Source: Bacteroidota bacterium | GTDB taxonomy: Bacteria; Bacteroidota; Ignavibacteria; Ignavibacteriales; Ignavibacteriaceae | Direction of reading: 5' to 3' | Length of the DNA stretch: 64,000 bases | Assembly (NCBI GenBank): GCA_021824565.1 | Contig: JAKAKL010000054.1 | Location: forward strand, 1 to 64,000 | In this document: piece by piece, positions 1 through 64,000 of the stretch | How positions within the stretch are numbered: position 1 is the stretch's first letter | Layout: the number at the start of each line of letters is the position of its first letter | Program-made: the position numbers and the translations under genes | The notes under the pieces: generated by a model | Seen by the model: the letters and a program-made list of their open reading frames with translations, nothing else | What the model was told of the DNA's origin: nothing | The model's database searches: none

Positions 1-62
1 AACTTGAAAATGCCGAACAGCTAAGACTTAATTACTGGAAAGAAAAAAATCAAGCAGCTTAA
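1..62 (+). CDS. C-terminal fragment of an unidentified protein
   Basis: Reading frame 3 is open from the window edge and ends at a TAA at 60-62. It encodes about 19 residues, LENAEQLRLNYWKEKNQAA. The composition is helical and charged, like the tail of a soluble or coiled-coil protein. The 5' part lies outside the window, so neither start nor family can be judged. The other two forward frames stop within 25 bases, which favours this frame, but the stretch is too short for certainty. Confidence 0.45.
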   Translation, partial: LENAEQLRLNYWKEKNQAA

Positions 63-141
63 TTTATGAATGATTTTTTCCACAATCTTTTTTTATTAAA
101 AGTATCTTTTCCCTTGAAGCATTACAAAAGATAATTCATTA

Positions 142-164
142 ACCAATGGATTTTATCCATTGGT
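142..164. repeat. REP-like hairpin, left flank of the transposase
   Basis: A perfect 9-bp stem, ACCAATGGA / TCCATTGGT, closes a 5-base TTTTA loop and is followed by AACGATAA. A close relative lies at 722-742 on the other side of the transposase gene, with stem CCAACGGA / TCTGTTGG (one G-T pair), loop TAAAA, followed by TTACTGATAA. A second short hairpin, AACGGTT / AACCGTT, sits at 193-208. Such hairpins are what TnpA-REP (RAYT) proteins recognise and cut. Confidence 0.7.
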
Positions 165-250
165 AACGATAATGAAAGACCTATATATCTTCAACGGTTT
201 CAACCGTTTTTAATTATATTTGGAAAGCAAATATTAAACGGAGGATTCTT

Positions 251-688
251 ATGTCAGTTAGATCATACACAAAAATATGGCTTCATTTAATCTGGGGCAC
301 TCATAACCATGAGAACTATTTACCTGACCGGACGCTGCGTAAAGAGTTATCAAAATATTACTACGCATATTCTGAAGAAAAGAAAATTTATATGAAGGCA
401 AATTATGTTAATACAGATCATGTTCATGCACTTATAGATTTACCAACAAATATCACCCTTGAAGATATATTTCATCTTTATAAAGGCAGCTCATCTAATT
501 GGATTAATAAAAAAGTCAGTTACAAATTTAGCTGGAGTATAGGTTACGGAGCTTTTTCAGTTTCAGAATCTAACATTGACAAAGTAGTAAAATATATTAT
601 GAACCAGGAAGAGCATCATCATAAGATGAGTTTTGCGGAAGAATATGAAAAATTCTTGCAGAAACATAACGTAGTTTTAAACCGATGA
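251..688 (+). CDS. REP-associated / IS200-like tyrosine (Y1) transposase
   Basis: This 145-residue protein belongs to the IS200/IS605 Y1 transposase superfamily of HUH single-strand endonucleases. The HUH pair is visible as H57-V-H59 in 'TDHVHALIDLP', and the likely nucleophile is Y115 in 'KVVKYIMNQEEHHHK', with Q119 one helix turn on. These enzymes act as dimers that cut and rejoin hairpin-marked single-stranded DNA. The gene has no tnpB partner and is bracketed by related hairpins (142-164, 722-742) plus two short inner ones (193-208, 680-695). That layout fits a RAYT with its REP elements better than a classical IS200. Start: ATG at 251 with GGAGG ten bases upstream (241-245). All key residues are intact. 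The hairpin at 680-695 overlaps the stop codon. Confidence 0.85.
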   Translation: MSVRSYTKIWLHLIWGTHNHENYLPDRTLRKELSKYYYAYSEEKKIYMKANYVNTDHVHALIDLPTNITLEDIFHLYKGSSSNWINKKVSYKFSWSIGYGAFSVSESNIDKVVKYIMNQEEHHHKMSFAEEYEKFLQKHNVVLNR

Positions 689-742
689 ATCGGTTATTAA
701 AGACCGGAGAATACAATCATTCCAACGGATAAAATCTGTTGG
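680..742. repeat. Right-flank hairpins of the transposase (stop-codon hairpin and REP-like hairpin)
   Basis: Two hairpins. The first, AACCGAT / ATCGGTT with a 2-base loop at 680-695, contains the transposase stop codon. The second, CCAACGGA / TCTGTTGG with loop TAAAA at 722-742, is the counterpart of the left-flank hairpin at 142-164. Both outer hairpins have a 5-base A/T loop and are followed by a similar RTAACNRTAA/TTACTGATAA tail. I read them as the two ends of a mobile unit or as recognition sites of the encoded protein. Confidence 0.6.
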
Positions 743-880
743 TTACTGATAAAATTATTGCTTAAGTTTTTTTTTATCTCAAAACAAGATTAGAGTTATC
801 ATTGAGATTCTTTTAAAAAGCCATGATTATATCCGGAATGAATAGATATGTATTTTGGCGGATAAGCAGATAATATTAAC

Positions 881-899
881 TTTCCCTTCTCAAGGGAAA
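881..899 (-). terminator. Possible terminator hairpin after the symporter operon
   Basis: TTTCCCTT (881-888) pairs perfectly with AAGGGAAA (892-899) around a 3-base loop. It lies just past the stop of the minus-strand gene at 906. No uninterrupted T-run follows on the minus strand, so it may only stabilise the mRNA 3' end. Confidence 0.4.
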
Positions 900-905
900 T
901 AGAAT

Positions 906-1109
906 CTATCCGATTTTAATTTTGCGGTTCCTAATAATATATATCAAGCCAACTACTGTCATGATAGCTCCCCACCAAATATCAGGATGTGTATTGCTTA
1001 AAACTTTTTGTACAGGCTCAGGGTGATATAAATTATAAATGCCTGTAATAAAGATTATTATGCCCATAAAAAATAAAATAAGACCAACAAAATACCAGAT
1101 CGGTTTCAT
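906..1109 (-). CDS. Small two-helix membrane protein downstream of sodium:solute symporter
   Basis: A 67-residue protein with two hydrophobic segments (about residues 4-25 and 43-60) separated by a polar loop containing 'NLYHPEPVQKVLSNTHPDIWW'. It ends in a short basic tail, KIKIG. Its Shine-Dalgarno AAGGAG overlaps the stop codon of the symporter gene, and only 9 bases separate the two genes, so they are almost certainly co-transcribed and perhaps translationally coupled. I do not recognise the family. The pairing suggests an accessory subunit of the transporter, but that is inference from position only. Confidence 0.75.
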   Translation of the reverse strand: MKPIWYFVGLILFFMGIIIFITGIYNLYHPEPVQKVLSNTHPDIWWGAIMTVVGLIYIIRNRKIKIG

Positions 1110-1118
1110 TTGAACTCC

Positions 1119-2780
1119 TTACCAGAAATAAATATTTAGCGCTACTAAGACAATTAGAGAAAGGACTGCGTAAAACTCAGGTCTTTTGAAAAAGCTGATT
1201 TCCTTATCTATATTTTCTTTAGTAAGACCTTTCACTAACCCAACAAGTTCTTCTTTAGGTTTCTTCTTCGTAAACAGACTAATAATAATTGTAACGACAA
1301 AACAAATGAGCCACGCCCACCACGCGCGCCAGAAGTTTACCGCCATATCGCTCGAAGTATTTGAAAGCGTAATAATGCTTTTATCGATCCAGTTGAATTT
1401 ATCGGCAAGGTACAGTGTAAAAGAAGAAAGCATACCGGTAATCAATCCCCAGAAAGCGCCGTTTGGAGTAATCCACACTATGAACATTCCAAGAAGCATA
1501 GTTGCAAACAGCGGCGCATTGACCCATGAAAATATAGCCTGCATATAATCCATAATGCTCGGAAAGCTCATTGCCCAGTAAGCGGTGCCAAGGCTGATGA
1601 TGATACCAACAATTGTCGCAGCCCGTCCCATCCACAGTAAATGATTGTCCGAGGCATTTTTGTTAATAATGGATTTATAAATATCATACGTCCATACAGT
1701 ATTGAAAGCGCTTATGTTCCCTGCCTGCCCCGCCATGAAACCGGCAAGCAGCGCGGTAACGCCAAGCCCGACTAATCCCTGCGGATAATATCTTGCAATA
1801 AGCAGAGGCAGCGCAGAATCATAATTGATATGTCCGTTATCGCTGATCAAATGGAAACCGCTTTTAGGATCGCCGGCAAGAACAATCGCAATCAGTCCCG
1901 CAAGAATAACAATGAAAGGAAGCGCCATCTTAAAGAAAGAAGCAAGTATAGGAGTCATACGAGCCGATCTTAAATCTTTGGCGGAGAACGCACGCTGCAC
2001 GACGAGGAAATCCGTAGTCCAGTATCCAAAAGATAAAACGAAGCCTAAGCCAAGAACAATCCCTCCCCATGAAATCAGCATGCCGTTCTGTGCGGGGTTG
2101 CCTGAAGTAGACCATAACGTGTTAAATGCAGGAGGAATCCGTGCGAATATTTCTTTTAAGCTTCCGATCTCAACAATACCAAGTATTGAGACGAGAAATA
2201 AGCCGAACCATATTAAAAAGAATTGAATGATTTCCGTAAAGATTGCGGACATCAATCCGCTCAGCGTAACATAAGCGGCTACAGTTACCGCGGCTGCCCA
2301 CATGCTTACGTGCCACGACCATCCGAGAAATGTATGAAGCACTAACGCCATCGCGTATAGATTTATTCCCGACACGAGAAGTGTCATTATCGCAAATGCT
2401 ATCCCGTTTAGTACGCGTGTCTTTTCATCGAAGCGGAGCTTGAGATAACCGGGCACAGATTTGATCTTGCTGCTGTAATAAAACGGCATCATGTAAACGC
2501 CGAGAAACAGCATCGCAGGTATAGCTCCTATCCAGTAAAAATGAGCGACATACATGCCGTACTTAAAAGTATTGCCTGTCATTCCCAATATTTCCAAAGC
2601 ACCGAGATTAGCCGAAAGAAACGCGAGACCAGCTACCCATGAGCTGTTCCTTCGCCCTGCGAGAAAAAAGTCTTCCTCGCTTGTGGTAAATTTCTTTAGA
2701 TAAAACCCCAATCCAATAACAAAACCGAAATAGATAGCTATGATCAGCCAATCAACAAAAGACAACCCGATTGCATGCAT
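1119..2780 (-). CDS. Sodium:solute symporter (SSS/SGLT family)
   Basis: This 553-residue integral membrane protein has about 13-14 hydrophobic segments and the family signatures. The N-terminal 'DWLIIAIYFGFVIGLGFYLKKFTTSEEDFFLAGRR' is followed by 'GYLKLRFD', and 'FGYWTTDFLVVQRAFSAKDLRSARMTPILASFFKM' in the middle is typical of SGLT-like carriers. It should couple inward Na+ flow to uptake of a sugar or other small organic solute; the substrate cannot be read from the sequence. Start: ATG at 2780 with AGGA about eight bases upstream. A two-helix protein follows directly (906-1109). Nothing about it appears damaged. Confidence 0.93.
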   Translation of the reverse strand: MHAIGLSFVDWLIIAIYFGFVIGLGFYLKKFTTSEEDFFLAGRRNSSWVAGLAFLSANLGALEILGMTGNTFKYGMYVAHFYWIGAIPAMLFLGVYMMPFYYSSKIKSVPGYLKLRFDEKTRVLNGIAFAIMTLLVSGINLYAMALVLHTFLGWSWHVSMWAAAVTVAAYVTLSGLMSAIFTEIIQFFLIWFGLFLVSILGIVEIGSLKEIFARIPPAFNTLWSTSGNPAQNGMLISWGGIVLGLGFVLSFGYWTTDFLVVQRAFSAKDLRSARMTPILASFFKMALPFIVILAGLIAIVLAGDPKSGFHLISDNGHINYDSALPLLIARYYPQGLVGLGVTALLAGFMAGQAGNISAFNTVWTYDIYKSIINKNASDNHLLWMGRAATIVGIIISLGTAYWAMSFPSIMDYMQAIFSWVNAPLFATMLLGMFIVWITPNGAFWGLITGMLSSFTLYLADKFNWIDKSIITLSNTSSDMAVNFWRAWWAWLICFVVTIIISLFTKKKPKEELVGLVKGLTKENIDKEISFFKRPEFYAVLSLIVLVALNIYFW

Positions 2781-2985
2781 TGTATTATCCTAAAAAAGTT
2801 TCGGCAAAACTTAGTTGTAATATGTTTTTTAGTCAAGAAGAATTTTATAAAATTTTTTGTTTGGTGAAATCCTCTGTTAACGATATTAAAAAAGATATGA
2901 GATAAATACCGGCTAATGCGTTGACAAAATAAAAGAGTTTTAAAATATTGAACTGAATAAGCTCTAACATTTCAAAACTCTATTA

Positions 2986-3084
2986 TTAGAAAAAATTATT
3001 TCTTGCTTACAGCAGATTATTTCTCGGCGCTAAGCAGCACTTAAACACGTTGCCGCGTTAAAGTACTAATAATTTTTTTTCTAA
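2986..3084. repeat. About 100-bp nested inverted repeat of unknown role
   Basis: Outer arms TTAGAAAAAATTATT (2986-3000) and AATAATTTTTTTTCTAA (3068-3084) are inverted copies differing by two T residues. Inside them, 3036-3067 folds into a second stem (AGCACTTAAACACG / CGCGTTAAAGTACT, 11 of 14 pairs, TTGC loop). The element lies in the 726-bp gap between the symporter start (2780) and the protease start (3507). It could be a small non-autonomous mobile element, a transcription terminator for the small ORF at 3102-3236, or a structured RNA. Sequence alone does not decide. Confidence 0.45.
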
Positions 3085-3101
3085 ACTACATTCAAGTATG
3101 T

Positions 3102-3236
3102 TCATTGCAGCGCAAAGGAAACTATTGCCAGAAGGATAAAGAAAGTATACAATATAACCCAGCCAAGCGTTACAAAGATCATAAACAAGACTATATTATA
3201 GGACGAAACAAAGTCCTTTAGTTTGTACCAAATCAT
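3102..3236 (-). CDS. Small single-pass membrane protein (44 residues)
   Basis: A short ORF within a gap otherwise lacking genes. It starts at ATG 3236 and stops with TGA at 3102. The product begins MIWYKLKDFVSSYN and continues as a nearly unbroken hydrophobic stretch (about residues 15-43) ending SFALQ. A short charged amphipathic N-terminus followed by one membrane helix is typical of small accessory subunits or phage-shock-like mini-proteins. A GGGG lies about nine bases upstream of the start. No family is recognised. Support is the coherent membrane-protein composition, not homology. Confidence 0.5.
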   Translation of the reverse strand: MIWYKLKDFVSSYNIVLFMIFVTLGWVILYTFFILLAIVSFALQ

Positions 3237-3506
3237 ATGGGACCCCGAAATGGTTTTTGATTAATTAATTAAGAACACGTTTGATATAAAACACAATATA
3301 CGTACCACTTTTGAAAGTTGGATTTTTGATTGGATTTCTACACTGATATAAAAGTTATTTTGCAATGATGGGAAGCCGGCAAATTATTTTCTTCAATGTA
3401 AGAGAAGACCTCAAGTGATTTTATCTTTAAAAAGTTATAGTTAAGTTTCATCATAATTTTGAAACTTTATTCCATATTCCAAATTTCAAACAGAGTGGAG
3501 TTATTT

Positions 3507-6500
3507 ATGAAAAAGATTTTACTTTCATTCGGCATTTCAATTATATTATTTATCAGCTATGCATCGGCAGGCATACAAGCGCGCTTCGTTCACGATCCGG
3601 ACATATATAAAGATAAAATAGTATTCTCTTACGAGGGAGACCTATGGACAGTGAATTCATCGGGCGGCACTGCGGTGAGGCTTACATCTTTTCCCGGGGA
3701 TGAGTTTGCTCCTAAATTTTCTCCAGATGGAAAAGAAATAGCATTCACCGGAAGCTATGATGGTTCTTATAATATTTATGTAATGCCAGTTGATGGCGGT
3801 AAGCCCGAAAGAATTACTTACAATCCCGGCGGAGCGCAAACCATCTGCTGGACGCCGGATGGAAAGAGAGTCGTCTTCCGATCGTACTTTGAAAATTTTA
3901 TTATGCGCGATCCCAATCTTTATTTTGTAAATAAGGACGGCTCCGCGCCGGACCGCTTCCCGATTGACCGCGGCGTAAGATGCAGTTTTTCAGCAGACGG
4001 ATCAAAAATTCTTTACGTCCGGAAAGGTCTCGAAGAATACAACTGGAAAAGATACAAAGGCGGATGGTACACAGACATCTGGATGTATGATTTTAAAGAG
4101 AACAAGTTCACTCCAATTACAGACTACCTCGGGAAGAATGCTTATCCAATGTGGATTGGAAACTATATGTACTTTGTTTCCGATAGAGGAAACGGAATTG
4201 CAAATATCTTCAAAGAAAATCTTGATACAAAAGAGATTACTCAGGTTACTAATTATGCCGACGTTGACGTAATGTATCCTTCAAACGATAAAGACCAGAT
4301 TGTTTATCTGCACGACGGCTATCTTTATGTCCTGGATACGAAGACAGATCAATCGAAAAAAATCGATGTGGAAGCCGCATCAGATCAATGGGCTTTAAGA
4401 GACCGCGTGATTAACCCAAAGGATTATATCCATTCTACAAATATTTCCAACGACGGCAAGACTGTGGCGCTCGAAGCTCGCGGAGATATTTTTACAATCC
4501 CAACCGGAAAAGGCAATACATTAAATTTAAGCAACACACCGGGCACGAGAGAAATGTATCCCCAAATTTCCCCCGATGGAAAATGGGTCGCTTTCTTTTC
4601 AGATAAGTCCGGAGAATATGAATTATATATTCAAAGCATAAACGGCGGCGAGTGGAAACAATTAACAACTTCGCTGGATAGGACTGATTATCATTTGCTG
4701 TGGTCGCCGGATGGAAAGAAAATTTTGTTCGGCAACAAGCAGTTCGCAATCTATTATGTCGATGTGGATACTAAGAAACTTGTTAAAGTCGATTCATCAA
4801 ACCAGATGAAGAATGACGAGTTCTACTGGGAAATAAGCGATTACAACTGGTCGCCGGACAGCAAATGGATTTGCTACAGCTTCGTACAGTACAACCGCAA
4901 CAGTGAGATATTTCTGTACAGCCTGGATCAGCATAAGAGATTCGCTTTAACAGATGACTTCTTCGATAACATAAATCCTACTTTCGATGCTGACGGAAAA
5001 TATCTATATTATTTATCCAGCAGGAACTTTGATGTACAAATGGACTTTTATGAAGATGATCATGTTATAGACAGACCGCAGCAGGTAATGGCTGTGCAGC
5101 TTCAGGCGGGAGAAAAGCCTCCGTTTGACGAAGCTGCCATGAAGGACGAACCGAAAGAATCCAAGAGCTTTAGAATAGACATTGACGGAATAAAGGACAG
5201 AACGTATCCGCTTCCGGTTGAATCGGGAAATTATTTTTATCTCAAAGCAGGCGATGGTAAAGTCGCATGGTGCTCCGTTCCTAAGTTTACCGAAGACGAA
5301 TACAGCGAAATATTCAAGCCCGGCGGAGAGACAAAGTGGGCTCTTCACATTTTCGATATGAAAGATAAGAAGGAAATTACTCTTGACGATAAAATTAAAG
5401 ACTACAATGTTTCAACCAACGGCAAAGAATTACTTACGCAAAGGAATGATGATATATTTACGACATCAATGGATGACGCTTATAAGACAAAAAGCGCCGG
5501 TGAGAAATTAAATCTTGATGGAATGAAGTATACTGTGGATGATCAAAAAGAATGGACGCAAATATTTAACGATACATGGAGATGGTACCGCGACTTTTTC
5601 TTCGATCCGAATATGTTCAATCTTGATTGGAAAGCAATCGGAGAAAAGTACCGGGCTGACATTCCATACTTAACTTCGAGAAATGATTTGAACTGGCTAA
5701 TGCTTCAGCTCGTCGGCGAACTGAGCGTCTCGCATACATATATTTACGGCGGAGACATGGGACCCGAGACAACTCCGAAATCTCCGGTTTATACAGGCTG
5801 GCTTGGCTGCGATTTTGTTAAAGATGGAAATGCACCGTTCTATAAGTTCGGGAAAATATATGGACCAACTGAATATAACCTTGATCTAAAGTCTCCTTTA
5901 GTACGTCCTGACATTGACGTAAAAGAAGGAGATTACTTAATTGCAATCAACGGCAAAGAGATCAAGGTGCCGGACGATTATTTCAAATATCTGCAGGTGA
6001 CGAAAGGAGAGAAAGTTTCGGTAACCGTTAATGATAAGCCTTCAGCGGAAGGAGCAAGGACTTATGAAGTTGAGCCTATAAGAAATAATCAGCAGCTAAG
6101 ATATTTTGCATGGCTTACGCATAACATTCACAAAGTACTGAAGGAAACAAACGGAGAAGTCGGCTACATGCACATTAACGCAATGAACGCGCCCGGCGTT
6201 GGCGAGTTTGATAAATTCTGGAGAGCGTTCAGGTATAAGGAAGGAATTATAATTGACATGAGAAGGAACTCCGGCGGGTGGACGGAATATTTTCTGATTG
6301 ATAAACTCGCAAGAAAGATGGCGGCATATAACGTCCTGCACAATATGGTTCCGTTCAGGTACCCGGGAAGCACGTCAACAGCGCAGTACGTTGTTATCTC
6401 AAACGAGTATAACGGCTCCGACGGCGAAGCATTCATTGAAGACTTCAGAGCTAACCATCTCGGCAAGGTTGTCGGAACGAGATCGTGGGGCGGATTAACT

Positions 6501-6758
6501 GGAATACTGAACACGCAGACTACAATCGACAACGGGAAAGTTGAGCAGTCAAATAACGGTTTCTTCGGAAGAGAAGGAAAATGGTGGATTGAAAACCACG
6601 GCGCCGATCCTGACGTAGACGTTGACAACGACCCCGCATCAGTAATGGCTGGAAAGGATCCGCAGCTCGATGCCGCAATCAAAACAGTAATGCAAGAGAT
6701 AAAGGAACATCCTTTTACTTTTCCAAAACAGCCTCCCTATCCCGACAAGAAAAAGTAG
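3507..6758 (+). CDS. Tricorn protease homolog (S41 family) with TolB/WD40-like propellers
   Basis: A 1083-residue exported protease. A signal peptide (MKKILLSFGISIILFISYASA) is followed by beta-propeller repeats with many 'SPDGKxIAFxS' blades (about residues 25-560). Next come a tricorn C1 helical domain (about 675-750), a PDZ domain (about 755-850) and the S41/TSPc catalytic domain. The nucleophile is probably S971 in 'NEYNGSDGEAF', followed by 'SWGGLTG'. Tricorn proteases trim oligopeptides fed through the propellers; exported bacterial versions probably act in the periplasm. Start: an in-frame upstream ATG at 3459 exists, but ATG 3507 has GGAG six bases upstream and begins the signal peptide. 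A strong terminator follows at 6768. Confidence 0.92.
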   Translation: MKKILLSFGISIILFISYASAGIQARFVHDPDIYKDKIVFSYEGDLWTVNSSGGTAVRLTSFPGDEFAPKFSPDGKEIAFTGSYDGSYNIYVMPVDGGKPERITYNPGGAQTICWTPDGKRVVFRSYFENFIMRDPNLYFVNKDGSAPDRFPIDRGVRCSFSADGSKILYVRKGLEEYNWKRYKGGWYTDIWMYDFKENKFTPITDYLGKNAYPMWIGNYMYFVSDRGNGIANIFKENLDTKEITQVTNYADVDVMYPSNDKDQIVYLHDGYLYVLDTKTDQSKKIDVEAASDQWALRDRVINPKDYIHSTNISNDGKTVALEARGDIFTIPTGKGNTLNLSNTPGTREMYPQISPDGKWVAFFSDKSGEYELYIQSINGGEWKQLTTSLDRTDYHLLWSPDGKKILFGNKQFAIYYVDVDTKKLVKVDSSNQMKNDEFYWEISDYNWSPDSKWICYSFVQYNRNSEIFLYSLDQHKRFALTDDFFDNINPTFDADGKYLYYLSSRNFDVQMDFYEDDHVIDRPQQVMAVQLQAGEKPPFDEAAMKDEPKESKSFRIDIDGIKDRTYPLPVESGNYFYLKAGDGKVAWCSVPKFTEDEYSEIFKPGGETKWALHIFDMKDKKEITLDDKIKDYNVSTNGKELLTQRNDDIFTTSMDDAYKTKSAGEKLNLDGMKYTVDDQKEWTQIFNDTWRWYRDFFFDPNMFNLDWKAIGEKYRADIPYLTSRNDLNWLMLQLVGELSVSHTYIYGGDMGPETTPKSPVYTGWLGCDFVKDGNAPFYKFGKIYGPTEYNLDLKSPLVRPDIDVKEGDYLIAINGKEIKVPDDYFKYLQVTKGEKVSVTVNDKPSAEGARTYEVEPIRNNQQLRYFAWLTHNIHKVLKETNGEVGYMHINAMNAPGVGEFDKFWRAFRYKEGIIIDMRRNSGGWTEYFLIDKLARKMAAYNVLHNMVPFRYPGSTSTAQYVVISNEYNGSDGEAFIEDFRANHLGKVVGTRSWGGLTGILNTQTTIDNGKVEQSNNGFFGREGKWWIENHGADPDVDVDNDPASVMAGKDPQLDAAIKTVMQEIKEHPFTFPKQPPYPDKKK

Positions 6759-6767
6759 GAACATTTA

Positions 6768-6793
6768 AAGCCCCGCACGCCGGGGCTTCTTTA
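6768..6793 (+). terminator. Rho-independent terminator after tricorn protease
   Basis: AAGCCCCG (6768-6775) pairs perfectly with CGGGGCTT (6781-6788) around a 5-base loop and is followed by CTTTAT. It lies 10 bases past the stop codon. Confidence 0.85.
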
Positions 6794-6904
6794 TAAAAGA
6801 TGAATAATTTTTTTAATGTCGTCTTATTTAGTTAATTTCGCGTCGTAAATATTTTTAATAACTAAAGCATCGATTTAAAATCTTAGAAAGAACCGTCTCA
6901 AGCT

Positions 6905-7297
6905 ATGGATGAGAATTACCTTGAACAATTATTAACCGTGAAAGATTCCGGGATACATGGAAAGGGATTATTTTCCACAATAAATATTTCCGAGGGAGAT
7001 AAAATTCTCGTTATAAACGGAGAAATAATTTCGGAAGACGAATGTATTAAACGCGAGAACGAAGGCAACGTATATATTTTCTGGAACGAAGACAGCTACA
7101 TTGACACTTCGATGACCGACAAGATAAAATATATAAATCATAATTGCGATTTTAACTGCGACGTTGTTGACGATGCAAACAATAATCTTATTTTAATCGC
7201 ATACAGAGATATTAATGCGGGAGAAGAACTGACGATTGATTACGGCTACGATGAAATATACGAGCACTGCCATTGCAAGAACTGCGCTGAGGCTTGA
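6905..7297 (+). CDS. SET-domain protein (predicted protein-lysine methyltransferase)
   Basis: A compact 130-residue SET domain protein. The family motifs appear in order: 'GIHGKGLFS' (16-24), the pseudoknot-type 'YINHNCDFNC' (76-85, counterpart of NHSCxPN) and 'GEELTIDYGY' (106-115, with the catalytic-site tyrosine). A post-SET cluster C122-x-C124-x2-C127 would bind zinc with C85. These enzymes transfer methyl groups from S-adenosylmethionine to lysine side chains; bacterial targets are largely unknown. There is no signal peptide, so it is cytosolic. It stands alone between two gene-free stretches, so context gives no target. Start: ATG 6905; the ribosome-binding site is weak. Confidence 0.88.
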   Translation: MDENYLEQLLTVKDSGIHGKGLFSTINISEGDKILVINGEIISEDECIKRENEGNVYIFWNEDSYIDTSMTDKIKYINHNCDFNCDVVDDANNNLILIAYRDINAGEELTIDYGYDEIYEHCHCKNCAEA

Positions 7298-7611
7298 TCT
7301 CTTTTTACTATTTTAATTTCTTCGAACATTAATTGGCGGCTGCCGGCGTTTATCGCTTTAACTGCTTGCGCGTAGATACAAATTTATTTTCCAATTTAGC
7401 TATTTTTAAGCAGGTTTTGTTTTAGTAATGTAAAGGTTTACATATTTCTTTCCATAATGTTATTACAGTGAAGCAGTAATACTAATTTATTCAGCCAGCT
7501 ATCAGTTTACAATGTACAAGAGCAGATTTAGATGGGAGCAAGTATGCTGCCGGGAAAGTTCAAGCAAAATTTTTAATAAAAAAATATTAAGCAAATAAAT
7601 TCGGACTCATA
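7298..7611. other. Gene-free intergenic stretch
   Basis: I see no convincing ORF, hairpin or repeat in these 314 bases. The part just upstream of 7612 is A/T-rich and presumably holds the promoter of the following gene. Confidence 0.5.
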
Positions 7612-8076
7612 ATGAAAATATTCAAGAATAGTTCAGCAATGGTTATCGCAGTATCGATAGTTATCGTGCTAATATTATTCTTCAATCTTGTAATGAATAT
7701 GCACCCGGTACTTTATGTCTTCACGTATCTGGAAGACAAGAGATATTTTTGGACGATCCCTTTGGCTGTGTCTTTTATATTCGGCTTTTGGCTCTTTAAT
7801 AAGAGCATGCGGAAAAAGATCGTCAACGAAAGAATAGAAATTTATACGGCGACCATAAGAACCATCCAGGATATCCTGCAGAACTCAGCTTCTTCGATGC
7901 AATTGCTGGTGCTGGATATGAAGGACGCTAACGTACATGATGAAATAATCGTAAAAGCGGAAAAAAATATAGATGAATTAAAAGCGGTGATTAAAACTTT
8001 GTCGGAAGTAGACCCGGAAACAATTCAATTAAAGGAAGTAAACCAAAATCTTTCCATTATTAAAATGAACGAGTAA
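7612..8076 (+). CDS. Membrane protein with histidine-kinase-dimerisation-like helical tail
   Basis: A 154-residue protein with two membrane segments (about residues 8-28 and 45-64). A basic junction 'NKSMRKKIVNERIEIY' follows, then a long two-helix region, 'ATIRTIQDILQNSASSMQLLVLDMKD...DELKAVIKTLSEVD'. The tail resembles the dimerisation (DHp) helices of some sensor kinases, but it has no phospho-accepting histidine at the expected place and no ATPase domain follows. It may be a truncated sensor or a stand-alone oligomerisation protein. I do not recognise a named family. Start: ATG 7612, after an AT-rich leader without a good Shine-Dalgarno. Confidence 0.75.
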   Translation: MKIFKNSSAMVIAVSIVIVLILFFNLVMNMHPVLYVFTYLEDKRYFWTIPLAVSFIFGFWLFNKSMRKKIVNERIEIYTATIRTIQDILQNSASSMQLLVLDMKDANVHDEIIVKAEKNIDELKAVIKTLSEVDPETIQLKEVNQNLSIIKMNE

Positions 8077-8110
8077 TCTTCCCGCAAATTACAGAAGCAC
8101 TTTCCCTATT

Positions 8111-8614
8111 TTAATAATAAGTAACATTTATTAATGAACCCACATCAGGCGAATTATCAAGGTGATATGTTTTTGCAATCTGCTGCTTAACATATACAAT
8201 CTTTTGCTGCGCGGAGACTAAAACATTATTCCCGGAACTATTGTTGACAATGTAAAATCCCAGGTTGCGCGCCTTGCTGCCGGAACTTCCCGACGACGAG
8301 CCGGAAGCGCTATATTTTTTTGACTTAGCGGAATTCTTTTTATCGTAAGAAGAATTTATTTCATTAAAAGACGGAGCCGCGGGCAAAAGATTAGAAGCTG
8401 GAACGCTCTGCTGAAATCTTAAATTGAACGAAGTAAAATCCTGCTGCGTGTCGGGCTTTTCGGATACCTCCGCGTTCTTATTGTCCTGCGAAGAATACTG
8501 CGCAGAAGCGCTGCTGCTCTGCGATGTAACCTCGGGTATATTTTGTATCTTAGTTTGTTTCGCCGTAGATTGAACTGCGGCTACGTAATATGGGTTATTG
8601 GCTATTGGATCCAT
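8111..8614 (-). CDS. Hypothetical serine-rich low-complexity protein
   Basis: A 167-residue protein without signal peptide or membrane segment. The first 110 residues are Ser/Ala/Gln/Asn-rich and probably disordered, including a 'SASGSSSGSSGS' stretch. The last 50 ('NLGFYIVNNSSGNNVLVSAQQKIVYVKQQIAKTYHLD...NVTYY') look folded. The gene converges on 7612-8076 with a 34-base gap. The family is unrecognised. The N-terminus MDPIANNPYYVAAVQS has the look of a small cytoplasmic or flagellum/secretion-linked protein, but nothing nearby supports that. It is called real because it fills its interval with biased, protein-like codon use and starts at a plain ATG. Confidence 0.65.
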   Translation of the reverse strand: MDPIANNPYYVAAVQSTAKQTKIQNIPEVTSQSSSASAQYSSQDNKNAEVSEKPDTQQDFTSFNLRFQQSVPASNLLPAAPSFNEINSSYDKKNSAKSKKYSASGSSSGSSGSKARNLGFYIVNNSSGNNVLVSAQQKIVYVKQQIAKTYHLDNSPDVGSLINVTYY

Positions 8615-9087
8615 AGTTCATAATTCTCGATGCAACAATAATAATGTTCCTACCATTTGTCAAATTTAAAAATCTTACCGGCAAAGCGTGAAAAGACAAC
8701 GGACGGGAAATAAATTTTTAGTATTTTCTCTCTGAACTGAAATCATAATTATTTTATCCGGTTATGCGAATTGAATTTAATTCTATAAACTGTTGAAACA
8801 ATTGAATGATTAAAATTTTTTATCAGTAACATGGCGATTAACCTGCCCGATGGCAAGGCGGGTCACGGTGATAATAATAGGACAATACTTATTGGAACCG
8901 TTTCAACTGTCCGGCTTTTTTAGAATGAACGGTTTATTAACAAATCCCAACAACAGTTTATTTTATTTTTTTATATAAAAAAATTTTTAACCGTTTGAAA
9001 GTTCTATCCGCTCTTTGCAATTTGGTTCAGCGTTGTTCTTTTTAGTAATCCATGTTTAGGATAATTATTTTTATGATGGAATAATTA
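8615..9087. other. Gene-free stretch with REP-like hairpin at 8841-8863
   Basis: No ORF is supported here. A GC-rich hairpin, ACCTGCC / GGCGGGT around a 9-base loop at 8841-8863, stands out from the AT-rich surroundings and has the look of a dispersed palindromic repeat. Around 8895-8935 the sequence 'GAACCGTTTCAACTGTCCGG...GAACGG' recalls the AACGGTT/AACCGTT motif next to the transposase at 191-210 and may be a decayed copy of it. Confidence 0.45.
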
Positions 9088-9464
9088 TTCTGCCCTAAGG
9101 AAAAGCTATTTTTTATAAAGAAAAAATAATTTTACTCGAAGGAAAAATTGTTTTTCATGCGGGAAAGATTATTTTGCCAAACTGAAAAACCATTTTGCCC
9201 GAAGGAAAAAGTAATTTACCCGAAGGAAAAGGCAATTTGCCTTAAGAAAAAAATGATTTGCCCAAAGGAAAATATCTTTTGCCCGAAGGAAAAAGTGTTT
9301 TGCCCAAGGTAAAAATGTTTTGCCCGAAGGAAAATATCTTTTGCCCAAAGGAAAAAGTGTTTTGCCCGAAGGAAAATGCCTTTTGCCCGAAGGAAAAAGT
9401 GTTTTGCCCAAAGGAAAAAGTGTTTTGCCTTAAGGAAAATGTCTTTTGCCCAAGGTAAAAAGTG
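9088..9464. repeat. 21-bp tandem-repeat array, about 18 units
   Basis: About eighteen head-to-tail units with the core TTTTGCCCGAAGGAAAA followed by four more variable bases (AGTG, TATC, TGCC, TGTC). The first five copies (from about 9088) are degenerate. Later copies differ mainly at CCCG/CCCA/CCTT and at the 3-base end. One or two units are 20 bp long. The array is open in both directions in several frames (for example heptads FCPKEKV forward, KTLFPSG reverse), but no ribosome-binding site or credible gene is attached. It ends 36 bases before the DJ-1/PfpI gene. Confidence 0.9.
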
Positions 9465-9500
9465 TTAATTTTGCACAAAAACGAATAATTAAAGAGAAAT

Positions 9501-10088
9501 ATGAAAAATTTCAGCATAATACTTTTTGAAGAATACGAGCCGCTTGATGTTTTTGGTCCGGTGGAGGTAATTGGCAAACTTGAAGATAAATATCAATTAG
9601 AATTCTTCTCCCAAAACGGCGGGATCGTAAGCTGCTCAATGAATATCAAAATTGAAACTCTCCCCTTTTCTAAAATGCCTGACGGCGGAGTGATTTTAAT
9701 CCCCGGCGGTATGGGAACGCGGAGGGAAATTAACAATGAATCTCTGATCAATTTTCTAAATGATAAAGCCTCAAAAGCAGAATACGTCTTAACTGTCTGC
9801 ACCGGTTCGGTCCTTCTCGCCAAGACCAACCTTATCAACTCGCGCAAAGCGACGTCTAACAAATTGGCTTTTGATTGGGTCGCCGCACAGAATGAAAAAG
9901 TCAACTGGACACGGAAAGCGCGATGGGTGCACGATGGAAAATTTTATACTTCTTCCGGGATCTCCGCCGGCATTGATATGACGATAGGATTCGTCAGCGA
10001 TACCGAAGGAAAAGACACTGCGCTAAAGATAGCGAGAAGGCTTGAGTATGTCTGGAACGAGGATAATGAAAATGATCCTTTTTGTTAA
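9501..10088 (+). CDS. DJ-1/PfpI-family protein (class I glutamine-amidotransferase-like)
   Basis: A 195-residue cytosolic protein of the DJ-1/PfpI superfamily. The acidic residue near the N-terminus (in 'EEYEPLDVFGPVEV') and the nucleophile elbow 'LTVCTGSVLLAKTNLINSRKATSNK' with Cys at about residue 99 are intact. 'LIPGGMGTR' lies ahead of it. The elbow plus 'GPVEV' is closest to the isonitrile-hydratase-like / AraC-amidotransferase-domain subgroup, but no HTH domain follows. Members act as stress proteins, glyoxalases or hydratases; the exact reaction cannot be given. The next gene begins 15 bases after its stop, so the two are probably co-transcribed. Start: ATG 9501, preceded by a weak AAAGAGAA and, further up, the repeat array. 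Confidence 0.87.
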   Translation: MKNFSIILFEEYEPLDVFGPVEVIGKLEDKYQLEFFSQNGGIVSCSMNIKIETLPFSKMPDGGVILIPGGMGTRREINNESLINFLNDKASKAEYVLTVCTGSVLLAKTNLINSRKATSNKLAFDWVAAQNEKVNWTRKARWVHDGKFYTSSGISAGIDMTIGFVSDTEGKDTALKIARRLEYVWNEDNENDPFC

Positions 10089-10103
10089 TTAGAATTACCA
10101 ACA

Positions 10104-11177
10104 ATGAATCAATCGCAAATACCTTTAGTCAGATTAATTAATCAGCGCATCGCGGGAGCTAAGCATAAAAGCGTAAGCGATGTTGTTTCTTACATGGGAG
10201 CGATGCAGGCTCAGGATTTTAACATGGCTAAATGGGCTGCCGGCTTGCGCGCGAATAAATCAAGCGAGAAAGACGTTGAAGCCGCGATAGACAATGCGGA
10301 AATGATACGGACTCATTTGCTAAGACCTACATGGCATTTTGTATCCCCAAAGGATATTTACTGGATGCTCGATCTAACGGCGGGCAAGATCATATCATCT
10401 TTCAATTCACGTCATAACGCGATGGGATTGACGAAGAGCGTGCTGAATAAAGGATGCAGAGTAATAGAAAAAGCATTAGCCGGAGGAAATCATTTAACGC
10501 GTGAAGAATTAATAAGCGAGTTGAAGAAAGCAAAGATAGCGATCTTTGAAAACCGCGCGTCGCACATATTCGGCTGGGCTGAATATCATGGAATCGCTTG
10601 CAGCGGCAGAATAAAAAACGGCAAGCCGACTTTTGCCCTTCTCGAAGAAAGAGTTCCGCATAAAAATATTCTGATGAAGGAAGAATCACTTGCAATGCTT
10701 GCGAAAAAATATTTTGAAAGCCGCGGTCCGGCGACTCTTGACGATTTTTCATGGTGGTCCGGGCTTACGATCAAGGATTGCCGGCAGGCTGCCGAGCTTA
10801 TCAAAGCGGATTTTATTTCCGAAAAGATCGGCGGACAAAATTATCTTTATAGCAACTCATTTTCCGTAAGTAAAACGGATGATGATTCTGTTTTCCTTCT
10901 GCCTGCCTTTGATGAATTCTTAATTTCATATAAGGACCGCAGCGCTTCCCTGCCGCGCGAGCAATATCAAAAGTCGATCAGCAATAACGGCATCTTTAGA
11001 CCGATGATCGTCGCGAACGGACGAATAATAGGCGTGTGGAAATTTGTCAATCAGAAAGGAAGAAAGATTATTGAGACAGATTATTTTAACGCTCCGGGCA
11101 AATCAATAAAAAATTTAGTCGCGAAAGAAGTACATAAGCTGGAAGAGTTTCTGGATCAGAAGATAGAAATCATTTGA
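10104..11177 (+). CDS. Winged-helix DNA-binding protein of the AlkZ/YcaQ (HTH_42) family
   Basis: A 357-residue protein of the HTH_42 family. It carries the catalytic QxQ motif of AlkZ-type DNA glycosylases as Q35-A-Q37 in 'SYMGAMQAQDFNMAKWAAGLR'. The family block 'IRTHLLRPTWHFVSPKDIYWMLDL' and the later 'LLPAFDEFLISYKDRS' are also typical. AlkZ and YcaQ unhook interstrand crosslinks or bulky alkylated bases; close relatives have unknown substrates, so DNA repair is likely but not proven. It follows the DJ-1 gene by 15 bases and converges on a uracil-DNA glycosylase gene (11222-11908), giving a small repair neighbourhood. Start: ATG 10104. Confidence 0.85.
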   Translation: MNQSQIPLVRLINQRIAGAKHKSVSDVVSYMGAMQAQDFNMAKWAAGLRANKSSEKDVEAAIDNAEMIRTHLLRPTWHFVSPKDIYWMLDLTAGKIISSFNSRHNAMGLTKSVLNKGCRVIEKALAGGNHLTREELISELKKAKIAIFENRASHIFGWAEYHGIACSGRIKNGKPTFALLEERVPHKNILMKEESLAMLAKKYFESRGPATLDDFSWWSGLTIKDCRQAAELIKADFISEKIGGQNYLYSNSFSVSKTDDDSVFLLPAFDEFLISYKDRSASLPREQYQKSISNNGIFRPMIVANGRIIGVWKFVNQKGRKIIETDYFNAPGKSIKNLVAKEVHKLEEFLDQKIEII

Positions 11178-11221
11178 TACGATTTTATTTTCTCTTTTAA
11201 TATCTAAAAAATCGCAGCCGC

Positions 11222-11908
11222 TTACGTGCATGATTTAAAAGCCGCCAGATAATCGTCAATATATTTTTCAAACGACTTTCTTTTGTACTGCATAATGTAC
11301 CGCGGATGATCGAGCAGAATTATCTTATCAAAAAATTTATTCTCATCATTTATTTTCTTCAAATAGATCCCATTCTTTCTGCCAAGACAGATAACAAAAT
11401 CTTTTGACGCACCGAAATCCATTTGCGCTTTTATCGATCTTATAATTTCCGGCTTCAGCGCGGCAAACAATCTTTGATCGTCATAATAATTATAATTCAG
11501 TCCGTCTTTGATCAAAGCAAGCGGGTAAAGAGCGCTTATAAAAAATTTTGAATAAAAGTCTTTTACGCTTCCGAAGGCGGCAATAAAGGAATAAATAAAG
11601 TCGCTCGATAATTCCCTCTTTTTATCGAAGCTGTTTTGAATGCCGCAGTATTTTTCCAGCGCAACCGGATCGGTAAATGAAACGCCGGTAATCCCTCCGC
11701 CGAATCTTCCCGGGTTTATTCCAAGCGCTAATGTCCTTTTATTGTCGTCGTTAAAATATTTTTTATAAAATTCTTTTACGATCTCTTTCACTTCGCCATT
11801 TGCGTACGGATTCATCAGCCGGATGTTTTTGGGAAGCCTTTTCGCGGCGGTAAAGTTCAAAAAGAAATCAGCGGCTCTTCCGCCGAAAGTGGAAGCCGGA
11901 ATATTCAT
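11222..11908 (-). CDS. SMUG2-type uracil-DNA glycosylase family protein (DUF4918)
   Basis: A 228-residue member of the uracil-DNA-glycosylase superfamily. The water-activating loop is 'LALGINPGRFGGGITGVSFTDP' and the DNA-intercalating loop is 'LLDHPRYIMQYKRK'. Both match the SMUG2/DUF4918 group common in Bacteroidota. It should excise uracil or related damaged bases. Start: an in-frame ATG at 11953 exists, but ATG 11908 is preceded by AAGGAGAATAAG, a near-ideal ribosome-binding site, and matches where family members begin; the 15 upstream residues are low-complexity. It converges on the AlkZ-like gene with a 44-base gap. Confidence 0.9.
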   Translation of the reverse strand: MNIPASTFGGRAADFFLNFTAAKRLPKNIRLMNPYANGEVKEIVKEFYKKYFNDDNKRTLALGINPGRFGGGITGVSFTDPVALEKYCGIQNSFDKKRELSSDFIYSFIAAFGSVKDFYSKFFISALYPLALIKDGLNYNYYDDQRLFAALKPEIIRSIKAQMDFGASKDFVICLGRKNGIYLKKINDENKFFDKIILLDHPRYIMQYKRKSFEKYIDDYLAAFKSCT

Positions 11909-11980
11909 CTTATTCTCCTTGTTGCCGGAAGAGCTATTGTACTTAGCTTTCATGAAAAATATTTTCTACCTGCAAAAAAT

Positions 11981-12928
11981 CTACTGAGCCGGGCTTGCTA
12001 TGCCGGGCATTTCGCTTTCTTCGCCTGCGGCGGGCGTTTCATCCGCTGCCGCTTTAATAATTTTAGGATTTAAATCGTAGTAAGAAAGCTCGCTGCCGAG
12101 GAACCATATTTTTACCAGCGTCCTGAGCCATATCAAGATTTGCTGTACTAAAAACATCATCAGCACAGTTAATGCGGACGACATGCCGATTGAATTCTCA
12201 AGCACAAAATACAAAAAGAAAAATAGAACAAGCGCGGCAAGTACTAAAACATATAATATGTATGCTCCGAAGAAATGTCTGAACACAAATTTTATCGACA
12301 GCCAGATCGACTTAATAACTTTCTTCGACTCAGTCCTATATAAAATAATTTTTGCATAATCTGCTATGGCGAGAAACACTATCAACAGCAAAGCAAAGAT
12401 AATCGCGCCGGTCAGAAAGATATAAAAGAGCGCGGTTTCATTCTGCCCGCTTTCATACATCAAAGCTATCACGGCGCTGATAATCATAACGGCGGCGGCT
12501 GTCAAAATGAAATAGATAAAAATCATATAAACGGCGAGCCGCAGGAATCTGAAGAAATAAACTCCGCATCCTTCGAGAAAATTCTTTACGCTAAATTTAT
12601 TTTCCGGGCTGCTGATTACATTCAACACGCCGCCGGCAAAAAACACGGAGAATACCAGATAAAAAATTCCCATCCACACAGCGGCGCCGAAGAAAGGATT
12701 TAAAGCCTTGCCCGACGTTCTCATAAAATCAGAGAATACGGTGTAATCAAAATGTTTAAACAATAATTCCGGCGCCATCGAGCTGCCGATTTGATTCCTT
12801 AGTACCGAATGAAACGGTATAGCTAATATCAGAGCGAACAGAAGTGTAACGGCATAAATTAAGGTCGTCATCTTTTTTGACTTCGCCGCTGTAATAAATC
12901 CTGCTGAAAATGCTTTTGTAAATTTCAT
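11981..12928 (-). CDS. Multi-pass membrane protein of unknown function
   Basis: A 315-residue protein with about six hydrophobic segments (near residues 22-42, 82-102, 128-155, 168-190, 218-245, 250-270) and a polar, acidic Ala/Glu-rich tail. The cytoplasmic-looking N-terminus 'MKFTKAFSAGFITAAKSKK' and the internal 'TESKKVIKSIWLSIKFVFRHFF' resemble a family of DUF4013-like bacterial membrane proteins, but no catalytic motif is visible. The gene lies 18 bases downstream of the M1 peptidase gene on the same strand, so both are probably one transcript. Start: ATG 12928 with GGAG a few bases upstream (TACGGAGAATAAAAA). Confidence 0.8.
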   Translation of the reverse strand: MKFTKAFSAGFITAAKSKKMTTLIYAVTLLFALILAIPFHSVLRNQIGSSMAPELLFKHFDYTVFSDFMRTSGKALNPFFGAAVWMGIFYLVFSVFFAGGVLNVISSPENKFSVKNFLEGCGVYFFRFLRLAVYMIFIYFILTAAAVMIISAVIALMYESGQNETALFYIFLTGAIIFALLLIVFLAIADYAKIILYRTESKKVIKSIWLSIKFVFRHFFGAYILYVLVLAALVLFFFLYFVLENSIGMSSALTVLMMFLVQQILIWLRTLVKIWFLGSELSYYDLNPKIIKAAADETPAAGEESEMPGIASPAQ

Positions 12929-12946
12929 TTTTTATTCTCCGTAATT

Positions 12947-14980
12947 TTAGAATAATGATCCGAACGTCATCATAATATTTTCCACCCAGAATATGAACTT
13001 CGTAAAATACTTATTCGCCGCGGATGACTGCGGCTGTGTCGTAAAGCTGTTGTTAATTAAATTGACATCCATAGGAATTTTATTATACGGATCGACTTTC
13101 GCCCAGACAACCTTTTCAGGTCTGTCATAAATAAAATCATGAACGCGGTCTTTGCCGTCCCAGTGCTCTAATATTTCTTTCCCGTTGTCGAAATGGACGA
13201 GTATTTCCTCCGGTACTATTACACCGCCAAGCCTCTCCACAACAACCTTCGATTCATAAACAGGTTTACCTGTTTCTTTCTTAAACCTGTAATATTTATT
13301 CACGCCCGCGCTGTCGTATATTCCGTGCGGCTCATCTACTTTGCTTAAAGAAATATTTGCCAGCTTGTAATCGCAAATATCAGTTCCGTAAAGCACTTCA
13401 TTAAAAAACCAATCCATATTATCGCCGAATTTATTGCCGAGCTTTTCTTTTACGACTTCATTAACCACATCAATAAAATCCTTGCCGCATGGATGTTTAA
13501 ATTTCCATTTCTCAAAATACGTCTGCATTACGTCATCCATAACTTTCTGCCCGAGCAGTCCTTCGAGAGTAAACATCCATGTAGAAGTTTTAAAGTAAGT
13601 TATCGAGCCGTAATCGTTATGAGTATATTGCCACGAGTACTGGAAGTCCGGCGATATTTTTGGATCGTTCATGCCGGCGTATCCTTCTCTTCCCATTTCA
13701 AAGTCGCCCATATGGAAGCCGGCTACATCAAAGAAAGAATTTTTCGCTCCGTAATAGTTATCCATGATCCTGTCTTCGTAATAAGTATTGAATCCTTCGT
13801 CCATCCACGCTTCTTCAAACTCATTAGTCGCGAGCATTCCCATAAAATAATTATGCCCGAACTCATGAACCACAGTGCTCTCCGTCAGTCTTACTCCTTG
13901 AGGCAGTCCCCATAAACTTCCGGCGGTAAAAAACGTTGGATACTCCATTCCCCCCGATCCCATGGCATTAATAGGCGGATCGACTATCGTAAGATTTGGA
14001 TAAGGATATTTGCCGAGGTATTTATTAAAATATTTTAGAGCATAAATAACAGATTGAATATGTCTGCCTGCAAGATAAAAATGTTCCGGCTGAAGCAGCA
14101 CTCTTATTTTCACATTGCGCCAGGCTGCTTCTGCAACTTTAAACTTGGGCGAAGCTGTCCATGCGAAATCAATAACGTCTTCGGCATGATAAAATAATGT
14201 TTTTGTGCCGTCATTATTTTTAACTTCATTTTGTAAAACGCCGACTGCACCGACAACATAGTTTTTAGGCACATTGATATGAACATTATAAACTCCGAAG
14301 TCAGCATAGAACTCGGAGTTTGCATGATATTGATGGCAGTTCCACTGACCCTTTACAGCGTAGCGTTCGCCCGCTTTTTCATAAACGCCGATCTTTGGAA
14401 ACCACTGCCCGACGAGGAAATAATTATCGCTGAATCCGCTTCTTGCAAAAACTTTAGGAAGCTTAGTTTCAAAATTAATTTGGAGAGTAATAGTTTGTCC
14501 CGGCATAACCGGCTTTGAAAGCGGCACGCTTATAACAGTTTGATCATCTTTGTTATTGTCGTCCGGCTGAATAAACTTAATTTTATTTGTCAGATCTTCT
14601 CCATCTTTTATTTTCATAGAAAGAATTTTTTCCCAGCCCCAGTTTATGTCTCTGCTTACGTCGAACTTGTCCCCTCTAAGCTGTCCGCCGGATTCCTTAA
14701 TAAAAGTAGAGTTGGTATTCTTAAAAGCGTTCATGTAGAGGTGGAATTCAAGCTCGCTGATTTTATCCTGCGAAGAATTTTTCCAGTAAAGCGTTTCAGA
14801 GCCGCTAACTATTTTTTTTACCGGATCAAGCTTTACGTTCATATCGTAGCTTGCAATCCTGTCGCTTAACGGCTGCGGGAAAATTGTCTGCTGGGGAAAT
14901 GTTTTAAGATAGAAAGAAGAAACAAAAAAAGAGAAAAGTAAAAAATAAAAATGAGCAGTTCCGTATTTGATAGCTTTCAT
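12947..14980 (-). CDS. M1-family zinc metallopeptidase (aminopeptidase-like), exported
   Basis: A 677-residue gluzincin. The signal peptide spans about residues 9-30. The N-terminal beta-sandwich is followed by the exopeptidase-type motif 'GSGGMEYPTFF' (341-351). The zinc site is H372-E-F-G-H376, with the third ligand E395 in 'EEAWMDEGFNTY' at the standard spacing. The C-terminal part is beta-rich. It should remove N-terminal residues from peptides in the periplasm or at the cell surface. Start: the frame also opens at a TTG at 14986, but ATG 14980 has AAGGA spaced correctly upstream. It shares a transcript with the following membrane protein. Confidence 0.92.
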   Translation of the reverse strand: MKAIKYGTAHFYFLLFSFFVSSFYLKTFPQQTIFPQPLSDRIASYDMNVKLDPVKKIVSGSETLYWKNSSQDKISELEFHLYMNAFKNTNSTFIKESGGQLRGDKFDVSRDINWGWEKILSMKIKDGEDLTNKIKFIQPDDNNKDDQTVISVPLSKPVMPGQTITLQINFETKLPKVFARSGFSDNYFLVGQWFPKIGVYEKAGERYAVKGQWNCHQYHANSEFYADFGVYNVHINVPKNYVVGAVGVLQNEVKNNDGTKTLFYHAEDVIDFAWTASPKFKVAEAAWRNVKIRVLLQPEHFYLAGRHIQSVIYALKYFNKYLGKYPYPNLTIVDPPINAMGSGGMEYPTFFTAGSLWGLPQGVRLTESTVVHEFGHNYFMGMLATNEFEEAWMDEGFNTYYEDRIMDNYYGAKNSFFDVAGFHMGDFEMGREGYAGMNDPKISPDFQYSWQYTHNDYGSITYFKTSTWMFTLEGLLGQKVMDDVMQTYFEKWKFKHPCGKDFIDVVNEVVKEKLGNKFGDNMDWFFNEVLYGTDICDYKLANISLSKVDEPHGIYDSAGVNKYYRFKKETGKPVYESKVVVERLGGVIVPEEILVHFDNGKEILEHWDGKDRVHDFIYDRPEKVVWAKVDPYNKIPMDVNLINNSFTTQPQSSAANKYFTKFIFWVENIMMTFGSLF

Positions 14981-15203
14981 AATCAATTCCTTTTATGTTT
15001 TTGATTAGCTGCAATATTCTCGTACAAATAAGGATAGTAAAAAAAAGAATTTATACTTATGAAAAAATTAAGAAAATAAAATTTATTAGCAAAGGAAGAT
15101 GTGAAAATAATTTTTGTTTTTTAAATAATGAAGGCAGCATCAGCCTGGTCTTTGATCTATCAAATCAGAATTTCATTTTGGATAACCGGAGTTATTCTGA
15201 AGA

Positions 15204-16847
15204 TTATAATCCAAACGCCGATAGATTTCCGGATTCATCAGTTATATATAAAACTCCGTTGCACACTATCGGGCTTTCCCAATGAATGCCGCCGATATTT
15301 TTACCGCTCCACAATAATCTTCCAGATGCAGGATCAAGCGCGCGGATATTTCCGCTGACAGCGCAGTATAAAATTCCGTTCGCTATTATCGGCGAGCTGC
15401 TTCCTTCGGATTGTTTCCATTCAAGATGCAGATATGGCATACCGGAATTATCAACATATAATTTAAATGCAGAAAGACCATTATAAGTTCCGATAAATAC
15501 CCACGATGTTTTATCTTTCTTATTTACCCATACAGCCGGCGTAGTAAAAACCATATCGCCGGAAGGTACCTTAATATTTTTCCCGATTTCTCCTCCGGTA
15601 TTCCCCGGTGAGTCGTGTCCGCTAAGGTCGGCAAGATTTATTAGTCGTATAACTTTATCCTTACCCGATTGCACAGCAAGCTCTTTTATTTTACAATTCG
15701 CGGGAACCGGAATTATTGCAGGCGCAGTGCTTCCAAGGTCAAGGTCTCTTCTATCAAGCTCTGTAAAATTATTTGGAGTGTAGCTGTCGATCGGGTTCCC
15801 GTTTATTCCGGTTCCATCCGGATTGATTGCTAAAACAGCATCTCCCCAGTCATGATCGCGCGGATCAAACGGACCATTACCGGTAGAAAAATAAATTCTA
15901 TTCAAAGCCGCATCGTAGACAACCCCATCTCTCGCCCATACTGCGCTTTGAACAGCAGAGCAGTCCGGCTCTCCGGGCCGCTCGACAAAATGCACACTTA
16001 CATTGCTTCCGTTTGCGTTAAAAACTTTCTGCTTTCCATTGGAAAGATTTATTGTCGTTACATGCCCTTGATAATCTCCCCTGTCGCCTAAGTAACCACC
16101 GTTCGCAACATAAAGATACGATGTCCCGTTTTTCGCAGTTGCGATTGCAAGCGCCGATGAACCTTTTTCATTGAACGGCTTTAAAGTGCACAGCTCCGGA
16201 AAGCCGCCGCTTTTTATTTCCTCGCCGTCTTCAACTTTATATTTATGAACATAGCCGTCGAGACCGTAGCTGTATACGAATTTTAAATTAGGATCAATTG
16301 CAGGAGAAGAAGTGGTGTAGGTCGGACTGCTTCCATTATTGATTGTGTATTGCCCCGTTCCGTATTGATGGGACCAGATAATATTTCCGTTCGCGGCATT
16401 GACCGCAATTATGTGCCCGTCTTTCGTTGTTACAAAAAGTAAATTTATTCTGCCGTACATTGTTTTCACATTGCTTAAATATGCCGGCGCGCCGTCTGCA
16501 ATTGACGGCAGCGAGATCTTAAATAACTGATGCAGCCGGTTTACATTCTGAAAATTAATTTTTCTTTCTCTTGCATTATTCCCGCTGTGCTGCGGATCGA
16601 AATTGAATTGAAGCCAGTTATAATCTTTTTCTGAGTAGATTCCGGGATGAGAATTTTTTCTATCATTTACTTTTCTTCCCTGCTGAGCGCGGCTAAAAGT
16701 TATGGGAATTATGATGATGCAAAAAATCATAAAAGTATTTATACAAACTTTTATTTTCAAAAAATTTGTTCTCATACACCGGACTTTCATTTCCTTTATA
16801 CCTCTACCTATACCTTTACCTCTACCACTACCTTTCATCTTTTTCAT
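15204..16847 (-). CDS. Exported PQQ-like beta-propeller protein
   Basis: About 547 residues. After an unusually long basic N-region comes a hydrophobic segment (MIFCIIIIPITFSRA) and then an eight-bladed-type propeller. Its blades carry 'GHIIAVNAANGNIIWSHQYG', 'GYVHKYKVEDGEEI' and 'NIRALDPASGRLLWSG', the pattern of PQQ-dependent dehydrogenase and BamB-like repeats. No second catalytic or haem domain is present, so binding or scaffold function is possible. Start is uncertain: ATG 16847 has a perfect AGGAGGAAAT ahead. ATG 16775 would give a normal-length signal peptide but has no good ribosome-binding site. Between them lies an in-frame hexanucleotide repeat (16797-16832). The regulator gene upstream ends 44 bases before this start. 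Confidence 0.82.
   Translation of the reverse strand: MKKMKGSGRGKGIGRGIKEMKVRCMRTNFLKIKVCINTFMIFCIIIIPITFSRAQQGRKVNDRKNSHPGIYSEKDYNWLQFNFDPQHSGNNARERKINFQNVNRLHQLFKISLPSIADGAPAYLSNVKTMYGRINLLFVTTKDGHIIAVNAANGNIIWSHQYGTGQYTINNGSSPTYTTSSPAIDPNLKFVYSYGLDGYVHKYKVEDGEEIKSGGFPELCTLKPFNEKGSSALAIATAKNGTSYLYVANGGYLGDRGDYQGHVTTINLSNGKQKVFNANGSNVSVHFVERPGEPDCSAVQSAVWARDGVVYDAALNRIYFSTGNGPFDPRDHDWGDAVLAINPDGTGINGNPIDSYTPNNFTELDRRDLDLGSTAPAIIPVPANCKIKELAVQSGKDKVIRLINLADLSGHDSPGNTGGEIGKNIKVPSGDMVFTTPAVWVNKKDKTSWVFIGTYNGLSAFKLYVDNSGMPYLHLEWKQSEGSSSPIIANGILYCAVSGNIRALDPASGRLLWSGKNIGGIHWESPIVCNGVLYITDESGNLSAFGL
16797..16832 (-). repeat. Hexanucleotide repeat GGTANN x6 inside the propeller gene's 5' end
   Basis: On the minus strand six consecutive hexamers begin with GGTA (GGTAGT, GGTAGA, GGTAAA, GGTATA, GGTAGA, GGTATA). 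They encode Gly plus Ser/Arg/Lys/Ile in the N-region of the preceding feature. Gain or loss of units would keep the reading frame. Confidence 0.75.
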
Positions 16848-16891
16848 ATTTCCTCCTGACTCTGAACAATCAATTTTCATTTCTATCTTCA

Positions 16892-18379
16892 TCAACTCTT
16901 TAATATTTTTTTTAAGACACGCACTCCGGCTTTTAATTTATCTTGATTGAACGCTGTATATCCCATAACTAATCCGGGCTTTCTTTTAAATTTTAAAACA
17001 TATTCAGACAATGGGTAAACTATCAGATCATTTTCCTTAGCTAACTGCGAAACTTTTTTATCGTTGAATCTCTCCGGCAGGAAGGCGACAATATGCATAC
17101 CGGCGCCCGACGGTTTTACATCTAATATACTTCCTAATTCACTTTGCAGCTCGTTGACTAAAAATTCCTGACGTTCTTTATAAAGCATTCTCATTTTTCT
17201 GATATGTTTTGTAAAATGACCTTCATCAATAAACTTTGTCAAGACAAGCTGCTCGAGTATGGGACTTTGCCTGTCGATAATAGATTTTGCCACAGCAAAC
17301 GGGTTCACCATTTCTAAAGATGGGAGCACAAGATAACCCAGGCGCAGTCCCGGGAACAGCACTTTGCTAAACGTTCCTATATAAATCACCCTGCCGAATT
17401 TATCCATTCCCTGCAAAGATGGAAGCGGGCTTCCGGTATATCTGAACTCGCTGTCGTAATCATCCTCGATTATCCATGCGTCGTTCTTATTGGCATATTC
17501 CAGCAGGTGCAGTCTTCTCGAAATGCTCATCGTCGAGCCAAGCGGAAATTGATGCGACGGAGTTGTATAAATAAAATCCGGCTTACGGTAATGCTTCTCC
17601 GCATATTCTACACTGATTCCTTCATCATCTACCGGCACGGGAAAAATTCTTGAGCTCGCCGTCAGCACCGAAGCCCTCGTACCGAAATAGCATGGGTCTT
17701 CAAGCAAAACATTATTCTGCTCTTTTAATAAAACCCTGCTTATTAAATCAAGCCCTTGCTGTGATCCGTTTATAATTATTATCTGCTCCGGCGAACAATT
17801 TACCGCTCTGTACGACTGCAGGTAGTTTGCAATAGCTTCTTTCAGCGGCTCATAACCGGTGGACTTTTTATAACCGAACTGAAGCTGAGGCAGATACATT
17901 CCGTTTTTATTAATTATCTTCAGCCAGGTATTGAATGGAAAATCCTCAAGCGACGGCAGCCCGTTCTGGAACGGAACAATTTTATCTTCCGATATATTGC
18001 GCAAAAGTAAATCGAATGATCCAAGGCTCTTATCTATCTTGAACTGAGTTTGCCTGCTTTTGATCTTTTGTGCCGGCTGCGTTTTTCTGCCGGACAAAAA
18101 CTTATCCGGTATTTCCTTCGTTATGTAAGTTCCCGCCCCTATCCTGCCGGATATATATCCTTCGATCATCAATTGCTCAAACGCCTGGACCACAGTGTTC
18201 CTCGATATTTTCAGCTCGCTTGAAAATGTTCTTGTGCCGGGCAGCTTCTGTCCTCCTTTAAATCTTCCTGACAATATCGCTTCTCTGATCAAAGTATAAA
18301 GCTGCTTATACATCGGCGTATCGGAGCTGCTATCCAGGTGTATACTTACTAATGGTAATTCTTCTATCTGCTTCGGCAT
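16892..18379 (-). CDS. MocR/PdxR-type GntR regulator with aminotransferase-like domain
   Basis: A 495-residue MocR-type regulator. The N-terminal GntR winged helix (residues about 15-88: 'YTLIREAILSGRFKGGQKLPGTRTFSSELKISRNTVVQAFEQL') is joined by a linker to a fold-type I aminotransferase domain. The PLP-binding lysine is K339 in 'IYIGTFSKVLFPGLRLGYL', and the PLP-facing aspartate lies in 'IIEDDYDSEFRY' (303-314). These proteins use PLP or PLP-amino-acid adducts as effector and usually control a divergent gene. Here a five-gene operon starts 249 bases away on the opposite strand (18628). Start: ATG 18379. Confidence 0.92.
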   Translation of the reverse strand: MPKQIEELPLVSIHLDSSSDTPMYKQLYTLIREAILSGRFKGGQKLPGTRTFSSELKISRNTVVQAFEQLMIEGYISGRIGAGTYITKEIPDKFLSGRKTQPAQKIKSRQTQFKIDKSLGSFDLLLRNISEDKIVPFQNGLPSLEDFPFNTWLKIINKNGMYLPQLQFGYKKSTGYEPLKEAIANYLQSYRAVNCSPEQIIIINGSQQGLDLISRVLLKEQNNVLLEDPCYFGTRASVLTASSRIFPVPVDDEGISVEYAEKHYRKPDFIYTTPSHQFPLGSTMSISRRLHLLEYANKNDAWIIEDDYDSEFRYTGSPLPSLQGMDKFGRVIYIGTFSKVLFPGLRLGYLVLPSLEMVNPFAVAKSIIDRQSPILEQLVLTKFIDEGHFTKHIRKMRMLYKERQEFLVNELQSELGSILDVKPSGAGMHIVAFLPERFNDKKVSQLAKENDLIVYPLSEYVLKFKRKPGLVMGYTAFNQDKLKAGVRVLKKILKS

Positions 18380-18480
18380 TTTTATTCTGATTGACAGGTC
18401 GTGAACAAAATTTTAATTATATTCGGTCGGCATTTTAAGTACGAATAAACTTATGCGGTGTGCTTTGAGCAACTATTTTA

Positions 18481-18515
18481 AGTGGCACTATCATTTTCAA
18501 AAATAATGGCTCTTT
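18481..18515 (+). promoter_or_regulatory. Candidate MocR operator (direct repeat)
   Basis: Two similar half-sites, AGTGGCACTAT (18481) and AATGGCTCTTT (18505), lie in the same orientation 24 bases apart (8 of 11 positions equal). They are in the region between the MocR gene and the operon it faces. MocR dimers typically bind spaced direct repeats. Assignment is by position and pattern only. Confidence 0.35.
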
Positions 18516-18543
18516 TGTAAAGTCCCTTCACTTGCTATTTTTG
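18513..18543 (+). promoter_or_regulatory. Candidate promoter of the EamA operon
   Basis: TTTTG at 18513-18517 and TATTTTTG at 18536-18543 are 18 bases apart. They fit the Bacteroidota-type -33 TTTG / -7 TAnnTTTG pattern. The second candidate operator half-site overlaps the upstream element. Whether this organism uses that consensus is not known from the window. Confidence 0.35.
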
Positions 18544-18627
18544 ATCGGTAAAGAAATAATTTATGTTCTGCTGCCGCCCTTTGATAAAGATTTTTTTTAA
18601 GCGAATAATAAGACAAGGAGTAAATCA

Positions 18628-19536
18628 GTGAAGTTAAAACATTGGATAGTTTTTATTTTGCTTGGCGCGATATGGAGCTCTTCTTTTATGTGGATCAAAA
18701 TAGCGATCCGCGAAGTTAGCCCTTCCATGCTTGTTGCCATCCGTGTTTCTCTCGGGTTCCTTTTCGGACTGGTTGTAATATTTATTCAGCGCATTAAACT
18801 GCCCCGCACTTTAAAAGAATGGACTCCGCTCATTATACTCGGCGTTACAAATTTTGCAGCTCCGTTCTATTTAATTTCCTGGGGCGAAAAATCCGTCGAC
18901 TCTTCAGTTGCGGCCATTCTCGATGCGACAGTTCCTCTCTTCACCATCTTCATTGCTCATTACTATTTGAAAGACGACAGGATGACCTTTCAGAAAGTTT
19001 TGGGCTTGCTGGTGGGATTCGCAGGCGTTATAGTTCTGCTGAGCAAAGATATTGGCGCTTCTGTAAGCACATTTTCAGGTCAGGCAGCGGTTGTACTTGC
19101 TTCTATCTTCTATGCTGTAAGCGCAGTCTATATTAGAAAGACGACTGAGAATATACACGGCGTTCTTCGCAGCACTATCCCGATGTTCACTGCATCTATC
19201 ATTATGTGGGTTGCAGTTCTAACCACAGAGAACCATGTTGTAATGCCGGCTCTGCAATTGACGTGGATTGCTCTGTTCTTTCTTGGAATAATAGGCTCCG
19301 GTCTCGCATTTATTATGGCGTTCTATTTAATTCACGAGATCGGTCCTACAAAATTAACCATGGTATCTTACATTTTTCCTCTCGGCGGAGTAATTCTTGG
19401 GGTAGTTTTTCTTAACGAGAAGATTACATGGCAGCTTATTACCGGAGGTGTACTGATACTTGCTAGCTTGTTTGTCGTTAATATGAAAGCTGCGGCAGAT
19501 AAATCTCTAAACAAAATCGAAACAGAATTGGAATAA
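18628..19536 (+). CDS. EamA-family (DMT) transporter
   Basis: A 302-residue protein with ten hydrophobic segments arranged as two EamA repeats. The opening 'LGAIWSSSFMWIKIAIREVSP' and 'FLGIIGSGLAFIMAFYLIHEIGPTKLTMVSYIFPLGGVILGVVFLNEKI' are family hallmarks. These carriers usually export amino acids, amines or metabolites; the substrate is not readable. GTG start at 18628 with AAGGAG at correct spacing. It is the first gene of a run of five plus-strand genes (to 21659) with short gaps, opposite a PLP-sensing regulator. An amine- or amino-acid-related substrate is therefore a reasonable inference. Confidence 0.9.
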   Translation: MKLKHWIVFILLGAIWSSSFMWIKIAIREVSPSMLVAIRVSLGFLFGLVVIFIQRIKLPRTLKEWTPLIILGVTNFAAPFYLISWGEKSVDSSVAAILDATVPLFTIFIAHYYLKDDRMTFQKVLGLLVGFAGVIVLLSKDIGASVSTFSGQAAVVLASIFYAVSAVYIRKTTENIHGVLRSTIPMFTASIIMWVAVLTTENHVVMPALQLTWIALFFLGIIGSGLAFIMAFYLIHEIGPTKLTMVSYIFPLGGVILGVVFLNEKITWQLITGGVLILASLFVVNMKAAADKSLNKIETELE

Positions 19537-19558
19537 TTTAACTAACAAAGAATGTAAT

Positions 19559-20236
19559 ATGAAAACTATACCATCTACCAGAAGAACTAAAGTTAACCGT
19601 CTTCCTAAGAGAGCTTCTTATGACAGAAAAACTATTTATAAAATCCTTGATTCATCTTTCGTCTGTAATATCGGATTCAATATCGAAGGTCAGGTTTATA
19701 TTACCCCTACTGCTTTCGGCAGGAAGGATGATAAAGTTTATTTCCACGGCTCAAATAAAAGCAGGATGCTGCAATCTATTAAAGAGGGAAAAGACATTTG
19801 CATTTCGGTTACTCTTGTCGACGGTATTGTCCTCGCCAGGTCAGCTTTCCATCATTCGATAAATTACAGGTCGGTAATAATTTTCGGCAAGCCTGAAGAA
19901 ATCAAAGACGCAGATGAAAAGAGCCGCACTCTCGAAATAATAATGCATCAAATTCTTCCCGGAAGATGGGACGACGTTAGAAAGCCTTCCGGCAAAGAGC
20001 TTGATATAACTTCTGTCTTTTCTCTTAAAATAAACGAAGCTTCTGCAAAGATCAGAACGGGCATGCCCGCGGATGATAAGGAGGATTTGAATCTCAATAT
20101 GTGGTCAGGTATAATCCCGCTGAATATTACCGCTGCAAAGCCTGTCAATAACATTGATTTAAAAGATAATATCCCGCTGCCGGACTATGTTAAAAAGTAT
20201 TGTTCATGCATGAATGAAAATAAATTATCAATTTAA
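19559..20236 (+). CDS. Pyridoxamine 5'-phosphate oxidase-like flavin-binding protein
   Basis: A 225-residue split-barrel protein of the Pyridox_ox_2 type. Family features are 'RLPKRASYDRKTIYKILDSSFVCNIGFNIEGQVYITPTAFGRKDDKVYFHGSNKSRML' near the N-terminus and 'HHSINYRSVIIFGKPEEI' in the middle. Such proteins bind FMN or related flavins and reduce or oxidise small molecules; they are usually not the true PdxH. It lies 22 bases after the EamA gene in the operon facing the MocR regulator, a common pairing for this family. Start: ATG 19559. Confidence 0.88.
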   Translation: MKTIPSTRRTKVNRLPKRASYDRKTIYKILDSSFVCNIGFNIEGQVYITPTAFGRKDDKVYFHGSNKSRMLQSIKEGKDICISVTLVDGIVLARSAFHHSINYRSVIIFGKPEEIKDADEKSRTLEIIMHQILPGRWDDVRKPSGKELDITSVFSLKINEASAKIRTGMPADDKEDLNLNMWSGIIPLNITAAKPVNNIDLKDNIPLPDYVKKYCSCMNENKLSI

Positions 20237-20251
20237 TTTTAAGGAGCAAGT

Positions 20252-20704
20252 ATGTTAGATAAAAGAATAATAATTAAAGAAGTATCGCCGGGCGGCTACA
20301 AAGCCATGCTGGCTCTGGAAAATTATATTGGCTCGGTAAAGCTTAAGCCCATTTATAGAGAGCTGATAAAAATTAGAGCTTCACAAATCAATGGCTGCGC
20401 ATACTGTATTGATATGCACTCTAAAGATGCGAGAGACCTCGGCTTTTCAGAACGTAAGCTGTATGCGGTCAGCGCGTGGCGTGAGTCTTCTTTTTTTAAT
20501 GACGAGGAGCGCGCTCTTCTTGCCGCTACCGAAGAGATAACAAATATTTCTGTCAAAGGCTTGTCAGAAGAGACGTATAAAAATCTTACGCACTATTTCG
20601 ATGATCAATCTATTGCAGAACTGATTATGATTAACGTAACTATTAACGCATGGAACCGCATTGCCGTCAGCACTCATACGCCCTATGATGATCATGCTTC
20701 ATAA
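20252..20704 (+). CDS. Carboxymuconolactone decarboxylase / AhpD-like protein
   Basis: A 150-residue all-helical AhpD-like protein. The redox motif C49-A-Y-C52 with H56 ('QINGCAYCIDMHSKDARDLG') matches the AhpD CxxCxxxH site used for thiol-based peroxide reduction. The C-terminal 'INAWNRIAVST' is also typical. It has the AAGGAG ribosome-binding site and lies 15 bases after the flavin-binding protein, in the same operon. A role as a thiol oxidoreductase in peroxide defence is likely; true decarboxylase activity is unlikely given the CxxC. Confidence 0.9.
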   Translation: MLDKRIIIKEVSPGGYKAMLALENYIGSVKLKPIYRELIKIRASQINGCAYCIDMHSKDARDLGFSERKLYAVSAWRESSFFNDEERALLAATEEITNISVKGLSEETYKNLTHYFDDQSIAELIMINVTINAWNRIAVSTHTPYDDHAS

Positions 20705-20730
20705 TTTTTATAATACGAAGGAAATAATTA

Positions 20731-21210
20731 ATGGATAAGCGGCATCAATATAATTTAAAGCTTAAATGGACAGGCAGCAATGGCAGCGGCACATCTTCTT
20801 ACACTGCTTACGAGCGAAGCCATTCTATCATAAAAGAAAATAAGCAAGATATTCTTTGCTCTTCCGATCCGGTATTCCGCGGGGACAAAACAAAGTATAA
20901 TCCCGAAGAGCTTTTCATTGCGGCTATTAGCTCATGCCACATGCTGTGGTATTTACATCTATGCGCTGATAACGGAATAGTTGTTACGGATTACTCGGAC
21001 GATCCTGTTGGAAACCTTCTTGAATCCCAGGACGGCAGCGGTCATTTTACTGACGTAACACTTTACCCGGTGGTTACAGTCAAGCAAAAGTCTATGATAG
21101 AAAAAGCTAATGCATTACATGAAAAAGCTAACGAACTTTGCTTTATCGCAAATTCATGCAACTTTAAAATTCATCATAAGCCAGCATGCAAGTCTGAAGA
21201 TGAATCTTAA
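20731..21210 (+). CDS. OsmC-family protein (putative organic hydroperoxide reductase)
   Basis: A 159-residue OsmC/Ohr-family protein. The two redox cysteines are in 'AAISSCHMLWYLHLCADN' (about residues 65-82) and 'ANELCFIANSCNFKI'. The start 'YNLKLKWTGSNGSGTSSYTAYERSHSI' is characteristic of the OsmC subgroup. These dimers reduce organic hydroperoxides using a thiol donor. It follows the AhpD-like gene, so two thiol-peroxidase-type proteins stand together. Start: ATG 20731 with GAAGGAAA upstream. Confidence 0.88.
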   Translation: MDKRHQYNLKLKWTGSNGSGTSSYTAYERSHSIIKENKQDILCSSDPVFRGDKTKYNPEELFIAAISSCHMLWYLHLCADNGIVVTDYSDDPVGNLLESQDGSGHFTDVTLYPVVTVKQKSMIEKANALHEKANELCFIANSCNFKIHHKPACKSEDES

Positions 21211-21251
21211 TTGTCAAAATATAATGAACAAGAAAATGTTAGAGGTATTAT

Positions 21252-21659
21252 ATGCAGAAAATAATTGAAGAGACAAACGCAGTTACTTGGTTTGAGATTC
21301 CGGTTATCGATACGTCCCGAGCAAAAAAGTTTTATGAAACAATTCTTGATATGGTAATGCAAACACAGTACATGGAAGAAACAAAAGAAGAAGTAACGTT
21401 TTTTCCTTTTACTCCTAATATCCCTCGCGCTACTTCAGGCAGAGTATCCGGTGTGCTGGTAAAGAATGAAAGAGTAAGACCGTCCGGCACCGGAATAACT
21501 GTTTATCTTAATGCTAATCCTAAGATAAAGACTGTACTTGATAAGATAGAGCATGCCGGAGGAAAAATAATTATGCCCGATAAAAAAATTGCAGTTGGTC
21601 ATGTGGCAATCTTTATTGATACTGAAGGCAATCGTGTTGGCTTGTATTCTGAAAATTGA
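21252..21659 (+). CDS. VOC-family (glyoxalase/bleomycin-resistance-like) protein
   Basis: A 135-residue vicinal-oxygen-chelate protein, last gene of the operon. 'VTWFEIPVIDTSRAKKFYETILDM' opens the first beta-alpha-beta module and 'VGHVAIFIDTEGNRVGLYSEN' closes the second. Members bind a metal and act on small electrophiles or confer resistance; no substrate is indicated. Start: ATG 21252 with AGAGG upstream. A strong terminator follows within 15 bases. Confidence 0.87.
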   Translation: MQKIIEETNAVTWFEIPVIDTSRAKKFYETILDMVMQTQYMEETKEEVTFFPFTPNIPRATSGRVSGVLVKNERVRPSGTGITVYLNANPKIKTVLDKIEHAGGKIIMPDKKIAVGHVAIFIDTEGNRVGLYSEN

Positions 21660-21670
21660 TCTCTCTTTTT

Positions 21671-21720
21671 AACAGCCTTCAATGCGACTGGAACAGACGT
21701 TGAAGGTTGTTTTATTATTT
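21671..21720 (+). terminator. Rho-independent terminator after the EamA/OsmC operon
   Basis: AACAGCCTTCAA (21671-21682) pairs with TTGAAGGTTGTT (21700-21711), 12 pairs with one G-U, then TTATTATTTT. The loop is 17 bases. Confidence 0.85.
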
Positions 21721-21737
21721 TCCCTTTATTCTGCTTA

Positions 21738-23213
21738 TCATTTTACTTTTTCCTCTAATTTCTTAAACACCTCTGTCATAGCGAGAGTATCCATCTTACA
21801 GTACGCTGTCAAGTTTTCTCTAATCTCTTTGATCTTGAAGAAGTCCGTTTCATAATACAGACTTTCAAACGCAATTGACGCTGTGCCGCCTTCTTTTATT
21901 TTAAGCTCGTCGTAATTCATTTTCGGAACCAATGCAGGAAGGACGTATTTGATTGAATAAGAACCTCTCATCTCAGGCGTGTAGAAATACTTTTTCTGGA
22001 AAGGGAGCATAAGATCAGCTACCCTGCTTATTCTCTCAATTATTGCTTCTGAAAATTCAGGGAAGTCTCTTGCAATTTCATTTAACCTTGAAACCTCGAA
22101 AGATTTATTATACACAAGTATGGTCCCCCCTCTTTCAGTATCATGCAAAAGCCTGGATATAAATGCCTTTCTTGGATCGCCAATTGCCTCAGCAAGAAAT
22201 TCATAATGTTCAAGTTCCGAAACTTTGCTCTTCAGATAATGAAGTGAATATTGAAATGGAATCTGCTGGTAAGGCCTTGAATTATCAAACATAGGAACCG
22301 CCGTCATGAATGTTTCAAAATCCATAAAATAGATAGGGTAGTTAATTGTTTCTAAAAAAGTTAGTATCGATTCTTTGTTGATTTTCGTAGTGCCGTTGAT
22401 ATGGCAGTTTACCTGCAGTCTTTGGCTGTCGCTTAGCTGCCAATCTTCCGGTATGTCTTCTAATCTCACGTACCCTTTATTATAAAGCTCAAATTTCTTT
22501 TCGATCTTCAAATTGGCAATATCAAATACCGAATATTCCGGTATGTTCTTCCAGCAATATCCCTTAAAGCTGCATTGATATGGATCGCTGCACTGTACGC
22601 CTATTGATATGTTAGGTATTTCATTCTGGGCTAATATTTTTTTGAGCCTGCCTGTTTCTTTCTGAATAAAGCTTTGTTTGTCTTCCACTAAAGCTTTAAC
22701 GCTTTCGATATTAAATAAAGAGTTTATGTTAAGATCGCCGGTTCTTATGTATTTATTGTTTATATAAATAATTGAAATATCTTTAACGCGTATCCCGGAA
22801 TTGACTACCACATAATATTGTATCGCGGCGTCAAGGACGTAAGTCTCTGAAATTGAAGTCGAACTTTTGACTTCATATATTTGCCATTCATTTCCCACTT
22901 TGACAATTATATCGCTTATTACAAGTATGCCTTCATATAAAAATGCTGCTTCATATATTACTTTCCTGCCGCTTTTAATAAGTTCTTTTGTTTTCACAAC
23001 AGCTTCATCTGATCTTTTCGGAACATCAGCGACAGCAGTTCCTCCCGGGAAAAGCTTCTGTGCTAATATTCCTACATCGGTTCCTCTATTAAATACAGCC
23101 TGCTGACTTTCGCTTATCTGATCCATCCAATCATAATGATATTTATAAAGAAAAAGCTGCTTTTCACATTGCACGCCTTTTATAAACGAAGATTTGCTTA
23201 GTAAATGTCCCAT
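21738..23213 (-). CDS. DUF2779 protein: Cas4-like nuclease fused to DnaQ-like exonuclease
   Basis: A 491-residue predicted double nuclease. The N-terminal half is Cas4/RecB-like. Four cysteines could hold an iron-sulphur cluster: C16 and C208, C214, C220. The PD-(D/E)xK residues are D101 ('VISDIIVKV') and E114-V-K116 ('IYEVKSS'). The C-terminal half has DnaQ motifs: D298-F-E300 ('YFMDFETF'), 'ILVYNKSFEVSRLNEIA' (364-380) and Y471-x3-D475. DUF2779 proteins are found both in and away from defence loci, and their function is not established. It stands alone here, with no cas genes. Start: ATG 23213. Confidence 0.87.
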   Translation of the reverse strand: MGHLLSKSSFIKGVQCEKQLFLYKYHYDWMDQISESQQAVFNRGTDVGILAQKLFPGGTAVADVPKRSDEAVVKTKELIKSGRKVIYEAAFLYEGILVISDIIVKVGNEWQIYEVKSSTSISETYVLDAAIQYYVVVNSGIRVKDISIIYINNKYIRTGDLNINSLFNIESVKALVEDKQSFIQKETGRLKKILAQNEIPNISIGVQCSDPYQCSFKGYCWKNIPEYSVFDIANLKIEKKFELYNKGYVRLEDIPEDWQLSDSQRLQVNCHINGTTKINKESILTFLETINYPIYFMDFETFMTAVPMFDNSRPYQQIPFQYSLHYLKSKVSELEHYEFLAEAIGDPRKAFISRLLHDTERGGTILVYNKSFEVSRLNEIARDFPEFSEAIIERISRVADLMLPFQKKYFYTPEMRGSYSIKYVLPALVPKMNYDELKIKEGGTASIAFESLYYETDFFKIKEIRENLTAYCKMDTLAMTEVFKKLEEKVK

Positions 23214-23559
23214 AAAAACTTGTTCTCAATTTTATTTATGTGATAATGTATGAATTTAATTTATGAAATTCATCTCTAAGAAAGTCTATTATCCCCGCTA
23301 ACATTGTCAAGAGCATTCCTTAGCGAAACGTTTATCTTATTTTTTTTCTATCATATCAGCACATTGCGTTTGCTAATTATTATTTATACACATCCCTTGT
23401 TTTAGTTTTTAAGAAACAACACACCCTTAATAGATTTTGATTGATAAATCATCGACTTTAATATTATTGCAATTGCTAAATTTTATCTATAATTTTTGCG
23501 ACAAAAATTTATCCAATTAAAAAAAAAGTTTTTAAAACACATAAATTTAGGAAAATGAA
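23214..23559. other. Intergenic region with a dyad upstream of bacteriohaemerythrin
   Basis: No gene is seen in these 346 AT-rich bases, which lie between two divergently oriented genes. At 23491-23509 AATTTTTG / CAAAAATT forms an 8-bp dyad around CGA, about 50 bases upstream of the haemerythrin start. It could be an operator or part of its promoter. Confidence 0.35.
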
Positions 23560-23964
23560 ATGGCTCTTATTGAATGGTCAGATGAATATAGCGTAAAAGT
23601 AAATAGCATTGATAATCAACATATTAAATTAGTTGAAATGGTCAACACCTTGCATTCAGCTATGAAAGAAGGTAAGGGGAAAGAGGTAATCGGAAAAGTT
23701 ATTTCTGATTTAGTCTCATATACGGAGACTCATTTTGCACATGAGGAAGATTTAATGAAAAAGCACTCTTATCCGGAGTATTCAAAGCATAAAGCTATGC
23801 ACGATGAACTAGTTGGACAGGTAAAGGAAATAGAAAAAAGTTATAAAGAAGGCAAAACAGTACTATCCCATGATATATTAAACTTCCTAAAAAGCTGGTT
23901 GATGGTACACATAGGAGAAACTGATAAAAGATTAGGTTCCTATCTAGTGTCAAAGAGTTTATAA
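23560..23964 (+). CDS. Bacteriohaemerythrin
   Basis: A 134-residue four-helix oxygen-binding protein with the full di-iron ligand set: H21, H58, E62, H77, H81, H117 and D122. The signature 'HFAHEEDLMKKHSYPEYSKHKAMHDEL' is intact. It binds O2 (or NO) reversibly and may deliver or scavenge oxygen in a micro-oxic cell. This single-domain form is cytosolic. Start: ATG 23560 with TTTAGGAAA ahead. It is monocistronic. The penultimate ligand segment reads 'HIGETDKRLG', slightly divergent from the usual HI..tDk.yg but with ligands kept. Confidence 0.93.
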   Translation: MALIEWSDEYSVKVNSIDNQHIKLVEMVNTLHSAMKEGKGKEVIGKVISDLVSYTETHFAHEEDLMKKHSYPEYSKHKAMHDELVGQVKEIEKSYKEGKTVLSHDILNFLKSWLMVHIGETDKRLGSYLVSKSL

Positions 23965-24142
23965 CAATTTTATAGAGAAGGTCACCTAATATTACTTCGA
24001 TGCGCTGTTTATTTTTTTGTTATACTGATTAGAGTACAGCATTTATTTAGATAAAAAAGTAAAATAAATCCTATTATTCCCTGAAGTAGTCAATATTTGA
24101 ACTTGCTAAATATTAAATTAGAACATGGGTAATTTCGGGATT

Positions 24143-25003
24143 TTATTGCTTGTCTAAAACTTTATAATACGTCTTTGACATTGCCGTAATAATAGTGGTT
24201 AAAGTTGGTGTAACTATTTTTTCATCAAGAATCATATTGCTATTACTTTCGATCGGATAATTTCTTTGTATATCATGAATCAATTTTCCAGAACCTTCTC
24301 CATTTAGAATAAACTTTACTGCTCCTGTGCTGTCGTTTAACGCCATCTTGGTTATAGTATCAAAAAATGCTTTATTCCCATCAACTCCTCTTAGAGCATA
24401 TGTTACTTGAATATTCATGTCGATAATTTTCTGAGTATTTATTGGAATTTGTGTTGGTAAAGTTTGTGTAAAGCTGTCTCCTATTTTCATAGGCTTATCC
24501 GGATACTTTATATTCTGATACATCTTCCCTACCATTTCTGCGATCAAGTGTTTTTGTTCTTCTGGCAAATTGCTTCCTATTACTTCTATGCCTTTTACGC
24601 CGAGGTCCTTTGAATAAACGCTCGCAATCTTTAATCCTTCTAAAATCTTCATTGGCGTATTTACTGTATCGCCGTTCCTTATAGTAAGCGAAGTATCATA
24701 GTCAAAACTAGACGTCATTACAAAAGTGCTGTCACTTCTTAAGCTGTTTGTTTTTGCCGACATTCCAATAGCCTTATATGTTTCAATTGACAAAGGCAGT
24801 TTTACTCCCTGATAATTTAATTTTTCAATGAACAAACTATCTCCGTCATAGTTTACTTTTGAGTTCATGGTAATTCTCATTATCATTTTGTAGCTGCTGT
24901 TAGGATTGACCGTCGTTTTGAAATAGTAACCTTTACTGCCCCCGAGACCTAATAAGAATGGCATAATTAGTAGGACCATTTTCTTGCTTTTAGCCAACTT
25001 CAA
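24143..25003 (-). CDS. Exported protein of unknown function
   Basis: A 286-residue protein with a signal-like N-terminus (MVLLIMPFLLGLGGSKG) and a beta-rich mature part: 'SYKMIMRITMNSKVNYDGDSL', 'KYPDKPMKIGDSFTQTLPTQIP', 'GSGKLIHDIQRNYPIESNSNMILDEK'. The alternation and the 'VKIGDSF' type motif recall the DUF6263-like periplasmic proteins of Bacteroidota. I cannot name a function. Start: TTG 25003 has AAAGG at good spacing. The alternative ATG at 24979 lacks one; the signal sequence is usable from either. Confidence 0.75.
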   Translation of the reverse strand: MKLAKSKKMVLLIMPFLLGLGGSKGYYFKTTVNPNSSYKMIMRITMNSKVNYDGDSLFIEKLNYQGVKLPLSIETYKAIGMSAKTNSLRSDSTFVMTSSFDYDTSLTIRNGDTVNTPMKILEGLKIASVYSKDLGVKGIEVIGSNLPEEQKHLIAEMVGKMYQNIKYPDKPMKIGDSFTQTLPTQIPINTQKIIDMNIQVTYALRGVDGNKAFFDTITKMALNDSTGAVKFILNGEGSGKLIHDIQRNYPIESNSNMILDEKIVTPTLTTIITAMSKTYYKVLDKQ

Positions 25004-25137
25004 TTTTACCTTTTTGCTGAATATGTTTTTTATTTAAGTATTAGATTAAAAAACTTTGAAAATAAAATTTATGTTGATTAAAATAATGATCTAATGCTAT
25101 TAATACCAATATAAAAATGTTTATAATATCCTTGAGA

Positions 25138-25154
25138 AAAGAACAATGTTCTTT
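25138..25154. promoter_or_regulatory. 17-bp dyad in a divergent intergenic region
   Basis: AAAGAACA-A-TGTTCTTT is a perfect inverted repeat, located between the minus-strand gene starting at 25003 and the plus-strand gene starting at 25349. It is a candidate operator. The rest of the 345-bp gap (25004-25348) is AT-rich and shows no ORF. Confidence 0.35.
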
Positions 25155-25348
25155 CCATTCATAATAATTCTATTGCATAATAAAGTTAGCTTTTTAAAAT
25201 AAATGATCATTCTTTATCAAAATTTAGCGCCGGGTTTTTAAGCAATGCATAATTTATTTGAGGTCAATTAGAAAAGGTCGTAATTTGCTTTTATATTTTT
25301 ATTAACTTTAACGGCGGATATCATATTTATAACTAGCATGGAAGTACT

Positions 25349-26266
25349 GTGTTTCCTATCAGGATAAAAATATTTTTAGTCTATGCGCTTATATGCCTAA
25401 TCTGGGGAACCACCTGGTTAGCGATACGAACAAGCCTGGGATCATTAACTCCCCTTTTATCTGCGGGATTAAGATTTACTTCCGCTTCAGTTTTATTATT
25501 GGTCCTTTTAAAGATCAAAAAGATTAATATCCAGAAAGATAAACGCTCGATTCAATTGTATCTTGTATTGATTTTACTTTGGTACTCCGTACCTTACGCT
25601 TTAGTTTATTGGGCTGAACAATTTATTCCATCCGGGCTTGCTTCCGTATTATATGCGATTGAGCCTTTCTTTATAATCTTGTTTTCATATTTATATATAT
25701 CATCCGAAAAGATAAGCTTCTTTAATTTCAGCGGAATTATTCTTGGGTTTGCCGGGATACTTGTAATTTTTTCAGATACGTTAAAATTAAATTATAACTC
25801 TTATACTTTAGGCATTTGCGCAATTATATTAAGCGCGTGTATGCAGGCTATAAATGCCGTTATTATTAAAAAGTATGGCGAACATTTAAATCCTTTAAGT
25901 ATGAATTTTGTTCCTATGTTATTTGCCGGCGTCATGCTGTGCATCCTAGGATTCTTCCTTGAAGACATGAGTAAAGTAAGATTCGACATGTCCGCCGTTG
26001 GTTCTGTTTTATATTTAGCTCTGTTCGGAAGCATAATAGCGAACACTTCTTTTTACTGGCTTCTAAAAAGGATTAGTGTTGTTATAATCTCTTTAATTTC
26101 ATTCATCACTCCGATTATTGCGCTTTATGTCGGCTGGGTATTTTATTATGAGAAGCTTACTGCAAATGAACTGATCGGAAGTATATTGGTGCTTTTAGGT
26201 CTCTTATGGGCTAACTCAGAAAATACTATACGATCAACCTTACTTAAAAAAGAAACCGGGCACTGA
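25349..26266 (+). CDS. EamA-family (DMT) transporter
   Basis: A 305-residue carrier with ten membrane segments. 'ALICLIWGTTWLAIRTSLGSLTPLLSAGLRF' at the start and the second EamA repeat 'LALFGSIIANTSFYWLLKRISVVIISLISFITPIIALYVGWVFYYEKLTANE' near the end are diagnostic. It is a probable exporter of metabolites; the substrate is unknown. It is only distantly similar to the EamA protein at 18628-19536 (different lengths of the loops and of the C-terminus), so this is not a recent duplication. GTG start at 25349 with GGAAG a few bases upstream; no in-frame ATG fits. Confidence 0.88.
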   Translation: MFPIRIKIFLVYALICLIWGTTWLAIRTSLGSLTPLLSAGLRFTSASVLLLVLLKIKKINIQKDKRSIQLYLVLILLWYSVPYALVYWAEQFIPSGLASVLYAIEPFFIILFSYLYISSEKISFFNFSGIILGFAGILVIFSDTLKLNYNSYTLGICAIILSACMQAINAVIIKKYGEHLNPLSMNFVPMLFAGVMLCILGFFLEDMSKVRFDMSAVGSVLYLALFGSIIANTSFYWLLKRISVVIISLISFITPIIALYVGWVFYYEKLTANELIGSILVLLGLLWANSENTIRSTLLKKETGH

Positions 26267-26603
26267 ATAAAGAATTTGCTCTTACTTTGCGGCTGAATAT
26301 CAATAGAAAAATAATCTGTACTCATTTTTTAAGAATGTGATTAACCTGCAAGTACAGCGGGCAAGAAAAATTTATTCTCATCAACAAAAGGCGAAATAAT
26401 TATTTTATCAGTAGATATTTAGCATTACTTTGTATCTGCGCTTTGTTTTGCTCTGCTCAAAAAGTTTAAAACTTGATCCAAAGGATTGCTGATAACAGTA
26501 TTATCTAATTAACAACAGATTAAGAGGTAGGATGAAAGTTCTTCTACAAGCATTTCGCTTAACAATATCTAAAATGAATATCCAACTTCGCCGGGAGTAA
26601 AAC
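26267..26603. other. Gene-free intergenic stretch
   Basis: These 337 bases lie between the convergent EamA and atpC genes. I find no ORF or repeat apart from the terminator that follows. Confidence 0.5.
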
Positions 26604-26631
26604 AAAAAAAGCAGAGCCGTAAAACTCTGCT
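26604..26631 (-). terminator. Terminator of the atpDC / lipoate block
   Basis: On the minus strand AGCAGAG / CTCTGCT forms a 7-bp stem with an 8-base loop, followed by seven T residues. It is 30 bases past the atpC stop. The hairpin is symmetrical enough to act on both strands. Confidence 0.8.
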
Positions 26632-26662
26632 TCTTTAATGATCTCAAACTAATTTATTTATT

Positions 26663-27076
26663 CTAATGATTAACCAAATTCTTTTCTGCTAATTTAATTC
26701 TATTCATCGCTCTCGCGAGAGAAGCTTCAGCGCGTGCTACGTTTAGATTTTCCTCCCTTTCCTGTAACCTCTTCTGCGCCCTCTCCAGCGCGCGTCGAGC
26801 GCGGTCTACATCTATATTCTCAACCGCTTCAACGGAATCGGCTAATATCCTTACCCTATTCTTCATGACTTCAACTGTACCGCCGCTCGTTGCAAAATAT
26901 CCGGCGGTCTTATCCGTCTTTTCGATCTTTATTGCTCCGATCTCTAACGTACTTATTATCGGCGCGTGGTTCTGCAAAACCTGGAAACTGCCGAGCGTTC
27001 CCGGTACAGTTACGGCATTCACCTCACCGCTGTAAAAAGATTTTGACGGGGTTATTATTTCTAAAAATAAGCTCAT
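26663..27076 (-). CDS. atpC: F0F1 ATP synthase epsilon subunit
   Basis: A 137-residue epsilon subunit. The N-terminal beta-barrel 'LEIITPSKSFYSGEVNAVTVPGTLGSFQVLQNHAPIISTLEIGAIKIE' is followed by the C-terminal two-helix hairpin 'DRARRALERAQKRLQEREENLNVARAEASLARAMNRIKLA'. It couples the catalytic head to the rotor and inhibits ATP hydrolysis. It starts 3 bases after atpD ends. The other ATP synthase subunits are not nearby; a detached atpDC pair is the usual arrangement in Bacteroidota and Chlorobi. Confidence 0.96.
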   Translation of the reverse strand: MSLFLEIITPSKSFYSGEVNAVTVPGTLGSFQVLQNHAPIISTLEIGAIKIEKTDKTAGYFATSGGTVEVMKNRVRILADSVEAVENIDVDRARRALERAQKRLQEREENLNVARAEASLARAMNRIKLAEKNLVNH

Positions 27077-27079
27077 CTT

Positions 27080-28498
<1,419 letters not shown>

Positions 28499-28570
28499 CT
28501 ATCTAAAATTTGGTTGCCAAATTTAATTATAAGCATAAGATTATACAAATATTTTCTTCATCAAAATAAA

Positions 28571-29479
28571 TTAAAATATCGCTCTCGCATGCCGGTCGGC
28601 GTGGTACGAGCTTCTAACAAGCGGAGATGATTCCACGATCTTAAATCCCATCTTTAATCCTTCGTCATGATACATGTTGAATTCTTCCGGCGTTACGAAT
28701 CTGTCTACCGGCAGATGCATCTTCGTAGGCTGCAAGTATTGTCCGATTGTTAGAATGTCGCAGCCATGTTCTGCAAGGTCTTTCATTAAAGATAAAACTT
28801 CTTCAGGTTTTTCGCCGATGCCGACCATGATCCCGCTCTTTGTTCTTAGATATTTACCCTTGAACCATCTGATCAATTCCAGGCTTCGTTCATACTTTGC
28901 CTGCGGGCGAACGGCGTGATATAATCTCGGAACGGTTTCAAGATTATGATTAAGAATATCCGGCGGGTTTTTCATAATTATTTTGAATGCTTCTTCGTCG
29001 CCTTTGAAATCCGGTATCAAGATTTCTACTGTTGTATCGGGCATATCTTCATTTATTAATCTTACCAATTCGCTGAAGATGGATGCACCGCCGTCTTTAA
29101 GTTCGTCGCGGTTGACTGAAGTGATTACAACGTGCTTAAGTCCTAATTCTTTTACTGAATCTGCAACACGTCTCGGTTCATTAAGATCGAGTTCTGTCGG
29201 AAGCCCGGTTTTAATATTGCAGAATCCGCAGCTTCTCGTGCATGTATCTCCGAGTATCATAAAAGTCGCGGAGCGGTGGTTCCAGCATTCGGCGATGTTA
29301 GGACATCTGGCTTCTTCACAGACGGTATGAAGATGCTGTTTGCGCATAAGATTCTTTACGTCGCTGTAATTTTCTCCAGTTGGAAGTTTTACTTTAAGCC
29401 ATTCCGGTCTTTTACCAAGCGGCGTCTTTATTTTCTCCGATTCTTCTTTAAAATTCCTCTGATGCTGATTTATTACCAT
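28571..29479 (-). CDS. lipA: Lipoyl synthase
   Basis: A 302-residue radical-SAM enzyme that inserts two sulphur atoms into protein-bound octanoyl groups. The auxiliary cluster cysteines are in 'CEEARCPNIAECW' and the radical-SAM CxxxCxxC is in 'GDTCTRSCGFCNI'. The C-terminal serine motif 'SSPLVRSSYHADRH' supplies the serine ligand of the auxiliary cluster. It lies 57 bases after the E2 gene in a minus-strand run lpdA-lipB-E1-E2-lipA, so the maturation enzyme is co-expressed with its substrate protein. Start: ATG 29479. Confidence 0.96.
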   Translation of the reverse strand: MVINQHQRNFKEESEKIKTPLGKRPEWLKVKLPTGENYSDVKNLMRKQHLHTVCEEARCPNIAECWNHRSATFMILGDTCTRSCGFCNIKTGLPTELDLNEPRRVADSVKELGLKHVVITSVNRDELKDGGASIFSELVRLINEDMPDTTVEILIPDFKGDEEAFKIIMKNPPDILNHNLETVPRLYHAVRPQAKYERSLELIRWFKGKYLRTKSGIMVGIGEKPEEVLSLMKDLAEHGCDILTIGQYLQPTKMHLPVDRFVTPEEFNMYHDEGLKMGFKIVESSPLVRSSYHADRHARAIF

Positions 29480-29495
29480 TTTATTTTTCCATTAT

Positions 29496-29534
29496 CTTAA
29501 ACTTAATCTTGAACTTAAACTTAAACTTGAACTT
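29496..29534 (-). repeat. Hexanucleotide repeat in the E2-lipA gap
   Basis: Six to seven hexamers of the type AAGTTY/TTTAAG (plus strand CTTAAA, CTTAAT, CTTGAA, CTTAAA, CTTAAA, CTTGAA, CTTGTT) fill most of the 57-base spacer between E2 and lipA. They may alter spacing or translation of lipA. Confidence 0.7.
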
Positions 29535-29536
29535 GT

Positions 29537-31258
29537 TTATATCTCACTGCTGTCAAAATTCTCTAAGCTATCCTTTAGAAACTTCAGAAACTTTCCGCCG
29601 AGCATTCCGTCGACGAGACGATGATCGTGCGACAGCGTTAAAGCCATAATTGGTTTGATCGCGATTGTGTCTGCGCCGTCTACCTCAACCACAACAGGTT
29701 TCTTGACCACCGTACCTACTCCAAGTATAGCAACCTCCGGCTGATTTATTATCGGTGTACCGAAGATAGTTCCGAACACCCCGTAGTTTGTAATTGTAAA
29801 AGTCCCGCTTGTAATATCGTCCGGGGTTAATTTCTTTGTACGCGCTCTTACTGCAAGATCATTTATTGAGCGCGCCAGTCCTATCAAGCTTTTATCATTC
29901 GCCGCTTTAATGTTAGGGACTATCAAACCTGTTGGCTCGACCGCGACTGCAATTCCAAGGTTGATAAATTTTTTCTTTACAATCGACGAGCCTTCGATCG
30001 AAGCGTTGATCAAAGGAAATTGCTGCAATCCTTTTACGCAAGCTCTCGCGATGAAAGGCATGTAGGTTAATTTTATGTTCTCTTTCTTCTGAAACTCATC
30101 GCGTTTTCTTTGAATGAAATTATAAATCCTGCTCATATCAACTTCAAGCATCGCAGAAACATGCACCGAAGTATCCCGGCTGTTTACCATGTGCTGCATT
30201 ATTTTCTGCCTTATGTTATCCATCGAAATAATTTCAACATCGCTTGAAGAATATGACGGCTGCACCGAAGAATAATTGTACGAAGCAGGCGCAGTCTCTT
30301 CTGCAATCGTTTTGACCGGTTCTTTTGCCGTCTGCGGCGCATTTGTTTTAGCTACCGCTCGATTTTCAATATAGCTCAGTATATCTTTTTTCGTAACTCT
30401 GCCTTCAAGACCGGTTCCTTTTATTTGTGCAATCTCATCAAAGCTTACATTTTCTTTTCGAGCAATATTTAATACCAGCGGAGATAGGAACGAACTTACT
30501 TTCCCCTGAGTATTGGCGGTTGTCAGATTAACGGACGAAAAGTTATCATGCATAGAAACAGGTTCTTCAACATTGTCAATCGTTGCCGGCGTTTGAATTT
30601 TTTCTTCTGCAGGCGGCGCAGGTTTTTCTTTTGCTGTGTACACTGATGAACCGGTAGATAATTTTGCTACTACCGTTCCTACTTCAACCGTTTCCTGCTC
30701 GGCGACTAATATTTCTGCAAGTACTCCTTCAGCCGGAGATGGAACTTCCGTGTCTACTTTATCCGTGCTTATCTCAAAAATTGTTTCATCCTTCTTTATC
30801 TTTTCGCCGACTTTCTTATGCCACTTAATTATTGTTCCTTCCATAACCGATTCACCCATCTTCGGCATTTGAATAGAAAGAAGTTCTACGGCAGATTCTT
30901 TTACCGCATTTTGATTTTTATTTTCATCATCGTGAGATTTTTCTTCCGCTTGATGAACCTGGCTTACATCTTTCATAACCGGCTGAACATTTTGCACCAG
31001 CTGTTCTGCATGGTTCTCGTTGCCGTCATTTATTACAGCGACAACTGTCCCGACAGGCACCGTGTCTCCTTCATTAAATTTTATTTCCGAAAGAACGCCT
31101 TCTGAAGGTGAAGGAATTTCAGTATCGACTTTATCGGTGCTTATTTCAAAAATAACTTCATCGCGCTTAACCGCGTCGCCGACTTTCTTATGCCATTTAA
31201 TGATCGTGCCTTCATTTACGCTCTCGCCCATTTTAGGCATTATAATATCCATCTTCAA
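29537..31258 (-). CDS. 2-oxoacid dehydrogenase E2 (dihydrolipoamide acyltransferase), two lipoyl domains
   Basis: A 573-residue E2. Two lipoyl domains (about residues 1-78 and 124-200) each carry the lysine in 'EISTDKVDTE(I/V)PSP'. A peripheral-subunit-binding domain follows ('SPLVLNIARKENVSFDEIAQIKGTGLEGRVTKKDIL', about 258-297), then the catalytic domain with the active-site 'LSHDHRLVDG' near the C-terminus. It transfers acyl groups from lipoyl to CoA and forms the core of the complex. Ala/Pro/Glu-rich linkers join the domains. It lies 23 bases after E1. Acyl specificity (acetyl versus branched-chain) is not readable with certainty. Confidence 0.94.
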   Translation of the reverse strand: MKMDIIMPKMGESVNEGTIIKWHKKVGDAVKRDEVIFEISTDKVDTEIPSPSEGVLSEIKFNEGDTVPVGTVVAVINDGNENHAEQLVQNVQPVMKDVSQVHQAEEKSHDDENKNQNAVKESAVELLSIQMPKMGESVMEGTIIKWHKKVGEKIKKDETIFEISTDKVDTEVPSPAEGVLAEILVAEQETVEVGTVVAKLSTGSSVYTAKEKPAPPAEEKIQTPATIDNVEEPVSMHDNFSSVNLTTANTQGKVSSFLSPLVLNIARKENVSFDEIAQIKGTGLEGRVTKKDILSYIENRAVAKTNAPQTAKEPVKTIAEETAPASYNYSSVQPSYSSSDVEIISMDNIRQKIMQHMVNSRDTSVHVSAMLEVDMSRIYNFIQRKRDEFQKKENIKLTYMPFIARACVKGLQQFPLINASIEGSSIVKKKFINLGIAVAVEPTGLIVPNIKAANDKSLIGLARSINDLAVRARTKKLTPDDITSGTFTITNYGVFGTIFGTPIINQPEVAILGVGTVVKKPVVVEVDGADTIAIKPIMALTLSHDHRLVDGMLGGKFLKFLKDSLENFDSSEI

Positions 31259-31281
31259 ACTCCTACGTTCGATTTATTAAT

Positions 31282-33417
31282 TTAAAACTCTAAAAGTTGT
31301 TTAATACTGTTATAAATTTCTTCGCGGTTTGGAAGAACTGCATTTTCAAGTATCGGCGAATAAGGGACATGACAATCTTTCGCGGCTATTCTCTTTACCG
31401 GTCCATCTAAAAACTGGAAACAATTATCCGAAATCCTTGCCGCTATTTCCGCACCGAATCCTCCGGTCAATGTATCTTCGTGAACAACAATAGCTTTATT
31501 AGTTTTTTTAACCGAATTAAAAATTGTTTCCTCATCAAGCGGATTTATTGTTCTTAGATCAATAACTTCAACTGAATAGCCTTCGTCATCAAGCTTCCGT
31601 GCGGCGAATAAAGAATCCCACATAGAAACACCATAAGATATAACCGTAAGATCATTTCCTTCTTTTACTACTTTTGCTTTTCCAAACGGAACTAGGTAAT
31701 CTTTATCCGGCGAAGGCGACATTGCAAAGCTTTGCCTGTATAATCCTTTATGCTCGCAGAAAAGTACCGGATCGTTTATCCTGCATGCAGTCTTTAGCAA
31801 TCCTTTCGCGTCAGCAGCATTTGACGGATAGGCAATCATGATGCCGGGAATATGAGCAAAGATTGATTCAATATTCTGGCTGTGGTATAAGCCGCCGTGA
31901 ATATATCCGCCGACAGCCACACGCGTTACAACCGGCGCTGACCAAGTATTATTCGATCTATATCTGATAGTCGAAAGTTCATCTTTGAACTGCATAAAAG
32001 CCGGCCAGATATAATCGCCGAATTGTATTTCTACGACTGGCTTCAGTCCTGTCAATGCCATCCCGGTTGCAACTCCCATTATACTTGCTTCTGCAAGAGG
32101 CGAGTTGAAAACCCTGTCGAAACCGAATTTAGTTGAAAGACCTTTGGTTGCCGTAAACACTCCGCCTTTACTATCGGCAACATCTTCACCGAAAATATAA
32201 ATCTTGCTGTTCAATTCCATTTCTTCATGAAGCGCGTGGTTGATTGCGTCAACCATAACAACCGGTTTACCTGACGGCTTCGTTTTTTCATATTCTAATT
32301 TTTCCTTTGCTCCGCTTTCATCAAGTACAAAATGCACCGCGGTTTTAGGATCAGGATCTTTTTCTTTTAATGCTCCTTCCGCAGCTTGGTCTACTTCCTC
32401 GTGTATTACTTTCTTCAGTTCATCATATTCATCTTTTGTAATAATATTTTTTGAAATTAATTCTCTCGATAGTTTTTCGATGGGGCATTTTCTTAGATCT
32501 TCTTCCAGCTCTTTTGAATCTCTGTATTTCTTCTGATCATCGGAAGACGAATGAGAGAAAAGGCGAACTACCTCTGCCTCAATCAGAGCCGGACCTTTTC
32601 CTTTTTTAATATATTCAATAGCTTCCTGAACCGCTTGATAAGATTCGTTAAAATTAGTGCCGTCTATTTTGAGTCTAAAAAGATTTTCATAGCCAGCCAT
32701 CATCTCAGCGATAGAATTATCTTTGCCTCCGGTTTGTTGTTCAACGGGAACAGAGATCGCATATTTATTATTTTCAATTAAAAAAAGGACTGGCAGTTTT
32801 TCTCTGCTCGCCCAGTTTATGGCTTCATGAAATTCACCCTGGCTTGTTGTGCCTTCGCCGCTGCTGACGTAAGAAACATTATGTTCGCCGCGCTTAACCA
32901 TTGCTAAAGCAGCTCCAACCGCATTTAGAAATTGAGTGCCTGTCGGGCTTGACTGCGACGGAAGATTTATGCGGGATAATCCCCAGTGACAAGGAAGCTG
33001 TCTTCCTCCCGAGGACGGATCATTTTCTTTAGCAAAGCATTGAGAGAAAAATTCCGACGGCTTTAGTCCGGCGGATAATACAACGGCTAAATCTCTGTAA
33101 TAAGGGAACAGCCAATCCTTTTCAGGATCGAGTGAAATACCAACGGCAACCTGCACAGCTTCATGCCCTGAGCCTGCAATATGAAAAAAGGTTTTCCCCT
33201 GGCGAAGCAGGTTCATCGCTTTGTTATCGATCTCGCGTGAAAGCTGCATGATCCTTAATGACTTTAACAAATCTTCTTTGCTTAAAGAATAATATTTAAC
33301 AGAATCATTTTTAATCGACTCAGATTTCCCGTTTCCATTGCCCGAACGATCATTTTTATTGAAATACAAAATTGGCTTTTCAACTGAACCATTTTTTGAT
33401 GAATTCTTTTTAGCCAT
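31282..33417 (-). CDS. 2-oxoacid dehydrogenase E1, fused alpha-beta subunit
   Basis: A 711-residue thiamine-diphosphate enzyme that joins E1-alpha (about residues 45-370) and E1-beta (about 385-711) in one chain. The alpha part shows 'GHEAVQVAVG' and the ThDP/Mg motif 'SSGEGTTSQGEFHEAINWASREKLPVLFLIENNKYAISVP'. The beta part shows 'EDVADSKGGVFTATKGL' and 'ISYGVSMWDSL...VEVIDLRTINPLDEETI'. It decarboxylates a 2-oxoacid (pyruvate or branched-chain) and acylates the E2 lipoyl arm. The fusion is frequent in Bacteroidota. The first 35 residues are polar and low in complexity. Start: ATG 33417 with AAAGG upstream. Confidence 0.94.
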   Translation of the reverse strand: MAKKNSSKNGSVEKPILYFNKNDRSGNGNGKSESIKNDSVKYYSLSKEDLLKSLRIMQLSREIDNKAMNLLRQGKTFFHIAGSGHEAVQVAVGISLDPEKDWLFPYYRDLAVVLSAGLKPSEFFSQCFAKENDPSSGGRQLPCHWGLSRINLPSQSSPTGTQFLNAVGAALAMVKRGEHNVSYVSSGEGTTSQGEFHEAINWASREKLPVLFLIENNKYAISVPVEQQTGGKDNSIAEMMAGYENLFRLKIDGTNFNESYQAVQEAIEYIKKGKGPALIEAEVVRLFSHSSSDDQKKYRDSKELEEDLRKCPIEKLSRELISKNIITKDEYDELKKVIHEEVDQAAEGALKEKDPDPKTAVHFVLDESGAKEKLEYEKTKPSGKPVVMVDAINHALHEEMELNSKIYIFGEDVADSKGGVFTATKGLSTKFGFDRVFNSPLAEASIMGVATGMALTGLKPVVEIQFGDYIWPAFMQFKDELSTIRYRSNNTWSAPVVTRVAVGGYIHGGLYHSQNIESIFAHIPGIMIAYPSNAADAKGLLKTACRINDPVLFCEHKGLYRQSFAMSPSPDKDYLVPFGKAKVVKEGNDLTVISYGVSMWDSLFAARKLDDEGYSVEVIDLRTINPLDEETIFNSVKKTNKAIVVHEDTLTGGFGAEIAARISDNCFQFLDGPVKRIAAKDCHVPYSPILENAVLPNREEIYNSIKQLLEF

Positions 33418-33428
33418 TACAAACCTTT

Positions 33429-34127
33429 CTAATTTACAATTTGTAAAATTGACGAATACAAAATTTCTTTTCTAATTCTATTTACGTCCGTATATTCAAA
33501 TATTTCTTCGAAGTTTCTTATTAATAAATTCTTTACTTCGTTTATATCTACTTCACTACCTAATTCTTTCTGCAATGAAGTAACTTCTTTATCGGAAATA
33601 CCGCAAGGAATAATTCCGTTGAAAAGAGAAAGATCAGTATTTACATTAAACGCAAACCCGTGCATTGTTATCCAGCGGCTGACCTTTATACCGATGGCAG
33701 CTATCTTTCTATTTTCTATCCAGACGCCGGTATATTTTGGTTCGCGCACAGCCGTTAGTCCGTAATATTCGCATGTCTTTATTATTATTTCTTCAAGGGC
33801 CCGCAAATATTTGTGAGTATCAAGCTGCCAGCTATTTAAATTTATAATCGGGTAGCCGACAATTTGCCCTGGACCATGATATGTAATATCGCCGCCTCTA
33901 TCAATATCATAAACCGATATTTTATTTTGAGCGATATATTCTTCGGAGCCTATTAAATTTTTTTTATCGGCAATTTTCCCGAGTGTATAAGTGTTGGGAT
34001 GTTCGAGAAGAAAAAATATATCGTCGATTTTATTCTGGCTTCTAAGCTCTAAAATTTCTTTTTGTAAATCCCAGGCTTCTTTGTAATCGATAAAGCCAAG
34101 GTCGCAAACAGTTAATCTTTTTTCCAT
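33429..34127 (-). CDS. lipB: Octanoyl-[acyl-carrier-protein]:protein octanoyltransferase
   Basis: A 232-residue LipB. The family motif 'RGGDITYHGPGQIVGYPI' (about 81-98), the lysine-containing 'KIAAIGIKVSRWITMHGFAFNV' and the catalytic cysteine in 'GIIPCGISDKEVTSL' are all present. It moves octanoate from ACP to the lipoyl-domain lysine, the step before LipA. It is located 11 bases upstream of E1 and 18 bases after lpdA, within the same operon as its target E2. Start: ATG 34127. Confidence 0.95.
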   Translation of the reverse strand: MEKRLTVCDLGFIDYKEAWDLQKEILELRSQNKIDDIFFLLEHPNTYTLGKIADKKNLIGSEEYIAQNKISVYDIDRGGDITYHGPGQIVGYPIINLNSWQLDTHKYLRALEEIIIKTCEYYGLTAVREPKYTGVWIENRKIAAIGIKVSRWITMHGFAFNVNTDLSLFNGIIPCGISDKEVTSLQKELGSEVDINEVKNLLIRNFEEIFEYTDVNRIRKEILYSSILQIVN

Positions 34128-34145
34128 CTTTAAGCAAAGATAAAA

Positions 34146-35549
34146 TTAAATATGAATTGCTTCACCGTAAGCGGCAGCCGCGGCTTCCATAAGAGACTCA
34201 GACAACGTAGGATGAGCATGCACTGTTTTAAAAATTGATTCGCCCGTAGCTTCAAGAGATTTTGCCAGTCCAATTTCTGCAATCAGTTCGGTCGCTTCCG
34301 GTCCGATAATATGAGCGCCAAGTATCTCTCCGTATTTTGCATCGAATATTAATTTTACAAAGCCTTCTCTTTCGCCCACGGCAAAAGCTTTACCGCTCGC
34401 CATAAAAGGAAATTTCCCTACTTTGATTTCATAACCGGCTTCTTTTGCTTTTGCCTCAGTCAAGCCGATGCTTGCAACTTGCGGCTGGCAGTATGTGCAC
34501 CCGGGAATATTATTATAATCAATATCCGGCACTTCCAGTCCTTTAATTCTTTCTACGCAATGAATGCCTTCGTGAGAAGCAACGTGTGCAAGCCAGGGCG
34601 GACCAATAACATCGCCTATCGCATAAACGCCTTTAATATTCGTCTCGTATGTAGACTTGTTCACTTTTATATGGTTCTTGAATATTTCAACACCAAGTTC
34701 TTCAATGCCTATTCCTTCGATATTTCCTGTAACTCCAATTGCATTTAAAACTTTATCGGCAAAAAGTTCTTTCTTTTCACCTTTGATGTTGAGCGTTACT
34801 TTTACTTTGTCATTTTTGAGTTCTGCCTTTTCGACGACAGTCCTGGTATAAATTTCTATTCCGCGCTTCTTAAAATTTTTTGCAAGCGTGTCGGAAATTT
34901 CTGTATCTTCGATTGGAAGAATAGAATCAAGCATTTCAACGATTGTAACTTTAGTACCGAGGACCGAATAAAAATATGCAAACTCTACTCCGATCGCTCC
35001 CGCACCGATAACAATCAATTCCTTCGGCAGTACCGGCAGAATCATAGCTTCTGTACTGGTAATAATATTTTTTCTATCAACCGGTATCGAAGGAATCATT
35101 CTTGGGCGTGCGCCGGTAGCAATTATAATTTTATCCGCTGAAATAGTTTGAACTTTGTTGCCGGAATCATCAATGATTTCAATTTCATTTTTTGAAGAAA
35201 GTTTTCCAAATCCTTTTATTCTTTCTATCTTATTTTTTTTTACAAGCAGCTCTACGTTTTTTGTAATTCTATCGGAGATGTCTCTGCTTCGCGCTATAAT
35301 TCTAGAGAAATCAAATTCTAAACCTTGAACTTTAATCCCGAAATCAGCGGAATGATTTTTTAGGTTATCATAAATTTCCGCATTGCGTAAAAGCGATTTT
35401 GTAGGAATACAGCCCCAGTTGAGGCAAATTCCTCCCAATTTATCTTTGTCGATTACTGCAGTTTTGAATCCTAATTGAGCAGCCCGGATAGCCGCAACAT
35501 AGCCCCCCGGTCCGCCGCCTAAGACAGCAATATCAAATTGAAAACTCAT
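34146..35549 (-). CDS. lpdA: Dihydrolipoyl dehydrogenase (E3)
   Basis: A 467-residue FAD disulphide oxidoreductase. The FAD-binding motif 'AVLGGGPGGYVAAIRAAQLG' is at the N-terminus. The redox-active cysteines are C42 and C47 ('GGICLNWGCIPTKSLL'). The NAD-binding motif is 'VIGAGAIGVEFAYFYSVLG' and the C-terminal His-Glu pair is in 'VHAHPTLSES'. It reoxidises the E2 dihydrolipoyl group with NAD+. It is the first gene of the 2-oxoacid dehydrogenase/lipoylation operon, divergent from the MerR-type regulator across 288 bases. Start: ATG 35549. Confidence 0.96.
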   Translation of the reverse strand: MSFQFDIAVLGGGPGGYVAAIRAAQLGFKTAVIDKDKLGGICLNWGCIPTKSLLRNAEIYDNLKNHSADFGIKVQGLEFDFSRIIARSRDISDRITKNVELLVKKNKIERIKGFGKLSSKNEIEIIDDSGNKVQTISADKIIIATGARPRMIPSIPVDRKNIITSTEAMILPVLPKELIVIGAGAIGVEFAYFYSVLGTKVTIVEMLDSILPIEDTEISDTLAKNFKKRGIEIYTRTVVEKAELKNDKVKVTLNIKGEKKELFADKVLNAIGVTGNIEGIGIEELGVEIFKNHIKVNKSTYETNIKGVYAIGDVIGPPWLAHVASHEGIHCVERIKGLEVPDIDYNNIPGCTYCQPQVASIGLTEAKAKEAGYEIKVGKFPFMASGKAFAVGEREGFVKLIFDAKYGEILGAHIIGPEATELIAEIGLAKSLEATGESIFKTVHAHPTLSESLMEAAAAAYGEAIHI

Positions 35550-35795
35550 TTATTATGATACCTATTTTTTTTTAAGTGGTTGAGAAATATAAAGAACTAT
35601 ATTTTAAAATCGAAATTAAGTATTGATGTAGAATACTTATAAGAAATCAATTCTGACCGTTTAGTCATAATAAAAATCAATTTCTTTTTAGCCATTATAA
35701 AGAAAAAAGCCGGCAAGATTCCCACGGATGAAAAGGTTTATTTAATATTAAAAAGGTTTTTTAGTTAATTCAAAGTATTCGTTTTGGCAAGAGAA

Positions 35796-35815
35796 TTGAT
35801 ATTTATAAATGTCAA
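35796..35815 (+). promoter_or_regulatory. 20-bp palindrome at the MerR-type regulator promoter
   Basis: TTGATATTTA followed directly by TAAATGTCAA is an inverted repeat with one mismatch, 22 bases upstream of the regulator start. MerR proteins bind such dyads in the spacer of their own promoters, so autoregulation is plausible. The divergent lpdA promoter may lie further left in the same gap. Confidence 0.5.
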
Positions 35816-35837
35816 TTTTTATAAAGGTTATTAAGAA

Positions 35838-36284
35838 ATGTCAAAGGACGAAAACCAAAATCTTCCCATGCTCCCCATCAGGAACGCAGCAAAAATATTA
35901 GACATTTCAGTCCATACTTTAAGGATGTACGAAAGAGAAGGCTTGATAATTCCTTTCAAGAAGGAATCGAGCCACCGGCTTTATTCTTACTCAGATATCG
36001 AACGTTTGAAGTGCATTAGAAGAGCAATAAATGAAAGTAAAATTAGCATAGCGGGTATCAAAACTATTTACTCAATGATTCCATGCTATGAAATTATTAA
36101 CTGCAGTCAAACTGAAAGAGACAATTGCAAAGCTTTTCAAGAACATGAACAGCCTTGCTGGACCTACAATCATAAGAACAATCCATGTCATAAACGCGAA
36201 TGCAGAAGCTGCGAAGTTTACAATAACTATTCTGAGTGCGGGAAGATTAAAGATTTAATAAAAAATGTCCTTAGTCAAAATTAA
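35838..36284 (+). CDS. MerR-family regulator with cysteine-rich C-terminal domain
   Basis: A 148-residue regulator. The N-terminal MerR winged helix is clear ('LPIRNAAKILDISVHTLRMYEREGLIIPFKKESSHRLYSYSDIERLKCIRRAI', about 11-70). The C-terminal half holds nine cysteines, including 'CYEIINCSQTERDNC', 'QPCWTY' and 'CHKRECRSCEVY', a spacing suited to an Fe-S cluster or metal. It probably senses redox state, NO or a metal. It lies 35 bases upstream of the three-gene cytochrome operon on the same strand and is the obvious candidate regulator of it. Start: ATG 35838. Confidence 0.87.
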   Translation: MSKDENQNLPMLPIRNAAKILDISVHTLRMYEREGLIIPFKKESSHRLYSYSDIERLKCIRRAINESKISIAGIKTIYSMIPCYEIINCSQTERDNCKAFQEHEQPCWTYNHKNNPCHKRECRSCEVYNNYSECGKIKDLIKNVLSQN

Positions 36285-36319
36285 TACAGTCTTATTATTG
36301 AACTTAATCTTTTATCACG

Positions 36320-37261
36320 ATGAATTTTATTTTAATTTTGTCGCTCATTGCGACACTGAACGTTGGCGGGACAAAGCAACTTTCTCCGCAAAATTCAAAT
36401 AAGGAATTAAATGAAAAATGTTTGAAGTGTCATTCTCTTTCAACTTTAGGTTATAGAGATGAATCAAGCGGTTTGATCGTAAACCTTTCAGTTAATCCTA
36501 AAGAGTTTTATAAATCAAATCATAAAGACCTTGAATGCGTTAATTGCCATTCAAAAGATTTTCAGACTTTTCCCCACCCCGAAAAGCTAAAGCAGGAAAA
36601 CCTCTATTGCTTAGACTGCCACAAGGATGAAAAAGAGTTCAGCAAGTTTCATTTTAAAAGCATCGAAAGCGACTTTCAAAACAGCATTCATTATAAGCTC
36701 CTCGGCAGCAAATTCAATTGCTTCAGCTGCCACGATCCTCACAGCTTTAGAATTAATGCCAGAGTTAACCAGAGAGTAAGCGAAACAGTTCTTTATGATA
36801 ATCGCATCTGTTTACAATGCCACAACAACGAAACCAGCATCTATAATTTATCCGGCAAATATCTGCCGAGCTTAGACGAAGTTCATTCATGGCTGCCGCA
36901 CAGAGATTTACATTGGGCAAATGTAAGATGCATCGATTGCCACACAATCCCCACAAAAGCCGGCGTATCTCATTTAATTCTGCCAAAAGAACAAGCGCTT
37001 CAAAACTGTGTAAAGTGCCATTCAACAAATTCTATTTTATTGCAGTCGCTTTACAAATTTCAATCTCTGCAGACAAGAAATAAAGAAGGCTTTATTAATG
37101 CGGTAATATTTAACAACTCCTACGTCATCGGCGCAACAAGAAATTATTATTTGAATTTATTAAGCTTCATAATATTTGGAGTTGTCATTCTTGCTTTAAC
37201 ATTCCATGCAATTTTAAGATGGAGATCAAATAAAACGAAAGTTGAAGATGAACTATCATAA
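36320..37261 (+). CDS. Heptahaem c-type cytochrome, membrane-anchored
   Basis: A 313-residue protein with a signal peptide, seven CxxCH haem c motifs (first at C34-H38; then CVNCH, CLDCH, CFSCH, CLQCH, CIDCH, CVKCH) and a C-terminal membrane helix ('LLSFIIFGVVILALTFHAILRW'). It is predicted to sit in the periplasm, anchored by the tail, passing electrons between the cytochrome b encoded next and the octahaem cytochrome. The last helix contains a histidine that might serve as a haem ligand. Its 3' end overlaps the next gene by 14 bases. No close named family is recognised. Start: ATG 36320. Confidence 0.88.
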   Translation: MNFILILSLIATLNVGGTKQLSPQNSNKELNEKCLKCHSLSTLGYRDESSGLIVNLSVNPKEFYKSNHKDLECVNCHSKDFQTFPHPEKLKQENLYCLDCHKDEKEFSKFHFKSIESDFQNSIHYKLLGSKFNCFSCHDPHSFRINARVNQRVSETVLYDNRICLQCHNNETSIYNLSGKYLPSLDEVHSWLPHRDLHWANVRCIDCHTIPTKAGVSHLILPKEQALQNCVKCHSTNSILLQSLYKFQSLQTRNKEGFINAVIFNNSYVIGATRNYYLNLLSFIIFGVVILALTFHAILRWRSNKTKVEDELS

Positions 37262-37907
37262 AGAATATTATTATCCACTCTGGCTGCGCATTTGGCACTG
37301 GTTGAATGCTTTGCTTTTTCTTTCTTTGATTTTTACCGGTATAAATTTGCAGTATGCAAGCGTAACAGCGCCAATAATAAAATTTAAGAATGCGCTGCTT
37401 ATTCATAATGCCTCGGGAATTATTCTTACTTTAAATTATTTGTTCTTCTTCACTTTGAATATTATTACGGGAAATATTAAGCAGTACATTCCTTCAGTTA
37501 AGAATTTTTTAAGCAAATTAATTATTCAAGCAAGATTTTATTTATCTGGAATTTTTAACAAAGAAGATCATCCGTTTGAAACAAATAAAAACCAAAAATT
37601 TAATCCGCTTCAGCAAATTACCTATCTTAAGATAATGTATCTTGCTCTTCCGCTGATGATAATAACAGGCTGGGCTTTGTTGTTTCCGGAGTTTTTGATA
37701 AAACAAATTTTTGGAATTTCAGGTCTTACTCTTACAGATATTGTTCACACTGTCGATGGGTTCCTGTTGTCGATATTTATGTTCGGTCATATTTATCTTG
37801 CAACTACAGGAACAACAGTTGCGAGCAACTTTAAAGCTATGCTTACTGGCTGGCATCAAACCGAAACTCATCTAAATATAACCGGAGAGGTTACAAATGA
37901 AAAATAA
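37248..37907 (+). CDS. Di-haem cytochrome b subunit (cytochrome b561 / thiosulfate-reductase-b type)
   Basis: A 219-residue four-helix membrane protein. Candidate haem b ligands are the histidines in 'IWHWLNALLFLSLIFTGI', 'LLIHNASGIILTLNYLFFF', 'DIVHTVDGFLLSIFMFGHIYLAT'. The pattern fits the Ni-hydrogenase/thiosulfate-reductase cytochrome b family, which exchanges electrons with menaquinone. With heptahaem and octahaem cytochromes on either side, a quinol:cytochrome c oxidoreductase role is likely. Start: the frame opens with a TTG at 37242, but ATG 37248 is taken. It overlaps the upstream gene by 14 and the downstream gene by 11 bases, so translation is coupled. Confidence 0.87.
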   Translation: MNYHKEYYYPLWLRIWHWLNALLFLSLIFTGINLQYASVTAPIIKFKNALLIHNASGIILTLNYLFFFTLNIITGNIKQYIPSVKNFLSKLIIQARFYLSGIFNKEDHPFETNKNQKFNPLQQITYLKIMYLALPLMIITGWALLFPEFLIKQIFGISGLTLTDIVHTVDGFLLSIFMFGHIYLATTGTTVASNFKAMLTGWHQTETHLNITGEVTNEK

Positions 37908-40113
37908 ATTATTGAATTTTTCTAAGACTAAAAAAGGAAAAATTTCTATTATCGCAGTCGCTGTTTTATTGATTGGTTTTATTTTCACTCAATTTATATA
38001 CGAACCTTTTTTTGAGTGGTATACCGGAGTTAAAAACGGCGACCTGACTTATGATACAAGCGTTAAACTTTCAGAAAAACAATTTAACGATCTCGCAAAA
38101 AGCTTAACATACCAGGATAGACTGCAGCGCGCGGAGGAAATGACGAAGGATGAAAAAGATCCTGTTACGCGAAAAGTAAAAATTGAAATGCTTATGAATA
38201 CTCCTTCGTTCATGCACGATACGCAGTTCAATCATATAAAATACTTTAGAGACGCCGGCATCCTTCAATACAAAGGACCGGAAACATGTTTGAAATGCCA
38301 CGAAGACATTACCGTTAGGCATTCGGATGGAAGCACTGAAAAAGTTAATACGATGGATGACATCGTCAATTCAGTCCACTTTGAATTCCAAAGAATGGCA
38401 GCCGGATTTTCTACTTATGGTTTTAACGGCAAGCAGGTTAACCAAAAAGGCAGAGCTATTCCAGTCGGCAAAATTGATAGAGCCTGCGGTATCCCCGGCA
38501 GCTTTTCATGGACAGGCTGGGCAGAACTTATTGCCACTAAACCGGACAGCCTGCACGGCAAAATTCTAATGCGCAGCGAAGGATGCGGTCAATGCCATAT
38601 CGGCGGCAACTATCAGCCTGCTACCGAAAAGATGATGCCCTTCGGCGATGTTCCGAATTCTGCGAAAGAAGGAATCGACTGCCTTATTTGCCATTCGCAG
38701 ACTTATGACATGAATGATAAATACGTTATTAAAGATAAAGTAGGATTGCGCTGGAATCAGGATAGGTCTATGAAAGCTGCGCTTACTGTTACAAAGCCTT
38801 CAAATCAAAATTGTTTGTATTGTCATCAGCATAATATGGGCGGCGATACTTATTCAGGAAATGTGTCTGCACATAATTTAGGATATGAACATCCAAGAAT
38901 CCTTCATGCGGGTGCAAAACGCGGAAATCCTTTTAGTCCCGAAGAAGATGTTCACGCCGCTGCCGGAGTTAAATGTCTTGACTGTCATGTTCCAGAAGGA
39001 CATAAAATTCCGCGAGGCACAAAAGGAACTGATCTCGTTGCAAACGATTTGCCTAACAGAACTGTTGCTTGCGAAAACTGCCATACTTCTGCGCCTCATA
39101 CAAAGAATGAATTGGAACGTGTAATACTGAACGGTCACGTTGCAAGAATCGCATGCGAAACGTGCCACATACCTAGCCTAAGAGAAGATAACGTTGTTCT
39201 TAGAGATTGGGTTCATCCTACTTATAATAAAGAAGAAGGAATGTATGTATATACCGATGTCTTAAAATCCGGCAAGCCCAACATTGGCTTCACTTATCTT
39301 TGGTATAACGGCGATGGAACTTTTCTCGCCGGAGCGCTTGGAAATAATCCGAATAAAACAAACAGCTATAATCCTCTCATGGATCAAATGACAAGCATAA
39401 CCAACCCGGAAGCTCTGGATGAAATTAAAAACAACATTAAGAATGATTTTCATCTTAACGATAAGCAAGTTGCAAAATATATGCTCGCCGCTACCAATAC
39501 GCTTTCTCAGCTTACCCCGGCGATGCTTGAAAAAAGAAGAAAAGATATCGCCGATAATTTAATGACAATAAGCGATCACGGCGATAGCAAAATATATCCT
39601 TTCAAGCTCTTCAATGCTTATATGTATGAAGACATGTCAAATCAAGGTCCGTTCGGCGCGATGATTTTGCCTTTCGATTATGCCACTTATTATGAAACCG
39701 GCAATTCGCTCGAAGCTGTTAAAGTTGCCATACAAAATCCAATCGTAAAAAGAATGTATCAATATCCATTTAAAAAATATATGATGGATGACTTCATGCA
39801 TTATTTCGGCGTTGATACATGGTCTGATGTATATCCGATTGATAACAAAGGTAATTTGAGAAATGTTGAACCGCACTGGATGAGACAGTTCGGAACTCTG
39901 ATGATAAATCACTCCATTAAAAAAGAAGGACTGGCTTGCGCTTCATGCCATTCTCCTAACGGAATATTAGACTTCAAGAAACTTGGATATTCTCCGGAAA
40001 GAGTAAAAGATCTGGAACATCTTCCCGAATTGAAATATTTCAAATCAAAACCAAATAAAGTTGCCGAGCATAAAAAAGAAACTAAGAAGACAGTCGCGCT
40101 AAACTTTAAATAA
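37897..40113 (+). CDS. Octahaem c-type cytochrome with N-terminal membrane anchor
   Basis: A 738-residue protein with one N-terminal helix (about 17-36) and eight CxxCH sites beginning at C131, C230, C262, C306, C360, C392, C420 and C681. The close pair 'CGQCH ... DCLICH' and the widely spaced last haem recall the octahaem tetrathionate-reductase / hydroxylamine-oxidoreductase superfamily. The protein is longer than those enzymes, and a 260-residue haem-free segment separates haems 7 and 8. 'RACGIPGSFSWTGW' (196-208) has a single Cys that could be near an active site. It is probably a terminal reductase or electron conduit; the substrate is unknown. Start: ATG 37897. Confidence 0.87.
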   Translation: MKNKLLNFSKTKKGKISIIAVAVLLIGFIFTQFIYEPFFEWYTGVKNGDLTYDTSVKLSEKQFNDLAKSLTYQDRLQRAEEMTKDEKDPVTRKVKIEMLMNTPSFMHDTQFNHIKYFRDAGILQYKGPETCLKCHEDITVRHSDGSTEKVNTMDDIVNSVHFEFQRMAAGFSTYGFNGKQVNQKGRAIPVGKIDRACGIPGSFSWTGWAELIATKPDSLHGKILMRSEGCGQCHIGGNYQPATEKMMPFGDVPNSAKEGIDCLICHSQTYDMNDKYVIKDKVGLRWNQDRSMKAALTVTKPSNQNCLYCHQHNMGGDTYSGNVSAHNLGYEHPRILHAGAKRGNPFSPEEDVHAAAGVKCLDCHVPEGHKIPRGTKGTDLVANDLPNRTVACENCHTSAPHTKNELERVILNGHVARIACETCHIPSLREDNVVLRDWVHPTYNKEEGMYVYTDVLKSGKPNIGFTYLWYNGDGTFLAGALGNNPNKTNSYNPLMDQMTSITNPEALDEIKNNIKNDFHLNDKQVAKYMLAATNTLSQLTPAMLEKRRKDIADNLMTISDHGDSKIYPFKLFNAYMYEDMSNQGPFGAMILPFDYATYYETGNSLEAVKVAIQNPIVKRMYQYPFKKYMMDDFMHYFGVDTWSDVYPIDNKGNLRNVEPHWMRQFGTLMINHSIKKEGLACASCHSPNGILDFKKLGYSPERVKDLEHLPELKYFKSKPNKVAEHKKETKKTVALNFK

Positions 40114-40133
40114 AAATTAAATCCATTTCTAAA

Positions 40134-40170
40134 AGAGATTGCGTTCTTATAAGGAGGCAGTCTCTTTTTT
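40134..40170 (+). terminator. Terminator of the cytochrome operon
   Basis: AGAGATTGC (40134-40142) pairs with GCAGTCTCT (40157-40165) with one G-U, followed by a run of T residues. It is 20 bases past the octahaem stop and also just beyond the convergent gene ending at 40173. Confidence 0.85.
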
Positions 40171-40172
40171 AT

Positions 40173-40505
40173 TTACGGCAGGCTGTCTCCGGGAAAGCTT
40201 CTGCACGGGTGAATTTCATAAACGAAAACGCCTTCTTTCACTCCGGGATCTTCGTCCATAATTTTTTTTGTTTCTTCCACGCTTGCATTGAATATCCCTA
40301 AACCAGAAACATCACTTCCATCTGCTACCGGACAGACAATCGAAAGCAGTCCTTCGTGCCTTAAAGAAAAATTCCTTCTGCCGTGTTCCCAGATTATTTT
40401 TTCAACGCTGGCTTCTTTCTTTTTAGGTCCGGCTTTAAGAATTACAATAGAATACTGCTTTGTTTTTTTCAGCATATCAAGCATGAATTCGTCGGTTATT
40501 GTCAT
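40173..40505 (-). CDS. YciI-family protein
   Basis: A 110-residue protein with a YCII-related ferredoxin-like fold. 'YSIVILKAGPKK', 'IIWEHGRRNFSLRHEGLLSIVCPVADGSDVSGLGIFNASVEETKKIMDEDPGVKEGVFVYEIHPCRSF' cover the domain; the His/Asp pair (HGRRN, DEDPG) typical of the family is present. The molecular function of YciI proteins is poorly known. Divergent from the esterase gene at 40572 with a 66-base gap. Start: ATG 40505. Confidence 0.85.
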   Translation of the reverse strand: MTITDEFMLDMLKKTKQYSIVILKAGPKKKEASVEKIIWEHGRRNFSLRHEGLLSIVCPVADGSDVSGLGIFNASVEETKKIMDEDPGVKEGVFVYEIHPCRSFPGDSLP

Positions 40506-40571
40506 CTTTGGAGTTCTTTCTTATGTTTATCAATAGAATTTTTCTTTCACGAAAATATAGGAGTAAAAAAT

Positions 40572-41465
40572 ATGAATACAATAAGACATATATTACTATG
40601 TGTTTTTCTGCTCTTCGCGGCGGCAAATATTTACCCGCAGGTTTCACATGGTTTTGTAAAAGAGGGTTTGACTTTGCAAAGCAAAATTCTCGGAAAAGAA
40701 GTTCGTTATACTATTTATCTCCCTTTTGATTACGAAACGTCGAGTCGTTTTTATCCTGTTGTTTATATGCTTCACGGCTTTGGCGATAACGATATTGGAT
40801 GGATTCAATTCGGCGAAGCCGACATGATTGCCGATAAAGGAATTGCAGATATGGAAATTCCTCCGATGATTCTTGTTATGCCCGACGCCGGCGTTTCGTG
40901 GTATATAAATAATTACAACGATTCCGTCCGTTACGAAGATTTCTTCTTCAAAGAATTTATTCCTTTCATCGAGCAGCACTATAGAATCTTAAGCGAAAAA
41001 AGATACAGAGCCGTGCTCGGTCTTTCTATGGGCGGCTACGGCGCTTTGGTTTATGCGCTTAAACATCCTGATATGTTCTCTTCATGTGTAGCGTTCAGCG
41101 CCGGCGTTTTCACTGACGAAGAAATAATTAATATGAATAACGATGAATGGAAAAATCTTCTTGGCGTGGTGTACGGTCCTAACCTGGAAGGCAAAGACAG
41201 GCTTACAAATCAATTTAAAGAAAACGATCCGCTCGACATTATTAAAAGCTCGGATGCAAATAAACTTAAAAGCGTACGATATTATCTCGACTGCGGCGAT
41301 AAAGATTTTTTGTATAAAGGCAACGCCGCGCTTCATGTTCTTTTAAGAGATTTGAACATCCCTCATGAATGCAGAATGAGAGACGGCGCCCATACGTGGA
41401 CTTACTGGCGCACCGGTTTACTTAATGGCTTAAAATTCATAGGAGCAAGCTTTCATCAATATTAA
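40572..41465 (+). CDS. Exported esterase (esterase D / PF00756 type alpha/beta hydrolase)
   Basis: A 297-residue protein with a signal peptide (MNTIRHILLCVFLLFAAANIYPQ). The fold is that of putative esterases: 'YPVVYMLHGFGDNDIGW' (oxyanion hole), 'GLSMGGYGALVYALKHPD' with nucleophile S152, and the catalytic histidine in 'DGAHTWTYWRTGL'. Relatives include feruloyl esterases, S-formylglutathione hydrolase and trehalose mycolyltransferases; export suggests action on polymer-linked or peptide esters. Start: the frame extends upstream to 40383 over the YciI gene, but ATG 40572 has AGGAG at correct spacing and begins the signal peptide. Confidence 0.88.
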   Translation: MNTIRHILLCVFLLFAAANIYPQVSHGFVKEGLTLQSKILGKEVRYTIYLPFDYETSSRFYPVVYMLHGFGDNDIGWIQFGEADMIADKGIADMEIPPMILVMPDAGVSWYINNYNDSVRYEDFFFKEFIPFIEQHYRILSEKRYRAVLGLSMGGYGALVYALKHPDMFSSCVAFSAGVFTDEEIINMNNDEWKNLLGVVYGPNLEGKDRLTNQFKENDPLDIIKSSDANKLKSVRYYLDCGDKDFLYKGNAALHVLLRDLNIPHECRMRDGAHTWTYWRTGLLNGLKFIGASFHQY

Positions 41466-41501
41466 TATTTCTACACTTAAAAAAATGCAGCCTCTTTAGC
41501 T

Positions 41502-41548
41502 ATGGATTTTGTTTGGAGTAATTACTCTAATTATCCGGCAAAATCCAT
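41502..41548. repeat. Hairpin between convergent genes (REP-like or terminator)
   Basis: ATGGATTTTG (41502-41511) pairs perfectly with CAAAATCCAT (41539-41548). An inner palindrome, GAGTAATTACTC, lies at 41516-41527. No long T-run follows in either direction, so it resembles a dispersed palindromic element as much as a terminator. Confidence 0.5.
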
Positions 41549-41577
41549 TACTTTAATATTTTTGAAATGCCTTATTG

Positions 41578-42459
41578 TTACTTCCCTTGTCTTCCCTGGA
41601 TTATTTCTATCAAGTTCATTACGGAATCTATTTCTTCCTGCGGGATTTCCGGCATCGCAATATCCATTGCTATTCTAAGCCAGCGGATATTTAAATGCTT
41701 CACCGCGTACGAAATTTCCTCTTCTGCTTTTTGCGGATTCCTCTGAACCGCATCGTAAAATCTTGCCGCCGCCTTTACACAGATAATGCTTGGTGCAAGA
41801 TTGTTGTTGCATATCTTTATTAAATTGTTGTTCTCTTCAATATTAGATTCGCACAATGCAATCGCTTTTAAGCCTGCTTGTTTTTGAAGATCATGTTTGT
41901 TAAATGCCTTAACGTTTTTGTCTCCCGCGATCTTCAAAAGCTGGTTGACGCTGCTGTCTATGTCAAAAATACTTTTTACTCCGTTACGATACGATTTGTC
42001 TATCGCTGCCTTGATTGAAGTCTCTATATTTTCCTTTGCCTTTTTAATAAGGTCAAAGCCGATTCTAAAATCTTTAGAAAGCTGGATTACCTTTTCATAA
42101 TCGCCCTGCTCAATCGCTGTATCAAGCTGTACCGACGGCGCTTCTTTACCTCCGGCTCTTCTTTCTCTTAATGAAGAAAAACTCTGTGTGTTTGATTCTT
42201 CATTAAGTATTTTGGTCTGCTTCCTTTTTGCTTCGTCTTCCGGCGTTAGTAATTTTAGTCCGCGCAGCGTTAAATTTTCCGAAACAAGATTATAATTTTC
42301 TTCGTCAACATTAAAACTCACAAGCGTATAGTCGCCTAATGTTCCGAATCTCAATGAGCTTATCTCAATTTTCTGCGAAGAATCTCTCAATACCTTTAAC
42401 ATGTTCTTCACAAATTCTAATTCAAGATCATTTACTTTTACGACTATTTTTCGTTTCAT
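41578..42459 (-). CDS. Hypothetical helical protein
   Basis: A 293-residue cytosolic protein of unrecognised family. The first 75 residues are mixed alpha/beta ('IVVKVNDLELEFVKNMLKVLRD...LGDYTLVSFNVDEENYNLVSENLTLRGLKLL'). A charged, probably disordered linker (75-110) is followed by a helical domain that repeats short helices to residue 285 ('IEQGDYEKVIQLSKDF', 'INLIK', 'VKAAARFYDAVQRNPQKAEEEISYAVKHLNIRWLRIAMDIAMPEI'), reminiscent of HEAT- or TPR-like scaffolds. No catalytic motif is visible. Start: ATG 42459. Confidence 0.75.
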   Translation of the reverse strand: MKRKIVVKVNDLELEFVKNMLKVLRDSSQKIEISSLRFGTLGDYTLVSFNVDEENYNLVSENLTLRGLKLLTPEDEAKRKQTKILNEESNTQSFSSLRERRAGGKEAPSVQLDTAIEQGDYEKVIQLSKDFRIGFDLIKKAKENIETSIKAAIDKSYRNGVKSIFDIDSSVNQLLKIAGDKNVKAFNKHDLQKQAGLKAIALCESNIEENNNLIKICNNNLAPSIICVKAAARFYDAVQRNPQKAEEEISYAVKHLNIRWLRIAMDIAMPEIPQEEIDSVMNLIEIIQGRQGK

Positions 42460-42527
42460 GATTTATTTACTTATACTGATTGCTACTATTGAATTATAAT
42501 TTTTATGAAGTTACTGGTGAATTATTT

Positions 42528-43052
42528 CTAATCTAATCTCGCAAACCTTCCGGCGTGCTTGTTAAAACTATTTCCCCATAAGAATTCAGATGAGCTTACG
42601 ATATATAAACTGCCGCTCTTTTTTATTGGAAGCTGAGCGATGTTTAAAGAATAGTTTGAAATGTTATATGTAAAGTAATGAGGACTGCCGTCTTCATCTA
42701 AAATGAAAAGTAATGTATCATGACGGACTGAATATTTTCCGGTATACAGTGTGTCTTTATTAAATCCTGAATAGACCGTGCCGTTGTTTATGTAAGAGAC
42801 AATATTTGGAGGTAAGATTTTAAGTATGAAGCTGTCGCCGCTTAATGTCAGAGTTGACGTTTTCTGCATGTTTGTTTCGCTTGAAACTCCGCTCGAATAA
42901 ATTCCATTTCCTTCATTTATCCAGCTAAATGTCTCTGACCATTTGCCGTTCAATTGCAGATTATTTCCTGCAGCCGCCGGGTTCTCCTTGCAGCTATTAA
43001 TAAACGACAGAATAAAAGCCGTTAGTATTACGTATTTAAAAAGAGATTTCAT
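42528..43052 (-). CDS. Putative lipoprotein
   Basis: A 174-residue protein with a lipoprotein signal: hydrophobic stretch 'VILTAFILSFINS' followed by Cys21 and 'KENP'. The mature part is beta-rich with 'LNGKWSETFSWINEGNGIYSSG' and 'STLTLSGDSFILKIL', like the lipocalin-type 'W-x-G' surface lipoproteins of Bacteroidota. No specific function. It precedes 41578-42459 by 68 bases on the same strand. Start: ATG 43052. Confidence 0.8.
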   Translation of the reverse strand: MKSLFKYVILTAFILSFINSCKENPAAAGNNLQLNGKWSETFSWINEGNGIYSSGVSSETNMQKTSTLTLSGDSFILKILPPNIVSYINNGTVYSGFNKDTLYTGKYSVRHDTLLFILDEDGSPHYFTYNISNYSLNIAQLPIKKSGSLYIVSSSEFLWGNSFNKHAGRFARLD

Positions 43053-43256
43053 ATTATAGTTTTAAGCCTTAAGAGAATTGTTTCTCTCTAACTTTTCAAA
43101 GATAAATAATATTGTACTTAAAACACAATTCATTTTATACATTGTCCTTATATATACTAATAAATAAGCTGGACACAGCTAACCACTTCTATTGTCGAGA
43201 TTTTTAGTATTTTATTTAGCGCACTTATCTATTATTTCCGTGATTAGAGTCTATAA

Positions 43257-44108
43257 CTACCTGATTTCTTTGAAAGGTCTTTGCAGAAACTTCAGTATAA
43301 TCTCGTTTGCCAGCGCCGGTCGTTCCAGTAAAAGACCATGACTTGCGCCCGGGATTATGCAAAGCTCCGCATTCGGAAGCGAATGGAAAAGCTTCAACGT
43401 ATGTGTGTCAATGATTATATCATGATCGCCAGCCATTACAAGCGTCGGCGTCTCTATCGAATTAAGCTGTTCGATTGTAAAATTTGGATGATAAAGATCC
43501 AATCTGTTAAGCTTATCGTAAATAATTCCGGCTCTTTGCGGAAAATGCGAATGCATTATAATATTACGTTGCGAGGCTGAATCCAGCTTTGCAAAAGTAG
43601 TATTCTTCATATCTCTGATCATATCCGCAGGCAGCGCAGTTGAGTCCGGCACAAAGTTAGCCCCGTCAGCTATCAGCTTTGCTACCTTCGCCGGATATTT
43701 TAACGCAAGCTCAAGACCTATAATTGCGCCGTCGCTCCATCCAAGCACATAGGCGCTGTCTATCTTCAATGAATCAAGCAATTGATCCATATCCGACGCC
43801 ATTAAAGAAAACGACAACTCTTGATCCGAATCGGTAGACAATCCCTGCGCCCTGCTGTCGACTGCAACTACTTTATAATATTTCGCGAATTCCTTAATCT
43901 GATTTCTAAGATCATAAATCGATCCGCCGTTGCCGTGCATTATTAAAAGAGGATGACCGCTTCCATATATTTCATAATAAAGAGAAATGCCGTTTACATG
44001 AACATATTGACCCGCTTCCGCATTCGATCCGTATACAAATTTCTTCTGACCAGCCGCATAAACTGCCGTCAATATAACGAGGCTTAAACAAAAAAATATT
44101 CTTTTCAT
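43257..44108 (-). CDS. Exported alpha/beta-fold hydrolase
   Basis: A 283-residue protein with a signal peptide (MKRIFFCLSLVILTAVYAAG). 'LLIMHGNGGSIYD' forms the oxyanion region, S125 is the nucleophile in 'VLGWSDGAIIGLEL', the acid lies in 'VMAGDHDIIIDTH' and the histidine in 'GASHGLLLERP'. The triad is complete. It resembles proline-iminopeptidase/haloalkane-dehalogenase-type hydrolases, but the substrate is not readable. Start: ATG 44108. No operon partner: about 200 bases of non-coding sequence lie on either side. Confidence 0.87.
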   Translation of the reverse strand: MKRIFFCLSLVILTAVYAAGQKKFVYGSNAEAGQYVHVNGISLYYEIYGSGHPLLIMHGNGGSIYDLRNQIKEFAKYYKVVAVDSRAQGLSTDSDQELSFSLMASDMDQLLDSLKIDSAYVLGWSDGAIIGLELALKYPAKVAKLIADGANFVPDSTALPADMIRDMKNTTFAKLDSASQRNIIMHSHFPQRAGIIYDKLNRLDLYHPNFTIEQLNSIETPTLVMAGDHDIIIDTHTLKLFHSLPNAELCIIPGASHGLLLERPALANEIILKFLQRPFKEIR

Positions 44109-44177
44109 AAGAATCTACCAATCCTATTAAGCAGATTGTTCTTGTTAAACATATTTTATAAAACTCTCTTTTAATAG

Positions 44178-44197
44178 CCAAGGCTTTTATGCCGTGG
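44178..44197. repeat. REP-like hairpin
   Basis: CCAAGGC (44178-44184) pairs with GCCGTGG (44191-44197), 6 of 7, around a TTTTAT loop, within 'TAATAGCCAAGG...GTGGATTTCAT'. The stem sequence and loop length resemble dispersed palindromes elsewhere in the window. Confidence 0.45.
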
Positions 44198-44299
44198 ATT
44201 TCATATTTATTATTATCCCAGCTTTAGCTGCATTGAAAAAAACTATCATAAGATATTTACGCTCTGCGATGTCACCTATCAATAACATCATGCCAATTT

Positions 44300-45418
44300 T
44301 TATTCCGTTGGCTCTATTTCTTGATAGTTAAATTCTACTTTAGTTTGTCTAATTATTTCATCAAGAATTTCAACAAGTTTTTTCTTTTTTACACAGTCAT
44401 CGAAAATCTTTAGTAGTTTCGGTATGTTTATTACTTCTTCGATTGAACTCATGTATTTATTTACTATCTCTCTGACAGAATAAAGTTGTTCTGCATTTGA
44501 TTTTAAAAGAGCGGTAATTTCATTTTCTGTAAGATTGGTTTTTACAACAAAAGTAATTGGATAGCGTTCAATTTTATCAATATCTAAAAAATATTTTTTA
44601 ACATCTAATGTTTCTGTAACTTGGAAAAACCTTCCTAATGGTTTCATTACAAAGTCGATTCCGCCATCATTGGCGTTTGTCCTTCCGGTCTTAAATAATT
44701 TTAGATAATCTTCTTTAATTTTAGTCTGCTCAAATCCCCAAAATATTTTTTGATCTTTATAATATGAACGAAGAATAGAATAGCTGACTATTTCAAATAA
44801 TCTTGCATCAACGTTTGGTTGTAAAAGACTTTTTATAAACTCTTGTACTTTAGAAGATTTTTTACCCTCTATCTTTTGTAATTCTATACAACTTGAAATA
44901 AATCTCTCGAAGGAAACGCGTTTTGTTTTTACATATTCATCAATTATTTCAAGAATTGATTCAGCGACATTATGTTGTTTCTTGGCAAGAGAAATCTTAA
45001 TAAGATTTTCATTAATCCAGTATCTATTTGTTTCCAGATTTCGCAAGATTGGTATGTAGCTGGAAGTCGGAAAGAATTTTTGGAATTCAGAGTTCACCCT
45101 ATTATTTAATGCGTGGTTTTGTAATTTACTTCCGAAAGGTAGCTCTCTTTGACGTGTAAATATTTTTGAATATTCAGCTCCTTTATAGTCTTTGTATTTA
45201 CCCGATTTATCAAAACCTTTTTTAAGATAATCTTCAATTAAAACATAAATTGCGTACAGATTAGCAAAACTTGATCTCGCTTTTGAACCCCTTTCAGCAG
45301 ATTTAGTCTTGAAGTTGATATATTGTAAAAGTTCACTTTTTTCATAAATATCTTCGGAATTTTCATTATAGTTTTTTCTCAGAATTCCTTTGATTTTTTG
45401 TGTGAAGGTATGTTCCAT
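44300..45418 (-). CDS. Type II restriction endonuclease (predicted)
   Basis: A 372-residue protein paired with an adenine methyltransferase; its first 53 bases overlap the methyltransferase's end. The C-terminal half holds a probable PD-(D/E)xK-type core: 'GRTNANDGGIDFVMKPLGRFFQVTET' gives D-x-x-x-D followed by a beta strand and Q-V-T-E, a Q-for-E variant seen in several restriction enzymes. The N-terminal half is helical and may be the DNA-reading part. The methyltransferase resembles YhdJ (ATGCAT), so the enzyme may be of the AvaIII/NsiI specificity; this is inference. Start: ATG 45418; no later ATG fits. Confidence 0.78.
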   Translation of the reverse strand: MEHTFTQKIKGILRKNYNENSEDIYEKSELLQYINFKTKSAERGSKARSSFANLYAIYVLIEDYLKKGFDKSGKYKDYKGAEYSKIFTRQRELPFGSKLQNHALNNRVNSEFQKFFPTSSYIPILRNLETNRYWINENLIKISLAKKQHNVAESILEIIDEYVKTKRVSFERFISSCIELQKIEGKKSSKVQEFIKSLLQPNVDARLFEIVSYSILRSYYKDQKIFWGFEQTKIKEDYLKLFKTGRTNANDGGIDFVMKPLGRFFQVTETLDVKKYFLDIDKIERYPITFVVKTNLTENEITALLKSNAEQLYSVREIVNKYMSSIEEVINIPKLLKIFDDCVKKKKLVEILDEIIRQTKVEFNYQEIEPTE

Positions 45419-46277
45419 AATTCGTCTCGAAAAGTTTAAATTGATTTGAATTTATTTTTTGTAACTCATAAGTTTTTAGTTCACGTACTAGTTTCTCACC
45501 TTTATATGTATCGCTAAGTCCAAGCCTTCTTAGCCCTATCTTTATGTAGTCTTCTTGTAATTCAATTGAAATAGATTTTCTATGGAGAATTTGGGCAACG
45601 TAGGCGGTCGTAAAAGCTCCCGCAAATGGATCTAAAATTATATCACCTTCATTTGAACTAGCCTTTATTATTCTCTCTAACAGCGCTATAGGTTTTTGAG
45701 TAGGATGATTTTCATATTCATCCATTCTGTATCGAACTCTCGAGAACTCCCATACATTACCAGGTACTTTTTCTGAATTGTAAATTTGGGGAGGATTCTT
45801 TCTATAGTCGATAAGCTTTCGCTTCGCTCCCGTCTTGGCTTCAACTAATATATCATCAGAGTTGAAAGTATAATTGTCTGCATCTTTGACGCAAAATAAA
45901 ATTGGTTCGTATAATGAACCGTAGTATTTTTTAGCTTGAACACCAGAACTATCATAATACCAGACAATTCTTGATAGAATATTAATTTTATCTCTTAAAA
46001 ATATATCGAAGTATGGCATAAATTGAGTTGACGTCATTACGTAAAGGCTGCCGTTTCTCTTCAATTTTTTAATACATAATTGAAGCCATTCATAGCACCA
46101 TTCCAAATAATCTTCATCCTTATCCCATTTATCTCTATGCCCATTGAAATTTTTTCCAATGTTATAAGGTGGATCTATAAAAATAAGGTCAACTGAATTA
46201 TCATCTACGAAATCTTTTAGCACTTCTACTGAGTCACCATTTATTATCTTATGCTGTTCACTTCCTAAGAATTCCAT
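45366..46277 (-). CDS. Adenine-specific DNA methyltransferase, beta class (YhdJ-like)
   Basis: A 303-residue N6-adenine methyltransferase. The catalytic motif IV, D35-P-P-Y, precedes the SAM-binding motif 'LDPFAGAFTTAYVA', the beta-class order. 'RIVWYYDSSGVQAKKYYGSLYEPILFCVKD', 'AKTGAKRKLIDYRKNPPQIYN' and 'RYRMDEYENHPTQKP' closely match the YhdJ/M.EcoKII group, which modifies ATGCAT. It should protect host sites from the overlapping endonuclease. Start: the frame opens at 46298, but ATG 46277 has AAGGAAA at six bases. Upstream lies a repeat-filled, gene-free region. Confidence 0.9.
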   Translation of the reverse strand: MEFLGSEQHKIINGDSVEVLKDFVDDNSVDLIFIDPPYNIGKNFNGHRDKWDKDEDYLEWCYEWLQLCIKKLKRNGSLYVMTSTQFMPYFDIFLRDKINILSRIVWYYDSSGVQAKKYYGSLYEPILFCVKDADNYTFNSDDILVEAKTGAKRKLIDYRKNPPQIYNSEKVPGNVWEFSRVRYRMDEYENHPTQKPIALLERIIKASSNEGDIILDPFAGAFTTAYVAQILHRKSISIELQEDYIKIGLRRLGLSDTYKGEKLVRELKTYELQKINSNQFKLFETNYGTYLHTKNQRNSEKKL

Positions 46278-46554
46278 CAACTTTCCTTTTTTATGCAAAT
46301 ATAACTAATATTAAAATTTGATTCATTTTTTAACTTTCAAACTTGATAAAAAATATTATAGCTGATTCCCCTCAATAAATTATTTCCGCCGTCATAGTAC
46401 GCTCCGACTTTATCAAGTGACAATGCTATTATAGAAAAACCTCTTCAATGCTTAGCATATTTCACTCACCATTTCACAGACTCGTTTCCCCGCCTGTCAT
46501 GGACCATTCCATAACAGAATAATTCTAACTAAGCTTAGAAGTTATCATTTCGCA

Positions 46555-46848
46555 CTCCGCTGAGCCTTTACACCACTTAGCAGGTGATTTATGACGCTCC
46601 GCTGAGTCTTTATAGCACTTAGCAGGTGATTTATATCTCTCCGCTGAGTCTTTATACCGCTTAGCAGGTGATTTAAATCTCTCCGCTGAGTCTTTATAGC
46701 ACTTAGTAGGTGATTTATATCTCTCCGCTGAGTCTTTATACCGCTTAGCAGGTGATTTACATCTCTCCGCTGAGCCTTTACACCGCTTAGCAGATGCTTT
46801 CCATCGCTTCGCTGAACCGCTCCATCAATTAGTTGAGGTCAGTCGTCA
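46555..46848. repeat. 42-bp tandem-repeat array, 7 units (21-bp sub-period)
   Basis: Units start at 46555, 46597, 46639, 46681, 46723, 46765 and (degenerate) 46807. Each reads CTCCGCTGAGTCTTTATA, then CCG/GCA variants, then CTTAGCAGGTGATTTA and a variable tail. The halves of a unit are themselves related at a 21-base offset (GCTGAGTCTTTATA versus GCAGGTGATTTAAA, 8 of 14). GCTGAG and CTTAGC in each unit can pair. There are no unique spacers and no cas genes, so this is not a CRISPR. The minus frame stays open through six units, but no start or ribosome-binding site is visible. The 277 bases to the left (46278-46554) show no gene. Confidence 0.9.
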
Positions 46849-47036
46849 CATCTAAGAACCCGGTCTGGCTTTCTAAGTGAGCACTCGTCACATCTAAGAG
46901 CCTGGTTTGACTTTCTAAGATACCGGTTCGAGTTTCTAAGTAGCCGGTCTGACTTTCTAAGTGAGCACTCGTCACATCTACGAATCTCGTCTAAGCATCT
47001 AAGATGTCATTCACAATATTTAAGAACTGCGGTTAT
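46846..47036. repeat. 21-bp repeat array, about 9 units
   Basis: Directly continues from the 42-bp array. Units share TCTAAG followed by about three free bases and CCGGTCTGA-like sequence. A 42-bp higher-order unit containing GTGAGCACTCGTCACATCTA recurs at 46889 and 46973. One unit is 22 bp. The last units (from about 46994) fade. The region 47037-47088 between array and toxin gene is unremarkable. Confidence 0.85.
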
Positions 47037-47088
47037 AAATCCACCCGGACTAACTCTATTTAGAAAATCTTACTTAAAACCTTTATAA

Positions 47089-47484
47089 TCACCACAGCGT
47101 CTTTATACCTTTTGCTTTTCTCAAATTTTTGTCCGCCGTTACAAGATATGTGTTATTCAAAATTGAAGTCGCACAAATAATTCTGTCAGCCGGGTCCTGG
47201 TTTATTTCTGAAGGCAAATCAACAGATAAAACGGCTATCTCCGGCGTCAATTCCTTAACTATATAATTATTTGAAGCTCTTAATAATTTTATAAAATCAA
47301 GATAGGATACGTCGATTATTAATCTTTTCTTTTTTATTAACATTGCAATTTCCCAGAAAGATATTTCGCTGAAGATCATGCCGTCCGTTTCATTTGCTTT
47401 ATCAATTGTCCTTTTTGCATTACGGCTTAACAATGAAGGTCTTAACGCATTCCAAATAATTACATGAGTATCAACCGTTATCAT
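47089..47484 (-). CDS. PIN-domain toxin (VapC-like ribonuclease)
   Basis: A 131-residue PIN protein. The acidic active site is D5 ('MITVDTHVIIWN'), E45 ('ISFWEIAML'), D100 (in 'DPADRIICATSI') and D118 ('VTADKNL'). The sequence type 'DTHVIIW...DPADRIIxATA' is that of VapC toxins, which cleave tRNA or rRNA. Its gene overlaps the antitoxin gene by 14 bases, the usual arrangement. Start: ATG 47484. All catalytic residues are present, so the toxin should be active. Confidence 0.92.
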   Translation of the reverse strand: MITVDTHVIIWNALRPSLLSRNAKRTIDKANETDGMIFSEISFWEIAMLIKKKRLIIDVSYLDFIKLLRASNNYIVKELTPEIAVLSVDLPSEINQDPADRIICATSILNNTYLVTADKNLRKAKGIKTLW

Positions 47485-47713
47485 TATTTAAAGCGTCCCA
47501 TTTAGAATTAATAGGAGATACTAAATCGCCGATAACGGCGCTTTTACCTATCTCTTTTAATTTTTTTTTAGCGTCCTCCTTACCCGTTCCAGGAGGAACA
47601 AGCTTCGCTACTACCTTGCCTCTCGAAGTAATATTAAAAATATTTCCGTGTTCAATTTCTTTAATAACTTTCATCAGATTCGCTCTAAGCTCACTTACAG
47701 GAATTTTGTTCAT
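47471..47713 (-). CDS. Phd/YefM-family antitoxin
   Basis: An 80-residue antitoxin. 'KIPVSELRANLMKVIKEIEHGNIFNITSRGKVVAKLVPP' is the DNA-binding Phd/YefM N-terminal domain; the tail (to 'SPINSKWDALNNDNG') should wrap the toxin. Start: the frame opens at 47764, but ATG 47713 is preceded by GAGGAAAG and matches the family's start; the longer form would also read through the operator. It pairs with the overlapping PIN toxin and probably represses its own promoter at 47731-47751. Confidence 0.9.
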   Translation of the reverse strand: MNKIPVSELRANLMKVIKEIEHGNIFNITSRGKVVAKLVPPGTGKEDAKKKLKEIGKSAVIGDLVSPINSKWDALNNDNG

Positions 47714-47730
47714 TTTACTTTCCTCATCAT

Positions 47731-47751
47731 TTGTACAAATTAAATGTACAA
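47731..47751 (-). promoter_or_regulatory. Operator of the toxin-antitoxin pair
   Basis: TTGTACA - 7 bases - TGTACAA is a perfect inverted repeat located 18 bases upstream of the antitoxin start. Each half-site is itself close to palindromic (TTGTACAA). This is the standard position for an antitoxin dimer pair to bind and autoregulate. Confidence 0.75.
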
Positions 47752-47814
47752 ACAAAAAGTCCAATTATCAATTAAGAGCCGCCGACGATTTTGTTCTCTA
47801 AAGTATATTTTAAT

Positions 47815-49224
47815 TTACTTCAGCAGCACAAATTTCTTTACCTGCGTAAAGCTTCCCGCTTCCATTCTGTAAAAATAAATACCGCTTGCCAGTTGCTTGT
47901 TGTTAGCGGCTTGCTGCATATTTCCGCCGGAGGCGGATCCGCTGCCTATGGCGGAAAACTGGATACTGTAACTTCCGGCTTTTTGTTCTTCATCTACAAG
48001 CGTTGCTATTTTCTGTCCGGTTATGTTGTACACTTCAAGCAATACATTGCTCTGTTCCGGCAGCGTGTAGCTAATTGTTGTCGACGGGTTAAAAGGATTC
48101 GGATAATTCTGCAGCAGTTCAAACTTAGCAGGTTTCATAAATGAAGCATCGACAACATTAGAATATTTAAAGCTGCCGTTATTATCAATCTGCTTAAGCC
48201 TGTATTGAATATTTGTAACATTGCCAAGATTAGAAACATTATCAGTAAAGGAATATTCTTTAGGAGAATTACTGCTGCCCGATCCTTTCACAAATCCAAT
48301 CTTTTCCCAATGACCATTGACTAATGACGGATGACTTTCATTATCATTGGTTATTAGTCTTTGTATTTCAAATCCGTAATTATTTAACTCTGTAGAAGTT
48401 TTCCATTGCAGACTGACAGCGTTTTCAGTTTCGCTCGCCGAAAAAGAAGTAAGCTCAACCGGCATCGGCGCATTTGAAGATGTAAAAGCCGCATAGTTCT
48501 CCAATGTTAAGTCATATCCGTACGGACCCGAATCAATTGCGCTTCCGGAACTCTCATCAAAATGGTAAAGCGCAAGTGTATGAGCATCGGAAACAAACGG
48601 CGCAGTTGGTTTTGTGTAAGTACTCCCGGTGTATCGGGACGTATCGGAAATCCTTACCTCATCAATTTCTCCATAAAACGGATGATCATTACTTTCATCG
48701 GAACCCCAATCGCCAACTCTAAAAGGTACGGACTGATTATAGATTCCAGCCTTTTTGGAAGTACCTTCTGCAACAAGGCTGCCGTCTACATAAATCCTCA
48801 TATTGTTAGTCGAAGTTCCTCCGTCATATACTGCCGCAATATGATGCCAGGTGTTTTTGGAAATCTGATATGTGTAAGCAAGCAGTTGTGATGTATTTGC
48901 TGAAGTGCCGTCGGAAGAAATTTGGAAGATCGGCACTCTTCCAGTACTTTCATTCGATAGTGAAAGATCATATGAGTATTGAGGACCATTCAAAACTGAA
49001 TAGCTGACAACGGAAATTAATTCCGAGCCGTTGGCGTTGCCAAGCGTTATGTTAACCCACGCTTCCAACGTTAACGCGCCTGTTATATCATCCAGATTTG
49101 CCGGACTGCTTGCCGACTCGCATCTGTTGTTTGAGGAGTCCGGGAAGCTTACGCAGTTTCCCTGTGCGCAAACTTCATATTGAAATACGACAGAGACGAA
49201 AAGTAAAAGTAAAAATGATTTCAT
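47815..49224 (-). CDS. Secreted LamG-domain protein with T9SS type A sorting domain
   Basis: A 469-residue extracellular protein: signal peptide, then a concanavalin/LamG-type domain (about 30-245: '[13 protein letters not shown]', '[31 protein letters not shown]', '[15 protein letters not shown]', 'ALYHFDES'). A fibronectin-like '[32 protein letters not shown]' module follows. It ends with the sorting domain '[20 protein letters not shown]...[22 protein letters not shown]', which directs export by the type IX system. An insertion of about 18 residues ([18 protein letters not shown]) before 'LASGIYFYR' coincides with palindromic DNA at 47923-47955. The binding target is probably carbohydrate or protein. 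Confidence 0.9.
47923..47955. repeat. Two adjacent palindromes inside the T9SS sorting domain
   Basis: TCCGCC-GGA-GGCGGA (47923-47937) is immediately followed by TCCGCT-GCCTAT-GGCGGA (47938-47955). The GC-rich block encodes part of an extra 18-residue segment not found in the sister protein's sorting domain (49297-51360). It looks like a REP-type element inserted in frame. Confidence 0.6.
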
Positions 49225-49296
49225 AAGCGCTCTCTTTCTTCCAAATTATTTGTATAAAATATTTCGTTTGTAACTGTTTGTTGATAATTAGAGTAA

Positions 49297-51360
49297 TTAT
49301 TTCAAGAGTATCATTTTTTTGGTTACAAAGTAATTGCCGGATTGAAGCCTGTATAAATAAACTCCGCTTGCAAGCTTATCCGCATTAAACGTTACAGAAT
49401 ACTTACCTGCAATTTTATTTTCATTAACGAGCGATTCAACTTCTCTTCCAAGTATGTCATATACTTTTATAACTACTTTACCGCTCGAAGGAATTTGATA
49501 GTTTATTGTAGTGCTCGGATTAAACGGATTAGGATAATTTTGATCAAGCTTATAGCTGGATATAAGTTGATTCTTATCTTTTATACCTGTAGTCCCGCCG
49601 CCGTATTCAAATACCCAGGCGCGCGGCACTAAAGCCGTATCCGTTACGGTTTGGAGCTGAGGGGCAAGCTGAGTTACCAGTAACTCATCATGCCCGTCAT
49701 TGTTTAAATCTCCCGCCAATGCATAACAGTTTTTATATGGTCCTGAAAGAGTGTCTACTACTTCGCCGTCTGAGTTTACAAGAACATAGAAAGACTTAAT
49801 TCCCGTCAAAAGATCACCTCTAGTTACATTAAAGACAAACTTATTCTTCCCGTCTCCATTTAGGTCTGTGTTTTTAATTTTCATTGGAGATTCTGCACCG
49901 CTGAGAAAGTTTATGTCTGCAAGCGAAATCCAGTCAGCGGGCATAAATGGACCAGCGATTGACTGGAAAGAATCTGTTGTATCGGCACATGTCCAGTCTG
50001 TTGTAAAAGCTGTGCCTGAATAAGAAATCATTTGCAAACCATTCCGGGTATTTAGAAAGCTATTCGTTGATTGGAATTTTATTCCAAGCATCCGGTTTTT
50101 GCCATCACTCTTAAAATCTCCAACCGCTACCACCTGGAAGGTTGAATCATACCATACCGGTTCAGTACCTTTACTTAAATCATAAATAAAAGTTCCTCCC
50201 GAGCTCCCGAACAAAGTACTAAAGGATGTAGCAACTATTATTTCTTTATTCGGTGAGTCATTCACGTTTTGTACAAAATATCTAACTATGGTACCTGGTA
50301 CTTCGATCCTATATTTTATATTGAATTTATTGTCAAAAACGTAAATAGAATCCCCGCCGCCATAAGAGTTCGTTGTTGATGCAACTGTTTCGTATGGAGA
50401 ACTTCCGTCAACATTTTCCGGCACTAAGTACATAGAGTTTAGAGCCGGAAGAATGGCAATGCTCTGGAATTTCTTGATCGAAGCATTCCATTGAAAGAAT
50501 TGCGGAGAGCCATCTACTGATGATACCAATTCCGGGATGCCGTCGCCGTTTAAGTCCGCACTGGTCGTTGCATGAAGTCCAAAGATTAACGTAAGTATAG
50601 TTGCTCTTGTTTCGTCAATAGAGTCAATAACAGAAAAATTATTATAAACGTAAAATCTATAAGCATAATTGGATAAAAAGCCGAGGTTTTTTAAACCAAT
50701 AATTTCTTTCAATCCGTCGCCGTTAAGATCCATGTTGGGATATGAGTCGCTGGTAGGGACGTTCGAAACAAAAAAGCCGCCCTGTCCGTTTTCTCCCTGG
50801 TTAAAATTGATGATTGAATTTCCATTAATTTTATCATATATTTTTGCAACCGGCGAACCAATTGAACCGGTGTTCAATCCTCCGATATGTATTAAGAAAT
50901 CAAGTTTGTTTGTATCCGTCAAAGGGAAATAGTCCGATTCTGTAATCATAGGCTTTTTGAAAGATGTATCCGAGTAGCTTACATTAACACTATAGTTTGA
51001 CGTATTAAAAAAGTAGGATGTAACTGTCCCTGCTCCGGTATCCTGCTTTACGCCGTATAAAGTTTTCTTCCCGGTTCCGTCATTTAAAGCGTTAAATCCT
51101 TTTGTAGTAGCAAAAAGATTTAAATTCGGATTAAAGAGATCAAGACTGTCCATTTCAAATATTGTATTGATTTTTGAGCCGGTCACCTTCAACGGAGTAG
51201 TTTTTAACTTTAATGATGTACTCTGGGTTCTATAAATCGGCGCGTTTGGATTTAATGATTTCTGCATACCGTTTTGATTTGCAATAAAGACGGACTGCTG
51301 CGGCAAGGAAATTCCGCTGATAAAGCAGAGCATCAAAATAATTTTTATCAATGTTCTCAT
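49297..51360 (-). CDS. Secreted FG-GAP/VCBS-repeat protein with T9SS type A sorting domain
   Basis: A 687-residue exported protein with a signal peptide. Calcium-binding integrin-like repeats are visible as 'DLNGDGLKEIIG', 'ADLNGDGIPELVSS', 'DLNGDGKNKFVF' and 'DLNNDGHDELLV', suggesting an alpha-integrin-type propeller. The C-terminus '[85 protein letters not shown]' is a complete T9SS type A sorting domain. The protein is likely surface-attached; ligand unknown. It is followed by the second T9SS cargo gene after 72 bases on the same strand. Start: ATG 51360. Confidence 0.92.
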   Translation of the reverse strand: MRTLIKIILMLCFISGISLPQQSVFIANQNGMQKSLNPNAPIYRTQSTSLKLKTTPLKVTGSKINTIFEMDSLDLFNPNLNLFATTKGFNALNDGTGKKTLYGVKQDTGAGTVTSYFFNTSNYSVNVSYSDTSFKKPMITESDYFPLTDTNKLDFLIHIGGLNTGSIGSPVAKIYDKINGNSIINFNQGENGQGGFFVSNVPTSDSYPNMDLNGDGLKEIIGLKNLGFLSNYAYRFYVYNNFSVIDSIDETRATILTLIFGLHATTSADLNGDGIPELVSSVDGSPQFFQWNASIKKFQSIAILPALNSMYLVPENVDGSSPYETVASTTNSYGGGDSIYVFDNKFNIKYRIEVPGTIVRYFVQNVNDSPNKEIIVATSFSTLFGSSGGTFIYDLSKGTEPVWYDSTFQVVAVGDFKSDGKNRMLGIKFQSTNSFLNTRNGLQMISYSGTAFTTDWTCADTTDSFQSIAGPFMPADWISLADINFLSGAESPMKIKNTDLNGDGKNKFVFNVTRGDLLTGIKSFYVLVNSDGEVVDTLSGPYKNCYALAGDLNNDGHDELLVTQLAPQLQTVTDTALVPRAWVFEYGGGTTGIKDKNQLISSYKLDQNYPNPFNPSTTINYQIPSSGKVVIKVYDILGREVESLVNENKIAGKYSVTFNADKLASGVYLYRLQSGNYFVTKKMILLK

Positions 51361-51588
51361 TTACTACTCCTATAGTTTTATTATAATTTATTTCTGCTAG
51401 AACTTCTAAAAGAGAATCGTCAGGATGAAAAAGTATCTCTGAACCGCTGAAGCAAAATAAATTATGACTGAAGGCTCTTCAATCGCATGATAGTAGTAAT
51501 TGTAATTCGGCTATAAATATTTTTGATGTGAATAATAAAATTGAATTGAACTCGCGCCCTTAAATATATCCTCTTTATCTTTAACTTC

Positions 51589-52215
51589 TTATTTTGTGCT
51601 TTGGACTTTAAGCAGCGCTTCCGTCCTTGAATGAACTTGAAGCTTTTCATATATGTTTCTGATGTGGGTTCTTACAGTTTCGATACTGATAAAAAGCAGG
51701 TCGGCAATTTCTTTATACCTGTAGCCTTTGGAAAGGTAATTAAGAATTTCAATTTCCCTGTTGGAGAGATCATTATCTTTTACAGCGTCGTTTTTGTTCT
51801 GGAATGATTGAACAACCTTTCTCGCGATCTGACTGGACATCGGAGAGCCGCCGTTGTAAACGTCTCTTACAGCGTCAAGCAACTGCGCCGGTGAAGTTTT
51901 CTTCAGAATATACCCGCTAGCGCCGGCTTGAAGCGATTTAAAAATAATTTCGCCCTCTTCAAAAATTGTCAGCATTATAATTTGAATTTCTCTTCTTATT
52001 TTTTTAAGCTCGCTTACGCATTCAATCCCGGACATTCCGGGAAGATTAATATCCATTAAAACAACGTCAACGTTAAGCGCGGGAACCTTTTTAAGCGCGT
52101 CTTCCGCATTGGAAAATTTAGCGGCGCATTTAAATCCTTCCGATGAGTTGAGCAGATAGGATAAACCTTCTCTTATTTCATCGTTGTCTTCAACTAAAGC
52201 AATATTTATTATCAT
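51589..52215 (-). CDS. NarL/FixJ-family response regulator
   Basis: A 208-residue regulator. Receiver domain (1-120) with phosphorylation site D55 ('DVVLMDINLPGMSG') and acidic pair E9-D10; LuxR-type HTH (about 145-208: 'LSNREIEILNYLSKGYRYKEIADLLFISIETVRTHIRNIYEKLQVHSRTEALLK'). Start: a TTG in frame at 52266 would lengthen it, but ATG 52215 gives the canonical 'MIINIALVEDND' beginning. It lies 81 bases after the histidine kinase gene on the same strand, and the two form a cognate pair. Targets are unknown; the T9SS genes just downstream are possible. Confidence 0.93.
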   Translation of the reverse strand: MIINIALVEDNDEIREGLSYLLNSSEGFKCAAKFSNAEDALKKVPALNVDVVLMDINLPGMSGIECVSELKKIRREIQIIMLTIFEEGEIIFKSLQAGASGYILKKTSPAQLLDAVRDVYNGGSPMSSQIARKVVQSFQNKNDAVKDNDLSNREIEILNYLSKGYRYKEIADLLFISIETVRTHIRNIYEKLQVHSRTEALLKVQSTK

Positions 52216-52296
52216 TGTTCTTAAATAATTTGACGGAAATTTATCTTGCAAACGGTTATTGATCAATCACATGAAAGTAGTATAATATTTTTTCCT

Positions 52297-54633
52297 TCAG
52301 CCGGTTTTTGAATGAATAATAATTTCGGTTCCTTTTCCTTCAGATGATTTAATCTCAACATCGCCCTCAATCTCAGAAATTCTCTTTTGCATATTTGTAA
52401 GACCGTTTCCGAATCCCGATTGCTGCGCGGTATTAAACCCGGCGCCGTTGTCTTTAATCGCAATTGTTATTACATGATCATTAAGATTTAGTCTTAGAAC
52501 AACTTTGTTTGCACCGGAGTGCTTCACAACATTATTCAAAGCTTCTTTGACAACCAGGAAAAGGTTTCTCCTGTATTCGGCAGACAAATTAATTAAAGGA
52601 ATATTTTCAAGAAACTCAAAGTTTGCCGTAATATTCGTTCCCTCCAAAAAGCCGGAAGTATATTCGCGAATATATGCGGCAAAATTATCAAGCTTATCAT
52701 TCTTGGGATTTATCGCCCAGATAATTTCGCTAATGTTATCAACCACTTCTCTTGATATGCTTGAAATTTTGGCAATGCTTTGTTTAGTAACATCTTTATT
52801 ATTCATTTCTTTATAAGCCATATCGCTAAGCAAAGCAATTTTGGTTAAGCTTGAACCGACTTCATCATGCATGTCCTTGGAAATTCTAAGTCTTTCTCTT
52901 TCAAGAAGCGTCTGGCGCTCCAGTTCCAGTTTATATAAGATCGACATTTGCAGAATTGCTGCCGCTCTGTTTGCAAGAAGATTAAGCATATCAATATCCT
53001 GCCTGGAATAAATTCTTTCTGAAAGCTTGCTTCCACAGACGAAGCAGCCGAAATGCTTATCTTCATATTTTACCGGCGTAATAACTTCAGCATGAACGAT
53101 GTCAAAAAGCTCCGGTATCTCTTTTAATTCGCTGACGGCAAAAGTTTTTCCAAACTTTATTTTTTCCAGCATATCATCTGCGGCTTTGAATGACACCGCT
53201 CCATTGTCTTTCTTGATCCCGAGTTTAAAGCATGAATTAAGAACGCATTCATTATTCATAGTCATAAAAACAAACGAAGAAAAATGGAATATGTTATCCA
53301 GCTGAAAGCAGATTTCATCGATCAAAGAATTATAATCGTATTTCCCGATAAGGTTATGTTCAAAATTTAGCGCTGCAAAAGTAGGATTATACTTTTCTCT
53401 ATGAAACAATCTGTCAATTCGGCTTTGCAAGAACTCGCGTGAAGGAATAAATAATATTACTGAAAATGTAAGACCTATTAGATGAGATAAATTAGATGTG
53501 TCGCCGACTATTAATTTTGTAAGAAAATAAATGAAATAATATCCCGCGATTAAAACCCCGGTTAATGCGGAATATAATAGTCCCTTCTTGAGTATTATTT
53601 CTATTTCCCAAATCTTGTATCGCAAAATCGCGAATGAAATGCTCGTTAAAAGTATCAAAGTTCCAAACGACCAGGCTATTGTTTCCGGCAGGTTCGAATA
53701 TTCGATTTCTATTTTCCATAATATTCTCGGGAACAAGCCGAATATCGTTTCAGGAAGAAGCCCGAACACAACACCAAACATCACCCATCTAAGCTGATTA
53801 TGATATATTATTTCTTTAGTAGATAAAAAGTTGTTCACGCTAATTAAAGAAGCTGAAAGAAGAGTTATTCCCATCCACAAAACTCCTGCCTGCAAAGATG
53901 TTCGTTGAATAAAATCGGCTCGATAATTTAACTGATTTTGAAGATTTACTACGGAAGCTATCAGTGCGGCGCCGACAACAAACGAAACCGAATATACAGG
54001 GATCATTATTGATTTAATTTTTCTTAAGGAAAAACTTTCCCGGGGAAACAGCAAAAAGAAATGAATAAGTAATGCGCCTAAAAAAGGAAATGAAAATGCG
54101 AAGATAGATGTTCTAATTAAACCCAATTTATCGTCAATAAATAAAACTGAATTTAAACAAACGGCAAACACCTGCGAAAAAAGAAAGAACAACTTTGAAG
54201 TTATGTGTTTTGGTTCTTTATACAAAACAAATATTCCGATGCTTAGTACCACCAGAATTAAAAAGTAATAAGGCACATAAAAGGATTTGTCATCTTCCCA
54301 CATAGAGTGCGGTTTGACGTTTACAACTATCTCTTTGCCGTTCCGTAATATTTCATACTTTACAAAGGACTTTAAATCCTCCATGCCGCTGTTTGTGTAT
54401 ATAAAAAAATTTTTAACGGGCAAATTATTCCGAGAGATTATTATATCTCCACTCATTAAGCCTGCTTTTTCTGCATTGCTTCCCTTGTCGATTGAAATAA
54501 TTATTTCTTTACCGTTGCGGTTTTCAGAATTTACACCGTCATCAATATTATGCATCCAGCCGTAGATGTACATGCTGCATTCCGCTATGACTATAAAAGT
54601 CAATATCAAATATTTAAATGGAAATTCCTTCAA
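52297..54633 (-). CDS. Sensor histidine kinase with PDZ-like sensor, multi-pass membrane part and GAF-like domain
   Basis: A 778-residue NarX/LiaS-type kinase. One N-terminal helix (about 8-26) is followed by a PDZ-like extracytoplasmic domain ('GNEIIISIDKGSNAEKAGLMSGDIIISRNNLPV' region, about 40-110). About eight membrane helices (118-400) and a GAF-like region (about 430-570) come next. The HisKA_3 helix carries phospho-acceptor H589 in 'ISKDMHDEVGSSLTKIALL', and the ATPase has 'VVKEALNNVVKHSGA' and 'IKDNGAGFN...GNGLTNMQKRI'. It pairs with the response regulator downstream. The PDZ portion may sense peptide or misfolded envelope protein; that is inference. Start: ATG 54633. Confidence 0.92.
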   Translation of the reverse strand: MKEFPFKYLILTFIVIAECSMYIYGWMHNIDDGVNSENRNGKEIIISIDKGSNAEKAGLMSGDIIISRNNLPVKNFFIYTNSGMEDLKSFVKYEILRNGKEIVVNVKPHSMWEDDKSFYVPYYFLILVVLSIGIFVLYKEPKHITSKLFFLFSQVFAVCLNSVLFIDDKLGLIRTSIFAFSFPFLGALLIHFFLLFPRESFSLRKIKSIMIPVYSVSFVVGAALIASVVNLQNQLNYRADFIQRTSLQAGVLWMGITLLSASLISVNNFLSTKEIIYHNQLRWVMFGVVFGLLPETIFGLFPRILWKIEIEYSNLPETIAWSFGTLILLTSISFAILRYKIWEIEIILKKGLLYSALTGVLIAGYYFIYFLTKLIVGDTSNLSHLIGLTFSVILFIPSREFLQSRIDRLFHREKYNPTFAALNFEHNLIGKYDYNSLIDEICFQLDNIFHFSSFVFMTMNNECVLNSCFKLGIKKDNGAVSFKAADDMLEKIKFGKTFAVSELKEIPELFDIVHAEVITPVKYEDKHFGCFVCGSKLSERIYSRQDIDMLNLLANRAAAILQMSILYKLELERQTLLERERLRISKDMHDEVGSSLTKIALLSDMAYKEMNNKDVTKQSIAKISSISREVVDNISEIIWAINPKNDKLDNFAAYIREYTSGFLEGTNITANFEFLENIPLINLSAEYRRNLFLVVKEALNNVVKHSGANKVVLRLNLNDHVITIAIKDNGAGFNTAQQSGFGNGLTNMQKRISEIEGDVEIKSSEGKGTEIIIHSKTG

Positions 54634-54842
54634 CGGCTTAAAGCTATCTTTTTTTTGACTTGGATAATATAATACTCTAAAAAATATTTTCCACTAAGTT
54701 TTTATAGATGTATCAAAATAAACCTATTCTGAAAAAAAGTCTCAAAATATTTTCTCAAAACATTTCAAAAAAATCATTTTCAAATAAATTTTAATGGTAT
54801 GGTTATTGGAATTTTACGGGAAACAAAAAGAAGAAGGTCATT

Positions 54843-55229
54843 ATGGTTTTAACAGATATAATTGCTCTTTCGTCATTACTCATTTTTGCAGCAGCAGCAT
54901 TTTACGTGCTTGTAGCTTTTATAATATTCAAATTCAAGAATAGAGGGAAAATAAATCCTCACCTAAAGAAAACCATAATAGATAAAGTCAGCGCTGTCGC
55001 AGAGAAACCGCGCCCAAATAATTTGATCATACAAAAACCTTTAAATAATTATTATGATAATATGAACAAAGTTGCTGGCTATATAGATGGAAGACCGGTT
55101 ATATATGTTAATGATAATAATGCAGAGCTTATTTACCGCGAAAATATTCTTAGACAAAATTACCGTAAACGTCAGCCGCGCCCAAAGCATCGTAAAGTTT
55201 ATCAAAAGCATGAAATAAGATTTAATTAG
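54843..55229 (+). CDS. Small membrane-anchored basic protein
   Basis: A 128-residue protein with one N-terminal membrane helix (about 7-32) and a cytoplasmic tail rich in Lys, Arg, Asn and Tyr ('YYDNMNKVAGYIDGRPVIYVNDNNAELIYRENILRQNYRKRQPRPKHRKVY'). The family is unrecognised. The basic tail could bind nucleic acid or phospholipid. It is divergent from the kinase gene (209-base gap) and ends 22 bases before a strong terminator, so it is monocistronic. Start: ATG 54843 with AGAAGG upstream. Confidence 0.75.
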   Translation: MVLTDIIALSSLLIFAAAAFYVLVAFIIFKFKNRGKINPHLKKTIIDKVSAVAEKPRPNNLIIQKPLNNYYDNMNKVAGYIDGRPVIYVNDNNAELIYRENILRQNYRKRQPRPKHRKVYQKHEIRFN

Positions 55230-55251
55230 TGATCCCGCAGATCGCCTCCTT

Positions 55252-55305
55252 AATATTGGGACAGTGATTCTTAAAATTAACCGTCATTGTCCCAATATTT
55301 TTTCC
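55252..55305. terminator. Strong bidirectional terminator
   Basis: AATATTGGGACAGTGA (55252-55267) pairs with TCATTGTCCCAATATT (55284-55299), 16 pairs with one wobble and a 16-base loop, followed by TTTT. The same hairpin serves the convergent gene ending at 55328. Confidence 0.88.
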
Positions 55306-55327
55306 CCTTAAAACATTAAAATATTTT

Positions 55328-56341
55328 CTACCTTAACGTTACCTTAGGATCTTTTGATCTCGGCAAATCATACCATAAAGAATCAAGAAATTCCAGTTCA
55401 TCATTTTCCAACGTAATATCCACAGCTTTCAAACTATCTTCAAGATGTTCCGGCTTGCTTGCGCCGACAATAGCAGAAGTTACCACAGGCTGATTCAAGA
55501 CCCATGCAATTGAAATATGAGTTAACGATTTATTTCTTTCTCTAAAGAACTTTTTCATTTTGTCAACCGCGTCGAACTGCGCTTCCTGCCAATAACGATC
55601 GCGGTATAATCTGCTTGCCTCAGGAAGATTAAATCGTCCCAGTTCATTCTGTTCGCTTTCGCGTTTGTGTTTGCCGGTCAAAAATCCTCCGGCTAAAGGA
55701 TTATACACAATAACTCCGACTCCCTCTTCTTTGCACAAAGGGAATAATTCCTTTTCAAATTCACGAAATAATAAATTGTATCTCGGCTGGATACAGTTAT
55801 ATCTTTCGATGCCGAGCTTGTCGCTCGTCCACAGTGCTTTAGCAAGCTGGAATGCTTGATAATTGCTGCATCCTATATATCGCGCCTTGCCTGAGCGGAC
55901 TATATCATCAAGCGCTCTTAATGTTTCATCAATCGGCGTATTAGGATCATAAAAGTGCACCTGGTAAAGATCAATAAAATCAGTTTGAAGCCGTTTTAAA
56001 CTTGCGTCAATCGCATCCATAATATGTCTTCGTGAAAGACCCTGATCATTTGGAGCGTCGCTCATCTTGCCGTTGCATTTAGTTGCAAGTATTGTCTCGT
56101 GTCTTCTGCCGGTGTTCGCTTTCATCCATTTGCCGATTATAGTTTCGGTATCGCCTGCAGTTTTAATACTTACAGGCAGCGGATAAACGTCTGCAGTATC
56201 AATAAAATTCACTCCCGTCTCCCACGCTTTATTTAAAATAGCGAACGATGTTTTTTCATCGCACTGATAGCCGAATGTCATTGTACCAAGACAGACTTCA
56301 CTTACTTTAAGCCCGGTACGTCCTAAGCGTTTAATTTTCAT
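55328..56341 (-). CDS. Aldo/keto reductase
   Basis: A 337-residue NADP-dependent aldo/keto reductase. The tetrad is complete: D48 and Y53 ('FIDTADVYP'), K88 ('ILATKCNG') and H129 ('DLYQVHFYD'). 'GRTGLKVSEVCLGTMTFG' starts the barrel and 'IVGASKPEHLEDSLKAVDI' near the end binds the cofactor phosphate. Members reduce aldehydes or ketones in detoxification or sugar metabolism. It is a solitary gene. Start: ATG 56341 with GAGGAAT upstream. Confidence 0.93.
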   Translation of the reverse strand: MKIKRLGRTGLKVSEVCLGTMTFGYQCDEKTSFAILNKAWETGVNFIDTADVYPLPVSIKTAGDTETIIGKWMKANTGRRHETILATKCNGKMSDAPNDQGLSRRHIMDAIDASLKRLQTDFIDLYQVHFYDPNTPIDETLRALDDIVRSGKARYIGCSNYQAFQLAKALWTSDKLGIERYNCIQPRYNLLFREFEKELFPLCKEEGVGVIVYNPLAGGFLTGKHKRESEQNELGRFNLPEASRLYRDRYWQEAQFDAVDKMKKFFRERNKSLTHISIAWVLNQPVVTSAIVGASKPEHLEDSLKAVDITLENDELEFLDSLWYDLPRSKDPKVTLR

Positions 56342-56560
56342 TTCTTATTCCTCTGTAGATATTGCAAGAAAAACCAGTTTATAAAATTTTATCATCGACA
56401 ATTTTTTAGAATGTCATAGTCAACATAATAATTTTAATCAAAATTATTCGTCCTTTTATTTTGACTTTGCGGGAGATAACATATCAATTCTTTTCTCTTT
56501 TGCGGAAACATTTATAAGTATATCCAAACGTGACAGCCTGGTCTCTTCTTTAGAATGTTA

Positions 56561-58801
56561 TTATTTATGCGTCATTATAAAAGTGCCGTTCCATCCTGCC
56601 GGCGGCGGTGCTGCTTGAAATTCTATACATCGTTTTAAATATACTGATGAAGGACCGTCATTCGCGTCTAATTCAATTGCATTTTCAAATAGCTCTTTTG
56701 CTTTTTCAAAATCTCTTTGTCTGTATTTTTCCAATCCTTCTTCAAAAAATTTAATTAACTTCAGTCTTTTGTCAGGCACTGTTTCAGACTTTGGCGCTAT
56801 CAGTTCATATATTCTAACCGGCTTTGATTTTCCTTTTACTAAAATGAAATCAAGCTCTCGTACAAATAAAATATCTTTCACATAATCATAAGTTGACTCG
56901 CTGATAATAATAGTGCTTCCATATTCTTTATTTACTCCTTCAAGCCTTGACGCAAGATTTACATTATCTCCTATTACCGTGTAATCAAATCTTTCCTTGC
57001 CGCCCATGTTTCCCACGATCATTTCGCCGGTGTTTATTCCAATTCTAATGGAAAAAACCGGCTGATGTTCTTTTTCCCATTTCAACTTCAGCTCGTTTAA
57101 TTTTTTTGTCATTCTCAATGCTGCGGTACAGCATTCAAGAGCATGGTTTTGAACCGGAACAGGTGCGCCCCAAAACGCCATTACAGCGTCTCCAAGAAAT
57201 TTATCCAGCGTTCCTTTATGCTCAAGAATTATGCGCGTCATTTCAGTAAAATATTCATTCAGAAGTGAAACTAATTCTTCCGAATCCTTATTTTCCGAAA
57301 TGCTGGTAAACCCGGCAATGTCGCTGAAGAATACAGTTAATTCTTTTCTTTCACCGCCTAATTTCAGACTGGAAGGATTTAGTATGAGTTCATCCAACAG
57401 ATTGCTGTTTACGTATTGACTGAACATTTTTTTTAATAACGTCGAGCGCTTGCGCTCTGTTATAAAATTATAAGTTGTGCTTCCTATATAACCAAAGACA
57501 ATTGCAATTTCCGGACCGGATATGCTGGCTACATAATTAAAATGATCAAAGAGGTAGAATGAGATTTGATACACAATGAATACGAGCACTGCCGCGAAAA
57601 ATAAATTAATAATTTCTGTTATAATGGTATTAACTGTAAAAGCTTTTTTGAATAGAGTTCTGCTGTAGAATGAAAAGAACGAGAATAATAGGATCATTAT
57701 TATCCCTAATGTTGCCGGTTCCTTTGAAAGAAAATTATTATCGAGAATACTTTGAATAATATTTGCATAAACTTCAACACCGAACATTACGTTGCCGCCG
57801 TTTTCATTCTTGGAAGAGTACGATACATTGAAATAATCCTTCTCGAGAGGGTCGAAAGAGCCGACAAGCACAATTTTGTTTTTGAATATACCTGAATACA
57901 GCAGCCCGGTTTTCGGATCATCCCATAAATTTATTTGCGTCCCCAAATTTTTTTCATCCTCAGTTTCAAATGTGCTGTCGTCAATAATATCGGTAATATC
58001 CTCTTCCGGGAAAGTTCCCGACGGGCCGTAATAATTTATCAAGAACGATGAAGCATCGTATTTAGGTATGATATGTTTTTGATATATGAAATCGTTTCGG
58101 GTTTCGTCGACAGTTTTATAATATGGATAGCCGTAATATTTATTAAGCACTGCGAATGCGAAAGATGGAACATCGCGAGGCGGCTGAAACGGCAGTCTCC
58201 AAACAGGGCTGTATTTTCTAATTACCCCGTCGTTGTCCTGCAGAACATTTACGATCCCAATTGAACTATCGGCTTTAAAAAAGATATTGTTGAAATTAAA
58301 ATTCTTGTTGTAAATATATCTTTCTTTAAAATAATCTCCGGAATTTTCACCGCCGTTATTTTCTTCTTTAACCTCCCCGGCAACAACTACATTCCCGTAT
58401 TTCCTGATTGTGTTTAATAACAGCGTATCATCGCTTGCGCTTAGTCTATCCGGATCAGACATAATCAAATCAATGCCGATTGCTTTCACGCCTGCTTGAT
58501 TTAAATTCTTTATCATTCTCGCGTATATCGATCTTGGCCAGGGCCATTTGTTAAAGGGCGGCGGCAATGCTTTGCTGCTTTCCTGGGAAATTGAAACTAT
58601 TATAACATCAGATGAACCCTTAAACTGTAGCTGTCCTCTTTCACGGAACCTCAAATCTATTAAGTTGGATTCAACTCTTTTTAATAGCGGGATTGAAAAA
58701 AAATAATTCTGTGTCAGTAGAATTACTGTTGCAGTTAGAAGGATAAATACGATAGTCTGCCCGGTAAATATTTTTCTCATCGGATAAAAATTTTGTTTCA
58801 T
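56561..58801 (-). CDS. CHASE2-domain adenylate cyclase
   Basis: A 746-residue class III cyclase. One helix (about 11-33) leads to an extracytoplasmic CHASE2 domain (about 45-355), then three membrane helices (365-447). A cyclase domain (about 485-665) carries metal-binding D494 and D538 ('FFSDIAGFTS', 'FLGDAVMAF'), adenine-selecting K534 and D612, and transition-state N615 and R619 ('GDNVNLASRL'). A TPR-like tail follows ('EKAKELFENAIELDANDGPSSVYLKRC'). All catalytic residues support ATP as substrate. It follows the outer-membrane protein gene by 14 bases, so the whole FecR/barrel/cyclase set is probably one operon. Start: ATG 58801. Confidence 0.93.
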   Translation of the reverse strand: MKQNFYPMRKIFTGQTIVFILLTATVILLTQNYFFSIPLLKRVESNLIDLRFRERGQLQFKGSSDVIIVSISQESSKALPPPFNKWPWPRSIYARMIKNLNQAGVKAIGIDLIMSDPDRLSASDDTLLLNTIRKYGNVVVAGEVKEENNGGENSGDYFKERYIYNKNFNFNNIFFKADSSIGIVNVLQDNDGVIRKYSPVWRLPFQPPRDVPSFAFAVLNKYYGYPYYKTVDETRNDFIYQKHIIPKYDASSFLINYYGPSGTFPEEDITDIIDDSTFETEDEKNLGTQINLWDDPKTGLLYSGIFKNKIVLVGSFDPLEKDYFNVSYSSKNENGGNVMFGVEVYANIIQSILDNNFLSKEPATLGIIMILLFSFFSFYSRTLFKKAFTVNTIITEIINLFFAAVLVFIVYQISFYLFDHFNYVASISGPEIAIVFGYIGSTTYNFITERKRSTLLKKMFSQYVNSNLLDELILNPSSLKLGGERKELTVFFSDIAGFTSISENKDSEELVSLLNEYFTEMTRIILEHKGTLDKFLGDAVMAFWGAPVPVQNHALECCTAALRMTKKLNELKLKWEKEHQPVFSIRIGINTGEMIVGNMGGKERFDYTVIGDNVNLASRLEGVNKEYGSTIIISESTYDYVKDILFVRELDFILVKGKSKPVRIYELIAPKSETVPDKRLKLIKFFEEGLEKYRQRDFEKAKELFENAIELDANDGPSSVYLKRCIEFQAAPPPAGWNGTFIMTHK

Positions 58802-58815
58802 TTTTCCCGGTTAAT

Positions 58816-61227
58816 TTATATTGCGTATCTTGTTACAAAGCTGACCATCGAATCATTTGGAATCATTTCGAAGTTTTTGAAATATTGCATCTCAAGCATG
58901 AAGCTTAAATTTTTAATTAAGTTGTATCTTAAGTGAGCATCAAATACAATTCTCTTCAAACTCCCGAAGTTAGGATTAATGAAAGCCGACATCTCTAATT
59001 GATTCGATAATAAAAGATAGCTCCCTGCCGCTGTAACGGATGTATAATTAAATACCGAATAACCGGTATTGCTCTGGTTAACCGAAGCTGAAAGAGATGT
59101 ATTCAAACTATTGTTCCATTCGCTCGAAACAGATAAAATGACGGAAGTATTTTCAGCGTTGTAATTATATATGCTGTTATCATTCCTTTTGGAATAAATA
59201 AAACTTACGTCGGCATGCTGCTTAATTACCATATTAAAATCATATCCGATCTGAGCCGAATACCTGTTAGTAATATCGTTAACCGCCAGCGAGCGCTTAA
59301 CCGAATCCGGATCGCTGGTGCTTAGATCATTATAATTATAATACCTTGAATAGCCGATGTTGAAATGAGGCAAATTCAATTGCGGATAATATGTCGCCGC
59401 AAAATTTATAGTTTGATAATCTGTCGTAGAAAATTTAGTCTTCTGAAGATTGTCATTTAAGTTTTCAAACCCCATCGTTACAAACAGTCTATTTTCCAAA
59501 AATCTTACCCTGTCGAGAAAATTAAATCCCTGCACATCAGTCTGAAGATAAGATTGTCCGAATGACTGAAAATCATTTCCGCGGTATAAATATCTTACCG
59601 TAAAGTTATTGTCAAAATAATTTAAATCAAGAGCCGCCTCGGATGCAAACGTTGAAAGATTATTCAGCTCTATAGGTTTTAAAAATTGATTAACAGTGAT
59701 AAATCTTGACAAAAGCCTTGTAAGTAATTTAATATCGCCTGCACTGCCGCCAAGCGGTTTGCCCGGTCCGAACAACGAATCAATTTGGCTGTTGCTAAAA
59801 GTTCCGGTTGTAATATCGTCATTGGAAATACTTAACGCTGCTTGCGCAGTAAATAAAATATTTCTATCGTCAAAGCCCAGCATTAAATCCGAACCCAGCA
59901 CAACGTTTTCCTGCGGGTCAACGGCAAACTGGGCGGAATTTTTATCGTCTACCGAATGCAGATAAGAAACGCCGAACTGAAAATTTTTCCCGTTGCCGTA
60001 CGAAGGTCTTATGGCAAAAATGTTTCGGCTGTAACTGCCCGGCGAAATTTCTGCTCTTAACGAATCCATATATGGAATAACATCTGGACCAACCGGCGCA
60101 TTATCCGGCTGATATATCTGGATGATTTGCCCTTCTATAGAGCGAGTTATCTGCCCGTATGAAGTTTGGAGATTGAAATCACCAAGAGTTACGCTTCCGG
60201 AAACACCTCGGACTCTTTTGCCGTTCATAATAAGGCTTGGATAGGAAGGATAAGTATCGCCAAGATTTAATTGCAGCCAGCTGCTCTCAATTGAAAGTGA
60301 GTACCTGTCCTGAGGCTGCAGGTAATAATGTTCTTCGTTAGTCAAATAAAGCTGACCATTTATTTTCCAGTCGTTATACGAAGCATTAAAATTAATTAAG
60401 CCGCGGTTATACATCGTATTTACAGTATCAAAGCTTTCGTTCCTTGCTTCGTACTGAACACTTACGCCGTACCTTACTCCGTTTACTTCGGCGAGCGGGA
60501 AGTTTGTGTTCGGTTCAATTACTTCGAAAGTTGTAGTTCTTTTATAAATTAAGCTCGATGAACTATCATACAGCTCAATTGTTAAACTGTGGTTCCCATT
60601 TCCAATTGATTTTGAAAATTGTTCGGGATAAAGAAGAATTAAGTCTTCTGTGATTATTATATGCGAACTGAAATCCGCATTATCAATAAAAATTTTTGAC
60701 GCAGCTCTGTCAATATTTGAAGGCGCTTTCAAAAGTGAAATCGAAACGAATAGCTGCCCTTTTTCGATTTGCCCTCCTTCTTCCGGAGATAAAATTAAAA
60801 TTCCTTTGTCAGCTCCGATACTATTATTGGCGGTTACAGAAACTTGCAGGGCGTTGCTTTGCTGCGGTACTCCAAAAGGATAAGTTTCCATTTTCCCGTT
60901 TTCAAATTCTAAGATCAAATAATATTCAATGTATGGCTGGACGACATCGCTTGCGGGTATTATCGCTTTAGCGCTTGCACCTGAGAGTATCATCTCACGC
61001 TGTTTATATTCGCTTTGTCCGAAACTGCGGTAAGCAAGAATTATCTTTGCCAGTCCGCTGGTCTGGATTAATTCAGCGCTCACAGTCAACGGCTGGTTTT
61101 CGCGCGCTTCGCTGACAGAGACAGACGAAACTCTGCCGCTCGGCTGCGAGAATGTTTCTCTTGTGTTAATAATAAATGTCACAAGAGAAAAAATGAAGAT
61201 GCAGAAAATATTAATGTTTATCTTCAT
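58816..61227 (-). CDS. Exported protein with Ig-like N-terminus and outer-membrane beta-barrel
   Basis: An 803-residue protein with a signal peptide (to about 28). The N-terminal third has Ig/fibronectin-like strands ('VSVSEARENQPLTVSAELIQTSGLAKIILAYRS', 'GILILSPEEGGQIEKGQLFVSISLLKAP'). The rest consists of many amphipathic strands with aromatic girdles ('YDFNMVIKQHADVSFIYSKRND', 'LRYNLIKNLSFMLEMQYFKNFEM') and ends in '...MVSFVTRYAI', as expected of a barrel in the outer membrane. The family is unrecognised. It overlaps the FecR gene by 17 bases and is followed by the cyclase; it is probably the outer-membrane partner of that system. Start: ATG 61227. Confidence 0.83.
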   Translation of the reverse strand: MKININIFCIFIFSLVTFIINTRETFSQPSGRVSSVSVSEARENQPLTVSAELIQTSGLAKIILAYRSFGQSEYKQREMILSGASAKAIIPASDVVQPYIEYYLILEFENGKMETYPFGVPQQSNALQVSVTANNSIGADKGILILSPEEGGQIEKGQLFVSISLLKAPSNIDRAASKIFIDNADFSSHIIITEDLILLYPEQFSKSIGNGNHSLTIELYDSSSSLIYKRTTTFEVIEPNTNFPLAEVNGVRYGVSVQYEARNESFDTVNTMYNRGLINFNASYNDWKINGQLYLTNEEHYYLQPQDRYSLSIESSWLQLNLGDTYPSYPSLIMNGKRVRGVSGSVTLGDFNLQTSYGQITRSIEGQIIQIYQPDNAPVGPDVIPYMDSLRAEISPGSYSRNIFAIRPSYGNGKNFQFGVSYLHSVDDKNSAQFAVDPQENVVLGSDLMLGFDDRNILFTAQAALSISNDDITTGTFSNSQIDSLFGPGKPLGGSAGDIKLLTRLLSRFITVNQFLKPIELNNLSTFASEAALDLNYFDNNFTVRYLYRGNDFQSFGQSYLQTDVQGFNFLDRVRFLENRLFVTMGFENLNDNLQKTKFSTTDYQTINFAATYYPQLNLPHFNIGYSRYYNYNDLSTSDPDSVKRSLAVNDITNRYSAQIGYDFNMVIKQHADVSFIYSKRNDNSIYNYNAENTSVILSVSSEWNNSLNTSLSASVNQSNTGYSVFNYTSVTAAGSYLLLSNQLEMSAFINPNFGSLKRIVFDAHLRYNLIKNLSFMLEMQYFKNFEMIPNDSMVSFVTRYAI

Positions 61228-61915
61228 CTTTTAGATATTCAATTATAATATCTCCATGGTTTGTTTTAATTATTATCTTCCTTGTCCCGTCGCTCTTTGT
61301 GGAGTTATATTCCTTCTTAACCGAATCAGGCGCCTGAGAAATATTTACATCGCCTGAAGAATCAATCATTGCGAACATCCCTGTGCCTATTGAGCCGGAC
61401 CTCTTTCTGCCAAGCTGTGCATTCACGGTTACCAGCCCGGTATCAATATAAATTAATGTATTAAGGTTATTCAATGTCCTGATGAAACCTGTAGTACCTC
61501 GAATTGACGCTATCGCTGTCGGAGTGGTAAAAATAAAATCCTGATCTTTGCGCTTTGTAATTTTGAAATTTAGCTCTCCTTTATTGACAAAAGTATTTTT
61601 TGCGTAACCGCTGCTCTCCTTCTTTCCGAATATTTCCACGCTCGAATTATCTCTAATAATCAAAAGACTTCTGTCATCAGTAAAGAAAACGGAGGCAAAA
61701 GATCTTTCGCCCGTTGTAACCTTGTCGCCGTTCCAAATTACTTCTCCCGCTGCCGCTTTATCGGATTTGTTTTTAGCTTTAACATAATGCGAAACATTGT
61801 TTATTACTTTTTGGAACTGCGCAGGCTGGGAAAAAATATCCTGAGCCAAAAAGAAAATCAACAAAGTCAATAAAGCTGCAAAGGACAAATATTTCTTAGT
61901 AAAATTCTTATTCAT
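61211..61915 (-). CDS. FecR-domain protein, exported
   Basis: A 234-residue periplasmic or surface protein. The signal peptide is followed by a FecR domain: 'GEVIWNGDKVTTGERSFASVFFTDDRSLLIIRDNSSVEIFGK...VNKGELNFKITKRKDQDFIFTTPTAIASIRGTTGFIRTLNN'. The 'TPTAIASIRGT' signature is typical of FecR proteins that stand apart from iron-siderophore sensors. Here there is no ECF sigma factor; instead the gene is coupled (17-base overlap) to a barrel protein and then a CHASE2 cyclase, an association seen with other CHASE2 cyclases. Start: ATG 61915 with AAGGTG upstream. Confidence 0.9.
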   Translation of the reverse strand: MNKNFTKKYLSFAALLTLLIFFLAQDIFSQPAQFQKVINNVSHYVKAKNKSDKAAAGEVIWNGDKVTTGERSFASVFFTDDRSLLIIRDNSSVEIFGKKESSGYAKNTFVNKGELNFKITKRKDQDFIFTTPTAIASIRGTTGFIRTLNNLNTLIYIDTGLVTVNAQLGRKRSGSIGTGMFAMIDSSGDVNISQAPDSVKKEYNSTKSDGTRKIIIKTNHGDIIIEYLKDEDKH

Positions 61916-61940
61916 AATTCACCTTCAGGAATACGCGCGT

Positions 61941-62972
61941 TTAATGATTATTAAATTCAATTTTAATTATCGACTTAGGATTGGCAAGCAGCGAATTAAT
62001 TATATTTGAAAGATCATTCAAATTAATTAGGCTGCCGTCGTCATACATGCTTTCCAGAATTTTTATTTTCCCGCTTCTAAAATCATTTGCTAAACCGGCT
62101 ACTCCAAGCAATTGCGCAAGCTGGGAAAGCTGCGATGTCAACGTATTGTTCACCGTAGGATTATTATTTCTGATTACAAAGTTTACAATGTTGCTGTACA
62201 GCTTTGTGCCGCTGCCTGTAACTGCAGCAACTTGAAAAACTATTTCATCGCCGGGCTGCCACTCTCTTTCCAGAATCGAATGAAGATTTATACTTGTTAC
62301 CGAGCCGACATTTTTATTGTTGATTAGCGGTGTTCCGGTATTAAGCGCATCTTCGAGAGATTGATTTGACGACTTCCTTACATTGGCTTTTATTTCGTAC
62401 GTTGCGCCCGGAACAATATTCCATTCGGCTAAAACATTTCCTGCATCATATTCTCTCCCGGCATTCGGCTGAATTATCGATAACGTTTGCGTAGGGTTTG
62501 GAAAATCAAAAACTTTAACAGCCCAGGGCGAACTTACTCCCTTCTCTGTAGCGCGAATTGATAACCTGTATCTTCCCGTCAGTTTTCCGCGCTGCCGGGT
62601 TTCGTCAATTAATTGCTGGTTGGTATTCCATTTAGATATTCTAATTTGGCTTGAGCCTAACTGTTCATTGCAGACTCTTTGCGCGGGAAAAGGATCTGTA
62701 GTAAAGCTGCCTAAAAGTTGAAATCCGCCGTTTTCCGGCGGCTGCCATTCTAAAGTACATTCAAGAGTTACATTGTCACCTGGAACTGTCGGCGTTATAT
62801 CAACACAGAACAAAGACGGCGCACCGCTGATACCGTTAACAATTAATATCGAACCAATCTCTGAACTTATTCTTGATTCATCAACTATTAGATTTACTGT
62901 CGGCTGTGAGCGTACAAAAGGGACAAAGAATATAATTAGGACAAAAAGAAAAAAAGTAAATTTTTTAATCAT
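61941..62972 (-). CDS. Exported protein of unknown function upstream of FecR
   Basis: A 343-residue protein with a signal peptide (to about 23). Two or three beta-sandwich modules follow ('CTLEWQPPENGGFQLLGSFTTDPFP', 'GRYRLSIRATEKGVSSPWAVKVFDFPNPTQTLSIIQPNAGREYDAGNVLAEWNIVPGATYEIKANVRK'). A helical C-terminal segment (about 280-335) completes it, with 'LSQLAQLLGVAGLANDFRSGKIKILESMYDDGSLINLNDLSNIINSLLANP'. The family is unrecognised. It lies 25 bases before FecR in the same orientation and so probably belongs to the same envelope system. Start: ATG 62972. Confidence 0.82.
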   Translation of the reverse strand: MIKKFTFFLFVLIIFFVPFVRSQPTVNLIVDESRISSEIGSILIVNGISGAPSLFCVDITPTVPGDNVTLECTLEWQPPENGGFQLLGSFTTDPFPAQRVCNEQLGSSQIRISKWNTNQQLIDETRQRGKLTGRYRLSIRATEKGVSSPWAVKVFDFPNPTQTLSIIQPNAGREYDAGNVLAEWNIVPGATYEIKANVRKSSNQSLEDALNTGTPLINNKNVGSVTSINLHSILEREWQPGDEIVFQVAAVTGSGTKLYSNIVNFVIRNNNPTVNNTLTSQLSQLAQLLGVAGLANDFRSGKIKILESMYDDGSLINLNDLSNIINSLLANPKSIIKIEFNNH

Positions 62973-63102
62973 TTGCTGTTTCCTTATATATTGCCAAAAT
63001 ATCTATATGCTGTACTTGAAGTAAACCGTAAGGTTGACTATAAATTAACTTCCAGAATTTTGAAAAGCAATAAAATTCTGCCGGACGGTACGGTCCAATT
63101 TC

Positions 63103-63759
63103 TTACTTAAGCGAATATGAATTTAGTTCACAAGAAACCTTCATTGCGCCGTATTGAGCCCATGTGCGAACCAATCCTACCCTGGGTTCACTCCATATAA
63201 TGCCTACTACACTTGTATCTTGTCTTATCACATATTTAACACATCTAAATGTACCTGCCGCTGCCGTTACAGGCTGATCTATTGATTCTGTTGTAATCAA
63301 ATAGCTCATGAATGAAGTTGTGTCCCCAGCTTTAGTAGGAAACGATAATACTTTTTCTTGTGCAGGACTGGTTGGAGGAACTCTAATCGTAGATATCATA
63401 ATCATATAAAGTCCGTCTTCATGATTATCTAACATAAATCCACCAAAGATTAACGAAGGTCCAATTATTAAATTCTTAACATCGTAACCCGTAACACCAT
63501 CTAACGAATCTTTCTTGGTAATAGACATTGTAACAGAATCAACCTTGGTGCTGTCAGTCCAGGACATAGTTCTAATATATGTCCATGAATTGCCCGTATT
63601 CAATGGTAGTATTTGACCGGTATCAGGTGGAAGTATTTGACTGTTGTTATTTTTCGGCTGCGTAATATTATCGCAGCTTGATAATATAACAAAGAATAAA
63701 AGAAGTGCTGATAAGCTAAATACTTTTATGTAAAAAGTTTTTTTTATTTCAATTTTCAT
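63103..63759 (-). CDS. Putative lipoprotein
   Basis: A 218-residue lipoprotein. The lipobox is in 'LLLFFVILSSC' with the modified cysteine at about residue 29. A linker contains a short internal repeat (QILPPDTG-QILPLNTG), then a compact beta-rich domain ('NSWTYIRTMSWTDSTKVDSVTMSI', 'AAGTFRCVKYVIRQDTS', 'GIIWSEPRVGLVRTWAQYGAMKVSCELNSYSL'). This architecture is common among Bacteroidota surface lipoproteins whose role is unknown. It is 130 bases upstream of the FecR/cyclase cluster on the same strand; co-transcription is uncertain. Start: ATG 63759. Confidence 0.82.
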   Translation of the reverse strand: MKIEIKKTFYIKVFSLSALLLFFVILSSCDNITQPKNNNSQILPPDTGQILPLNTGNSWTYIRTMSWTDSTKVDSVTMSITKKDSLDGVTGYDVKNLIIGPSLIFGGFMLDNHEDGLYMIMISTIRVPPTSPAQEKVLSFPTKAGDTTSFMSYLITTESIDQPVTAAAGTFRCVKYVIRQDTSVVGIIWSEPRVGLVRTWAQYGAMKVSCELNSYSLK

Positions 63760-63874
63760 TTGATCTCTAATAAATCTGCTTGTTTGTCTGCTGGCTTATG
63801 CTTACAGTTTAACATAATATTTTCTTTCCATCTATTGCAGATCTGATTTAAATAAAATCTAGCTGTAATGACTG

Positions 63875-64000
63875 TTATATTATTTTTTCAAAGCGCAAGT
63901 CGCAGCGTTCTGACCCCGCTGCCAGAGTTCCTGTTCTGCTGTATTTAATTCCATAGGCTTCAAAGTATTTTGGATACGCACAGTCATCGGCATAGCAGTT
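63875..64000 (-). CDS. C-terminal part of a probable L-2-amino-thiazoline-4-carboxylate hydrolase-like protein
   Basis: The minus frame is open from the window edge to a TAA at 63875-63877 and encodes 41 residues. The segment 'NCYADDCAYPKYFEAYGIKYSRTGTL' and the ending 'AGSERCDLRFEKII' match the C-terminal pattern of ATC-hydrolase-like proteins (PF14196), which end in 'G...CDFRF'. These act on a cyclic thiazoline intermediate or serve other, unknown functions. Start and most of the gene lie outside the window, so both family and activity are provisional. Confidence 0.6.
   Translation of the reverse strand, partial: NCYADDCAYPKYFEAYGIKYSRTGTLAAGSERCDLRFEKII

Follow-up and report, generated by a model that had tools for sequence, protein, structure and literature searches.

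The DNA analysed here, a stretch of 64,000 nucleotides from a Bacteroidota bacterium of the Ignavibacteriaceae (GCA_021824565.1, contig JAKAKL010000054.1, positions 1-64,000, forward strand; hereafter the window), carries an operon that we read, with a probability of about 0.55, as encoding a three-part, haem-only and molybdenum-free quinol reductase of the octahaem tetrathionate reductase (OTR) superfamily, acting on a putative sulfur substrate. The three proteins would form a complex in which electrons pass from (mena)quinol to the two b haems of a membrane cytochrome b, then to a heptahaem cytochrome on the periplasmic face, and from there to the c haems of a membrane-anchored octahaem protein. 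The substrate would be reduced at haem 2 of that protein, which may be ligated by a Lys (K341) with Cys197 close by, as in OTR. It would most likely be an oxidised sulfur compound (tetrathionate, polysulfide, thiosulfate or a related chalcogen oxyanion), since the MerR family and the operator found here adjoin PhsA/PsrA-like, OTR and sulfide:quinone reductase (SQR) operons elsewhere in the order. In this genus the module would stand in for a molybdenum enzyme.

The gene content agrees with the original prediction: three overlapping genes (36320-40113; overlaps of 14 nt, or 20 nt with the alternative start of the cytochrome b gene, and of 11 nt), 15 haem c sites in 7 + 8 CXXCH motifs and a di-haem b membrane subunit (Table 1), preceded by a MerR-type regulator (PF13411, 57.5 bits against a cut-off of 21.6). 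A TTG at 37242 is also a possible start for the cytochrome b gene.

Table 1. Features of the operon and its control region, in window positions.
Feature	Positions	Strand	Remarks
Operator-like 20-bp palindrome TTGATATTTATAAATGTCAA	35796..35815	.	ends 22 nt before merR start
MerR-family regulator, 148 aa	35838..36284	+	HspR-like HTH and 8-Cys C-terminal part
MerR C-terminal part with 8 conserved Cys (C83-C134)	36084..36239	+	without Pfam or NCBIfam match
Heptahaem c-type cytochrome, 313 aa	36320..37261	+	7 CXXCH; C-terminal membrane helix, residues 280-298
Cytochrome b, PhsC-like, 219 aa	37248..37907	+	PF01292; four conserved His; ATG start
Octahaem c-type cytochrome, 738 aa, OTR-related	37897..40113	+	membrane-anchored; proposed terminal reductase
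N-terminal membrane helix of octahaem protein, residues 16-34	37942..37998	+	hydropathy
C197, invariant non-haem Cys of octahaem protein	38485..38487	+	alignment with OTRs
K341 of octahaem protein, proposed ligand of catalytic haem 2	38917..38919	+	alignments for and against
Haem-free segment, 256 residues, between haem motifs 7 and 8	39169..39936	+	enlarged version of that of OTR

The three genes are a conserved cassette. The octahaem gene occurs in the window and at 13 further loci; at 12 of these 14 a cytochrome b lies in between or is part of a fusion. In two relatives (L041 and L057) the heptahaem cytochrome and the cytochrome b are fused into one protein, which argues for a Cbc-like reading of the pair. 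CbcBA combines a multihaem c domain with a di-haem cytochrome b. The cassette has this Cbc-type architecture, in which the multihaem c subunit and the di-haem cytochrome b can be two proteins or a single fused one, and its likeness to Geobacter CbcL and CbcBA, where such domains are paired or fused, is one of domain make-up. Passages of PMC9129911 describe CbcL as a nine-haem c domain on a six-helix membrane domain with two b haems, and propose PpcA as its partner; the module has seven c haems instead, and a neighbouring gene encodes an OTR-like protein. Among the listings of a literature search that covered papers in part at most, no published description of the cassette or of a sulfur-linked, Cys-rich MerR appeared.

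The operon had been thought to lack a recognisable catalytic partner. This does not hold, as the octahaem protein is itself, by profile and structure-database matches, a remote relative of OTR. It scores 86.2 bits against TIGR04315 (OTR), well below the curated cut-off of 375 (84.6 and 63.5 bits for two of its relatives), and a second octahaem protein of the same genome reaches 581 bits. Its best PDB match is 1SP3 (OTR, SO4144), with the best stretch at residues 229-480 (E 2.2e-15), and hhalign pairs it with OTR at a probability of 99.5%. Together with its relatives it forms a separate clade of 14 loci from several phyla (support 98/97), 13 of which have eight CXXCH motifs; L039, truncated by a contig end, has seven. 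The score against TIGR04314 (MmcA / methano7heme) is 32 bits, for a cut-off of 250. Close kinship to HAO or NrfA was rejected: among the profile and PDB matches, those to NrfA-type models and chains cover short stretches only and stay below the cut-offs, and none is to HAO or ONR. The role of the missing catalytic partner most likely falls to the octahaem protein, with a Cbc-like quinol dehydrogenase as its electron donor, and the suggestion of an uncharacterised quinol-linked reductase becomes the best-supported reading, as the profile and PDB searches gave no characterised complex that matches closely over the full length.

The eight CXXCH motifs follow one another in the octahaem protein as they do in OTR, and the two proteins also share six His outside the motifs, a Cys ahead of haem 2 and a long haem-free stretch ahead of haem 8. 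A PhsC-like cytochrome b also follows OTR, in the genome studied here as well as in MerR-linked relatives. The octahaem protein differs in its first haem motif (residue 131, against about 39-85 in OTRs), in having haem 4 and the Lys 21 residues further apart, in 78-92 extra residues before haem 8 and in its dedicated heptahaem partner. A haem-free segment of 260 residues had been taken to set the protein apart from known octahaem reductases. The segment is present, with a length of 256 residues, but the layout is not unlike theirs: OTRs measured alongside have 164-178 haem-free residues, an intermediate pair of octahaem proteins (L004/L005) has 182 and the fused L019 has 209. The segment is a feature shared with OTRs that is enlarged here.

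Two residues point to a candidate catalytic haem. C197 aligns with the Cys preceding haem motif 2 of OTRs (Cys in 44 of 45 alignment rows), and K341 is the sole Lys invariant within residues 1-560 across all 14 members. A near full-length alignment (E 1.3e-62) pairs K341 with K203 of the intermediate octahaem proteins, and a further alignment pairs K203 with the KHG-motif Lys of OTR. In direct alignments with OTR, K341 falls in a gap and the OTR Lys faces a variable residue; the route through the intermediate pair is the sole alignment joining the two. We propose, by this indirect alignment only, that K341 is the Lys ligand of catalytic haem 2 of the octahaem protein. An AlphaFold model of the protein (10 sequences) had a pLDDT of 37 and was set aside. 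In OTR, we take the Lys of the catalytic haem to be Lys153. Haem 2 of OTR is described as catalytic and Lys-ligated in passages of PMC11024163.

These residues bear on a reading that we consider unlikely, in which the operon encodes an electron conduit. The proteins would then make up a Cbc-type quinol dehydrogenase, and its octahaem subunit would do no more than hand electrons on, as MmcA does, to carriers in the periplasm or outer membrane (Fe(III), electrodes, partner cells). The fused heptahaem-cytochrome b protein does resemble CbcL, and MmcA, like the octahaem protein an OTR-related multihaem cytochrome, is presented as a conduit in passages of PMC11024163. The same passages have MmcA without haem motif 2 and the Lys, whereas the octahaem protein keeps motif 2, the invariant Cys and probably the Lys, with the invariant K341 as the candidate. 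A pure conduit, which the original prediction had offered as an alternative, is less likely for this reason. The regulator family also points to small-substrate reductases, and inspection by eye, which covered the flanks, brought up no porin-cytochrome gene.

The main functional clue to a sulfur-compound reductase came from the regulator and the dyad at its promoter, in which the initial interest was well placed. Nine Cys are present in the regulator, as had been stated, but C59 lies in the DNA-binding half, and the C-terminal ones are eight (83, 89, 97, 107, 117, 122, 125 and 134). No equivalog model (HspR, MerR, SoxR, CueR and others) was matched above its cut-off, the best being HspR with 57.9 bits for a cut-off of 105. 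An AlphaFold model of the regulator (pLDDT 59, below 50 for most of the Cys-rich part) was set aside. The Cys-rich part resembles what we take to be a "two-CW domain", a name for which the literature search found nothing.

We sampled 45 related MerR genes from 43 of 44 stretches (L092-L135), which were taken round part of more than 100 listed matches; a contig-end fragment (L132) was removed by a length filter, and four stretches (L104, L110, L111 and L112) had been picked for lying near an OTR. Neighbours were labelled by phmmer matches to 13 reference proteins, with Rieske, esterase-type and some Mod/Moa names given by eye or likeness. PhsA/PsrA-like, OTR or SQR genes adjoin the MerR gene in 37 of 45 cases (33 of 41 without the four OTR-picked stretches): 24 are PhsA-linked, seven OTR-linked, six SQR-linked and eight unlinked. 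Near MerR relatives have SQR-III above its cut-off and Sulf_transp and DsrE-type neighbours; the PhsA-like proteins score below the PhsA cut-off. In their gene position, the 24 PhsA-linked genes recall Melioribacter roseus, in which a MerR gene (Mros1773) lies beside psrABC; the relevant passages (PMC3534657) mention no Cys-rich part, operator or octahaem module. According to them, M. roseus showed no stimulation by sulfur, thiosulfate or sulfite, and arsenate was an option that the authors considered; this response counts against the sulfur-substrate reading.

The predicted 20-bp dyad is palindromic at 18 of 20 positions and is a perfect palindrome in three genus relatives. That it is more than a chance feature follows from its conservation across MerR family members, and not from the chance figure of 0.03, which applies to that single pattern and not to palindromes in general. 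At least 17 positions match upstream of the MerR gene in 35 of 49 family members (the 45 sampled genes and four module-linked ones, the window itself being left out) against one of 470 other genes, the single other control region heading a Moa-type operon. By class, this threshold is reached by 19 of the 24 PhsA-linked MerR genes, six of the seven OTR-linked ones, only two of the six SQR-linked ones, four of the eight unlinked ones and all four module-linked ones; the operator of the window matches at 19 of 20 positions. Copies in trans lie before PhsA-like, ModABC and Moa genes. In L117 the dyad lies inside a gene, with no MerR. We tentatively extend our reading to a regulon in which the all-haem, molybdenum-free quinol:sulfur-compound reductase replaces a PhsA/PsrA-type molybdoenzyme. 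The eight-Cys part of an undescribed MerR class would be the sensor, responding to reactive sulfur or else to a signal of Fe-S or molybdenum-sulfur type, and one 20-bp operator would be common to Phs-like, OTR, molybdenum-uptake, molybdenum-cofactor and some SQR operons.

Among 13 genomes of the genus, the module is present in five, a PhsA-like gene in six and both in none (P 0.016, a value that ignores phylogeny and the incompleteness of the genomes, 79-99.8%). This non-overlap fails outside the genus, where G491 and G465 carry both; G465 has its octahaem gene and a cluster of MerR, PhsA-like and Sulf_transp genes on the same 30-kb contig. An intact MerR gene lies next to the module at only five of its 14 loci (that of L034 is degenerate), and the sulfur link is therefore one at genus level, plus the one sulfur cluster of G465. 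The nine other loci, together with module-less members of the genus that keep the MerR gene at apparently the same place (L093, L095, L096 and L098), would suit a chance insertion, in which the module landed behind a resident MerR gene, is regulated independently and has a substrate unrelated to the sulfur regulon. We hold this to be quite improbable in view of the 31-40 nt spacing and conserved operator at the five MerR-linked loci, the non-overlap within the genus and the G465 contig. Least probable is a nitrogen-oxide reductase acting on nitrite or hydroxylamine: OTR reduces both, as well as tetrathionate, in vitro (passages of PMC4484225) and a related enzyme has similar activity (passages of PMC6449678), but the regulator and operator adjoin sulfur and molybdenum genes, a weak argument given that the labels covered sulfur, molybdenum and cassette genes only.

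The function of the OTR superfamily is called cryptic in passages of PMC11024163. If our reading of a quinol:sulfur-compound reductase is true, the operon would encode a respiratory enzyme in which a Cbc-like quinol dehydrogenase feeds an OTR-type reductase directly, and would give the superfamily a physiological context in sulfur. The regulator and its operator would then serve as markers for sulfur-respiration genes in many uncultured relatives.

The heptahaem, cytochrome b and octahaem genes of the module have overlapping frames, and every part of the module has known relatives.

Features of the module and its regulator in the window
Feature	Position	Description
Dyad	35796-35815	18/20 positions palindromic
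MerR-family protein	35838-36284	148 aa
Cytochrome with seven CXXCH motifs	36320-37261	313 aa; one C-terminal membrane helix (hydropathy)
PF01292 cytochrome b	37248-37907	219 aa
Protein with eight CXXCH motifs	37897-40113	738 aa; one N-terminal membrane helix (hydropathy)

The top family match of the octahaem protein is the octahaem tetrathionate reductase (OTR, TIGR04315), at 86 bits for a cut-off of 375, and its closest solved structure is the OTR of Shewanella (1SP3). In a tree of 45 proteins, 44 of them distinct, for which the program warned that long branches meet, a branch with support 98/97 separates the 14 octahaem members. The haem-free stretch that precedes the last haem spans 256 residues in the window protein and 210-260 across members, compared with 164-178 in OTRs, 182 in the intermediate octahaem pair L004/L005 and 209 in L019. 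This last locus (genome G180) encodes a single 899-aa chain combining an OTR-like octahaem part with an apparent cytochrome b part. A true OTR (581 bits) is also present in the window's genome, on contig C137 (L060:7036-10138), where the canonical gene precedes a cytochrome b of its own and then genes resembling, by eye, the Sulf_transp proteins typed in L104. In relatives, four OTR loci next to a MerR gene (L104, L110, L111, L112) share this gene order, which suggests a sulfur role for OTR.

Passages of one study describe haem 2 of OTR as catalytic and Lys-ligated, and report the loss of motif 2, together with the Lys, from the related conduit MmcA (PMC11024163). Unlike MmcA, the window protein has haem motif 2. 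Its C197 aligns with the OTR Cys, a position occupied by Cys in 44 of 45 rows, and K341 is the sole Lys within residues 1-560 that is invariant in the 14 members. At the place between haems 4 and 5 that is occupied by KHG in OTRs, K341 forms part of a K-R pair; the Gly after the pair is absent in L003. Direct alignments did not pair K341 with the OTR Lys, and the two were paired via L004/L005. Eight non-motif His are invariant in the octahaem members, which is sufficient for seven bis-His haems. Judged from sequence, Lys ligation in the octahaem protein is likely. The cytochrome b residues His 17, 53, 167 and 181 are all present in 12/12 aligned sequences, namely those of the window, of ten module relatives without L039 and of the cytochrome b that accompanies OTR in the window's genome, a pattern compatible with two b haems.

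A contig scan found octahaem matches at 9 loci. Matches of any kind occur in 52 of 395 genomes of the phylum sample, near-full-length in two only (the window's own and G066). In the order, 10/164 genomes had matches at E <= 1e-30; nine of these were full-length, and that of G074 was of the shorter intermediate type. The matches of G409, G411, G412 and G414 are on contigs equal in length to L036, L035, L032 and L033; with each such pair counted once, the module is found in the window and 13 further loci, those with titles coming from Bacteroidetes, Chlorobiota, Calditrichaceae/Calditrichota and Gemmatimonadetes. Seven CXXCH motifs occur in the first cytochrome at 11/14 loci; L058 and L059 have six, and L040 has five together with a CX3CH. 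Twelve of the 14 loci carry a cytochrome b gene: separate in 10, including the copy of L039 broken across two frames, and fused to the heptahaem cytochrome in L041 and L057. None was found between the two cytochromes of L058 and L059; downstream of the L058 octahaem gene come a gene that by eye is Rieske-like and one for an 11-haem cytochrome b. From this survey, the octahaem protein is the constant element of the cassette, with an apparently variable quinol-oxidising part.

Several neighbouring features were also seen. The 11-c-haem cytochrome b, with ExtM/ExtP-like parts, and its Rieske-like partner (L058:11143-13914, L102:3433-6147 and relatives) adjoin PhsA-like operons, and in L058 the octahaem gene. 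L034 carries a degenerate merR remnant with several stops (5000-5410) upstream of open module frames. By eye, convergent genes downstream of the octahaem gene resemble two cytochrome bd oxidase subunits in L032 and L035, with a cut-off piece in L033, and window positions 44300-46298 hold a DNA methyltransferase-like gene overlapping a 372-aa gene, a possible restriction partner.

The MerR family is present in 94/164 genomes of the order and 12/13 of the genus, and each of eight C-terminal Cys is conserved in 48-51 of 51 aligned proteins. Among 45 intact genes in the stretches covered, counting partners among the two genes that follow on that strand, the neighbour is PhsA/PsrA-like in 24, OTR in 7, a type III sulfide:quinone reductase (SQR) in 6 and none in 8, four of these last apparently at the window's own place. 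Typed examples have Sulf_transp, NrfD, DsrE-type and rhodanese genes downstream. The linked PhsA-like proteins score 536 and 524 bits, below the PhsA cut-off of 694, so their substrate is uncertain.

Within the genus, the module (G000 [the window's genome], G409, G411, G412, G414; 5/13) and the PhsA-like gene (G406, G407, G408, G410, G413, G415; 6/13) co-occur in none of the 13 genomes (P 0.016 by chance, phylogeny ignored). OTR occurs in G405, linked to MerR, and in G000 in addition to the module; module, PhsA-like gene, OTR and MerR were all not found in G416 (85% complete). Outside the genus, G491 and G465 carry module and PhsA-like genes together. The esterase-type gene found downstream of the module in the window, there beyond a 110-aa minus-strand frame, comes directly after MerR in L098, so the module seems to have been gained or lost at this site.

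The block TTGGCA...TTGATATTTATAAATATCAA is conserved 5' of merR in five aligned genus loci, with two changes in L035. The best upstream 20-mer matches at least 17 positions in 35/49 MerR genes, SQR-linked ones being the weak class (2/6), against 1/470 upstream regions of other genes; that region (18 positions; next best 15) heads a Moa-type operon. Operator copies also occur away from merR. In genomes with a solitary ortholog of the window's MerR (G406, G407, G408, G413), they lie 5' of PhsA-like genes (L154, L156, L158, L161; 0-1 mismatch) and also in the interval that separates Rieske/11-haem from Mod-type genes (L153, L155, L157; 0 mismatches). G410 and G415 have them before a Rieske/Mod pair (L160, 0 mismatches) and before Moa-type operons (L159, L160; 2 mismatches), Mod and Moa types being assigned from L157 and L159. 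The window's genome has one further copy at <=2 mismatches, which is intragenic.

In the literature searched, we did not find a description of a Cbc-like quinol dehydrogenase and an OTR-type octahaem protein in constant association, nor of this Cys-rich class of MerR proteins and its operator, save for the MerR gene beside psrABC of Melioribacter roseus in passages of PMC3534657. The same passages report no stimulation of M. roseus by sulfur, thiosulfate or sulfite and put forward arsenate as substrate, which counts against a sulfur compound. By analogy, nitrite or hydroxylamine is a possible substrate of the module, both being among the in-vitro activities given for OTR in parts of two studies (PMC4484225, PMC6449678). 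As a working route, we consider reduction of a sulfur compound most likely: quinol would be oxidised at the cytochrome b, electrons would pass through the heptahaem cytochrome to the anchored octahaem protein, and the sulfur compound would be reduced at its haem 2, with the MerR regulator responding to such compounds.
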